In this document: positions 1-41,839 of the stretch, piece after piece
Layout: each line of letters opens with the position of its first letter
Numbering within the stretch: the stretch's first letter is position 1
Source of the DNA: Desulfuromonas sp. TF
GTDB taxonomy: Bacteria; Desulfobacterota; Desulfuromonadia; Desulfuromonadales; ATBO01
Assembly: GCF_000472285.1 (NCBI RefSeq)
Contig: NZ_KI421422.1
Coordinates: 63,737 to 105,575 of the forward strand
Reading direction: 5' to 3'
DNA: 41,839 nucleotides
The notes under the pieces: model-generated
Told to the model about the DNA's origin: nothing
The model's database searches: none
The model's input: only the letters and a program-made list of their open reading frames with translations
Translations under genes and position numbers: made by a program

Positions 1-1
1 G

Positions 2-154
2 GCAAAAATCCTCCAGAGCACATTAACCCGAGCCTTCGCCAAGAACCCTACGGCTGGAAATCTCGAAAAATGCGCCAGGGATTTACGGGAGCTTTTTATC
101 CAGAATTCGGATTTGCCGAAGGTGCGGGAAGATCTGAGAAAAATCCTGGGCTAG
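2..154 (+). CDS. C-terminal end of an unidentified protein (partial)
   Basis: An open frame runs from the window edge to a TAG at 152-154, giving about 50 residues rich in Lys, Arg, Glu and Leu that look helical and end in LRKILG. No start is in the window. The stop lies only 10 bases before the next ATG, and the ribosome-binding site of that gene (AGGAG, 153-157) overlaps the stop, so the two are almost certainly co-transcribed. I do not recognise the family. The tight coupling and reading phase are the main support. Confidence 0.6.
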   Translation, partial: AKILQSTLTRAFAKNPTAGNLEKCARDLRELFIQNSDLPKVREDLRKILG

Positions 155-164
155 GAGTATTTCG

Positions 165-1163
165 ATGGGTCTCGCCATGTTGTCGTTAGAAGAGGTCACG
201 GAAAAAATCATCGAGGGGAAGCGCCTGTTGCTCGCCGGGGACGAAAGTCTGCTGCTGCAGCTTCCCGCAGGGGACTGGATCGCCGGGACGATTCCCTACT
301 TCATGACCGAAGAGGGGGGAGGATGCTTCCGGGACAGGATCCACGTCAACGAACTGCCTGATTACGTCCGCGAGATCGAGATTCGCGAATACAATGAGAA
401 AACCATTCCGGACGTTTATGTCGATGCCCCTGAAAACGGCTTCAGCGTGATCATCATTCCTGCCGCTTCATCGGTCCATTTTTCCTTCGCGCTCAATGCC
501 CCCAACTATAAGAATTTCGCCGTGCGCCCCCTCATCGGGTGGATTTCCGGCGTCCACCTCGACGATCTTGACCGGGTTGCGCCCAAGGTTTTCCATGGCC
601 GCAACCCTGCGGCAATCGAGGATGCGGCGGTGGTCATGCACGTTTCGCTGCCGAAAAACAAGGTCGCCGATATCGGCATCATCAACATCTTCGAACAGGG
701 CGACGGCGACACCATTACTTTCCCATCGGACGGCTTCAGCGTCCGCACTGCATATATAAACGGACAGAAGAGGAATTTTGGAGAATATCTGTTCGAGAAA
801 AGACTCGACAAGAGACTTCCCCTCGTCGCCGACTATTACGGCGTTCTTCTCAATACCAGTTTCAAGGAAGGTGACGAACTGGAGGAGAAGGTCGAATTCT
901 ACGCTCCGGTGTTCAGCGGCCTGCGCTATAAACACGCGCGACCCGTGGACGACTATGTCGGCCGGTTCATCGCCCGGATGCCGGAAGGCCTCGGACACCA
1001 GATCCTTTTCTCCTGCAACTGCATCCTCAATTATCTCTATTCGGGACTCGAAGGCAAAAAAACCGCCGGCATCACCGGACCGGCGACCTTCGGGGAAATC
1101 GCCTATCAGTTGCTGAACCAGACCATGGTCTACCTCAGGATCATCGATCTTCCGCCCAGATAA
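165..1163 (+). CDS. Conserved protein of unknown function with a FIST_C-like C-terminus
   Basis: The product is a 332-aa soluble protein with no signal peptide or membrane segment. The ATG at 165 is chosen because AGGAG lies 7 bases upstream; a second in-frame ATG follows four codons later. The last 50 residues (FSCNCILNYL, then GPATFGEI, then LNQTMVYLRI) resemble the end of FIST_C sensory domains, where a Phe-Ser-Cys motif precedes a G-x-x-FGEI motif and an N-x-T motif. The N-terminal half has no motif I can place. It follows the truncated upstream gene with 10 bases between them and is closed by a terminator at 1277. A sensory or ligand-binding role is only inference from that tail. Confidence 0.8.
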   Translation: MGLAMLSLEEVTEKIIEGKRLLLAGDESLLLQLPAGDWIAGTIPYFMTEEGGGCFRDRIHVNELPDYVREIEIREYNEKTIPDVYVDAPENGFSVIIIPAASSVHFSFALNAPNYKNFAVRPLIGWISGVHLDDLDRVAPKVFHGRNPAAIEDAAVVMHVSLPKNKVADIGIINIFEQGDGDTITFPSDGFSVRTAYINGQKRNFGEYLFEKRLDKRLPLVADYYGVLLNTSFKEGDELEEKVEFYAPVFSGLRYKHARPVDDYVGRFIARMPEGLGHQILFSCNCILNYLYSGLEGKKTAGITGPATFGEIAYQLLNQTMVYLRIIDLPPR

Positions 1164-1276
1164 ACTTTGTTGTTCCAAAATGGGTCGATTCGGCCCGAAA
1201 AGACCCGCTGCTCCGGCGAGGAACTGGGCAGCGAGTGCCAGAGCGCCTCCGCAGTGCTCGCTCTCTCCCTGTTATA

Positions 1277-1302
1277 GGGGGGACGTCGTCCCCCCGTTTT
1301 TT
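1277..1302 (+). terminator. Rho-independent terminator
   Basis: GGGGGGAC (1277-1284) pairs with GTCCCCCC (1288-1295) around a 3-base loop and is followed by a run of six T at 1297-1302. It ends the transcript of the unknown gene at 165-1163 and separates it from the promoter of the radical SAM gene. Confidence 0.85.
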
Positions 1303-1341
1303 CCTCGAAACCGTTTTCTGCGAAACCCGTTTTCTGTTGTT

Positions 1342-1357
1342 TGGAGCGGAGATTGCA
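1342..1357 (+). promoter_or_regulatory. Sigma-54 (-24/-12) promoter
   Basis: TGGAGCG, four bases, TTGCA reproduces the RpoN consensus TGGCACG-N4-TTGCW with the required 10 bases between the GG and GC elements; only the two bases after TGG differ. It lies about 110 bases before the radical SAM start, leaving a long 5' UTR. A TATAAT hexamer at 1413-1418 nearer the gene has no convincing -35 partner. No activator-binding site was identified. The 1164-1468 gap otherwise holds only the terminator. Confidence 0.55.
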
Positions 1358-1468
1358 TGAGACAATCCGGAGAATGAAAAAGGAGCTGCAAAGGCGCGAC
1401 CAAAAAGCTGACTATAATTGTTTTGATTTCTTTGCGTCTAACCCCAATTTTCGAAACAGGAGCAAGGT

Positions 1469-2803
1469 GTGAAGAACCGCCAGCGTAATCTCTTACAGAA
1501 CCCCAGCGACACTCCCGCGCTTCGGGAATATCCTTCCAAGCTCTTCGTCGAAACAACCTCCCGCTGCAACCTGAGCTGCTTCATGTGCGTCAAGCAGACC
1601 CGGGACAGCGGCGTCAAGGACGGAGATCTGACGCCGGAAACCTTTTCCCGATTGGAGCCGGCCCTGCCGAACCTGGAGGCCCTCGTTCTGAATGGAGTGG
1701 GCGAACCCCTGCTTCATCCGCACCTGGAGGAATTCATTCACCGGGCAAGAAGGCGCATGCCCGACCAGGGATGGATCGGCTTCCAGAGCAACGCTCTTCT
1801 TCTGAACGAAAGCCGGGCTCTCAGCCTTGCGGAGGCGGGCCTCGACCGCATCTGCCTCTCCCTCGACTCCGTCTCCGCCGATACCTTTAGAAAAGTCCGG
1901 GAGGGAGGGGAGCTGCTCTCTGTGGAGAGAGCCCTTTCGGCGCTGGAAATTGCCGCAAATAAAAGCGGCCGGCCAAAGATACGGGCAGGAGTGGAGTTTG
2001 TCCTGATGCGGGACAATCTGCATGAACTGCCAGAGGCGATGCGCTGGGCGGCTCGCCGTGGAGTGGATTTCGCCATCGTCACCCATCTTCTGCCCTATGA
2101 CGAAAAACATTCCGGCCAGGCGGCCTACGGTTCCTGCAGCGGAGCCTCCATCGAGCTTTTCGAGACGTGGAAGAAAAAGGCGGCCGAAGCGGGCGTCGAC
2201 CTGACCCGATACTTCGATGTCATTTTCAAATACGCCAAAAACAACGAGGAGCAGCGGATCATCGGGTTCGTCGAGCAGATGAAAACGGAGGCCGGGGAGC
2301 GCGGCATCTCCTTCGATTTGAAAAAGCTTCTGCAGATGGACCGTTCCTGGCTCGAGGAGGTCGCCTCAGTCTTTGAAGAGGCCCGCGAAGCGGCCGAGGA
2401 GGCGGGAGTCGATCTCCGGCTTCCCGAAATCGTTCCTCAAGCGGACAGGCATTGTCACTTCGTCGAGGACGGCGGGGCCTTCATTTCGTGGGATGGAGGA
2501 GTTCATCCGTGCTATTTTCTCTGGCACCGCTACAACTGCTTTGCCGGCGGTTGGAACCAGATCGTCAAGCCGAAGATCTTCGGCAGCCTGGCCGAGAGGG
2601 GGATCCTGGAGATATGGAATAACTTGGAATTCCGTTCCTTCCGGGAAAGCGTTCTGGAGTATGATTATCCCTATTGCTCCAGCTGTACCCTGGCGCCCTG
2701 CGACTACGTGCAGACCGAGGAGTTCGAACAGGACTGCCATGTCAATGCCCAGCCCTGCGGCAGTTGCCTCTGGTGCATGGGCCTGTTTCAGTGCCTGCGC
2801 TGA
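1469..2803 (+). CDS. Radical SAM/SPASM-type protein, putative metalloenzyme maturase
   Basis: The product is a 444-aa protein starting at GTG 1469, with AGGAG (1458-1462) 6 bases upstream. The radical SAM cluster motif C33-x3-C37-x2-C40 (CNLSCFMC) binds the 4Fe-4S cluster and S-adenosylmethionine; a GGEP-like segment (NGVGEP) and a TIM-barrel-length middle follow. The last 110 residues carry a Cys-rich SPASM-like region (HPCYFLW, then CSSCTLAPC, then CGSCLWC) able to bind auxiliary clusters. The overall form matches Geobacter-type radical SAM/SPASM proteins annotated as putative metalloenzyme maturases. The substrate is unknown and no obvious peptide or metalloenzyme partner is adjacent. It appears monocistronic under a sigma-54 promoter. 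Confidence 0.88.
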   Translation: MKNRQRNLLQNPSDTPALREYPSKLFVETTSRCNLSCFMCVKQTRDSGVKDGDLTPETFSRLEPALPNLEALVLNGVGEPLLHPHLEEFIHRARRRMPDQGWIGFQSNALLLNESRALSLAEAGLDRICLSLDSVSADTFRKVREGGELLSVERALSALEIAANKSGRPKIRAGVEFVLMRDNLHELPEAMRWAARRGVDFAIVTHLLPYDEKHSGQAAYGSCSGASIELFETWKKKAAEAGVDLTRYFDVIFKYAKNNEEQRIIGFVEQMKTEAGERGISFDLKKLLQMDRSWLEEVASVFEEAREAAEEAGVDLRLPEIVPQADRHCHFVEDGGAFISWDGGVHPCYFLWHRYNCFAGGWNQIVKPKIFGSLAERGILEIWNNLEFRSFRESVLEYDYPYCSSCTLAPCDYVQTEEFEQDCHVNAQPCGSCLWCMGLFQCLR

Positions 2804-2903
2804 ATAAAAACCCCTAAAAAAGCTGATCCCCACCCATGCGCCGGACACCAATCGGGACACTAATTGATTGGCCGATATCGAAGATGCAATGCGTTGGAAG
2901 TCC

Positions 2904-2957
2904 TTTGATGCCTTCGCAAAAAACGCGGAGAATGGCTAAGCAGACGCCATCAGCCTT
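2904..2957 (+). repeat. Truncated copy of a dispersed element (full copy near 19045)
   Basis: The stretch TTTGATGCCTTCGCAAAAAA, then GGAGAATGGCTAAGCA followed directly by GACGCCATCA, matches both ends of the element at 19045-19196 but lacks about 105 internal bases. The junction falls exactly after GGCTAAGCA, so it looks like an internal deletion derivative. It fills the gap between the radical SAM gene and the 65-aa membrane protein gene. Confidence 0.6.
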
Positions 2958-3024
2958 TGACCTTTTGGCCGACCTGTGGTTTTCTTACCGAAGCAGATCC
3001 TTTTTGCCGCCGCAGGAGCCCTTT

Positions 3025-3222
3025 ATGACCCCATCTTCCTTTCCCCGATACGGCCGAACCTTGAAAAATCTGGCCCTGGTCTGTCTGTTCAGTGGCTTCG
3101 CCCTGGAACTCGGCGGTGCGATCACCGACAACCGGATTCTCTTCCGGACAGGTATCTATTTCTTCCTGCTGGGAATTCCCCTGCTCTTTCTGGGCATCTT
3201 TCTCGGCCGTCGCAAACCCTGA
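3025..3222 (+). CDS. Small two-helix membrane protein
   Basis: The product is 65 aa. A longer reading from ATG 2836 is possible, but that extension runs through the dispersed-repeat remnant at 2904-2957, while ATG 3025 has AGGAG (3014-3018) at 6 bases, so the short form is preferred. Two hydrophobic helices (about residues 14-28 and 40-60) are joined by a short turn containing ITDNR, and the protein ends in a basic RRKP. It resembles small inner-membrane proteins of unknown function, and nothing identifies a family. It converges on the antiporter gene, with the long hairpin at 3263-3316 between them. Confidence 0.65.
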   Translation: MTPSSFPRYGRTLKNLALVCLFSGFALELGGAITDNRILFRTGIYFFLLGIPLLFLGIFLGRRKP

Positions 3223-3262
3223 ATTCAAACCGTTCCGCGCTGCAGCGATATCGTCTGCCGGA

Positions 3263-3316
3263 CTAGGAGGGTGTCGGACTATACGCTTCGGCCCGTATAG
3301 TCCGACACCCTCCTAG
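3263..3316. repeat. Perfect 23-bp inverted repeat, 8-base loop
   Basis: The left arm 3263-3285 (begins CTAGGAGGGTGTCGG) and right arm 3294-3316 (ends CACCCTCCTAG) are exact complements around CTTCGGCC. The TAG stop of the antiporter gene (bases 3313-3315) lies inside the right arm. There is no T-tract on either side, so a standard intrinsic terminator is not obvious. It sits between convergent genes and could still act as a bidirectional transcript end or 3' stabiliser, or be a REP-like extragenic palindrome. Confidence 0.85.
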
Positions 3317-5010
3317 GCGTCTTTTCCGCTTTTTACCAGGGCGAGAAGCTCGGTGTAGCTGGTGAGGTGGAAAGCCTTTTCCCTGAGGCCCTCATTCTTG
3401 AAAGTGGCGGCAATGTCGGCCAGAATCTCCAACTGGGCTCCATTGTCATGGGGCGGGGTCAGGATCAGGCAGATGATTCGGGCAGCTGTTTCGTCCGGCG
3501 CATCGAAATCGACACCGGTGTCGGAAAAACCGATTCCCACCAGCGGCTCAGCCAGATCCCGGAATCGGGCGTGAGGTACAGCCACCCCGTGGCCGATCCC
3601 CGTGGCCATGATCTTTTCGCGGGCAAGGACGGCGTTGCAGACCTCTCCGGCATCAAGTCCGGCCAGTGGTGCAATCACCTGGGAAAGCTCCCGGATCACC
3701 TCCCGGGAATCGGCGCCATCGAGGCGGCGGATAAAACCCTGTGGCTGGAGGTAGTCGGTGAATTTGCGCGGCTTCTTCAATCGAAGAATTTTTTGCAGCA
3801 TGGGGCCGCTTATCAGGGAGGTGACGAGAGCCATCACTACGAGGGAGACGAAGACCTCCTGGCCGATAAAGCCGAACTGCAGCGCGAGCACGCCGAGGAT
3901 GATCCCCATTGTCCCCTGGGCCCCCATACCGAATCCGGCTCCCCATGCTTCCCGCCAGGGGAGGCCTCCGAGCCGCCCCCCCAGGGCGCTCCCCGTCACC
4001 TTTCCGAAGAGGGCAAGCCCGAGAACGGTCAGGGTGAGAGAGAGATCGAAGTTAGCGGCGAAGTTGACCCGCAGGCCGATGCTGGCAAAGAAGAGGGGAG
4101 CGAAGAAGAAGGATACGAACTGGTCGATCGTGGTCCTTGTCCGCTCCCTCAACTGGCTCGACTGACCGAGGGCCACGCCGGCCAGAAAAGAGCCGAAGAT
4201 GGCATGGATACCGAGCCATTCGGTAAAGGCGGCGGCAAACAGGGCCATGGAGAGGGCGAAGCCCAGGACCCCGCCCGGCCAGCTGGCGTAAGCCTGGATC
4301 CAGAGGAGGATCCGGTGGATGACCCATGGAACGATGGTGAGCATGGCGACGGTAAAAGTGATGGTCAACCATACGGTGTGGCCGATCGCCATGCTGTGTC
4401 CGTGTTCGGCCCCCGCCAACCCCAGGATCATGGCGAAGACAAGCCATCCGATCAGGTCGTTGAAGACCGCGGCGGCGACGACCGTCACGCCCAGATCGCT
4501 CCGATAGAGATTCAGATCCATCAGGATCTTGGCGATGATCGGCAGGGCCGAAATCGACAGGGCCGTTGCCATGAAGAGGGAGAAGATCAGGTGGTCGGTC
4601 CCGGCCTCGTAACCCATCAACCCCGGAGCGTACCAGGCGGCGGCAAAGCCTAGGGAAAAAGGGAGGAACATCCCGACCAGTGCCACGCAGATCGCCGCCC
4701 GCCCCTGCCGCCACACCGTGCGCAGGTCGATTTCAATTCCGGCCACCAGCAGAAACAGAACGATCGCCAGGGTGGTCAGACCGTCAAGGACAAGAGCTCC
4801 TCCTCCCCGGGAAGGAAAAAGATTCTGACTCAGCGCAGGCGCCAGGGTGCCCAGGACCGTAGGCCCCAGGAGAATCCCGGCCATGATCTCTCCCAGCACC
4901 GACGGCAGGTTGCAGCGCCTGGCGATCTCCCCGAGCAACCGTGCCGAGAAAAGAAGCGTACCGAGAGCCGTGAACATCACGGTTATTTCGCGCGGAGTCA
5001 GGCTGTCCAT
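3313..5010 (-). CDS. CPA2-type cation:proton antiporter with C-terminal PTS EIIA domain
   Basis: The first 400 residues form about a dozen hydrophobic helices of the Na+/H+ exchanger (Kef/NapA-like) fold, including LGEIMAGILLGPTVLG near the N-terminus. The last 150 residues are a PtsN/fructose-type EIIA domain with the phosphorylatable His in GHGVAVPHAR. The arrangement suggests inner-membrane cation or proton exchange tuned by nitrogen- or sugar-PTS phosphorylation (inference). The ATG at 5010, with a GGTGGA-like site, fits the family N-terminus (MDSLTPREIT). An in-frame ATG at 5091 with GGAG 11 bases upstream would add 27 unconserved-looking residues and cannot be excluded. It is divergent from the second antiporter. 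Confidence 0.88.
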   Translation of the reverse strand: MDSLTPREITVMFTALGTLLFSARLLGEIARRCNLPSVLGEIMAGILLGPTVLGTLAPALSQNLFPSRGGGALVLDGLTTLAIVLFLLVAGIEIDLRTVWRQGRAAICVALVGMFLPFSLGFAAAWYAPGLMGYEAGTDHLIFSLFMATALSISALPIIAKILMDLNLYRSDLGVTVVAAAVFNDLIGWLVFAMILGLAGAEHGHSMAIGHTVWLTITFTVAMLTIVPWVIHRILLWIQAYASWPGGVLGFALSMALFAAAFTEWLGIHAIFGSFLAGVALGQSSQLRERTRTTIDQFVSFFFAPLFFASIGLRVNFAANFDLSLTLTVLGLALFGKVTGSALGGRLGGLPWREAWGAGFGMGAQGTMGIILGVLALQFGFIGQEVFVSLVVMALVTSLISGPMLQKILRLKKPRKFTDYLQPQGFIRRLDGADSREVIRELSQVIAPLAGLDAGEVCNAVLAREKIMATGIGHGVAVPHARFRDLAEPLVGIGFSDTGVDFDAPDETAARIICLILTPPHDNGAQLEILADIAATFKNEGLREKAFHLTSYTELLALVKSGKDA

Positions 5011-5270
5011 GATCTTTTCCACCGGAGGTTCAACTGGTTGAATACAGAACGTTTCGGGAAATATGACAAAAGAACCGGGGCCGGTCAACATCTATCGACG
5101 GGCTCCTCCGGGTCTCACCGTCCGCCTGCGCCGGGAGGGGCGATATCTTCTTTTTACGGGACAGCTCTTGTGGTAACCTTCTCATTCGATGCGGCTGTTT
5201 CCCCGCCTGAAAAAATCGGCGAGAGCCATTGAATTCCATTCCGCTTCATCCGGTTCCTCACGGGCCCAAC

Positions 5271-7004
5271 ATGACCATCGACATCGTCTCCATCCTCAGC
5301 GCTCTCGCCATCATTTTCATCGGCGCACTGGCCGGTGGGCGCCTGGCCGCCCTCTGCCGCATTCCCCGGGTGACGGGGTACCTCATCACGGGACTGGCCG
5401 CCGGCCCCTCTCTGGCCGATCTCCTTGGTCTTCCTTCCCTGCTCAGGACGGAAGCGCTCCGCGAGCTGCAGATCGTCTCCGACGTCGCGCTGGCCCTGAT
5501 CCTGATGAACATCGGCGGCCTGTTTCAGATCGACCACCTGCGCCGCTGGCGGCACCGCATCGCACTCTTCTCCCTGAGTGAAATCGGCCTGACCTTCATC
5601 CTGGTCGCCGCCGCCGCCCTGGTCGTCAACCTGACCGTCCTGCACAAGACGGTTGCCGCTCTCTCCCTCTGGCAGACGTCCCTCTGGTTCGCTCTTTTTC
5701 TCGGGATCATCGCCGTCGCCACCGCACCGGCCGCCACCCTCATGGTCATCCGCGAGTACGAGGCCGAGGGTCCGGTCACCGGCATGGTCCTGACCCTGGT
5801 AGGGATCAACAACCTGGTCGCCGTCCTCGGCTACGCGGTGATCGCCCACTTCCTGATCGTTCCGGGGGAAGGTCTCCCGGTGCTTCTTTTCCACATGACC
5901 GGCCCCATCGTGATCGGAGGTCTCATCGGCTTCGCCATGTCGGTCTGGGCCCAGAACCTGGAGCTTCCGAGCGAGCAGAAGCTCCTGCTCCTTGGAGGGG
6001 TGGCTGCAAGCACGGCCCTGTGCCGGTTCCTCGGGATCGACCACCTCCTGGCCAGTCTCGCCCTCGGCGTGGTCCTGTCCAACAGCTCACCCCGGTGGCA
6101 CCTGCTGACCCAGTCCCTGCGCCAGGTCGACTACATCCTCTACGTGGCGTTTTTCGTCCTCGCGGGGGCCAACCTCCATATCGAAACCCTCAGTCATATC
6201 GGTCTGCTCGGCGTCGCCTACGTTCTGGCCCGCACTCTCGGCAAGTGGCTCGGCGCCCTGATCGGCGCCCGTCTGGGAGCCTTCGGAAGCAGGGAGAAAA
6301 ACTACGTGGGCCTGGCCCTGCTGGCCCAGGCGGGGGTAGCCATCGGACTGGCCGGCAGCCTGTCGCGGCACTGGCCCGAGGGGGGCCGTCTCCTGGAAAC
6401 GGTGGTCCTCGGCTCGGTCGTCGTCTTCGAGCTGATCGGGCCGCTGGCGGTCAGGCACGGACTGGTACGCGCCGGCGAAGTCCCCATCCTTTCCCTCCTG
6501 CAGAAACGGGCTCCTCAAGGGGCACTGGAGGGGCTCCACAGCATCGCCCAGCATTTCCGCTCGTCTCTCGGCATTCCGATGGGCCACAAAATGGAGGATC
6601 CTGGAGATATTCTGGTGCGTCACGTCATGCGCCAGAATGTGGAGACCATACGCAACGACACCCCCTACAATGAACTGCTGCGCCTGATCGCCCACAGCCG
6701 CTACGACCGCTTTCCCGTGGTCGACAAGGAGGAGCGCTTCCTCGGAATGATCAACTACACCGAGATCCGCAATCTACTCTTTGAGCCGTCGCTCGCTCCC
6801 CTCGTTGTCGCCGGCGACCTGGCCACTGCCACCCATCATGCACTTGCACCGGATATGCCCCTGCGGGAAGTTCTGAAGATCCTACAGCTCAACCGGGACA
6901 TCAGCTATTTTCCTGTCATTGATCCCGAGACCCCCGACCGCCTGCTGGGTATTCTCAACCAGAATGACGTTCTGGCCACCTTCCGTCGCTTGGACGAAGT
7001 TTAA
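5271..7004 (+). CDS. CPA2-type cation:proton antiporter with C-terminal CBS pair
   Basis: The product is about 577 aa. The N-terminal 390 residues are hydrophobic and contain the exchanger signature region RIPRVTGYLITGLAAGPS and multiple membrane helices. The last 140 residues hold two CBS motifs (HVMRQNVETI with FPVVDKEERFLGMI, then FPVIDPETPDRLLGIL), which usually bind adenine nucleotides and gate transport. ATG 5271 is taken as start because the exchanger domain begins there; an in-frame TTG at 5229 would add 14 residues, and neither has a strong ribosome-binding site. It shares a roughly 260-base divergent intergenic region with the EIIA-linked antiporter, so the two may respond to ionic or pH stress together (inference). 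I saw no clear promoter in that gap. Confidence 0.88.
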   Translation: MTIDIVSILSALAIIFIGALAGGRLAALCRIPRVTGYLITGLAAGPSLADLLGLPSLLRTEALRELQIVSDVALALILMNIGGLFQIDHLRRWRHRIALFSLSEIGLTFILVAAAALVVNLTVLHKTVAALSLWQTSLWFALFLGIIAVATAPAATLMVIREYEAEGPVTGMVLTLVGINNLVAVLGYAVIAHFLIVPGEGLPVLLFHMTGPIVIGGLIGFAMSVWAQNLELPSEQKLLLLGGVAASTALCRFLGIDHLLASLALGVVLSNSSPRWHLLTQSLRQVDYILYVAFFVLAGANLHIETLSHIGLLGVAYVLARTLGKWLGALIGARLGAFGSREKNYVGLALLAQAGVAIGLAGSLSRHWPEGGRLLETVVLGSVVVFELIGPLAVRHGLVRAGEVPILSLLQKRAPQGALEGLHSIAQHFRSSLGIPMGHKMEDPGDILVRHVMRQNVETIRNDTPYNELLRLIAHSRYDRFPVVDKEERFLGMINYTEIRNLLFEPSLAPLVVAGDLATATHHALAPDMPLREVLKILQLNRDISYFPVIDPETPDRLLGILNQNDVLATFRRLDEV

Positions 7005-7034
7005 GTAAAAAAAACAGGCGGCCCGAAGGCCGCC
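7005..7034 (-). terminator. Terminator of the tol-pal-cpoB operon
   Basis: Read on the minus strand, GGCGGCC and GGCCGCC (7017-7023 with 7028-7034) enclose a TTCG tetraloop and are followed by TG and eight T. The T-tract is on the minus-strand side only, so this ends the cpoB transcript. It may also slow converging transcription from the antiporter gene. Confidence 0.85.
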
Positions 7035-7066
7035 CGAATATCGATCCATATCTGTTTGATTGTTTT

Positions 7067-7864
7067 TCAGGAAGGCTCTTTCCACTCCCCAAGCCGTTCG
7101 CTGGCCTTTTTCGCTTCTTCGGTCTTCGGGAACCTTTCCACCACCTGCTGCAAAATCACCCGGGCGTTTTTATCATCTCCAAGGGCCTTGAAAGCCAGTC
7201 CCTGCTTCAGCAGAGCAGCGGCCGCCTTGGGATGACTTCCATGCTTCTGCACCACTTCCTGGAACTGCAGGATAGCGTTTTCGTATTTCTTTTCTCCGAA
7301 ATAGGCCTCCCCGACCCAGTACGTGGCATTGACCGCAAGTTCGTGACCGGGGTAGCGTTTGAGAAAAGTCTCCATCTGCTCACGCCCCCGATTGAATGCC
7401 CCCTCTTTCTGAATCAACTCCAACCCCTGATGATACAGCGCTTCTGGGGTTGCCGCCGGTGAAACGGGCCGGGTCGCCTGGGCTTCCTCCAACCTGCTGA
7501 GCCTTTCTTCCAGAGCCGAGACCTTGAGGCTCAGATCATCCTGCACCAGGGAGAGATCTTCGCGAAGCCGGGCGTTCATCTGCGCCATGTCTTCAAGCCG
7601 TCCGTTGACCGACTGGGCCTCGACCCTGAGGGTGTCGAGCCCCGCCTGAATTTCCGCCTGCTGCTTTGCCAGGAGTTCAAGACGCTCACTGGTTGTGTCC
7701 GAGCGGTCCTGCCGCAGTGTCACCACGCTTCGTTCCGACTGGGCCAGCCGCCGCTTCATTTCCTCCAGATCCTGCTCCATGCGCAGATCGCGCTGGGTCG
7801 GGATGCAGCCGGCAACGCTCCCCACCAGAACAAGCACCGGAATTACTCTTTTCCATCCATCCAC
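7067..7864 (-). CDS. cpoB: Tol-Pal coordination protein CpoB (YbgF), lipoprotein-like
   Basis: CpoB links the Tol-Pal machine to peptidoglycan synthesis at the division site in the periplasm. The protein has a short hydrophobic leader ending in VLVGSVAGC, a lipobox that suggests membrane anchoring. A coiled-coil region of about 100 residues follows (heptads of Leu, Gln, Glu), then about four TPR-like repeats in the last 130 residues (ALYHQGLELI, then ATYWVGEAYF, then AAALLKQGLAF). GTG 7864 is chosen because GGAGG lies 9 bases upstream; reading further upstream would translate the terminator hairpin at 7891-7912. It is the last gene of the tol-pal cluster. Confidence 0.88.
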   Translation of the reverse strand: MDGWKRVIPVLVLVGSVAGCIPTQRDLRMEQDLEEMKRRLAQSERSVVTLRQDRSDTTSERLELLAKQQAEIQAGLDTLRVEAQSVNGRLEDMAQMNARLREDLSLVQDDLSLKVSALEERLSRLEEAQATRPVSPAATPEALYHQGLELIQKEGAFNRGREQMETFLKRYPGHELAVNATYWVGEAYFGEKKYENAILQFQEVVQKHGSHPKAAAALLKQGLAFKALGDDKNARVILQQVVERFPKTEEAKKASERLGEWKEPS

Positions 7865-7882
7865 GGTCGTCAGCCTCCGACT

Positions 7883-7912
7883 AAAAACGAGAGGCCGCGT
7901 TGTCGCGGCCTC
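7883..7912 (-). terminator. Attenuator-like terminator between pal and cpoB
   Basis: On the minus strand GAGGCCGCG pairs with CGCGGCCTC (7891-7899 with 7904-7912) around a 4-base loop, then TCG and five T. It sits between the pal stop (7928) and the cpoB start (7864), so part of the pal transcript probably ends here and cpoB is made at a lower level. Confidence 0.8.
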
Positions 7913-7927
7913 TGCTTTCATGATGAT

Positions 7928-8500
7928 TTAGCGTGTAACGACGAATTCGGCCCGCCGGTTCTTGGCCCAGGCCTCTTCGTTGTTGCCCGGATCGAGGGGT
8001 TTTTCCTCCCCATAGGAGATGACATCGAGGCGGCTCGAATCGATGCCCAGGGAGATGAGGTATTTTTGGGCGGACTGTGCGCGCCGCTCGCCAAGGGCGA
8101 GGTTGTATTCGTCCGAACCCCGCTCGTCGCAGTGTCCTTCGATCCGCACGCTGACCTCGGGGTTTGCCTTGAGGTAGGCGGCATTGCCGGCCAGGATATC
8201 CCGGGCCTGGGACGTCAGGACATACTGATCGAAATCAAAGAAGATGCGCTGAATCCCGGTTCGAGCAGCTTCCTCCCTCGCTGCCGCTTCCGCTGCAGCC
8301 CTCGCCTGGGCTTCCCGTTCGCGGATCTCCGCTTCCGTCAACTCCCGCTCCTGAATGCCGCTCACCTCCTGCTCAGGCATTTTGGTGACCATCGGAGCCT
8401 CTTCTTCCACCGGGGGGGCCGGTTTCTTGGCGCAGCCCACAGCCAGCAGAGTGGCAAGGGTTACCAGAAGAACCAACTGCAGGATACTCTTTTTGTTCAT
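7928..8500 (-). CDS. pal: Peptidoglycan-associated lipoprotein Pal
   Basis: Pal is an outer-membrane lipoprotein that binds diaminopimelate in peptidoglycan and TolB in the periplasm. A signal peptide with lipobox TLLAVGC precedes an unusually long charged linker rich in Glu, Ala and Arg (EIREREAQARAAAEAAAREE). The OmpA-like domain follows (FFDFDQY, then IEGHCDERGSDEYNLALGERRAQ). ATG 8500 is supported by AGGAG 9 bases upstream. It has its own promoter at 8578-8605 besides read-through from tolB. Confidence 0.95.
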   Translation of the reverse strand: MNKKSILQLVLLVTLATLLAVGCAKKPAPPVEEEAPMVTKMPEQEVSGIQERELTEAEIREREAQARAAAEAAAREEAARTGIQRIFFDFDQYVLTSQARDILAGNAAYLKANPEVSVRIEGHCDERGSDEYNLALGERRAQSAQKYLISLGIDSSRLDVISYGEEKPLDPGNNEEAWAKNRRAEFVVTR

Positions 8501-8577
8501 TGTGTTCCGCTCCTTTCTAGGAAAAAAAACAATCTCCAGTGTATCTGGACTGCTCAAACACCGAAAAATAAAGCTAA

Positions 8578-8605
8578 ATTATACAGGAAGAGAAACAAAA
8601 AACAA
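8578..8605 (-). promoter_or_regulatory. Sigma-70 promoter for pal
   Basis: On the minus strand TTGTTT (8600-8605), a 16-base spacer and a perfect TATAAT (8578-8583) preceded directly by TG give a strong-looking promoter between tolB and pal. The 5' UTR would be about 70 bases. It would let the abundant lipoprotein be expressed above the rest of the operon. Confidence 0.65.
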
Positions 8606-8610
8606 CCGTT

Positions 8611-9903
8611 TTACCATTGCCCCGACCAGGCAGGGTGCCTGGAATCCCCGCCGGGAGGAGAAATTCGCCGTGACCCGCTGCCGTCGACGCGCATGATATA
8701 AATCGCCTTGTTTCCCGTCTCATCCGAGGAGTAGACGAGAAAGCGGCCGTCGGGACTCCAGCGGGGATGTTCCTTGTTGCCGGGGCCAAAAGTGAGGCGG
8801 CGCTCGTCGGTGCCGTCCGGCCGGATGGTGTAGATGTCGAAGATGTTTCCCTCCAGACGGCTGAAGACGATGCGGTCCCCCTTCGGACTCCAGGCGGGGG
8901 TGGCATTGTATTTTCCCGTATTGGTCAAGCGGCGAACGGCGCCGTCGAGAGTGTTGACGATGAAAAGATGAGGGTTGCCCTGACGGTCGGAGACGAAGAC
9001 GATTTCGTCTTCCCGGGGACTCCAGCTGGCATCGACATCGATCCCCCAGTTATCGGTGAGCCTCTTGTGCAGCCTGCCGTCCGTCCCGATCAGATAAAGT
9101 TCTGAGTTTCCGTCCTTCGACAGGGTCAGGGCCAGCTCGCGGCCGTCCGGCCGATAGCGGCCGGAAATGTTGAGCCCCTTCTGATGGGAAAGGCGCGCTT
9201 CCTGGCCCGAATAAATCTCCTTGCGGTAGAGGTCGGGATTCCCCTCCTTGTAGGAGGTAAAGATCAGTTCCTTGCCCACCGGAGAAAAGTCGGGATTGAG
9301 GACGATGGAACGATGGTTGGTTATCCGGATGGGATTATGGCCGTCCACTTCCGCAAGGTAGAGCTCCTTATGCCCCGTGCTGGTGGATATATAGGCGATG
9401 CGGGTGTTGAAGGGGCCGGACTCGCCTGTGAGGCTTTTGAGAACCTGGTCGGCGAAGGAGTGAGCCATGCGCCGCACGTCCTCGACCTTGCCCACGTAAC
9501 GCCGTCCGGTGAGAAGGCGCCGTCCCACGGTATCATAGAGACGGGCTTCCAGCGTCAGGGTGTCCCCCTCAACCGTGTAGGCTCCTTTGATGAGGGCTTC
9601 GGCGCCCAGAAGCCGCCACTGGGCAAAATCGATGGCGGTGCTGGTGAGGCCCAACTTTTCGGCGTCGGAGAGATAGGCCCGCGGATCGAGGAGGCGGAAC
9701 AGACCGGAAAGATCGAGGTCGGCTTTTAGCACCTGATCCACCTCCGCGGCCACCTTCTGATCCACCGCCCCCTGAAGGGGGAGAAAGCGGTTCAGGGCCA
9801 GGGGGATGGCCTGCTGGCCGGGGGCGCTTACCTCGATCTGGGCGGCCGCCGCAGGCAGGGTCGGAAGCAACAGAAGAAACACGGTTATCAGGATGCGAAA
9901 CAT
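8611..9903 (-). CDS. tolB: Tol-Pal beta-propeller protein TolB
   Basis: TolB is the periplasmic protein that binds Pal and relays the TolA/TolQR energy signal. A Sec signal peptide (hydrophobic ITVFLLLLPTLPAAAA) is followed by the N-terminal domain (about residues 20-155). Repeated beta-propeller blades follow with the WSPDG/FSPVG signatures, for example NPDFSPVGKELIFTS, then PAWSPKGDRIVFS, then PRWSPDGRFLVYSS. ATG 9903 has GGAG 7 bases upstream and lies 4 bases after the tolA stop, so the two are coupled. The length of about 430 aa is normal for the family. Confidence 0.95.
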   Translation of the reverse strand: MFRILITVFLLLLPTLPAAAAQIEVSAPGQQAIPLALNRFLPLQGAVDQKVAAEVDQVLKADLDLSGLFRLLDPRAYLSDAEKLGLTSTAIDFAQWRLLGAEALIKGAYTVEGDTLTLEARLYDTVGRRLLTGRRYVGKVEDVRRMAHSFADQVLKSLTGESGPFNTRIAYISTSTGHKELYLAEVDGHNPIRITNHRSIVLNPDFSPVGKELIFTSYKEGNPDLYRKEIYSGQEARLSHQKGLNISGRYRPDGRELALTLSKDGNSELYLIGTDGRLHKRLTDNWGIDVDASWSPREDEIVFVSDRQGNPHLFIVNTLDGAVRRLTNTGKYNATPAWSPKGDRIVFSRLEGNIFDIYTIRPDGTDERRLTFGPGNKEHPRWSPDGRFLVYSSDETGNKAIYIMRVDGSGSRRISPPGGDSRHPAWSGQW

Positions 9904-9907
9904 CGCC

Positions 9908-10768
9908 TTACTCCAGGAGATCTTTAAGATTGAAGACAATTTTTTTCTCCATCCGTTCGCCCGGCTCCGTCGGCAGTTTCTTTAACTGAAGAACGGCACG
10001 GCGTACGGAATCATTGAAGCGCTCCTCTTCGGACTTTTCGATGAAGCGGTAGTCGATGAGATTTCCTCTGGCATCGAAGACCAGGGTCACCACAGCCTCG
10101 AGGTCCGGGCGGGATACCTGGTACCTGGAAAGGGTCCAGGCCTGTTTCAGGTACTCCTGCAGCCACGCATCATAGGAGGGACCCGCCTCCGTCCCCTTTC
10201 CTTCCGGCATTCCTGCCGGAGCTGTGACCGGTGCGGCCTGGCGCGCATCCTTTTGGGTGAGGGCCGCCAGGCTTTTTTGCAGATCTTCGATTTCTTTCTT
10301 TCTCTTCAGCTTGTCGATGGCCGAAAGAGTATCTTCATAACTCTCCCGGGGCTGTGGTTTCGCCACCGGCTCTTTTTTCACCGGCGGCGCCTTATCCGCC
10401 GGCTTGACCACCTTTGGAGCGGGCTTCTTGGGCTCCGGCTTCGGAGGGGGCACCTTGACCGTTTCCGGTTTTTTCGGCGCCGGTTCGGGCGGGGCGACCT
10501 TGACCGGTTCCGGTTTTTTCGGCTCCGGCTTCGGTTTGGGCGCTTCCGGCCGGGCGTCGGGCCGGCCGGCCTGTGGGTCTTTCACCGGCAGGTTGACCAG
10601 GTTGACATGGTAGACGGGACGCACGTCCCGCTTGAAACGGGGCATCAGAACGCCGGAGAAAAGGAGGAAAACCGCCAGGTGGACCCCCAGAGAGACGAAA
10701 AGCATGCGCCCCATTCGGGGATCGGGATGAAGCCCTGTCTGCTGTCGGGTGAAACGGTTGCGGGTCAT
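9908..10768 (-). CDS. tolA: TolA/TonB-type energy transducer of the Tol system
   Basis: The product is 286 aa. One N-terminal membrane helix (MLFVSLGVHLAVFLLFSGVL) with a preceding basic segment anchors it in the inner membrane. A Pro/Lys-rich stretch (repeats such as PKPEPKKPEPVKV) spans the periplasm, then a short coiled coil leads to a TonB/TolA C-terminal domain (AVVTLVFDARGNLIDYRFIEKS, ending KIVFNLKDLLE). Its place between tolR and tolB identifies the Tol role rather than TonB. The long proline-lysine spacer is more TonB-like than the Ala-rich helix of the E. coli protein, as is usual in this group. Confidence 0.9.
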   Translation of the reverse strand: MTRNRFTRQQTGLHPDPRMGRMLFVSLGVHLAVFLLFSGVLMPRFKRDVRPVYHVNLVNLPVKDPQAGRPDARPEAPKPKPEPKKPEPVKVAPPEPAPKKPETVKVPPPKPEPKKPAPKVVKPADKAPPVKKEPVAKPQPRESYEDTLSAIDKLKRKKEIEDLQKSLAALTQKDARQAAPVTAPAGMPEGKGTEAGPSYDAWLQEYLKQAWTLSRYQVSRPDLEAVVTLVFDARGNLIDYRFIEKSEEERFNDSVRRAVLQLKKLPTEPGERMEKKIVFNLKDLLE

Positions 10769-10783
10769 CGATTCGGTCCGGAA

Positions 10784-11206
<423 letters not shown>

Positions 11207-11207
11207 T

Positions 11208-11882
11208 TCAGCCCCTCCGCACCGAACGCTCGACGATATTTAGAAACTCCTGGCTGAAGTTGTCCATCTCCCCGCTCAGGACATTCACCTTGTTGACGAA
11301 GTGATTATAGGCGACCACCGCCGGGATTGCCGCCACCAGGCCGATGGCGGTGGCCACCAGGGCTTCGGAGATGCCCGGCGCCACCACGGCGAGGGAGGCG
11401 CTGCCGGTCTTGCCGATGCCGTGAAAGGCGTCCATGATCCCCCAGACCGTCCCGAAGAGGCCGATGAATGGGGCTGTCGAACCGGTGGTGGCAAGAAAGG
11501 TGAGGAATTTTTCCAGGCGATGAATCTCCAGTGTGGTGGCCCGGCGCAGAGCTCGGCCGACATTCTCCGCTCCGCCCAGGTCGGCGGAAACCCCCTTGTG
11601 TTCCTGCTCCCCGGAGCGCCGCCCCTGAACCTTGATCAGCTCCTTGTACCCCTCCCGGAAAAGAACCACCAGAGGGGAGTAGGGGTAATCCTTCAGTCCC
11701 TCCCCGATCAGGTCAAAGCGCTTTTTTGCCCAGAAGAAATCGAGAAATTTCTCCGAGTCGCGAGTGGCCCGATGGATCACCCTGAACTTTAAAAAGATGA
11801 TGGCCCAGGAGACCACCGAAAAATACACGAGGACCAGCAGGACCAGCTTGACCACCGGTCCGGCGCCGAGAATGAGTTCCAA
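11208..11882 (-). CDS. tolQ: Proton channel protein TolQ (ExbB/MotA family)
   Basis: The product is a 224-aa inner-membrane protein with three hydrophobic helices (VVKLVLLVLVYFSVVSWAIIF near the N-terminus and two in the last 90 residues). It has the family signature of the MotA/TolQ/ExbB channel (FLTFLATTGSTAPFIGLFGTVWGIM, given here as residues around 130-155). The start is TTG at 11882, with GGAGG 7 bases upstream; no ATG is better placed. It heads the tol operon, 30 bases behind a strong promoter. Confidence 0.92.
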   Translation of the reverse strand: MELILGAGPVVKLVLLVLVYFSVVSWAIIFLKFRVIHRATRDSEKFLDFFWAKKRFDLIGEGLKDYPYSPLVVLFREGYKELIKVQGRRSGEQEHKGVSADLGGAENVGRALRRATTLEIHRLEKFLTFLATTGSTAPFIGLFGTVWGIMDAFHGIGKTGSASLAVVAPGISEALVATAIGLVAAIPAVVAYNHFVNKVNVLSGEMDNFSQEFLNIVERSVRRG

Positions 11883-11921
11883 AACTGCGCCTCCACAGAT
11901 TGATTGGGTTTACAGACGGTG

Positions 11922-11950
11922 ATTATCGGCCATCCCCTCTTGCAAGTCAA
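11922..11950 (-). promoter_or_regulatory. Sigma-70 promoter of the tolQRAB operon
   Basis: On the minus strand TTGACT (11945-11950), 17 bases, GATAAT (11922-11927), followed about 35 bases later by the tolQ start. Both hexamers are one mismatch from consensus with ideal spacing. It lies in the 104-base gap after the HD-domain gene. Confidence 0.75.
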
Positions 11951-11986
11951 CGTCCTAACGGAATTTTAACCCGAAAGGAGGGCGCT

Positions 11987-12571
11987 TCACCCGAGCAGGG
12001 AACGGGCCTCTCGGTAAAAATCGACCTGCTCCAGTTTTACCGGATTTCCCCCCGCGGCCAGGGAATCGATCTCCATGAGATCCAGAAGAAGAGGAAATCG
12101 GCGATCCTCGATGAACCGCCACTGACGCCGGGTGAGCTTCTCTTCCTCCTCGATCTGCCAGGAGAGGGCGAACATGTGATTGCGGATCAGCCACTCCACA
12201 TCCGCCGCCGTCCGCTCTTCCATTCCAAGGCGGTTCAGGATTTTCGCCGCTAGCTTTGCTCCCTCCCGGTCATGGCCGAAGGCCCGGATCCTTCCATCGA
12301 TCTCCCGGGTGACGAGAGCCTTTCCGACATCGTGGAGCAGGGCGGCCCAGGCCAGCCGCCGGTCCGGATCTTCCGGCAGGTGGCGCACCGTCAGCAGGGA
12401 ATGGATGAGCGCATCCCCTTCCGGGTGGTAGTCGGGAGGCTGGGGAACATCTTCCAGACGGTAGACCTCGGGCAGGATCGACCGCAGGCGTTCGTCTTCG
12501 AGAAAAGCCTCCATTCGCTCTTTGCCGGAAGGGAGGAACAAAGATTGTTCCACATATTCCAGATCGGTCAC
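11987..12571 (-). CDS. HD-domain phosphohydrolase
   Basis: The product is 194 aa. The metal-binding HD pattern is visible: His in ALIHSLLTVRHL, HD in ALLHDVGKALVT, a following His in RAFGHDREGA, and a downstream basic helix (WLIRNHM). The arrangement resembles the HD domain of CCA-adding tRNA nucleotidyltransferases but without the nucleotidyltransferase head, so the substrate is unknown; phosphatase or phosphodiesterase activity is expected from the family. GTG 12571 is preferred because AGGAGG lies 4-5 bases upstream; reading to ATG 12694 would add 41 basic residues with no site. It precedes the tol promoter on the same strand. Confidence 0.82.
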   Translation of the reverse strand: MTDLEYVEQSLFLPSGKERMEAFLEDERLRSILPEVYRLEDVPQPPDYHPEGDALIHSLLTVRHLPEDPDRRLAWAALLHDVGKALVTREIDGRIRAFGHDREGAKLAAKILNRLGMEERTAADVEWLIRNHMFALSWQIEEEEKLTRRQWRFIEDRRFPLLLDLMEIDSLAAGGNPVKLEQVDFYREARSLLG

Positions 12572-12733
12572 GATGCCTCCTGAGAGAGGGGCCGAAAACA
12601 ATCGTTTCCGCCCTGACCTTCCTTCATACCACGGAGAAAAAATGCGAAATCCATGCCGCCCGGCGGTCGGGTTCGCTTTCGGCTCCGGCATCAATATTAA
12701 CAGGTGAATCAGAACGCCTAAAAGCGCCGCCGG

Positions 12734-12761
12734 TTGTCACGGGGCGGCAATGCGTTATTCT
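12734..12761 (+). promoter_or_regulatory. Sigma-70 promoter for ilvA
   Basis: TTGTCA (12734-12739), 16 bases, TATTCT (12756-12761), with the ilvA ATG 28 bases further on. The spacer overlaps a GCCGCC/GGCGGC inverted repeat (about 12727-12749) that could be an operator or hairpin. The rest of the 12572-12789 gap shows nothing else. Confidence 0.5.
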
Positions 12762-12789
12762 TAAAAAGAAAATCACTTTAGGGGGTTAG

Positions 12790-13998
12790 ATGCTCAAGCT
12801 TTCCGCCATCCGCGACGCTGCCGTCATTCTGAACGGGCGAATCCGCCGGACGGAGCTGATCCACTCCCACTACTTTTCGGAGCGGCTGGGCCATCCCCTG
12901 TATTTCAAATGCGAAAACCTCCAGCGCACCGGCTCCTTCAAGGTTCGCGGCGCTCTTAACTTCCTGGCTCATCATCCGCCGGAGTCCCTCCAGTCAGGCG
13001 TGATTACTGCTTCTGCAGGCAATCATGCCCAGGGGGTAGCCCTTGCCGCCCGCCAGATGAATATCCCCGCCCTGGTCGTCATGCCGGAGAACACACCGCT
13101 GGCCAAAATCCTGGCCACCCGGGATTACGGAGCCGAGGTGACGCTGCATGGCGCCGCCTTCGACGATGCCGCCGAGCGGGCCCGGGAACTGGAACGGGAA
13201 AAAGGGATGGTCTACGTTCCGGCTTTCGACCATCCCCTCATCATGGCCGGACAGGGGACCGTCGGCCTGGAAATTCTGGAGGATCTTCCCGATGCCGACA
13301 CTCTGCTGGTCCCCATCGGCGGAGGGGGACTGATCGCCGGAGTCGCCACGGCCGCCAAAGGGATCAATCCACGCATCCGCATCGTCGGAGTGGAGGCGGC
13401 CGGCGCCCCGTGCGCCCTGCTGTCGCGGCGCAAAGGATCCCTGGTGACTCTCACGGCGGCTCGCTCCCTCGCCGACGGCATCGTGGTCAAACGGCTTGGG
13501 GAGGAGACCTTTCCCATTATTGAAAAACTGGTCGACGATATCGTCACGGTCGAAGAGGAGGAGATCGCCCAGGCTATTGTCAGTCTGATGGAAAAGGGAA
13601 AACTGGTGGTGGAAGGGGCAGGGGCGGTAAGCCTTGCCGCCCTCCTCTATGGGCGAGGGACCAGCCCCCTCGGCCGAACCGTCTGTCTTCTCTCCGGCGG
13701 CAATATCGACGTCCAGACCATTGCCAGGGTCGTGGAACGGGGAATGGTGGCCGAGGGGCGCTTTCTGAAGGTAAAAGTGGAACTTCTCGATGCTCCGGGC
13801 TCTCTGGCAAAACTGGCGTCCATGCTGGCCGGAGAGGGGGCAAACATCTTCCATGTCAGCCACGACCGCCGTTCCGCCGGCCTCCACCTGGGCCGGGCCG
13901 AGGTACACCTCGAGCTGGAAACCCGGGGACCAGAGCATATCCGGGAAATTCTGGACCTCTTGAAAAAGGGGGGGTATGGGGCGACCGTGGTGCGCTAA
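12790..13998 (+). CDS. ilvA: Threonine ammonia-lyase with ACT domain
   Basis: The product is a 402-aa PLP enzyme that deaminates threonine to 2-oxobutanoate, the first step to isoleucine. The Schiff-base Lys is K51 in TGSFKVRGA, the phosphate loop is SAGNHAQG, and the glycine loop is PIGGGGLIAG. The last 75 residues (LKVKVELLDAPGSLAKLASML) form one ACT domain that could bind an amino-acid effector. One ACT domain and 400 aa is the short IlvA/TdcB-like form rather than the long E. coli IlvA. GGGGG precedes ATG 12790 by 5-6 bases. Confidence 0.93.
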   Translation: MLKLSAIRDAAVILNGRIRRTELIHSHYFSERLGHPLYFKCENLQRTGSFKVRGALNFLAHHPPESLQSGVITASAGNHAQGVALAARQMNIPALVVMPENTPLAKILATRDYGAEVTLHGAAFDDAAERARELEREKGMVYVPAFDHPLIMAGQGTVGLEILEDLPDADTLLVPIGGGGLIAGVATAAKGINPRIRIVGVEAAGAPCALLSRRKGSLVTLTAARSLADGIVVKRLGEETFPIIEKLVDDIVTVEEEEIAQAIVSLMEKGKLVVEGAGAVSLAALLYGRGTSPLGRTVCLLSGGNIDVQTIARVVERGMVAEGRFLKVKVELLDAPGSLAKLASMLAGEGANIFHVSHDRRSAGLHLGRAEVHLELETRGPEHIREILDLLKKGGYGATVVR

Positions 13999-14106
13999 TT
14001 ATCAGAAACTCGTCAGTGGACAGCCGGCGTTTTCCGGATGAACCCTTGCTAGTCTATCCGGAATCCCATCAACAATCTGATCGATCGATGATCGAAAGCA
14101 AATGGA

Positions 14107-14829
14107 ATGCCCATCCTGACCCTCATAGGCACCGTCCACCGCGATCGGGAGGGCACCGTCAAGCTGCGGCGACTCCTCGCCCAGCTGCGCCCGCTCGAGA
14201 TCACCCTGGAGATGAGTCCCCTGGCACTCCGCTACCGGAGAATCCACGGGCAATCGAAATTGCTTCGCCTGGAACGCATCCTGGACCGGCTCGCCGCCGA
14301 GCTGGGACGGGAGAGGTCTCATTTGCGGAACCATCCCGCCATCGAAGACATCCGAAGCTTGCTGGCGCTACCTTTTGAGTACCAGGCTGCCTCGGAATAT
14401 GCCGAAGAGGCCGGGATCCCCCTGAGCCTGATCGATCTGTCGGAAATTTCCGCCATCAAGCTGAAAAAAGTGGAATCCGACCTCATCACCTATCCCAATA
14501 TCCGGGTCCTGGTGAACCTTCCCGAAACAGGAGGTCCCCCTGCCGCCGAAAGCAGTCGGATCGCCAGAGCTCTGGTTCTAAGAGATCCCGGAAAAGCGGT
14601 TCGTCGGGATTTTCTCAAGAAGCGCCGGGGCGTGGAGGGCATCGGCACGCGGGATCGGCACATGGCCCAGGAAATCCGCCACCGCCTGGTTGCCCGTCCG
14701 GAACGGCACCTTGTTCATATCGGCGGCTGGGTGCACCTGGTGGAGGACGATCTGGGAGAAACCCTGTACAGCCGGCTTCTGGATCTTGCCCCCCGCAGGA
14801 TTCTGTTGGAGGAGGAGGCGGGTCCTTAG
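14107..14829 (+). CDS. TraB/PrgY-like protein
   Basis: The product is 240 aa. The N-terminal GTVHRDREG and ITLEMSPLALRYR motifs fit the GxxH and Glu elements of the TraB/GumN/Tiki-related fold, and RDRHMAQEI with HIGGWVHLVEDDL fits its C-terminal Arg and His motifs. There is no signal peptide or the membrane helices that end many archaeal and enterococcal TraB proteins. A metal-dependent hydrolase role is possible by fold but unproven. The upstream site is weak (GAAAG). Its TAG overlaps the TAA of the convergent transferase gene by 4 bases. Confidence 0.72.
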   Translation: MPILTLIGTVHRDREGTVKLRRLLAQLRPLEITLEMSPLALRYRRIHGQSKLLRLERILDRLAAELGRERSHLRNHPAIEDIRSLLALPFEYQAASEYAEEAGIPLSLIDLSEISAIKLKKVESDLITYPNIRVLVNLPETGGPPAAESSRIARALVLRDPGKAVRRDFLKKRRGVEGIGTRDRHMAQEIRHRLVARPERHLVHIGGWVHLVEDDLGETLYSRLLDLAPRRILLEEEAGP

Positions 14830-15530
14830 AAAGAGTGGGGGAAAAGAATTTTCCTGGCGAAGCGTGAGGTGGCCGTAGACGGGGAGCGCAGCAGCAGGCG
14901 CGTCAAAGAGACGAGATCGTCGACATCGTCCCATCCGCCGACCTCGCCGTAATTTACCGACTCCTCGACAGCCCGCCGGCGGGTGGTCTCGAGAACGGCA
15001 TCCGTGCTCCAGGGGATATTTCGGAACAGCTCCGGGTGATGCCGCCGTTCGCCTACCAGCACGTAGCCGCCGTCCCGCGACGGGGCCGTGACGAAATCGG
15101 CCTCCGCCAGGGCAGCGAAGGCTTCCTTTACATGAGAGGGGGGAAGGTCGGGACTGTCGGAACCGATGAGGACCGCGGCTGCACACTCGCCGAGAAGGAG
15201 CTCAAGGGCCCTCTCCATGCGCTCTCCAAGGTTTCCCTCCCCTTGGGGAACCAGCCGCGTTCTCGGAAAGGTGCGCCTGAAAAACGCCTCATCGCCGGCA
15301 TAAAAAACGACCGGATCAAACCCCGCGTCGGACATGACCGATACGGTCTCCAGCAACGAGATCCGGTAGAGCTGCGCCGCCTGGGCGGGGGTCAGTGGGG
15401 GACAAAGTCGTGTTTTAACCCTCCCCGCGACCGGCTCCTTGGCGAAAACCCCCACGGCCATCCCATCCAAACCCCGCCCGGACGACAGCTTATCCACCGT
15501 TTCCACAGACTTATCCACAGCCCTCAACAT
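14826..15530 (-). CDS. TIGR04282-type transferase (GT-A fold, DUF2064)
   Basis: The product has the features of the TIGR04282 arsenosugar-biosynthesis-associated glycosyltransferase family: VFAKEPVAGRVKTRLCPPLT at the start of the domain, IGSDSPDLPPSHV (metal-binding DSD-like) in the middle, and APSRDGGYVLVG. Its acceptor here is unknown. ATG 15530 has GTGGAG 7 bases upstream and overlaps the end of folE2 by 20 bases. The extra 23 residues between it and the next ATG (15461) are not typical of the family and are encoded by a run of DnaA-box-like sequences, so 15461 is a real alternative. Confidence 0.85.
   Translation of the reverse strand: MLRAVDKSVETVDKLSSGRGLDGMAVGVFAKEPVAGRVKTRLCPPLTPAQAAQLYRISLLETVSVMSDAGFDPVVFYAGDEAFFRRTFPRTRLVPQGEGNLGERMERALELLLGECAAAVLIGSDSPDLPPSHVKEAFAALAEADFVTAPSRDGGYVLVGERRHHPELFRNIPWSTDAVLETTRRRAVEESVNYGEVGGWDDVDDLVSLTRLLLRSPSTATSRFARKILFPHSF
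15490..15519 (-). other. Cluster of three DnaA-box-like 9-mers
   Basis: The plus strand shows TTATCCACC (15490-15498), GTTTCCACA (15499-15507) and TTATCCACA (15511-15519) in one orientation; the last is a perfect DnaA box. The cluster spans the folE2 stop codon and the doubtful N-terminus of the transferase. Function is untested. Confidence 0.5.
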
Positions 15531-16362
15531 TGTTTCGCTCCACCTCGGCATAGGCGGAATGATTGTGGATCGACTCGAAATTCTCGCACTCCACCCGAAA
15601 CCAGAGGATCTCAGGCCGGGACCGCAACTGTTCCGTCACCGCCCTCACCATGTCCTCGACGAACATCGGATTGTCGTACGCCTGCTCCGTCACCGCCTTC
15701 TCGTCCTCGCGCTTGAGCAGTGAATAGACGGGAGCGCTGCCGCAGGACTCAATCCAGTTGATCAGGTCTTCGAGCCAGACGTGTCCGCGGTAGCGGATCT
15801 GAACATGAATGGCGCTGCGCTGGTTGTGGGCGCCGCGGGCGCTGATCTCCCGGGAGCAGGGGCAGAGGGAGGTAACCGGAACCGTCACTCCAAGGATGAA
15901 ATCGGTCTTCTCTCCGAGGGTGCCGACCATCCGGCACTGGTATTCCATCAGGCCTTTGGCCCTCGAGGCCGGGGCTTCCTTTTCGATGAAATAGGGAAAC
16001 TCAAGCTCCAGATGGGAGCAGGATGCCTCCAGACGCTCCTTCATCTCCAGCAGGATGGTATCGAGGCTCTCGATGCTGATCTCGCCATGGTACTGGTTGA
16101 GTATCTCGATGAAGCGGCTCATGTGGGTCCCCTTGAAATGATGGGGCAGATCCACATACATATTGATCCGGGCCACCGTGTGCTGCCGGACCTTGCTCTT
16201 GTCCAGCACTACGATGGGGTAGCGGATATCCTTCACCCCGACTTTATCGATGGCGATGTTGCGGGTATCCGGGGATTTCTGCATGTCGGGCATGGGGGCG
16301 GCTTCGCCGCCCGGTGACGCGGGACGCGGGACGCGGGACGCGTTGTCATCCTTCTTCATCAT
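15511..16362 (-). CDS. folE2: GTP cyclohydrolase, type IB (FolE2)
   Basis: FolE2 converts GTP to 7,8-dihydroneopterin triphosphate for folate and for 7-deazaguanine (queuosine) synthesis. The product is 283 aa with the FolE2 motifs: the active-site Cys region TSLCPCSREIS, HNQRSAIHVQIRY, and the C-terminal NHSAYAEVE. FolE2 uses several metals and is not strictly zinc-dependent. ATG 16362 has AGGAAA just upstream. Residues 8-16 are encoded by four copies of the 7-base unit GACGCGG, which interrupts an otherwise normal N-terminus. queC lies 48 bases upstream on the same strand, which suggests a joint queuosine role. Confidence 0.92.
   Translation of the reverse strand: MMKKDDNASRVPRPASPGGEAAPMPDMQKSPDTRNIAIDKVGVKDIRYPIVVLDKSKVRQHTVARINMYVDLPHHFKGTHMSRFIEILNQYHGEISIESLDTILLEMKERLEASCSHLELEFPYFIEKEAPASRAKGLMEYQCRMVGTLGEKTDFILGVTVPVTSLCPCSREISARGAHNQRSAIHVQIRYRGHVWLEDLINWIESCGSAPVYSLLKREDEKAVTEQAYDNPMFVEDMVRAVTEQLRSRPEILWFRVECENFESIHNHSAYAEVERNNVEGCG
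16316..16342. repeat. Tandem 7-bp repeat (GACGCGG, four units) inside folE2
   Basis: Units start at 16316, 16323, 16330 and 16337; the last is one base short. The array encodes residues 8-16 of FolE2. Unit gain or loss would shift the frame from ATG 16362, although an in-frame ATG at 16293 follows. Confidence 0.9.
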
Positions 16363-16408
16363 GTTTCCTGACGATTAAGTATGGGACCTTGGATATCAGA
16401 CTTTTTCT

Positions 16409-16429
16409 CCTCACGCCTCACCCCTCACG
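16409..16429. repeat. Tandem 7-bp repeat (CCTCACG/C, three units) at the queC 3' end
   Basis: CCTCACG, CCTCACC and CCTCACG run back to back across the queC stop codon (TGA complement at 16411-16413). Together with GACGCGG units in folE2 they bracket the queC-folE2 junction. Confidence 0.8.
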
Positions 16430-17100
16430 TACTTCACAGGGTCCTTCACTCCGACCTCGGCGAACCCTTTGAGACGCAGCACGCAGGAGTCGCACTCGCC
16501 GCAGGCCAGCCCCTCCGGAGACGGATCGTAGCAGGAGTGAGTCAGGGCGTAATCGACCCCCAGGTCGAGTCCGCGCCGAATGATTTCACCTTTCGTGAGA
16601 CTGATCAGCGGAGTGTGAATGCGGTAACGCCCCCGCCCCTCCACCGCCGCTTTGGTGGCGAGGTTGGCCATGGCCTCGAAGGCCGCGATGTACTCCGGCC
16701 GGCAGTCGGGATAGCCCGAGTAGTCGAGGGCGTTTACCCCGATATAGATGTCGAAGGCGCCCAGTACCTCGGCCCACCCCAGGGCGAAGGAGAGAAAGAT
16801 CGTGTTGCGGGCCGGAACGTACGTCACCGGGATGGTGTCATCGATGGCCCGCCCCCTGGGCACCGCGATATCGGAGGTCAGCGCACTGCCGCCGATCCGG
16901 CGCAGGTCCACCTCCACCAGCTGGTGTTCCACCGCCCCGATCCGGGGAGCGTACTCGACGGCTTTGTCCAGTTCCACGCTATGGCGCTGCCCGTAGGCAA
17001 AGCTCATGGCATGGGGTGCAAAGCCATCGGCCCGTGCCATCGCCATACAGGTGGTGGAATCGAGCCCGCCGCTGTAGAGAACCACCGCTTTTTTAGACAT
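16411..17100 (-). CDS. queC: 7-cyano-7-deazaguanine synthase QueC
   Basis: QueC turns 7-carboxy-7-deazaguanine into preQ0 using ATP and ammonia, on the path to queuosine in tRNA. The product is 229 aa. It opens with the PP-loop YSGGLDSTT that binds ATP and ends with the zinc site [17 protein letters not shown]. The ATG at 17100 sits at the end of a GGTT-poor leader, and the ribosome-binding site is not strong. Co-location with folE2 supplies two steps of the 7-deazaguanine pathway; queD and queE are not in the window. Confidence 0.95.
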
Positions 17101-17145
17101 CAGAAAACCTACCTTTGGCCTTAACCTCTGGCCTTTTACCTGGAT

Positions 17146-18594
17146 TTAGTGAACCTCAAAATAGAGGCCCGTCCCCAGACGATGAACCTTCAGCAGATTG
17201 GTCGTTCCGGGTGCGGAAACGGGACTTCCCATGGTGATGACCGCCACCTCCCCCTTCCGCATGACGCCGGCCGCCAGGACCGCCTCCTCCACGGAACGGA
17301 TCTGGGCTTCCGTATCCCCCTTGATATCGACCCGGATAGATCGCACTCCGGCATAAAGGGCGAGCCGCCGCCTGACCGCCTGGGAGGGTGTGACGGCGTA
17401 AATAGGGATGGCCGGCCGGCATTTGGCCACTAGAGCCGCGGTGCTGCCGGTCTGGGTGAAAGCGAGGATGCCCGCCGCGCCCACGTTTTCAGCCACTCCG
17501 CAGGCTGCCCGGCCGATGGCCTCGGGCATGCTTCGATAACCGCGAGTCTCCGAAATGGGATGGAAGACCTGCATGTTCAGGAAAGGATCTCCTTCGACAT
17601 CGCGGGCCACATGGACCATCAGCGAAACCGCCTCCACCGGATACTTCCCGGATGCCGTTTCCGCCGAGAGCATGATCGCATCGGTGCCGTCGAGAATGGC
17701 ATTGGCCACATCCGAGGTTTCCGCCCGGGTCGGGCGGGGATTGGAAACCATGCTCTCCAGCATCTGGGTCGCCGTGATGACCGGTTTGCCCGCCTCGTTG
17801 CACTTGCGGATGATCATTTTCTGAATCAGGGGAACCTTCTCCGGCTTCATCTCCACCCCGAGATCTCCCCGGGCCACCATGATGCCGTCGGAAGCCTTGA
17901 GGATAGCGTCGAAATCTGTCACGGCCTCGGGCTTCTCGATCTTGGCGATCACGTGAATGTCCGACTTCTCACGATAGAGAAGGTCTTTCAGCTTCAACAC
18001 GTCGTCCGCGCTTCGCACAAAGGACAGTGCGACGTAATCGACCTCCTCCGCCACGCAGAAGCGCAGGTCTTCCCGGTCCTTCTCCGTGAGGGCGGGGGCC
18101 GAAACCTTTACCCCCGGAAGATTGATTCCTTTGCGGTCCTTGAGTATTCCACCGACCCGGACCCGGCATCGCACATCTTCTCCGGTAACACCCAGGACTT
18201 CAAGCTCCATCAGGCCATCATCAAGCAGGATGCGATCCCCGAGCACCACGTCTCGGGGCAGCTCCCTGTAGATGGTGGGGATGATGTTTCCCTCCCCCAG
18301 TACATCCCTTACGGTAATCACGACCTCTTCTCCGGCAATGAGCTCCAGAGCACCTCCCTTCATCAGGCCGGCACGGATCTTCGGTCCCTGCAGATCGCCT
18401 AGAATGGCGACCGCCTGCTGACGGCGCCGGGACAACTCCCGGATGCGGCGAATGATGGCGGCTTTGCTCGACTGGTCTCCGTGGGAGAAGTTCAGGCGAA
18501 AGACATCAGCCCCGGCTTCCATCAGGGCCAGCAGACCCTCCTCCGAGTCGCAGGCCGGCCCGACGGTGGCGACGATCTTTGTATGGCGAATCAT
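17146..18594 (-). CDS. pyk: Pyruvate kinase
   Basis: Pyruvate kinase transfers phosphate from phosphoenolpyruvate to ADP, the last step of glycolysis. The product is 482 aa. It begins HTKIVATVGPACDSEEGL with the NFSHGD motif. It has the active-site signature with the catalytic Lys (DIHVIAKIEKPEAV), the TATQMLESM and DGTDAIMLSAETASGKYP segments, and a C-terminal allosteric domain. ATG 18594 is chosen because AGGAG lies 5 bases upstream; the in-frame ATG 18750 would add 52 residues encoded by a terminator. It is separated from the diheme lipoprotein gene upstream by that terminator. Confidence 0.95.
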   Translation of the reverse strand: MIRHTKIVATVGPACDSEEGLLALMEAGADVFRLNFSHGDQSSKAAIIRRIRELSRRRQQAVAILGDLQGPKIRAGLMKGGALELIAGEEVVITVRDVLGEGNIIPTIYRELPRDVVLGDRILLDDGLMELEVLGVTGEDVRCRVRVGGILKDRKGINLPGVKVSAPALTEKDREDLRFCVAEEVDYVALSFVRSADDVLKLKDLLYREKSDIHVIAKIEKPEAVTDFDAILKASDGIMVARGDLGVEMKPEKVPLIQKMIIRKCNEAGKPVITATQMLESMVSNPRPTRAETSDVANAILDGTDAIMLSAETASGKYPVEAVSLMVHVARDVEGDPFLNMQVFHPISETRGYRSMPEAIGRAACGVAENVGAAGILAFTQTGSTAALVAKCRPAIPIYAVTPSQAVRRRLALYAGVRSIRVDIKGDTEAQIRSVEEAVLAAGVMRKGEVAVITMGSPVSAPGTTNLLKVHRLGTGLYFEVH

Positions 18595-18626
18595 GGCAGC
18601 TCCTTCCGCCCTTTCCCCTCCATGGC

Positions 18627-18656
18627 AAAAAACCCTTCCCCCCGACGGGGGAAGGG
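18627..18656 (-). terminator. Rho-independent terminator after the diheme lipoprotein gene
   Basis: On the minus strand CCCTTCCCCC and GGGGGAAGGG (arms 18647-18656 and 18633-18642) with a 4-base loop are followed by six T. It ends the 18684-19001 transcript just before pyk. Confidence 0.85.
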
Positions 18657-18683
18657 CCTCTGTTGCGGCCGGGGAGAGACTCG

Positions 18684-19001
18684 TTAATGATGATAACTGC
18701 CTTTGTATTCCGTATGTGTCTTGTCCGGACTCTTGTGACAGCGGAAGCACCGCTGCTCGGTGATCTTTTTCTGCTCCAGGGGAGACGTTTCCGGCGGCAG
18801 GACCGACTCCGGTTTCTGCCAGGCTTCCTTGCCCGTCTCCTCGGTCAATGTCACCGGCTTATAGGATACCTGCCAGTCCGCGCTGATCTGTTTGACATGG
18901 CACTGGTCGCACCCTCCCGGCGGCGGGATGGCTTTCCACGAGCCGAACATGGCACACCCACAGGCAATGGCTGTCAGGAAAAGTGGTATAAGGCGTTTCA
19001 T
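18684..19001 (-). CDS. Small diheme c-type lipoprotein
   Basis: The product is 105 aa. A signal peptide ends in a lipobox-like region (LTAIACGC), and two heme c motifs, CDQCH and CFRCH, lie about 55 residues apart. His and Met residues between and after them could give distal ligands. It is probably a membrane-attached periplasmic or outer-membrane electron carrier, as is common in metal-reducing Desulfuromonadales. ATG 19001 has GGGAGG about 11 bases upstream; a longer start at 19040 would put 13 residues before the signal peptide. The redox partner is unknown; the neighbours are metabolic and cell-wall genes. Confidence 0.85.
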   Translation of the reverse strand: MKRLIPLFLTAIACGCAMFGSWKAIPPPGGCDQCHVKQISADWQVSYKPVTLTEETGKEAWQKPESVLPPETSPLEQKKITEQRCFRCHKSPDKTHTEYKGSYHH

Positions 19002-19044
19002 GCCGCGTCGTGCCTCCCTGGATGAAAATGTTCCGTTCAACTAT

Positions 19045-19196
19045 GATGCTTTCTCAAAAACTCAGAGGATGGCTAAGCAAAAATTTCGTCCTACAAGGCT
19101 TGGTGGTTTTTCAGGGGCGAAAGCATACATCGGTATGTCGAGGTCCTGAAAAAACGCCGTAACGCCGCAGGGCGGATTTTTTGCGACGCCATCAAC
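19045..19196. repeat. Dispersed foldable element (full copy)
   Basis: Nested inverted repeats are visible: TTTTTCAGG (19108-19116) with CCTGAAAAA (19144-19152), enclosing GCATAC/GTATG. The flanking motifs GGATGGCTAAGCA and GCGACGCCATCA recur with the centre deleted at 2904-2957. It carries no gene. The structure suggests a non-autonomous mobile or REP-like element. With the promoter at 19236 it accounts for the 19002-19302 gap. Confidence 0.6.
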
Positions 19197-19235
19197 TATA
19201 GCACAGGGGGAGGGTCAGGCAAACGGCAAAAGCGG

Positions 19236-19265
19236 TTGCCCGGAGCCGCCTCTTGTGCTAATAAT
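19236..19265 (+). promoter_or_regulatory. Sigma-70 promoter for the PBP1A gene
   Basis: TTGCCC (19236-19241), 18 bases, AATAAT (19260-19265). Transcription would begin near 19272, downstream of an in-frame GTG at 19255, which favours the ATG at 19303 as the start. Confidence 0.5.
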
Positions 19266-19302
19266 TACGTTTTCATCGATAAATGGAGAACTTATACTAC
19301 CC

Positions 19303-21702
19303 ATGACCGCACTGAAGTTTCTGCGCCTTTCTCTTTACATCGGAACCGCTCTGCTGGTGACGGGCATTGCCGCTCTCGCGGGCGCATATTTTTATGTCGC
19401 CAGCTCGCTCCCCCGCGTCGACACGCTGGCGGATTACCGTCCGCCGATCATCTCCCATGTCTACAGTGACGATGGGCAGGTCATCGCGGAGTTCTATAAA
19501 GAACGGCGTATCGTCGTACCCGTCTCCCGCATGCCCCGCCAGCTCGTCCAGGCCTTCGTCGCTGCCGAGGATTCCAACTTCTTCGAACATCAGGGAATCG
19601 ATCTGACATCCATTCTCCGGGCCGCTCTCAAGAATCTGAAGGCTGGCGGAATCGTTCAGGGAGGAAGCACGATCACCCAGCAGGTAGCCAAGAGTCTGCT
19701 CCTCACTCCCGAGAAGAAGTTCTCCCGCAAGTTCAAGGAAGCCATCCTGGCCAGGCGCATGGAAAAAAAGCTCTCCAAAGAGGAGATTCTCTACCTCTAT
19801 CTCAACCAGATCTATCTGGGGCATGGGGCCTACGGCGTGCAGGCGGCGTCGGAGAACTATTTCGCCAAGGATGTCGAGGATCTCACCCTGGCCGAATGCT
19901 CCATCCTGGCCGGACTGCCCCGGGCTCCCAGTCGCTATTCACCCTACCGATACCTTGACCGGGCCAAAGAGCGCCAGAAGTACGTCCTCGGACGAATGGT
20001 GGAAGAAGGATATATTGTCCGGGATGAGGCCGAAGCCGCCTTCGCGGAGGAGTTGACCATTCTTCCCCGGGTGAACACCCATATCACCGAAGCCGCCTAT
20101 TTCACTGAGCAGGTGCGCCGCTACCTGGAGCAGACCTACGGCGAGGAGGTCCTCTACACCGGGGGCCTGCAAGTGCACACCACCATGAATCTCACCATGC
20201 AGCAGGCGGCCCAGGAAGCCGTCCGGAAAAACCTCCGCGACCATGACAAGCGCCAGGGTTATCGGGGGCCTGAACGAGTCCTGTCGTCCACGGAGGTCGA
20301 CGCTTTTCTTTCCGAACAGGGTGAAATTCTAGGGGGAGAAACTCCTGAAACGGGGAGCGTTATCCAAGGGGTCCTGTCCGGCGGATCGGGTAAGGAACTC
20401 ATTGTCCGCATCGGCTCCTTCAGTGGTCGCCTCCCCATCGACAAGGGGCATTGGGCCGCTCCCCTTCGGGTGGTATCCGCCGACCGGGCAGCGTCGGGCA
20501 ACGCCCTGAAGAGCAGTACCGATCTTCCCGTCGGCTCCCTCCTTCAGGTCAGGGTGGAGGATCGGCTGGAGGACGGCGCCCTGCTCCTCTCCCTTGAACA
20601 GCACCCCGAAGCCCAGGGCGCCCTGCTCGCCCTCGATCCTCGCTCCGGCCAGGTCAGGGCCATGGTGGGAGGCTATGATTTCAACGAAAGCCAGTTCAAC
20701 CGGGCTATCCAGGCACGCCGGCTTCCAGGATCGGCGATCAAGCCTCTCATCTATGCCGCGGCTCTGGATAAGGGTTATACCCCGGCTACGGTCATCCTCG
20801 ATACACCCCTGATCTATGAGGAGACCTCCGATTCGGGAGAGGAGACCCAGTGGAAGCCGAAAAACTATTCAGAAAGGTTCTACGGTCCCACTTCCGTCCG
20901 CACCGCCCTGACCAAATCGCACAATGTAATAACCATCAAAATTCTGGAGGATATCGGGGTCAGATACGCGGCCAATTACATCCGCAAGCTCGGCATTGAA
21001 TCTCCCCTGGCCAGGGACCTTACCCTCGCTCTGGGCTCCTCCGCCCTCACCCCCCTGGAGCTGGCCACCGCTTATACCGTTTTCGCCTCAGGCGGCGTGC
21101 GGGTGACTCCGACTTATATCACCCGCATCGTCGATCGCGACGGCATGGTGCTGGAGTCCCTGGACACCGCCGACTTCCCGGAAGGTCCCAGGGAAGGACA
21201 GCGCCTTATTCGACAGTCGCCGCAGCGCGTCATCTCTCCCGAAACCGCCTACCTGATTACCAATCTCATGGAGAGCGTGGTTCGCAATGGCACCGGTTGG
21301 CGGGCCAAAGCACTCCACCGGCCCGTGGCCGGAAAGACAGGGACCACCAACGATCTCAAAGATGCCTGGTTTGCCGGCTTTGTGCCCCAGTTGGTTGCCG
21401 TCTCCTGGGTCGGCTATGATCAGGAGCGCCCGCTGGGGAAAAATGAAACCGGTTCTCTGGCCGCGGCTCCGGCCTGGATGGATTTCATGCAGGAGGCGGT
21501 CAAGGGTATGGAGCCGGCGGATTTTTCCGTCCCCGACTCCATAGAGTTTCGCCCCATCGATCCCTTGACCGGACTTCTCGCCCCCGAGGATGGCGGCGAT
21601 GTATACATCGAGGTTTTCGCTCCGGGAACAGCTCCTTCCCGATATGCCCTGGATGAGAAAAAGCTCCAGGCCAGGGATTTCTTCAAGCTCGATCTCCAGT
21701 AA
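19303..21702 (+). CDS. mrcA: Class A penicillin-binding protein 1A
   Basis: This is a bifunctional peptidoglycan synthase of the inner membrane, 799 aa. One N-terminal helix (LYIGTALLVTGIAALAGAYF) is followed by the GT51 glycosyltransferase domain with AAEDSNFFEHQGID (catalytic Glu), GGSTITQQVAK and RKFKEAILARRMEK. After an OB-like insert the transpeptidase domain has the SxxK Ser in LPGSAIKPL, SxN in TKSHNVIT, and KTG in VAGKTGTTND. ATG 19303 is preferred to GTG 19255 because of the promoter position. It ends at two hairpins (21731 and 21781). Confidence 0.94.
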   Translation: MTALKFLRLSLYIGTALLVTGIAALAGAYFYVASSLPRVDTLADYRPPIISHVYSDDGQVIAEFYKERRIVVPVSRMPRQLVQAFVAAEDSNFFEHQGIDLTSILRAALKNLKAGGIVQGGSTITQQVAKSLLLTPEKKFSRKFKEAILARRMEKKLSKEEILYLYLNQIYLGHGAYGVQAASENYFAKDVEDLTLAECSILAGLPRAPSRYSPYRYLDRAKERQKYVLGRMVEEGYIVRDEAEAAFAEELTILPRVNTHITEAAYFTEQVRRYLEQTYGEEVLYTGGLQVHTTMNLTMQQAAQEAVRKNLRDHDKRQGYRGPERVLSSTEVDAFLSEQGEILGGETPETGSVIQGVLSGGSGKELIVRIGSFSGRLPIDKGHWAAPLRVVSADRAASGNALKSSTDLPVGSLLQVRVEDRLEDGALLLSLEQHPEAQGALLALDPRSGQVRAMVGGYDFNESQFNRAIQARRLPGSAIKPLIYAAALDKGYTPATVILDTPLIYEETSDSGEETQWKPKNYSERFYGPTSVRTALTKSHNVITIKILEDIGVRYAANYIRKLGIESPLARDLTLALGSSALTPLELATAYTVFASGGVRVTPTYITRIVDRDGMVLESLDTADFPEGPREGQRLIRQSPQRVISPETAYLITNLMESVVRNGTGWRAKALHRPVAGKTGTTNDLKDAWFAGFVPQLVAVSWVGYDQERPLGKNETGSLAAAPAWMDFMQEAVKGMEPADFSVPDSIEFRPIDPLTGLLAPEDGGDVYIEVFAPGTAPSRYALDEKKLQARDFFKLDLQ

Positions 21703-21730
21703 AAGAACGGGAGGCAAGTGATTCTCAGAT

Positions 21731-21762
21731 GCCAAAAACAGGCCTGTAAGCCTGTTTTTGGC
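21731..21762. terminator. 13-bp hairpin after the PBP1A gene
   Basis: GCCAAAAACAGGC (21731-21743) and GCCTGTTTTTGGC (21750-21762) pair perfectly around a 6-base loop, 28 bases after the PBP1A stop. The downstream T content is weak (ATTTTC), so it may act jointly with the next hairpin. Confidence 0.65.
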
Positions 21763-21780
21763 AGGGATTTTCATGGATGA

Positions 21781-21806
21781 GTCAAGCAAAGACTTGACCC
21801 CTTTTT
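21781..21806 (+). terminator. Second terminator after the PBP1A gene
   Basis: GTCAAG (21781-21786) pairs with CTTGAC (21793-21798) around CAAAGA and is followed by CCC and a T-rich run. It marks the edge between the housekeeping segment and the accessory island. Downstream, 21830-21907 on the minus strand holds an unassigned 25-codon frame that I do not count as a gene. Confidence 0.6.
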
Positions 21807-21947
21807 TCCGCTCTCTAATCTGAAAACCCTTACGCCGCGTACAGGACTTCCCCTTTGCCGGCGAAATTGACGATCAGCGTCTCTTTTTCCCTCTTGGACA
21901 GTGTCATCTTCCCACTCCCTCTGGAAGGTCATCTTCCTCTCCCCGAA

Positions 21948-22219
21948 CTATACCGGCAACTCCCTAAAAGGCCAACGGGAAACTTCGTTCAGGGGGATGA
22001 GGTCGGCATCCGGTCCGTCCCACGTGACTTGGACTGAGGACCAAGACCAGGGACCTTGGACCGTTTTCTGCGAATTCGAGGAGGCAGAGGAGGAGAAGGG
22101 GTTTGTGAGGGGCGGCGCCTCGGGAGCGGTCGATTTTGAGGCGGGAGAGTTTGGGGCGGAGGTTCGATCTTGATTCAGAGAAAAATATGGTTGCAACAAT
22201 CTGTTACGGAAGAGGAATT
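21948..22219. repeat. Direct repeat, copy 1 (flanks the toxin-antitoxin pair)
   Basis: This stretch is repeated in the same orientation at 23141-23435. A 69-bp core, 22077-22145, is identical to 23286-23354; the ends (ACTATACC, and ATATGGTTGC with TCTGTTAC) also match. The middle (about 22020-22064) consists of 7-bp units around GACTTGG, ACCAAGA and CCTTGGA and has diverged between copies. Confidence 0.85.
22075..22165 (-). pseudogene. 5' remnant of an HNH-type endonuclease gene, copy 1
   Basis: On the minus strand the frame reads LSRLKIDRSRG, then APHKPLLLLCLLE, a typical N-terminus of HNH endonuclease-like proteins (RL-x2-DR-x-RG-x-APHKPLLLL). The ATG present in copy 2 is lost here by a short deletion, and after CLLE the sequence runs into 7-bp repeats. 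Nothing of the catalytic HNH domain remains. The family call rests on the N-terminal motif alone. Confidence 0.55.
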
Positions 22220-22317
22220 CCGGACTTGCGCCGGCGAGACTCCGATCAATGCTTTCCCCACTTAGAAAAATAGCAAGGGACGTCCCCACTATCATTCCAA
22301 CCGCTCCGAGGAGCCTC

Positions 22318-22346
22318 TTGCCATCTCCAAAAACATGAGCTATATT
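22318..22346 (+). promoter_or_regulatory. Sigma-70 promoter of the toxin-antitoxin operon
   Basis: TTGCCA (22318-22323), 17 bases, TATATT (22341-22346), 36 bases before the antitoxin ATG. Two AGCT palindromes (22337-22340 and 22350-22353) flank the -10 and could be where the antitoxin binds for autorepression (inference). Confidence 0.7.
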
Positions 22347-22381
22347 TAGAGCTAAAAACAGCACACAAAAGAGGTCTCAAA

Positions 22382-22627
22382 ATGGAAAGACTATATGCCC
22401 GCGCCTCAGTCAGCATCAGCGACCTGAAGAAAAACCCTTCCCGGATCATCCATGAAGCCGAGGGGACCCCCGTCGCTATCCTGAACCACAACAAACCCAG
22501 CGCCTATCTCGTCCCCGCCGAGGCTTTCGAGGCCCTCATGGAAAAGCTCGAAGACTACGAGCTCTCCCGCGTCGTCAAAGAGCGGGAGGGTGAACCGTCT
22601 GTTCCGGTTTCCCTCGATGAGCTATAG
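22382..22627 (+). CDS. Phd/YefM (StbD-like) antitoxin
   Basis: The product is 81 aa. SISDLKKNPSRII at the N-terminus is the DNA-binding Phd/YefM fold, followed by GTPVAILNHNKPSAYLVP and an acidic C-terminal tail that usually neutralises the toxin. It resembles StbD of StbDE more than canonical RelB. GAGG lies 7 bases before ATG 22382. It overlaps the toxin gene by 11 bases and is expected to repress its own promoter with the toxin as co-repressor. Confidence 0.9.
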   Translation: MERLYARASVSISDLKKNPSRIIHEAEGTPVAILNHNKPSAYLVPAEAFEALMEKLEDYELSRVVKEREGEPSVPVSLDEL

Positions 22628-22907
22628 CCTCGAATTCAAGGAATCGGCCCTGAAGGAGTGGAAGAAGCTCGATGGGGCGATCCGTGAACAGTTTAAGAAG
22701 AAGCTTGCCGAGCGCCTGGTCCGGCCGTGTGTCGAATCGGCCCGGCTCAAGGGAATGGCCGACTGCTATAAGATCAAGCTGAAAAATGCCGGCTATCGGC
22801 TGGTCTATCAGGTGGACGCCAGCCGGGTGGTGGTCATCGTCGTGGCGGTGGGAAAGCGGGAGAATCTGGCGGTGTACAAGGTGGCGGGTAAGCGGGTGAG
22901 GGAGTGA
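22617..22907 (+). CDS. RelE/StbE-family toxin
   Basis: The product is 96 aa and is probably a ribosome-dependent mRNA interferase. The sequence begins MSYSLEFKESALKEWKKLD and contains ADCYKIKLKNAGYRLVYQVD and VVAVGKREN, the RelE/ParE-fold signature with the basic and aromatic residues typical of the StbE/RelE branch. ATG 22617 lies within the end of the antitoxin gene (ATGAGCTATAG), giving coupled translation; an upstream in-frame ATG at 22590 is less likely. The pair sits between two direct repeats, consistent with recent acquisition. Confidence 0.9.
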   Translation: MSYSLEFKESALKEWKKLDGAIREQFKKKLAERLVRPCVESARLKGMADCYKIKLKNAGYRLVYQVDASRVVVIVVAVGKRENLAVYKVAGKRVRE

Positions 22908-23036
22908 GTTAACGCACCAGCCCGCCATTTCCAAATTGCAGTCTTTCAGGCCTGACCCGCTTGCCCCCCCGATCCGAAAACGCCTCTTACTTTACCCAAA
23001 AACACCAGGTTGCGAATCTCCGAATGTCAAGCCTGA

Positions 23037-23062
23037 CCCGGGAGCTTTTCCCGGGAGCTTTT
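23037..23062. repeat. Tandem 13-bp repeat
   Basis: CCCGGGAGCTTTT occurs twice in direct succession. It follows CAAGCCTGACC, also found in similar form at 22948 (CAGGCCTGACC). The 22908-23109 gap holds no gene. Confidence 0.75.
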
Positions 23063-23109
23063 CCCTTTCAGATCGTTGGCGGTCATGAGATATCCTGAAA
23101 CTGCCGGAG

Positions 23110-23379
23110 TCATTCACTAAAACAATTCCCCACGGCACAGACTATACCAGCCAACCACCTGAAATGCCAACGGTAAATTTCGTTCAGGGGGGGGGCGCCA
23201 GGCCCCCTGGATTTTGGCCCTTGGACCAGCCGTCGCTTTTCGGCTATGGCCGGCAAGCCTTGGACCCGGGACTTTGGACCTTGGTCGAGGAGGCAGAGGA
23301 GGAGAAGGGGTTTGTGAGGGGCGGCGCCTCGGGAGCGGTCGATTTTGAGGCGGGTGAGTTTGGGGAGGAGGTTCTGCAT
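23110..23379 (-). pseudogene. 5' remnant of an HNH-type gene fused to 7-bp repeats, copy 2
   Basis: An 89-codon frame starts MQNLLPKLTRLKIDRSRG and continues APHKPLLLLCLLD, as in HNH endonuclease N-termini. The next 30 residues (QGPKSRVQG, then LVQGPKSRG) are the in-frame translation of a 7-bp repeat array at 23213-23286. The tail (PLNEIYRWHF) has a counterpart after the array in copy 1 (PLNEVSRWPF). The open frame is intact but chimeric, so I treat it as a remnant. Confidence 0.55.
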
Positions 23380-23435
23380 GGGCTCTTGATTCAGGGGAAA
23401 ATATGGTTGCGACTATCTGTTACAAAAGAGGAATT
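23141..23435. repeat. Direct repeat, copy 2
   Basis: This is the partner of 21948-22219, with a 69-bp identical core at 23286-23354 and matching ends. Copies 1 and 2 bracket the toxin-antitoxin operon about 1.2 kb apart. Between this copy and the AIPR stop (23436-23686) I see no gene or structure I can name. Confidence 0.85.
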
Positions 23436-23686
23436 ACCACACCTATCCCCGCGACTCCGGACCTGTCCCGCGAACCCCGACAAAGGCTGCTCTTGCTATC
23501 TTGGACGCCGGACCCCAAATAATGGAGTCGATGCTGAGTAGGCTGACCGGCCGGAGTCACGTTGCGGTCTGCCTGGTGGTCGAGCAGGTAAGAGCCGAGC
23601 TGAAGGGGGGGATGGTGAATAACTTACATAACTTACCAGCGTCCCCCTGGGATTTTCTATCCCTATACGGTTCTGGAAAGCAGAGA

Positions 23687-25702
23687 TCACTCCTCCCAGA
23701 CCCAGCCACGAATCTCTGCCTCTTCCCAAGCCTTTCTGCAGGGACGGCTTAGTTGGGGGCTGGGCTCGCGCCCACTCTTGATCGCCTTGCCCATGTTTAC
23801 ACACTGACTTCGTGCCTTTCCAGTAAGGAAATCCCTTTCCTTGAGCCATCTTGCCAGTTGGAACCAAGGGACACCACCCTTCTGCATGCAGAACTCGATA
23901 TCCTCTTTCTCGGCAGGTAGGTCCGGCCTGTGAATTGTCACTCCAGTTTGCTCAATGTAGCTGTCCGACACATTATCAGGCACCTTTAGATTCTTCTCTT
24001 TGAGCTTCGACCAGCACTCTTCCTTCTTGGCATATTCACCAATGTTCGATTGGGTATCGCGTATATGCTCGTTGACGATTCCTGAAATGACCTCAAGAAA
24101 ATCGAGGATGGCCTGATCAATACTCTGCGTGTCCCATATCTTACCAAGATGGATTCTTGACTTTGTCAGATGGAACAACCAAGCCAACGAATAGGTAACA
24201 ATCAGGTGGTGATGCCCCGGGTACTTGAGTCGGCGCACCGTCTTCTCCATTTCGCGCCAGAGGATCAGCAGTGCAATAGTCTTTCTGAAAAAGGCGGACC
24301 AGTCCTCATCCTTCTGTCCACGAAGCCACTCATTGAACCGGGCAAAGTTCTTCTGTGATCCAAGACTGACTACATGCGGAAGCTGAAGATATGAGTTCCA
24401 CACCTTTCCGAACCGGATTTTGTCAAACTTCTGCGCCTTGGGTCTCAGTGCATCAAACTCCCTCTTCCGCGCAGGCGTTCTGGCTGTCAGGTTCCGGTAT
24501 TCCTCATAGCTGCCCCTGGCACGTTCATAGAACCAGTAGGTCAGCCGTGATCCTCCTGTCGGGTCGGGGGAGGGTATCGCCTTGGATATCGCCTGAATTT
24601 CCGGATGAGGAGCCTGATTCGCCGCAAGATCGGCCGACTGTACCTTGTTCTGGGTATTGGAATATTCGCTGATTCGGGGAACCAGTTCATCTATCAGGGA
24701 TTCGTCATGAACGACAGTCAGTTTCATCTGAACTCGGACATCGGAGAGATCGCTCTTGTACTGTTTCTGCGTATGATACAGAGAGGCGGTTGTCTGGCCG
24801 CCGTTAACGATTTGGAAGTCTTCCACGCGGAGCAGACTCGTGCCGCCATTTCCGGACTCGATCGTCTCAATGCTGCGGGCAAAGACGGTCAGCCCATTGT
24901 TGTAGGCACAGAACATTTCCGGCTCTTTGCGAATGGTTTCCCGGATGCCCATATTGACCTTTCCCTTGGCAGTAAGAAAAACCCGGACATTCATGTCGAG
25001 CAGGCGAACCCCCCACAGCGAATACATGTCGGCCAATGCCTGTCCCGGGATGAAGGCAAGATAGGTAGAATACTTCCCGTTCTGTACCAGAACGGTACAC
25101 GGCAATGCTCCTCCGCACTGCTCCTGGAAATCAATAGTTATCCTCTCTCTTTCACCCGTCTTCTGAAAATGATGGGCCCTCTCCAAATCCCAGATGATGT
25201 TGGTGATATCCACACCGTCGTGCTCTCTCACTTCGGCGGGGCGCTTCTTCGCAACACCATTGGTCACCAGAATCAGCTTCACATTCCTGATGTCATCTCG
25301 GCATTCATGAATCAACTTTGCCAGGTCATGAGCCTCATCCGAGACATCGATGGTCTTGTGTAACCCTTTAAGGCTCTTCTCAAAGAATCTGGAAAGCCTG
25401 CCAAAATGGTCGTCGACAGTACTGTCATTGACCTTGATTCTTTCGTGATTGGGTTCATCGAGGAAGCAGGAGACAAGAAGTGTGATATCCCTGAACTCCT
25501 CGTCAAAGCAGTATCCATCCACCTTGATACCCCTGCCACGGTAGGGGCAGGGAACAAACGATTCGATTTCCCCGTAGTCCTCAAGAAGCTCACCCATTTT
25601 TGAGACAAAGATGTCCTCCCGAAGGGCTTCAGCCGCATGGGCCGACGCCTGGATGTCCTCTAAGAAACTGCGGTAGTACTCTCTGAGGTCAGAGTCCGCC
25701 AT
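23687..25702 (-). CDS. AIPR family protein (putative abortive-infection effector)
   Basis: The product is 671 aa. The AIPR signature is clear around residues 235-305: LLDMNVRVFL, then NMGIRETIRKEPEMFCAYNNG, then FQIVNGGQTTASLY. The N-terminal part (KVDGYCFDEEF, then ITLLVSCFL) looks like a PD-(D/E)XK-type core, but the usual Lys is not evident, so nuclease activity is uncertain. AIPR proteins are named from abortive phage infection and recur in restriction-modification operons. ATG 25702 shares its last base region with the upstream TGA (TGATG), so translation is coupled. It is the last gene of the defence operon; no hairpin terminator was seen after it. Confidence 0.88.
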   Translation of the reverse strand: MADSDLREYYRSFLEDIQASAHAAEALREDIFVSKMGELLEDYGEIESFVPCPYRGRGIKVDGYCFDEEFRDITLLVSCFLDEPNHERIKVNDSTVDDHFGRLSRFFEKSLKGLHKTIDVSDEAHDLAKLIHECRDDIRNVKLILVTNGVAKKRPAEVREHDGVDITNIIWDLERAHHFQKTGERERITIDFQEQCGGALPCTVLVQNGKYSTYLAFIPGQALADMYSLWGVRLLDMNVRVFLTAKGKVNMGIRETIRKEPEMFCAYNNGLTVFARSIETIESGNGGTSLLRVEDFQIVNGGQTTASLYHTQKQYKSDLSDVRVQMKLTVVHDESLIDELVPRISEYSNTQNKVQSADLAANQAPHPEIQAISKAIPSPDPTGGSRLTYWFYERARGSYEEYRNLTARTPARKREFDALRPKAQKFDKIRFGKVWNSYLQLPHVVSLGSQKNFARFNEWLRGQKDEDWSAFFRKTIALLILWREMEKTVRRLKYPGHHHLIVTYSLAWLFHLTKSRIHLGKIWDTQSIDQAILDFLEVISGIVNEHIRDTQSNIGEYAKKEECWSKLKEKNLKVPDNVSDSYIEQTGVTIHRPDLPAEKEDIEFCMQKGGVPWFQLARWLKERDFLTGKARSQCVNMGKAIKSGREPSPQLSRPCRKAWEEAEIRGWVWEE

Positions 25703-26724
25703 CAAGCTCTCCCGGCAAGCTGCTTTAGAAATTCATCCATATCGGACGCAAAGGCGGAAATCGCCGCGATGATCAGCGAATAGCTCAGGTCCCCGGTACC
25801 TGAAGGTAGTTCGAGAATCCTCGGGAACCCCTCTTTGACCTGGAAGAATTCCACACTTCTCACTTCGTACGTTGAAACATACTGACCCGCATGCACCTCA
25901 AGGTATCCCGCCTCACCGAGTGCATGATTGAACCGTCTCCGGCAGCCAGGGGAGTAAACGAATCTCTTTCGCAGCTCTTCAATGATCCCGGGGAGGGACT
26001 CCCCACCTCCTAGGGAACTCACAAGCGACAGAACCAGAAGATGCAGAGACTCAAGGCCTCTGTCATCGAGCTGCCTTTCATTACTGATGCGGACTCTCTT
26101 GGGTTCCTTGGAAAGCGTCGTTTTGACCTCCACAATCTTCCCCGACATTTCGAAGTCATGGTAGGCCCTCTCGCATCCCTTCCATGCCCCGATGACATGT
26201 GATGGTGGCAAACCGGAGTCGAGAAGCCGACGAAGAAACCAGAGCTCTCCATACAAACCTCTTTGACTTGCTTTTGAAAGTCCGAGCCAGCCCTGTTTAT
26301 CAAAGAACCGAGACCACCTGTCGAGAAAGTCTGCAAGTGTTTTCTGTCGCTGATCCGGGCCAACCAGTTCCTGAAGCTCGGCCGCCAGATCGGCGCATAC
26401 CGTCACGAAGACATCTTGGAGGTCCTTATCATCCAGTCGCAATGATATGTGCTTTGACCCCTTGGCCGGGACATCCAGGAAAAGCAATTCAAAGGCCATG
26501 CCCTGCCACTGTGGGAACTGGATCTCACCACCGGCACCATCGGGAGGAACCTCGACCAGAAGCTCCCAGAATTGTGCAGGGAAGAGACAGCTGAGTCGGA
26601 ATCCACTCTCCCTCTCCAGATCCAGCCGACGGTATCTGCGCCCCGTAAAGGACAGGTTGCCCTCCGGGTGCACAGCCAGATCCCTCCAGATCTCAACAAG
26701 TCGGTCCTGCATGCCCCCAGTCAC
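25702..26724 (-). CDS. PD-(D/E)XK protein, DUF4420 type
   Basis: The product is 340 aa. A nuclease core is readable: Glu160 in GLYGELWFL, Asp190 in YHDFEMSG, and Glu199-Lys201 in IVEVKTT, i.e. E, then D, then ExK of the PD-(D/E)XK fold. This matches DUF4420, a family annotated as putative PD-(D/E)XK proteins. It is likely the DNA-cutting subunit of the operon (inference). The start is GTG 26724, overlapping the Z1 stop as GTGA. It sits between the Z1 and AIPR genes with overlaps on both sides, so the three are probably made in fixed proportion. Confidence 0.85.
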   Translation of the reverse strand: MTGGMQDRLVEIWRDLAVHPEGNLSFTGRRYRRLDLERESGFRLSCLFPAQFWELLVEVPPDGAGGEIQFPQWQGMAFELLFLDVPAKGSKHISLRLDDKDLQDVFVTVCADLAAELQELVGPDQRQKTLADFLDRWSRFFDKQGWLGLSKASQRGLYGELWFLRRLLDSGLPPSHVIGAWKGCERAYHDFEMSGKIVEVKTTLSKEPKRVRISNERQLDDRGLESLHLLVLSLVSSLGGGESLPGIIEELRKRFVYSPGCRRRFNHALGEAGYLEVHAGQYVSTYEVRSVEFFQVKEGFPRILELPSGTGDLSYSLIIAAISAFASDMDEFLKQLAGRA

Positions 26725-29534
26725 GCGGCATCCTCCCCGTCCGCATAGACCGAGTTAACCACATATTCGATGGGCTCGGCGGTATCACTCCCCGGGAAAC
26801 TAACCGCGAAGCCCACAACCTCTTTCCCATCAAGTCCGTAACGGAAGGCCCCTCCCTCGACATCATCGTCACAGGCGGGAAAGTAGATCAGCAGCAGGCC
26901 GCGTTCTTTAGGTCTCTCCAATCGGGCGAAAGCTGCGAATCTCGTCTTGTCGTCCTCGTCCTCAATCTTGAGGCGTTCATACAGCTTCCTTACCCTTTCA
27001 TATTCGTCCTTCTCCATATCGATGTATTCATCCATGGGGCTTGTCAGAGTACCTATGGAGATGAGACGCTCCTCCACTCTCCTGAGGGGTTTGCGCAGAA
27101 CGGCGCCGATCTCATATTTACCAACCGGAAACCTGTGGATTGGATTTGAATTGGAGACCAGAACGACGTGCCAGTCCGTCAACTCATTCCGGGCGGTCTG
27201 TCGGTCGATATAGTCGGCAATGCGGGCCGGATCGACAACCCGCTTCTCGTCTTCCTGGGTCACATAGCTTCGCATAAACTTCGTGACCAACTGCGGTGGC
27301 ACATTCGTCCAGTAAAAGCGAGGCTTCTCTGGAATTATCTCCCGGTCAGGCTCCCGCCCGATTTCCTCGATTAGCCCTTCCAGCGCCTCCATGTTGGGCG
27401 CTGAAAATCTGGGATCAAAAACAATCGTACGCAGACATCGGCCTGCAAAAGTGATCTGCATCCTCTCTGTTGCCCTAGCCTTGCCAGCGGCTGTTATGGC
27501 GAGACGTCCAGGGTGCTTTCGAACCTTGAGGCCGAACTTTTCGGGCGAACTGCCGATGGCCTCCATGTAGTCGAACTCGTTCCTGAGTTCACGATTGGCC
27601 AGAGCGATGTGCTGATACCAGCGCATAAGCTCTTCCGTGGTGTAGATCCGACAGAGATCATTGTAGCCGTCACGGTAACCGAACCATCTGCCCATCTGCA
27701 TGAGGGTATCATACATCCTGGCCGCACGCAGATAGTAGGAGACGGAAAGGCCGTCAAGAGTCAGGCCACGAGAGAGTTTGTCCCCGCCGATTGCGATGAT
27801 GGTCGCACCCGACTCCGCCCAAGGGACTGTCTCGCCCCGTTCAACCCTCTGCCTTGCGTTGAGTTCCGACTGACGGTAGTCGAGCGTATCTCCGATTTCA
27901 CCGTTGATACCCTTAAGCTTCAGAGAGCGGATCACGTCGAAGAGAACGGGGCGGATCTCGGACCAGTCATGAATCCGAGCGTCTTTGAAATCTCTTCTCT
28001 TCATCTCGACACTCGTCGGAATGAAATCCTCCTCCCAAAGATCCCTGAAGTCGTCCAGCGAATCGGTGCCGCTCATGATTCGCCCCGAAAGTCTGGAAAG
28101 CTCCGACTCTACGAGATCCCTCACCCGTGATTGAACACCGGTAAATCGTGTCACATGAATAAGCATGGAATTGTGCGGTGTGCCTGTAGCACGCAGTCTC
28201 CTCGCCGAGCAGACCAGAAGAAAGGATTTGATCGCCCTTATGAGTGATTCCGGCAATTCATTTATGACCAAGTGGGACTTGTGACTTCCGGGAATGACCG
28301 TTTCGGTATCGTCGACGTCGCGCAGGAGTGGGAGAGGCTCGAGCGCGGCAATGCCAACATCCGGGTCGCCCCTTAGGCCGAAAAGCTTCTCCGGGCCGAC
28401 ATAGTTGTCAGGCTGGGGAAGACTGACGAGAAAATGCTTCGGGAAGAGATCGTCGCCGTAAATCGGATGTGGATCATCTTTGTGAATGAAAATGTTGGCA
28501 AAGGGCGTGGCCGTATAGCCGATATAGTTGCTCTTTGCAAAGCTCGACAGCAGCTGCCTGATGAGCAGATTGGTGCGGGTCGGGTCCCAGTCTTCGATGA
28601 TGTTATGGAATTCATCCCTCACCGGTTCGCGGGTGTTCACTGAAGCGAAGTCACACTCATCATCGATAAGAAGCAGCGGGATGTCCTGAACGACACGATG
28701 GCCGCTGCTGTCCGGTCTAGCTAGGCTGGTGGCCCACTCGATGAGGTTCCGGAGGATGGACACATTCTTCTTTACTACAAGAATGATCGGGTCGCCCGTC
28801 GTGGAAGGGATGATGCCGGCCTGATTTGCGACAACACGACTGAAATCGCCACAGTCCGCGGAGCTGGTAAGCGTATTCACAGTCCTATGATCGTTGAACA
28901 TTCTGCGAACGCCTATACGGCGTTCTTGGCCGGTGATCCGTTGAATGACTTCGAGATCATAACCCAGGAATTCTTCGTTGAGCCTTTCCTGGGTCTGGCT
29001 TCGGAGGCTGTTGTGCACACCGGCCAGCACGACAAAGAGCTTGTATCCGGCGTCCGCAGCCTTTGTAATCAGGGCTGTATAGTTCGCCGTCTTTCCCGAT
29101 TGGACATTGCCGACGACCATCCCACGTCGATCCCAGTACCCCGCTCGCAGCGGATCCTCGATCCTTGAGAGGACCAGACTCGAAAATCGGTCCATGCTCT
29201 TGACGATGTTCTTCGGCCATCTTTTCCTGAGCAGCAGATACTGCTGATAGTGGTCCCAGAAATGCCACTTGAAGTCCCGTTTGAGAGGCAGGTGCGTGTC
29301 GGGATTGAACCAGTCCTCGTGGCCCTCCGAATCTTCCAGAATTCTGGCATCATCGGAAATGGTTGGAGCATGAACTGTTTCAAGGGCGTTGAAGAGTCTC
29401 TTTTCGTCGAGTGAGTGCTCCGGATAGAAGCCCTTGGCTCGTGCGATGTAGTCCCAGATCGTCTCGGGAGTAACCGGTCTGCTTTCAAAATAGGCAAATG
29501 AGAGTTTGATGATTTCCTCGTAGATCTGCTCCAT
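26721..29534 (-). CDS. Z1-domain ATPase (SF2-helicase-like)
   Basis: The product is 937 aa. Walker A is GNVQSGKT (142-149) and Walker B IDDECD (290-295). GYTATPFAN (about 340) corresponds to helicase motif III, and KLSRGLTLDGL with QMGRWFGYR (about 590-630) to motifs V and VI. This is the Z1 domain described in restriction-type operons by Iyer and Aravind. A role as DNA translocase or remodeller feeding the nuclease is expected from that context but not shown. ATG 29534 overlaps the GHKL stop (TGATG). Confidence 0.9.
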   Translation of the reverse strand: MEQIYEEIIKLSFAYFESRPVTPETIWDYIARAKGFYPEHSLDEKRLFNALETVHAPTISDDARILEDSEGHEDWFNPDTHLPLKRDFKWHFWDHYQQYLLLRKRWPKNIVKSMDRFSSLVLSRIEDPLRAGYWDRRGMVVGNVQSGKTANYTALITKAADAGYKLFVVLAGVHNSLRSQTQERLNEEFLGYDLEVIQRITGQERRIGVRRMFNDHRTVNTLTSSADCGDFSRVVANQAGIIPSTTGDPIILVVKKNVSILRNLIEWATSLARPDSSGHRVVQDIPLLLIDDECDFASVNTREPVRDEFHNIIEDWDPTRTNLLIRQLLSSFAKSNYIGYTATPFANIFIHKDDPHPIYGDDLFPKHFLVSLPQPDNYVGPEKLFGLRGDPDVGIAALEPLPLLRDVDDTETVIPGSHKSHLVINELPESLIRAIKSFLLVCSARRLRATGTPHNSMLIHVTRFTGVQSRVRDLVESELSRLSGRIMSGTDSLDDFRDLWEEDFIPTSVEMKRRDFKDARIHDWSEIRPVLFDVIRSLKLKGINGEIGDTLDYRQSELNARQRVERGETVPWAESGATIIAIGGDKLSRGLTLDGLSVSYYLRAARMYDTLMQMGRWFGYRDGYNDLCRIYTTEELMRWYQHIALANRELRNEFDYMEAIGSSPEKFGLKVRKHPGRLAITAAGKARATERMQITFAGRCLRTIVFDPRFSAPNMEALEGLIEEIGREPDREIIPEKPRFYWTNVPPQLVTKFMRSYVTQEDEKRVVDPARIADYIDRQTARNELTDWHVVLVSNSNPIHRFPVGKYEIGAVLRKPLRRVEERLISIGTLTSPMDEYIDMEKDEYERVRKLYERLKIEDEDDKTRFAAFARLERPKERGLLLIYFPACDDDVEGGAFRYGLDGKEVVGFAVSFPGSDTAEPIEYVVNSVYADGEDAA

Positions 29535-31051
29535 CAGTTTCTTCCCTCCGCAAAAGAATCAAGGGTTGCACGATAGCTTGGGTGGACATCAAATGGTTCG
29601 ATACTGCAGACAATATCGACCGCCTCTTCATGTGACCTGCCCTCGCGCAGCTTGTCCAGGTAGATCTCCCTGCAGTAGTCCATGAGCCCCGGGGGTGGCG
29701 CATGAAGAGTTTCCGGAAGATCAACATGGCAGTCTTCGTTTTCAATCCCATCCATAATGATGAGTCGATGCGGGACGGTAGATTCAAGAACATGAAAGAG
29801 TTTCTTCGCCCACCCACGCGGGGCGTCGATCTCCTCCAGAAGTTTAACCAGTACGGGGTTGCTGCTGTTCACCCTGTAGGTAATCTTTCCGTCCGCTTCA
29901 CGTTTGAGCCAGACATCATTCGTCGCTCTTGCTGTGGCACCCCTTCTTCGTGCACCAGTACGGGCTCTGTAGATTTCGGATGCTTTCTGACGTGTCGCTC
30001 TTGCAATTCGCAGCAGCTCGTTTCGAAGACGGTCGGGTGGTGAAGCCACGGCCTTGCGGACATCAATTGACCATTCATGATCCATGTCGTTGGTGATGTC
30101 GATACTTATACGAGCCAGCTTGTAATGCTCCTCGGGCTTGAGGTCCAGATCAAGATACCCCCCCGAGACGATCATTCTGTCATTTCGATAGACATAGAAC
30201 CCCTGCTGAGCGTTCCACCCTTTGATTCCACCACCCTGTTCATTCTCCTGAACAGATCTATTCGAGACATGCGGAAGGACATAGGGAACGACCTTGACCC
30301 GGTTGTCTTCATGTCTCTCGCTGGAAAGTTCACGGGTAAAATTGTTTCTAAGCAGAAAAGGGTCCCACGCACTGCATTCACTAATGCCGATCTTAATTTT
30401 GATCCGTTTGGGACGTTTCTCCAGATAACGATGAAAAACCATTTCTAAGTATGTCTTAACGGCCAAGAAACGACCCAGAAACGCATCTCTCGGATCATGC
30501 CGATCCGTAATGCTGTGATCCACGATCCGATCAAGTGCCTTCCAAACGACGATGGTCCCATGCTCAAGATCGTCGAGCGGGCGCAAAAGTTCACGAATGT
30601 TCGCTGGAGGGTTCCGCCCGAGTTGCCACATTTTGGTCCGCTCCACATGGTCGAGATCCCAATATCTGGTCGAGGGTGCTCCTCCTGCCTGTCTAGTCCG
30701 TACTGTCAGCAACTTACATTGTGAAAAAGATGCCGTCTTAAGGCCCAGCCCGAATCTTCCCAAGTCAGTCTTATCTCTCTCCTCGAGTGGACTCTGGGTT
30801 CCCAGCCGCATTGCCTCAACCAGTCTGGCCTCGGACATGCCCCTGCCATCATCAAGCAGGGCCACCCATGGATCGCCGTGATTCCAGTCATAACTGAGCC
30901 ATATGTTCGAAGCTCCGGCAAAAATGCTGTTGTCGATCAGATCGGCGATGGCCATACCCAGATCGTAACCAAAGGCCCTCAGGGAGTGGATCATTGCCTC
31001 AGCCCGTGGCGGACAGTCCTCAAAGTCTTCGGACATGAGCCATTCTTTCAA
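29534..31051 (-). CDS. GHKL ATPase of the paraMORC/MutL-like type
   Basis: The product is 505 aa. The Bergerat ATP fold is visible: N box AIADLIDNSI (Asp37, Asn41), G1 box LLDDGRGM (66-72), G2 box GRFGLGLKTASFS (98-110). The catalytic Glu of MutL/GyrB is Asp here, which I believe is usual in this branch. An S5-like region and a long C-terminal part with no nuclease motif follow. Prokaryotic MORC relatives have been predicted to clamp or reorganise DNA in restriction systems. TTG 31051 has GGAGG 6 bases upstream; ATG 31036 is the alternative. It follows vsr by 18 bases. Confidence 0.88.
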   Translation of the reverse strand: MKEWLMSEDFEDCPPRAEAMIHSLRAFGYDLGMAIADLIDNSIFAGASNIWLSYDWNHGDPWVALLDDGRGMSEARLVEAMRLGTQSPLEERDKTDLGRFGLGLKTASFSQCKLLTVRTRQAGGAPSTRYWDLDHVERTKMWQLGRNPPANIRELLRPLDDLEHGTIVVWKALDRIVDHSITDRHDPRDAFLGRFLAVKTYLEMVFHRYLEKRPKRIKIKIGISECSAWDPFLLRNNFTRELSSERHEDNRVKVVPYVLPHVSNRSVQENEQGGGIKGWNAQQGFYVYRNDRMIVSGGYLDLDLKPEEHYKLARISIDITNDMDHEWSIDVRKAVASPPDRLRNELLRIARATRQKASEIYRARTGARRRGATARATNDVWLKREADGKITYRVNSSNPVLVKLLEEIDAPRGWAKKLFHVLESTVPHRLIIMDGIENEDCHVDLPETLHAPPPGLMDYCREIYLDKLREGRSHEEAVDIVCSIEPFDVHPSYRATLDSFAEGRN

Positions 31052-31069
31052 GTAATACCTCCGTACCCT

Positions 31070-31495
31070 TCACTTGCATAATGGCAGAATGGATTCAATG
31101 CATTGAACCAGTGTCCGCTCATCTTTGGTTTGGCATTCCCAAACGATCCCTACGTTCCAGCCAAGGTCCTCAAGCTGTTGCCTGACGACGGCATCCCGTT
31201 TCACGTTCGCCTGAAATTTCGCTTCCCAAAACTCCCGCCGCGACTTTGGAGAATATGCGAACTTGCATCCCTCATGACGATGCCAGAAGCACCCATGAAC
31301 AAAAATGGCAGTCCAATGCCTCGGAAGCACAATATCTGGACTGCCAGGAAGCTTATTTACATGAAGTCTGAAGCGAAAACCTGCCCGATGCAAAAAAGAT
31401 CGCACTAGTTTTTCAGGCGATGTATCCTTGGAGCGGATTCTCGACATGTTCCAACTGCGACGTTCTTTAGTGATTCGATCAACCACAGTCGCCAA
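31070..31495 (-). CDS. vsr: Very-short-patch repair endonuclease
   Basis: Vsr nicks next to T:G mismatches left by deamination of 5-methylcytosine. The product is 141 aa with family motifs MSRIRSKDTSPE, LPGSPDIVLP (catalytic Asp54), the zinc/active region FVHGCFWHRH with GC, and the C-terminal VWECQ. It overlaps the end of the cytosine methyltransferase gene by 17 bases, the usual dcm-vsr pairing. The start is TTG 31495 or GTG 31486; neither site is ideal. The presence of Vsr implies that the adjacent enzyme makes 5-methylcytosine. Confidence 0.93.
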   Translation of the reverse strand: MATVVDRITKERRSWNMSRIRSKDTSPEKLVRSFLHRAGFRFRLHVNKLPGSPDIVLPRHWTAIFVHGCFWHRHEGCKFAYSPKSRREFWEAKFQANVKRDAVVRQQLEDLGWNVGIVWECQTKDERTLVQCIESILPLCK

Positions 31496-33029
31496 AAGCC
31501 TCTATCAGCATTTTCTTTACAATCAATGCTATCTTGTTCGCCAACAATGGCGGAACCGCATTACCTACTTGGATATACTGCTCTGTCCTGTTGCCGCAAA
31601 AAAAGTAATTATCTGGAAAAGTCTGAATTCTTGCTGCTTCTCTGACCGTCAGGCTTCTACATTGCGAGGGGTCAGGGTGGATAAAATAATGTCCATCCTT
31701 TGATATATGGCAGGTCACTGTAGTCGCAGGTTTTCCAGTCACCTGGACTCTAAACCGGTCATCAAAATCACCGGAGTCTCTGTTTTTGTGTGCTGGCTTT
31801 AAAAGCTCAGGAAACTCTTCCATTCTTGGAGACCTTCCCTTTGCCTTGGCAAAACTGGATGCATATAAATATCGGTGAAGATCGGACTCCATGTGCGTTC
31901 TTGCTGAATGGTTGAAAACTCCTTTAATACGTTCATCTTCATACCAGACCCTCAGGTGTTCAGCTTTTATTGAGGATGGCGGCTTATCCACAAAGTTACC
32001 ACCCATATCACTTGATGGAACCCTCAGACCACCTAAGGCATCCCGGATATTCTCCATCGTCCAGCGATCCGACAAGCGCTCTATCTCTTGTCTCAATTTG
32101 TTTACTGGGAACCTTTTAACAGCCTGCATCCAGTCACTCTCATTATATTTACCCCTGGAAATTCCACTCCGTAATTCTGGAAGAGTAAGAATCTTATAAA
32201 GACTGATTCTTTTTTCTTCAGTTAAAACGGAGGGCCTGACACCTTTTTGGCAAATGTCTTCTCTGACCCCGAGAAGAATAACCCGATGCCTGGTCTGAGG
32301 AATGCCATACTTTTCAGACTCAATTACAAAATCCTTGTCCACAAATTCCGGCTCATCATAAGAATGGGGGGCTATAGCAAGTGAGAAGATTCGGTATCTG
32401 CAACCATGGCCATTTAAAGGGGCTCGAAGATCTTGCAGGATCTGCTTGAAAACTGCACTGCCGTTAACCTTGGACGAAAGCAGTCCCTTAACGTTTTCCA
32501 TGACAAAAATTGCCGGATTGTGGACACCTACAATCCGCAAATATTCCTGGTACAGATAATGGCGGTCGTCCTTTTCCGGAACATAATCTTTTTCGCCCTT
32601 ATTTCTGGAACGACCAACGACGGAATAGGCCTGGCAGGGAGGCCCTCCAATAAGTACCCAATTCTCATTACCCCGAAGAGCCATACGGACTCGTACATCA
32701 AGAGCCGTATTGAAATCATCGTCATTACGAAGAGTCTCATTCCAAGCTTCATTTTCTGCAGTTCGAGCCTGCTCTGAAAATTTTTTTAGTGAAAAAAGAG
32801 CCTCAGGGGGTCTACCCTCTTTTAAAAATTGAAAATATTCTTCCGGGATTTTATCATAGGGGAATTTCCGTACAAAACTTCTGAGTCGAAGAGTACGATG
32901 CGCAAAAGTTTCTTTTTCAACTGAAAGGCCGATCCGGAAGAAAGGATTCCCTTCGCGCCATCCAACTTGGCTGAAGCCTTCACCCAGCCCGCCCGGGCCA
33001 GCAAATAAATCGATTATTGGTATCGCCAT
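31479..33029 (-). CDS. DNA (cytosine-5) methyltransferase
   Basis: The product is 516 aa. All key C5-methylase motifs are present in order: DLFAGPGGLGEGF (motif I, 7-19), GGPPCQAYS with catalytic Cys132 (IV), VMENVKGLL (VI, about 177-184), GIPQTRHRVI (VIII), EAARIQTFPD (IX) and QVGNAVPP (X). The region between VIII and IX is about 200 residues, a large target-recognition domain, so the recognition site may be unusual. It is the first gene of the defence operon and is visibly richer in A and T than the housekeeping genes, which suggests transfer. The ribosome-binding site is poor. Confidence 0.93.
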   Translation of the reverse strand: MAIPIIDLFAGPGGLGEGFSQVGWREGNPFFRIGLSVEKETFAHRTLRLRSFVRKFPYDKIPEEYFQFLKEGRPPEALFSLKKFSEQARTAENEAWNETLRNDDDFNTALDVRVRMALRGNENWVLIGGPPCQAYSVVGRSRNKGEKDYVPEKDDRHYLYQEYLRIVGVHNPAIFVMENVKGLLSSKVNGSAVFKQILQDLRAPLNGHGCRYRIFSLAIAPHSYDEPEFVDKDFVIESEKYGIPQTRHRVILLGVREDICQKGVRPSVLTEEKRISLYKILTLPELRSGISRGKYNESDWMQAVKRFPVNKLRQEIERLSDRWTMENIRDALGGLRVPSSDMGGNFVDKPPSSIKAEHLRVWYEDERIKGVFNHSARTHMESDLHRYLYASSFAKAKGRSPRMEEFPELLKPAHKNRDSGDFDDRFRVQVTGKPATTVTCHISKDGHYFIHPDPSQCRSLTVREAARIQTFPDNYFFCGNRTEQYIQVGNAVPPLLANKIALIVKKMLIEAFGDCG

Positions 33030-33124
33030 ATATATCTGTTATCTCTTGAACAAATTAGCGCGGTTATTCGGGTCATCTTTGGTGGACGAACAAGGGGGCG
33101 AATTCTGCTATTCTCTTTTCCCCG

Positions 33125-33327
33125 TCAATATCCACAAAACAGTACCCGGGCCCTTCGCGACCGCGTTGAGGAGAACCAGCCGCGAACTGCTCCTGGGTCA
33201 GGCCGGTCCGCTCCCGGACCTGTTTGACATCGACCTTTTCCGGAGTGAAAAGACGGTTTTCTCCCCGTTTTGGTGCGCGACAGCCTCTTCGAGCCCGCGT
33301 TTGATACTGGCAAATAGATCACTCATG
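33125..33327 (-). pseudogene. Broken HTH antitoxin or regulator gene
   Basis: On the minus strand MSDLFASIKRGLEEAVAH with a good GGAG site starts like HigA/NadS-type XRE antitoxins. After a frame change the sequence reads KQVRERTGLTQEQFA (the start of the helix-turn-helix), then in another frame VLLNAVAKGPG, the typical C-terminal tail. The middle of the HTH is missing. The gene is thus inactivated by frameshift and deletion. It lies 96 bases before the methyltransferase start and may once have controlled it, or be left from a toxin-antitoxin pair. Confidence 0.6.
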
Positions 33328-33400
33328 GGTTCTCCGTTGATATCGTCTCCCCCTCCCCTTTCGAGTTCTACGCAGGTAGTCCCCAAACACCTTATTTTCA

Positions 33401-33456
33401 CGCGGATAAAATCTGATCACTTCCGATAAAGGCGGATAAATCTCTTTTTTTATCCG
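33401..33456. repeat. GCGGATAAA repeats with a hairpin
   Basis: GCGGATAAA occurs at 33401 and 33432. The second forms an inverted repeat, CGGATAAA (33433-33440) with TTTATCCG (33449-33456). No gene lies between this point and 33629. GATAAA-rich intergenic repeats are common in this group (recalled, not checked). Confidence 0.45.
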
Positions 33457-33629
33457 AAATGCCTTTCAAAGACGGCCGAAGGGACGTTCCTTTCTATTTT
33501 TCTATTGAGCCTTGGGTGTTGCCGGGGGCGGCCCAAGCCAAGCATCGGTATTTATACAAGAAAGAGTAGTTTATCACCCCTCCACTGAGCTTAAAACCCC
33601 CTTTTTGGCCCCAAACCAGCAGAGAAGAG

Positions 33630-33906
33630 TCACACATACGCCGCGCCGTCCTCCTCCACCTTGAACCCGATCGACTTCTTACCCTTCTCCTCCGGCCGCA
33701 TCATCTTCCGGATGGCGTCGAAGAGGGTGTGGATGGCCTCGTCATGCTTCCCTACCCGCGCTCCAGCTCGGCGAACTTGCTCGCCAAACTCACGGTTGGA
33801 TGAGGCCAACTCCCGCATCTGCACAAAGGCTCGCATGATGGCGATGTTCACCTGCACGGCGCGCTCGCTATTGAGGACGCTGGAAAGCCGCGGCCTATTG
33901 GGGTCG
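33630..33906 (-). pseudogene. C-terminal fragment of an ORF6N-domain gene
   Basis: The frame reads SSVLNSERAVQVNIAIMRAF, then a coiled stretch KHDEAIHTLFDAIRKMM, then IGFKVEEDGAAYV and a stop. This is the second half of ORF6N-domain proteins (phage and plasmid DNA-binding proteins related to KilA-N context). The N-terminal half is absent. The 3' flank (about 33574-33637) is repeated at 33937-34023 after the end of the interrupted ORF6N gene, which shows a duplication of the gene end. Confidence 0.65.
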
Positions 33907-34040
33907 GACCAAACCATGTGTCCGTTTTCAAACAACAAAGCGCGATTTTTAACCACTCCACAGCGCTTAAAGCCCCCATTTTGCCCCCAAAACCAGCAAA
34001 GAAGAGTCACAGATACGCCGCGCCTTCCGGCGCCATACCT

Positions 34041-34150
34041 AAGGTCCCGAGTCTCGGGTCCCTGGTCCCGAGTCCGTTAAACTTCTGGTCCCGAGTCTTG
34101 AGTCATTGGCTTTTCGACCCTGGACCTTTGACCCGGGACCCAGGACCGAG
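34041..34150. repeat. Palindromic array of 7-bp units, left of the four-helix gene
   Basis: Units such as GGTCCCGA, GTCTCGG and GTCCCTG run into a spacer and then into complementary units (GACCCTG, GACCCGG, GACCCAGGACC), so the whole stretch can fold on itself. The same order of parts is found at 34564-34680 in the same orientation. Confidence 0.8.
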
Positions 34151-34154
34151 AAGT

Positions 34155-34544
34155 TTATTTGAACTTTTGCCCTTTATAATCCGACACCTTCAGATAATTC
34201 ATCAGCCCGCCAAGCATTCGGCCGATCTGGACTGTCAGCGCACTGACGCGGTCAAACTTCTCCTGATTGAGATACCCTTGATCGAGCGCAACATAGAGCT
34301 GAGCCCTGACTTCCCCGCACGACCCCTTGGCCAATGCCAGGAATTGGCGGAACTCACGGTCACCGCCCCGCTCGAACCCTTCGGCGACATTCGAGACGAC
34401 CGACACAGCTGCCCGACGGATCTGATCCCTCAATCCGAAATCACGAGCGAAATCCCCATCCCTGCAGCAGGCGTAGATCTCTCCGGCCATCTCCCGCGCC
34501 CTCTGCCAGACATCCAACTCCTCGAAATGCTTTACCCCTTTCAC
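34155..34544 (-). CDS. Four-helix-bundle protein (S23/IVP type)
   Basis: The product is 129 aa, starting at GTG 34544 with AGGAGG 6 bases upstream. The sequence (HFEELDVWQRA, then LRDQIRRAAVSVVSNVAEG, then REFRQFLALAKGSCGEVRAQL) is typical of the four-helix-bundle family first seen as the protein encoded in 23S rRNA intervening sequences and related in fold to the Avd protein of diversity-generating retroelements. No reverse transcriptase or rRNA gene is nearby. Its stop lies 4 bases from one 7-bp array and its start 19 bases from the other. The unit sits inside an ORF6N gene. Function unknown. Confidence 0.88.
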   Translation of the reverse strand: MKGVKHFEELDVWQRAREMAGEIYACCRDGDFARDFGLRDQIRRAAVSVVSNVAEGFERGGDREFRQFLALAKGSCGEVRAQLYVALDQGYLNQEKFDRVSALTVQIGRMLGGLMNYLKVSDYKGQKFK

Positions 34545-34563
34545 AATCCCCCTCCTTGTATAA

Positions 34564-34680
34564 AGTCCCGAGTCCCTGGTCTCGGGTCCCGAGTCTAGAG
34601 TCTCTAATTCCGAATCCCGAGTTCCTGGTCTATTTCTTGGGCTTTTAACTCGGGACCTTAGACCCGAGACCCGGGACCGA
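34564..34680. repeat. Palindromic array of 7-bp units, right of the four-helix gene
   Basis: GTCCCGA, GTCCCTG, GTCTCGG, GTCCCGA, GTCTAGA follow each other, then a spacer containing GGGCTTTT, then ACTCGGGACC, GACCCGAG, ACCCGGGACC. It is a direct counterpart of 34041-34150; both contain GGCTTTT before the descending arm and end in GGACCGA. Confidence 0.8.
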
Positions 34681-34681
34681 T

Positions 34682-34982
34682 GTGTTCACCTGCACAGCTC
34701 GCGGACTGTGCAGCACGCTGGAGAGCATGGCAACGCCCTGCTCGGAAAAGGCGTAGGGCGGAGTGCGCCTGCCACCCCACTGACTTGAGGTTCCAGATTG
34801 GAACCTCAAGTCACTAAATTCTTGATTCGTCAGCTGAAACATGAAGTCGGCAGGAAACCTGTCGAGATTTTGGTTTCGACGCCGTAGAGCTCTGCCAGGT
34901 CTTCATCGAGAATCACCTTGTCGCCACGAATCAGGCGAATGGATCGTTCGATGCGGAGCAGATCAATTTTCACTTTTTCCAT
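34682..34982 (-). pseudogene. N-terminal part of an ORF6N gene, frameshifted and interrupted
   Basis: ATG 34982 with AGGAGGGG begins MEKVKIDLLRIERSIRLIRG, then [17 protein letters not shown], the ORF6N N-terminus. A frameshift with loss of about 10 codons follows. The frame resumes [15 protein letters not shown], then [19 protein letters not shown], then [13 protein letters not shown], where it stops at the 7-bp array. After the four-helix gene and second array the sequence PEGAAYL and a stop (about 34010-34036) look like the lost C-terminal end. So the gene is broken twice. Confidence 0.7.
34781..34813. repeat. Perfect 15-bp inverted repeat within ORF6N coding sequence
   Basis: TGACTTGAGGTTCCA (34781-34795) and TGGAACCTCAAGTCA (34799-34813) are exact complements around GAT. 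On the minus strand it encodes [11 protein letters not shown] of the ORF6N domain. A second ORF6N-coding copy at 35015-35045 is also palindromic with different inner arms. Confidence 0.9.
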
Positions 34983-35014
34983 ATTCCCCTCCTTTTCCGC
35001 GGTAACAGTAGGTG

Positions 35015-35045
35015 AACTTGAGGTCACAAATTGTGACTTCAAGTT
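35015..35045. repeat. 15-bp inverted repeat in a second ORF6N fragment
   Basis: AACTTGAGGTCACAA (35015-35029) and TTGTGACTTCAAGTT (35031-35045) pair around one base with a single G-T mismatch. The minus strand reads NLKSQFVTSSS, the same ORF6N segment as at 34781-34813. The rest of this fragment is lost. Confidence 0.85.
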
Positions 35046-35105
35046 TGTATCCTGCTGAGAAAAATAGCGAATCTCGACGACCTCTACCGGAATTGTCACG
35101 TCCCC

Positions 35106-35140
35106 CTTCTTCGTGTTCCTTCGCGGCTTCGCGTGAGACA
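35106..35140. repeat. CACGAAG/GCGAAG-type short repeats
   Basis: On the minus strand CTCACGCGAAG, CCGCGAAGG and ACACGAAGAAGG follow in succession with a period of about 8-9 bases. Such runs occur between genes in many deltaproteobacteria (recalled, not checked). Confidence 0.45.
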
Positions 35141-35313
35141 AAAAAAACCGCCCGCACCTCACGGCGCCAAGCGGTCCCATCAATCTCTACGGTTTGCCCC
35201 CAGCACTCTCATCAAAACCCTCCAGAGCATACCAAAATGTAAGAATGCCCTAAAGTACCCGCAACGGCGGTTCATGTCAAAGAAAAGCTGGCTTATACAG
35301 GATCTTGGTTCAC

Positions 35314-35341
35314 GCACCCCCTCGGGTGCGAAGGTTTTTTA
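35314..35341 (+). terminator. Possible terminator in a gene-free stretch
   Basis: CGCACCC (35314-35320) pairs with GGGTGCG (35325-35331) around CCTC, followed by AAGG and six T. No plus-strand gene ends before it, so it may be left from deleted DNA. The surrounding stretch 35184-35562 holds no gene that I recognise. Confidence 0.5.
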
Positions 35342-35562
35342 CCAAAAAGGGGAACTATGCTGCAGGTGCGTAACTTGACGCTGGAGACCCATTGCGCGAG
35401 GCTCCCGTTTAGCACCGGTGACCGGGCTGCGGCTCTTTTTCCCTGATCATCCTTTCAGCCGCCCTTCGGCAGCACCATCCCCTTCTCAAGCCAGAATCTT
35501 TTCGCCCCCCGGGTGAAGCGGAATCTTTAATGTCAACAGCTTTCGTCCCATTCCGTTCCTCA

Positions 35563-36213
35563 CTAGCGCGACTTCATCACTCCCGCCCTTGGACAATATT
35601 CCAGCACCGGGCACCCCGAGCAGCTGGGAACCGGGGCCTTGCAGATCCGTCGTCCGTGGAAGATCAGGACGTGGCTGGCCTCCGTCCATCGCTCTTCCGG
35701 GAGGAGCGTGGAAAGATCCCTTTCGATCTTTCCGGGATCCTTTTCCGCCGTCCACCCCAGGCGAAAGGAAACCCGCTTGACGTGGGTGTCGACCACCATC
35801 CCCGGCAGCCCGAAGGCATTCCCCCGGACCACGTTGGCCGTCTTGCGCCCCACCCCGGGAAGGTCGGTGAGCTCCTCCATGGAGGAGGGGACCTTCCCTC
35901 CGTGATCTTCGAGGATGGTTCTGGCGGCGGCGACGATGTTCCGGGCCTTGTTCCTGTAAAAGCCCGTGGACCGGATGTCGTTCTCGAATTCGGAGAGGTC
36001 CGCCTCGGCATAGGCTCGCGCGTCGGGGTATTTTCGGAAGAGGTCCCGCGTCACCTGGTTCACCCGCACGTCGGTGCACTGGGCCGAGAGAATGGTGGCC
36101 ACCAGAAGTTCCAGCGGGTTGGAGAACTCCAGGGCGATGGCTGCATCCGAATGGGTAGCCGCCAGGATATCCAGAACCTTGAGGGATTTTTTCCTGATAT
36201 CGGATCGGATCAT
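35563..36213 (-). CDS. nth: Endonuclease III
   Basis: This is a DNA glycosylase/AP lyase for oxidised pyrimidines in base excision repair, 216 aa. The helix-hairpin-helix LPGVGRKTANVV carries the catalytic Lys and the GPD-type Asp is in VVDTHVKR. The 4Fe-4S loop is C-x6-C-x2-C-x5-C (CKAPVPSCSGCPVLEYC). ATG 36213 has AGGAG 7 bases upstream. It is the last gene of the gyrA-TPR-gpsA-ppi-EEP-nth run. Confidence 0.95.
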   Translation of the reverse strand: MIRSDIRKKSLKVLDILAATHSDAAIALEFSNPLELLVATILSAQCTDVRVNQVTRDLFRKYPDARAYAEADLSEFENDIRSTGFYRNKARNIVAAARTILEDHGGKVPSSMEELTDLPGVGRKTANVVRGNAFGLPGMVVDTHVKRVSFRLGWTAEKDPGKIERDLSTLLPEERWTEASHVLIFHGRRICKAPVPSCSGCPVLEYCPRAGVMKSR

Positions 36214-36241
36214 GAAAGATCTCCTAGGGGGAGTTTTGCCC

Positions 36242-36964
36242 TCATCCCGGAGCGATCTCCATGCGACTGCGGCTTAGCTTTTCAACCCGAAGATAGGTGC
36301 GGGGATCGATGACCTGAACGGTCAGAACCAGGGGCAGGTGAGAAGAGGCCTGGCGGGACAGGGATGAACGAAGAATCCGTGAGTCGACCACCCGCAGATC
36401 TCCTCGCAGATAGGCGCGATCCCGCCCCAGCACAGGGAAACGGGCCGGATAGGTGGCGTTCCACAGAAGACGGGGAGCCCTGCGAAGAGACAACGAGAGA
36501 CTTACATTACCCATCCAGCCCAGCAGGTCGGCAAAATCACCGAGAATCAGGGTCGGGCAGACCAGGTTGCGGTTGCCCAGGATATCGGGCCCCAGCAGGC
36601 CTGCGATCTGGTTGTGACGCCGCCCGGGCGCAAAAGCCAGATGGACATCGAAGAGGTGCAGGCGTTTTCCGGAAAATTCCGCATCGGCCTGCAGGCAGCA
36701 GCCTCCGTCTCCCAGCTCGTATTCCCGAATCCCCTTCAGCATGTGATAGGAGAGAAAGGCGTTGCCGCCCTCACCGGGGCTGCCGTAGCTTTTCATGCCG
36801 AGCCGCCTGGCCAGGTAGGCGAGCTGATCGGCAGTGATGTCCTGAAGGGCCACGATATCCGGCGCTCCTGCACCGATGACGCTCAGCGTACGGTCGGGAT
36901 CTACTTCACCGTGCCGTCCCCGGCAGCGCCGGACGTTATATGTCATGACGCGGGTGGTTGTCAC
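36242..36964 (-). CDS. Endonuclease/exonuclease/phosphatase-fold protein with altered active site
   Basis: The product is 240 aa of the EEP fold: MTYNVRR at the start, DIVALQDI, HLFDVHLAFAPG, LILGDFADL and SSHLPLVL near the end. In active members these are LQE, GDFN and SDHxP. Here the metal-binding Glu is Asp, the Asn is Ala and the Asp before His is Ser, so catalysis may be weakened or changed. The start is GTG 36964, with GGAGAAGG upstream. It has no signal peptide. The neighbour nth suggests DNA repair, but this is only context. The His of the last motif is kept. Confidence 0.82.
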   Translation of the reverse strand: MTTTRVMTYNVRRCRGRHGEVDPDRTLSVIGAGAPDIVALQDITADQLAYLARRLGMKSYGSPGEGGNAFLSYHMLKGIREYELGDGGCCLQADAEFSGKRLHLFDVHLAFAPGRRHNQIAGLLGPDILGNRNLVCPTLILGDFADLLGWMGNVSLSLSLRRAPRLLWNATYPARFPVLGRDRAYLRGDLRVVDSRILRSSLSRQASSHLPLVLTVQVIDPRTYLRVEKLSRSRMEIAPG

Positions 36965-37016
36965 GGGAGCCCTTCTCCGCCTTGGCTGCAGACAAGGCGA
37001 CGGTGCGTTTATCCTG

Positions 37017-37580
37017 TTACTTTTCCACCTTCCTGACGGATTTTATGATCACGGTCTCCACCGGCAGATCCTGGAACGGACCGCTCCTCCTGGTGGGGCT
37101 GGTACCGATTCTGTCGACAACGTCCATCCCCTCCACAACCTTTCCGAAAACGGCGTATCCGTAAGCTGGGGGCGCGTTCCCCGCATGATTGAGGAAATCA
37201 TTGTCCTTCAGATTGATGAAGAACTGACTGGTGGCGCTGTCCACCACATTCGTGCGGGCCATGGCGATCGTTCCCCGCCCGTTTTTCAGGCCGTTGTCCG
37301 CCTCATTCTTAATAGGTGCGAGATTTTCCTTTTGTTTCAGGTCGGGGGTGAATCCGCCGCCCTGGATCATGAAATCCTTGATGACCCGGTGAAAAACCGT
37401 TCCCTCATAAAAGCCGTTTTCGACATAGTGCAGAAAGTTTTTCACGGTGATGGGAGCCTTCTCCTCATTGAGCGCAAGCTTGATCTCTCCATAATTCGTC
37501 TGGATGACCACATTCTCCTCGCCCAGAACCGGCGCTGCCAGGATCAGGAACGCAAACAGGAACACGACTGTTCTCGACAT
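37017..37580 (-). CDS. Cyclophilin-type peptidyl-prolyl isomerase, exported
   Basis: The product is 187 aa. A signal peptide (VVFLFAFLILAAPVLG) is followed by a cyclophilin domain with the active Arg in FHRVIKDFMIQGG and the QFFINLKDN and YAVFGKVVEGMDVVD segments. It matches the PpiA type, which assists folding in the periplasm. AAGGAG precedes ATG 37580. It is 18 bases downstream of gpsA and likely in the same transcript. Confidence 0.93.
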   Translation of the reverse strand: MSRTVVFLFAFLILAAPVLGEENVVIQTNYGEIKLALNEEKAPITVKNFLHYVENGFYEGTVFHRVIKDFMIQGGGFTPDLKQKENLAPIKNEADNGLKNGRGTIAMARTNVVDSATSQFFINLKDNDFLNHAGNAPPAYGYAVFGKVVEGMDVVDRIGTSPTRRSGPFQDLPVETVIIKSVRKVEK

Positions 37581-37598
37581 GATTTTTCTCCTTGGGGA

Positions 37599-38615
37599 TC
37601 AGACCCCTTCCGGCTTCAACTCCCGGAGCATAAGGTCGGTAACCGCCTGGCGGGCCTCTTTGCCCTGGTACAGGATAAGATACATCTGTTCGACGATGGG
37701 AACCTCTATCTGTAGTTTCTGCGCCAGTTGAAAAGTGGAGAGGGTCGTCTTAACCCCTTCGGCGACCATGTTCATTCCCGCCAGTATTTCCTCCAGGCTT
37801 CTCCCGCGCCCAAGTTCCATTCCCACGGTTCTGTTTCGGGAGAGGTCGCCGGTGCAGGTCAGCACCAGATCTCCCATACCGGCCAGTCCGGAGAAGGTGG
37901 CCGGATTGGCGCCCATGGCCATCCCGATCCGGGTCATTTCCGCCAAACCCCGTGTGATCAGGGCGGCACGTGTATTGTATCCAAAACCCAGGCCGTCCGA
38001 AACCCCTGCCGCAAGCGCGATAACGTTTTTAAGAGCTCCCCCCAGTTCGACCCCGATGACGTCGTCGTTCGTATAAACCCGGAAAACCTCGGTGCTGAAT
38101 ATCTCCTGCACCTTGCGGGCGATTTCGGAATCGCCGGAAGTGGCCACGACGGCAGTCGGCATCCCTGCGGCGACTTCCCTGGCAAAAGAGGGGCCGGACA
38201 GAAAGGCCAGCCGACGGTTCAGGTCTGGAGCCAGAAGGTCATTGAGAACTTCGGACATGGTCTGAAGAGTTTCGTTTTCGATTCCCTTGGAGGCGGAGAC
38301 CAGCACCGTATCCGGCGCGATGTGCGGCACCGCCCGGGACATCACTTGGCGCATGAGCTGGGAAGGGGGAACCAGAACCAGGACTTTCTTGAAGGCCACC
38401 GCCTCAGTCAGATCGGAGGTGAAAGAAAGGTTTTCGGACAGGGCTACGCCGGGCAGATAGAGATCGTTCTCCCGGCTGCGTCCCATACGCTCCACAAGAT
38501 CTTTCTCATAGGCCCAGAGGGTGACGGTGAAACCCTTTTTGGCCAGCAGGTCGGCCAGGGTGGTTCCCCAGCTGCCGGCGCCTATGACGCCGATTTCCAA
38601 CTTGTCACTTGTCAC
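37599..38615 (-). CDS. gpsA: Glycerol-3-phosphate dehydrogenase (NAD(P)+)
   Basis: GpsA reduces dihydroxyacetone phosphate to sn-glycerol 3-phosphate for phospholipids, in the cytoplasm. The product is 338 aa with the nucleotide-binding GVIGAGSWGTTLA, SASKGIE, SGPSFAREVA, and the catalytic Lys in GGALKNVIALAAG. The start is GTG 38615, which lies inside a tandem ACTTGTC repeat and lacks a good ribosome-binding site; the repeat encodes the first residues (TSDK). Because every 7-bp unit carries a GTG, loss of a unit would still leave a start at the same distance. Confidence 0.94.
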   Translation of the reverse strand: MTSDKLEIGVIGAGSWGTTLADLLAKKGFTVTLWAYEKDLVERMGRSRENDLYLPGVALSENLSFTSDLTEAVAFKKVLVLVPPSQLMRQVMSRAVPHIAPDTVLVSASKGIENETLQTMSEVLNDLLAPDLNRRLAFLSGPSFAREVAAGMPTAVVATSGDSEIARKVQEIFSTEVFRVYTNDDVIGVELGGALKNVIALAAGVSDGLGFGYNTRAALITRGLAEMTRIGMAMGANPATFSGLAGMGDLVLTCTGDLSRNRTVGMELGRGRSLEEILAGMNMVAEGVKTTLSTFQLAQKLQIEVPIVEQMYLILYQGKEARQAVTDLMLRELKPEGV

Positions 38616-38634
38616 TTGTCACTCGTCACTTGGG
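38600..38634. repeat. Tandem 7-bp repeat (ACTTGTC, about five units) at the gpsA start
   Basis: ACTTGTC three times, ACTCGTC, ACTTGGG, ending next to the stop codon of the upstream TPR gene (38636). It fills the 20-base gap between the two genes and runs into gpsA. Confidence 0.9.
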
Positions 38635-38635
38635 G

Positions 38636-39514
38636 TTAAATGGCGCGTTTCTTTTTACCTATCCGCTCTTTGACCTGGTCGGTCTTTTTGGCCAGCGCTT
38701 CGGCATTGGGGTAGGTCCCCTTCAGTTCCTCGAGTATCTGAAGGGAGGCCTTCAGTTCGTCCCGCTCTTCCAGAACCGTCGCCAGACCGAACCTGGCCTC
38801 GGCGGTGTAGGGACTTCCGGGCCATTTTTCAATTGTAACCCGAAACGCCTCTTCTGCTTCTTCGGACGACCCTTCGAGTGAATAGGCGACGGCTATCCGG
38901 TACTGAACCCCGGCAACAAGGGGGCTTTCTGGGTAATTTTTCAGCAGACTCTCGAATTCGATGCGGGCCTGCTCAAAGTTGTTGAGCCGGAAATAACTGT
39001 CTGCCACTTCGTATTGAATGCGGTCCCCATCCGGAGCACCGCTGTCGAGAAGCTTCTGGTAGGCGACGATGGCCCGGCCGTAATCCCTCAGGCTGTTTTT
39101 GTATATTTCCGCGACCTGCTCCTGGGCCTTGCGGGCTTGGTCGGTATCAGGGTAATCCTTCTCCACCATCAGATAGGCGAGGATGGCTTCATGATACCTT
39201 TCCAGGTAGTGATTGAGCACTTCGGCCGAACGAAAGAGGGCCTGGGGAGCGAGACGAAATTTGCCATGGCCCCGGTGAATGCCGCGAAAGATCTCTACGG
39301 CCTCCCCGTATTCACCCGCTCCCACCATCTTCTCGCCCCTGATATAGCGCGCCTCCAGCCTCTGGTCCAAAGTGGCCAGGTAATAAGCTCCGACGGAGCA
39401 CGCCAGCAGGAGAAGAAGCAGGATGCAGATCCATGTGCGGGGACGGCTAGAATTCTTCCTCCGCCTCCTCATCTCCTCCCGCAAAATCTGCTTCTTCAGC
39501 TTCTCTATCTCCAT
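38636..39514 (-). CDS. Membrane-anchored TPR protein
   Basis: The product is 292 aa. A basic coiled N-terminus ([19 protein letters not shown]) precedes one membrane helix ([19 protein letters not shown]). About five TPR-like repeats follow (for example [21 protein letters not shown], given as residues 90-110, then [20 protein letters not shown], then [20 protein letters not shown]). It probably scaffolds periplasmic proteins. ATG 39514 overlaps the end of gyrA by 68 bases; ATG 39472 would reduce that to 26. The linkage to gyrA implies co-transcription. Confidence 0.85.
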
Positions 39515-41839
39515 GATCCTCATCCTTTTCGGCGAGCCTGGCCACTGCCACAATGCGCTCTGTCGGCTCCAGAACCATCAGCCGCACCCCCTGGGTGTTG
39601 CGCCCGATGATCGAAAGGGCGCCGACTCTGGTTCGCAATACCTTGCCCCGGTCGGTGATAAACATCAGATCCGATTCTTCATCGACCAGCTTTATATCGA
39701 CAACCTTGCCGTTGCGCTCGGAAGTCTTGATTGTGATGATTCCCTTGCCGCCCCGGCTCTGCAGCCGGTATTCGTCCAGGGAGGTGCGCTTGCCGAAACC
39801 GTTTTCCGTAATCGTGACCAGCGTGGCGGCCGTCGCCTCGGTCACCACCTCCATGCCGATGATCCGGTCATCCCCCTCCAGCATCATTCCCCGCACTCCG
39901 CGGGAGGTCCGCCCCATGGGCCGAACGTTCTTCTCGGGGAAACGGATCGATTTTCCGTCCCGACTGGCGAGCAGGATATCCATGTGCCCGTCGGTAAGAC
40001 GGGTGGAGACCAGACAGTCCCCCTCATCTATGGTCAGGGCGATGATCCCCCCAGCCCGGGGATTGGAGTAGGCCATCAGGTCCGTCTTCTTTATCACGCC
40101 ATTGCGGGTAGCCGTGACAATATATCTGCCCTCGACGAAATCCTTGACCGCCAAAATCGAGGTGACCTTCTCGTCGGAACCGATCTGAAGCAGATTGACG
40201 ATGGCCTTGCCGCGCGAGGCCCTTCCGCCCTGGGGAATTTCATGGACCTTGAGCCAGTAGACCTTCCCCATGTCGGTGAATACCAGGATGTAGGAATGGG
40301 TGGATGCGATGAAGAGCAGTTCGACGAAATCCTCCTCCTTGGGGCGCATCCCGGTTTTGCCCTTCCCTCCGCGGCGCTGGGCCCGGTAGAGGGAGACGGC
40401 GTTGCGTTTGATGTAGCCGCTGTGCGAGACGGTGACCACCATGTCTTCTTCTACGATCAGGTCCTCAAGAGAGAGTTCACCTTTTTTCTCGATGATCTCG
40501 GTGCGTCGCTTGTCGGCGTAGCGGTCCCGGATCTCTGTCAGTTCCCCCTTGATGATATTGAGGATTTCCACCTCGCTGGCCAGTATTTCCTTGAGACGTT
40601 TGATCAGCGCCAGGATCTCATTGTATTCGCTGATGATCTTGTCCCGTTCCAGGCCGGTGAGACGGTGCAGGCGCATATCGAGGATCGCCTGGGCCTGAAT
40701 GTCGGAAAAAAGGAAGCGGGCGATCAACCGTTCCTTGGCTTCCGGGGAGTTGGCCGACGCCTTGATGATCTGTATGACCTCGTCGAGATTCTCCAGGGCG
40801 ATCTTGAGCCCCTCGAGAATGTGAGCCCGAGCCTCGGCCTTTTTCAGCTCGAAGATGCAGCGCCTGGTGACGATCTCCTTGCGGTGCTCGATGAACTTGT
40901 CGAGCACCTCCCTCAACGCCAGGATCCGCGGCTGGCCGGAGACGATGGCCAACATGATGATGCCGAAGGAGCTCTGCATTTGGGTCATCTTGTAGAGCTG
41001 GTTGAGGGTCACCTGGGGAATGGTGTCCCTCTTCAGTTCGATCACGATGCGCATCCCTTCGCGGTCGGATTCGTCCCGCAGATCGGAGATTCCTTCGAGC
41101 TTTTTGTCCTTGACCAGGTCGGCAATCTTTTCGATCAGGCGGGCCTTGTTCACCTGAAAAGGAATTTCGTTGACGATAATGGCCTCGCGCCCGGTGCGGC
41201 GGTCCTTCTCGACCATCGCCTTGGCTCGCATCTGAATGATTCCGCGCCCGGTGCGATAGGCCTCGTTGATTCCTTCCCGGCCGAGGATGAAGCCGGCGGT
41301 GGGGAAGTCGGGGCCCGGAATTATTTCCAGAAGCTCGTCTTCGTGAAGAGCCGGATTGTTGATGACGGCGATCAGCCCGTCGATCACTTCCCCGAGATTG
41401 TGGGGCGGGATCTTGGTGGCCATGCCGACGGCGATCCCTTCCGAGCCGTTGACCAGCAGGTTGGGAAACTTGCAGGGAAGAACCAGCGGTTCCTGAAGGG
41501 AGTCGTCGTAGTTGGGACCGAAATCGACCGTTTCCTTGTCAATGTCGGCCAGAAGCTCGTGAGCCAGCCGGTCCATGCGAACCTCGGTGTAACGCATGGC
41601 CGCCGCCGAGTCGCCATCGATCGATCCGAAATTCCCCTGGCCGTCGACCAGCGGATAGCGCATCGAGAAGCTCTGGGCCATGCGCACGATGGTGTCGTAG
41701 ACGGCCGTGTCGCCGTGGGGATGATATTTACCGATGACATCCCCGACCACGCGAGCGGATTTCTTGTAGGGCTTGTTGTAGTCGTTTCCCAGCTCGTTCA
41801 TGGCGAAAAGCACCCGCCGATGGACCGGCTTTTGCCCCC
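39447..41839 (-). CDS. gyrA: DNA gyrase subunit A (N-terminus beyond the window)
   Basis: GyrA is the DNA-breaking subunit of gyrase. The frame runs to the window edge, where it reads [18 protein letters not shown], so about 35 residues are missing. The quinolone-resistance region is [14 protein letters not shown], with Thr at the position of E. coli Ser83. The active-site Tyr is in [10 protein letters not shown]. The C-terminal domain has the GyrA box QRRGGKG, which distinguishes it from ParC. The protein ends in an acidic tail (DEEAEEEF). It is the first gene here of a minus-strand run to nth. Confidence 0.96.

Follow-up and report, generated by a model that had tools for sequence, protein, structure and literature searches.

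The sequence analysed here (the window) is a 41,839-nt stretch of contig NZ_KI421422.1 of Desulfuromonas sp. TF, and all coordinates below refer to it. Two inverted repeats that an earlier note had described from the letters alone are indeed present, at 34781-34813 and 35015-35045 (Table 1). The former is formed by TGACTTGAGGTTCCA and TGGAACCTCAAGTCA, 15-nt arms that are complementary throughout and separated by a 3-nt spacer; the latter reads AACTTGAGGTCACAA A TTGTGACTTCAAGTT, with arms complementary, by reading, at 14 of 15 positions (13 of 14 if only positions 2-15, counted from the centre, are considered). As that note had claimed, the two share their outer arms and differ in their inner arms in a matched fashion. 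When odd centres were scanned across the window, no other site reached 13 of 14 pairs, and the best palindrome in each of 40 dinucleotide shuffles of the window had 10-12 pairs; the palindromes and the matched changes of their arms are confirmed as real and far above chance.

The repeats had been assigned to the same codons of two ORF6N genes. Alignment with two intact genes from the same order shows instead that a single, broken ORF6N gene on the minus strand holds both, the first in codons of the domain and the second in the leader, with 32 nt between it and the start codon (ATG at 34982). The ORF6N profile of Pfam (PF10543) matches two pieces of this frameshifted gene at 46.3 and 30.8 bits, above the gathering cut-off of 27.8. 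Compared with the intact relatives, 25 nt that include recognition-helix codons are missing, the reading frame is shifted, and similarity stops near 34683; the window copy should be inactive because the helix codons are lost. The start codon is preceded by a Shine-Dalgarno-like GGAGGGG (GGAGGG in both intact relatives), and same-order relatives carry leader palindromes at a place similar to that of the leader repeat in the window.

Table 1. Features of the broken ORF6N gene and its palindromes in the window
Feature	Position	Strand	Evidence
Palindrome of inner type TTCCA inside the gene, at the ORF6N domain codons for (D)LRFQSGTSS(Q)	34781..34813	-	sequence, alignment
Leader palindrome, inner type TCACA on the minus strand, upstream of the ORF6N start	35015..35045	.	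sequence, alignment, same-order leaders
Broken ORF6N gene, start 34982, 25-nt loss, similarity ends ~34683	34683..34982	-	PF10543, alignment
Junction of the 25-nt deletion, recognition-helix codons removed	34867..34872	-	alignment
Shine-Dalgarno-like sequence ahead of the ORF6N start	34986..34994	-	sequence, two relatives

A gene for an S23 (23S rRNA-intervening-sequence) protein, identified by Pfam, lies at 34155-34544 on the minus strand, inside a region spanning 34040-34680, and is flanked by GGTCCCGAGTC-type repeats in both orientations. The break in ORF6N similarity near 34683 coincides with the edge of this region, and beyond S23, at about 33650-34010, a second ORF6N-like C-terminal piece was recognized by eye and from repeats D3/D4. 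The S23 region looks like a repeat-flanked insert or a recombined junction. A Pfam match also identifies a C-5 cytosine DNA methyltransferase gene at 31479-33029 on the minus strand, near the ORF6N/S23 cluster.

For a family-wide comparison, ORF6N domains were gathered from relatives, from named genomes of many phyla and from viral contigs, and 157 of 197 matches were kept after removal of partial domains, duplicates and sequences containing N. In 126 of these 157 distinct full domains, the palindrome is stronger than in all 100 synonymous recodings of the same protein sequence (mean score 11.8 for the real genes versus 5.6 for the recoded ones), and the palindromes that beat their recodings are found nearly always at codons 49-66; the other 31 genes fall short of beating every recoding. 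Covariation between the arms was assessed in the 125 of 157 genes with an LxxQxxTS-type motif. At position 4 from the centre, 123 of the 125 are complementary compared to 46.8 expected (A-T in 56, C-G in 45 and G-C in 22), and an excess is also seen at positions 5 (110 complementary, 57.5 expected), 8 (99, 47.0 expected), 13 (113, 70.8 expected) and 7 (101, 72.1 expected, with 22 A-C exceptions). Positions 2, 3 and 6 are nearly invariant, and covariation is absent at position 1 (88 of 125 versus 87.1 expected). The palindrome at domain codons 53-63 is under selection at the DNA level, as a specific site within the gene's own coding region. The earlier note had proposed just such selection with compensatory change inside a protein motif and had named a broad alignment of ORF6N genes as the place where covariation could fail; that alignment speaks for covariation.

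In the merged set, 9 or more of the 11 arm positions pair at the best centre in 354 of 368 ORF6N domains, a figure that is a maximum over about 100 centres and for which synonymous recoding is the proper control; in 46 of the 368, the inner pair is broken or the palindrome is weak. In 335 genes (e.g., LKSQFVTSS), the first base of a codon forms the centre, and in 19 (e.g., LVTNCDRF) the second does. Palindromic repeats of the RPE kind, when found in coding genes, are extra inserts relative to homologues that lack them. An insert of this kind was considered and rejected: the palindromic segment is aligned domain sequence in 24 of 24 members of one ORF6N alignment, and the equivalent stretch of residues is kept in genes whose palindrome is not strong (e.g., L043 and L108).

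The inner bases of the palindrome track domain residues 25, 26 and 29, which are encoded some 25-35 codons upstream and lie on the predicted recognition helix. Among the genes whose inner type is clear (131 of 157), residues 29 and 26, both outside the palindrome, share 1.35 and 1.05 bits of information with that type, values comparable to those of residues 59 (1.38 bits) and 56 (1.01 bits) encoded by the palindrome itself; the next non-encoded columns are residue 30 (0.45 bits) and residue 25 (0.31 bits). At least five inner types occur, and for bases 5 and 4 they follow a simple rule: Q29 goes with CA, E29 with CG, K29 with TC, R29 with GC, or with CC when residue 26 is I, and L29 combined with N26 goes with TG.

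This rule was fixed on the 131 genes before 186 further domains were examined. The latter, part of a longer list of matches, remained from 211 after removal of 16 short, 4 duplicate and 5 already used in training; 21 of the 186 had no clear inner type, and 1 of the 165 with a clear type received no prediction. The code was correct for 161 of the remaining 164 genes, compared to a mean of 57.7 and a maximum of 75 for label shuffles; the two sets overlap in phyla (Bacteroidota and the phylum of the window), such that the held-out genes are new without being phylogenetically remote. Overall, 310 of 318 genes agree with the code, the denominator being 368 minus 46 unclear and 4 without a prediction. 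By residue, Q29 is accompanied by A at base 4 in 157 of 162 genes, E29 by G in 88 of 91, R29 by C in 55 of 56 and K29 by C in 37 of 37 (92 of 93 for K and R together), and K25 by G at base 7 in 214 of 215; R25 is looser, with A in 49 genes and G in 17. The textbook contacts between side chains and bases are Gln with A, Glu with C, and Lys or Arg with G. On one strand or the other, these are the contacts that the correlations predict, with Q facing A, E facing C, and K or R facing G. In a comparison that ignores kinship, residues 64-69, located just past the palindrome and perhaps a wing, correlate with its outer bases 8-12.

In the AlphaFold model of one ORF6N protein (L081; pLDDT 85.8), helices 30-37 and 41-50, with block means of pLDDT of 94-97, follow each other in the order of a helix-turn-helix, and domain residues 25, 26 and 29 (42, 43 and 46 of L081) fall in the second of them. 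The residues encoded by the palindrome, 53-63 of the domain or 70-80 of L081, make up the last part of the following helix and a loop modelled with less certainty (block mean 73). A sequence search of PDB with the ORF6N alignment gave no match to a solved relative. Fold comparison gave weak matches (Z 4-7, at most 6.8) to Dachshund/SKI, Mbp1, RacA/MerR-like and ParA domains, several of which are of the winged or MerR-like helix-turn-helix kind.

Kinship among the genes was addressed by comparing disjoint pairs with at least 70% identity outside the helix and the palindrome. Among 120 such pairs of unlike palindrome type, the code is kept by both members in 110 and residue 29 is unchanged in 5; of 132 control pairs in which both members have the same type, 8 differ at residue 29. 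These comparisons were used in place of a tree test: on a poorly supported tree built without the helix and palindrome columns, there are 91 changes of residue 29 and 97 changes of type. Its supported independent contrasts agree with the code or show no difference, and none runs against it (4 of 4 agree for Q, 4.8 of 6 for E, 1 of 1 for K and 2.9 of 3 for R), but their number is too small to reach significance.

Palindromes also occur ahead of ORF6N genes. Within 250 nt upstream, a leader palindrome is found in 46 of 362 genes, compared to 5 of 347 in a stretch of similar length further up. The clear in-gene site violates the code in 8 of the 318 genes; a leader palindrome accompanies six of them and in every case matches the type predicted from the helix, a fit equalled in 20 of 20,000 random draws (in the other two, L297 and L333, a leader palindrome was not found). 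At genes whose in-gene site fits, 36 leader sites divide into 14 of the gene's own type and 22 of another, and the latter may serve other ORF6N proteins or be relics. Some genes of the same order have an in-gene palindrome mismatched to their own helix. The window gene, with TCACA in the leader and TTCCA in the gene, has the same two types as an intact gene of the same order (L184/L022), whose helix, with Q29, fits the leader type; therefore, the two types in the window probably represent one leader self site and one in-gene site of a different type. At two other loci, L281 and L242, three leader palindromes of mixed type precede one ORF6N gene, at about -45 to -230 from the domain, as if several ORF6N proteins acted on one leader.

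The reading best supported by these data is that ORF6N genes contain, within their coding sequence, a palindrome to which the encoded protein binds, with autoregulation as the most likely purpose. Given a palindrome that is held by selection on the DNA, covaries with the recognition helix and can be predicted for unseen genes, we infer with high confidence that the ORF6N protein binds the site inside its gene, presumably as a dimer. In the proposed mechanism, the binding site would lie at domain codons 53-63, and sometimes in the leader as well, and two copies of the predicted helix-turn-helix domain would occupy the two arms, with recognition-helix residues 25, 26 and 29 reading bases 7, 5 and 4 from the centre. 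That the purpose of the palindrome is autoregulation appears probable: the bound protein would most likely limit transcription of its own gene, at a leader site by acting at the promoter. For the in-gene site, the corresponding action would be to block the elongating polymerase, and this roadblock, suggested by analogy, is a weaker proposition than autoregulation as such. Since site and reader occupy a stretch of about 300 nt, they would travel and change specificity jointly, and such joint inheritance would suit a horizontally moving gene.

Perfect or near-perfect inverted repeats around a centre of 1-3 nt could also be kept for a single-strand fold, an mRNA hairpin or a DNA cruciform, serving, for example, control of translation or decay, and compensatory change by itself would suit such a stem. 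The arm mismatches at positions 4-12 (35 G-T, 85 A-C and 112 others), however, do not show the tolerance of G-U that would be seen on a transcript, and a stem fails to predict which inner pair accompanies residues 25, 26 and 29. Selection for a hairpin or cruciform, one of the two interpretations that the earlier note had offered, thus appears very unlikely. Another possibility is coevolution within the protein, with residues 56 and 59 touching 26 and 29 and the palindrome being secondary, and the inner type indeed correlates with residues 56 and 59 much as it does with 26 and 29. Yet, where residue 56 is an unchanged serine, the codon used for it inside the palindrome differs with residue 29: 153 of 156 such genes with Q29 have TCA, and 74 of 77 with E29 have TCG. 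Protein contacts are ruled out as the cause of this pattern, because the amino acid is identical. Furthermore, genes with the palindrome in the other codon phase obey the same base code (8 of 9 for Q and 7 of 8 for E; the two R genes do not fit on the left arm, and their right arms fit by reading), and the six code-breaking genes with leaders of the predicted type are also at odds with contacts inside the protein. We consider such coevolution exceedingly improbable as the primary cause.

The other interpretation in the earlier note was that of a recombination site, at which segment swaps would spread inner types between ORF6N genes. The inner type does differ between close relatives, and several same-order genes combine a misfit in-gene type with a fitting leader, as would be seen after a past swap. 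However, the inner type covaries almost completely with the helix codons, some 80 nt upstream, and free exchange would break this link; that inner bases follow helix residues is predicted by a protein-binding site and not by a swap site. Exchange as the reason for the palindromes is accordingly improbable, and swapping between genes may be a source of new types, given the in-gene palindromes that misfit their own helix. The palindromes could, finally, be bound by a regulator other than the protein of the gene that carries them, as the sites of other type (8 of 318 in genes, 22 of 36 in leaders at fitting genes) might suggest. An unrelated protein, however, would not track the helix of the host gene across phyla and phages, and adjacent genes of unlike type each follow their own helix: among 17 loci with at least two ORF6N domains, six have differing clear sites, each fitting its helix (of the other 11, two are of a single type, one, L183, has a code-breaking site, and in eight a site is unclear or unpredicted). 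A foreign regulator is therefore a very improbable general explanation, and for the sites of other type, cross-binding between ORF6N paralogues is likely.

Binding by the gene's own product would not be without parallel, given that autoregulatory sites inside genes are already known, for example for C.Kpn2I and its close relatives. C.Kpn2I, the controller of the Kpn2I restriction-modification system, has its binding site inside its own coding region and blocks the elongating polymerase, and its authors noted that promoter-independent autoregulation suits horizontal transfer (PMC6237814). The likeness to the ORF6N proposal, in which binding is predicted from sequence, is that the regulator's site lies within its own gene; the differences are that C.Kpn2I is of the XRE type and belongs to one small clade, that its motif is found at the start of the ORF or directly ahead of it, and that the accessible text of that report describes neither a site in the codons of the DNA-binding domain nor a helix-to-site code (PMC6237814). 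The ORF6N arrangement, in contrast, is family-wide and extends across phyla and phages. Lac repressor is autoregulated by a roadblock at O3, which resembles the mechanism proposed for ORF6N in that a bound repressor obstructs its own gene, but it is a single system, and a site in the codons of its DNA-binding domain is not mentioned in the accessible text (PMC3711431). RGG motifs are encoded by the RNA G-quadruplexes that they bind, so that there, as proposed for ORF6N, the sequence encoding part of a binding module is its target; as far as the accessible text goes, that target is RNA and is set by codon composition, whereas for ORF6N it would be a sequence-specific DNA palindrome, with the predicted reader helix elsewhere in the domain (PMC11789052).

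In literature on ORF6N and on KilA-N/Bro-N palindromes that was mainly open and seen in part, with subscription journals mostly outside its scope, the in-gene site is undescribed, and the same literature yielded no precedent for a family-wide self site that is fixed in position within the codons of a DNA-binding domain and comes with a readable code. To our knowledge, few binding sites have been described for these common regulators of phages and bacteria. With a site that can be read from the gene, and a short residue-to-base code to predict it from the protein, the targets of many uncharacterised ORF6N proteins become testable at once. The family also constitutes a large natural data set in which a DNA-binding protein and its inferred site change together in one stretch of DNA, and its types are a source of orthogonal regulators for engineering.

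The window gene belongs to Pfam family ORF6N (PF10543), and its sister families Bro-N (PF02498) and KilA-N (PF04383) have in-gene palindromes as well. All 50 recodings are beaten at 16 of 30 Bro-N loci of Bacteroidota and at 14 of 23 KilA-N loci (L512-L534), in tests that took, for each locus, the longest frame at one set position, which may be the wrong frame near contig ends. L442 has no frame, and L522, scored as a success among the 14, is a 103-aa frame that is probably not a KilA-N gene. The KilA-N palindromes differ in sequence from those of ORF6N, an example being TTTTAAACCCCTCGAATTCGAGGGGTTTAAAA in codons FKPLEFEGF of L524. The Rha family (PF09669) gave seven matches in 148 genomes, two of them above the cut-off, and all seven overlap ORF6N places.

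In dinD of E. coli K-12 (L453:1261-2085), TGACCATTTCGAGGAGATCCTCGATATGGTCA is found at codons 58-69, with a palindrome score of 12.2; the maximum in 1000 recodings is 10.2, and none reaches the real value. This gene offers a concrete laboratory test of the idea. Among 53 DinD-like genes kept from 65 aligned matches, 49 carry an even-centred palindrome in which 10 or more of 13 positions pair, and those of other bacteria carry versions with different inner arms. The variable bases 4-7 share information with helix residues 35-38 and 41 (1.11 bits for base 5 and residue 35), and also with residues encoded by the palindrome and with residues 28 and 29 outside the helix (0.91 bits for base 4 and residue 29). 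In 49 related sequences, with kinship ignored, this correlation of helix and site is a lead, not a code, and the tests on Bro-N, DinD and KilA-N are altogether rougher than those on ORF6N. It is conceivable, if rather doubtful, that throughout the KilA-N/Bro-N/ORF6N group the binding site of a protein is encoded within its own domain codons and that competition among co-resident genes drives new, mutually blind specificities, in a system of self-limitation and mutual exclusion among mobile genes. A resident protein would then silence an incoming copy of the same type, whatever its promoter, with reader and site inherited together.

One site type was scanned for further targets. Across 195 relatives, RGGTCACAANTTGTGACCY occurs at 10 places in 9 genomes, compared to 1 place for the reversed-pattern control. 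Four of the 10 lie within ORF6N domains and four near and upstream of them; of the other two, one (L186) has a weak ORF6N match about 330 nt away, and one (L189) lies next to a transposase frame of the IS3-like kind. Because 8 of the 10 places sit at ORF6N domains, there is no sign of a wide regulon for this site type in these relatives. In the viral contigs, 48 stretches matched the same type of scan, with ORF6N genes containing the match in L233 and L239 and lying near it in L219 and L230. The remaining viral matches were set aside as background, being mostly outside long frames, some with terminator-like A/T tracts and many from near-identical phages. On the phage contigs L192-L238, several phage genes, among them one that starts MATNVLDAVLAQYE, are preceded at about 30-95 nt by copies of GGTCACAANTTGTGACC; these copies are mostly away from ORF6N, and some have flanking A/T tracts like those of two-way terminators.
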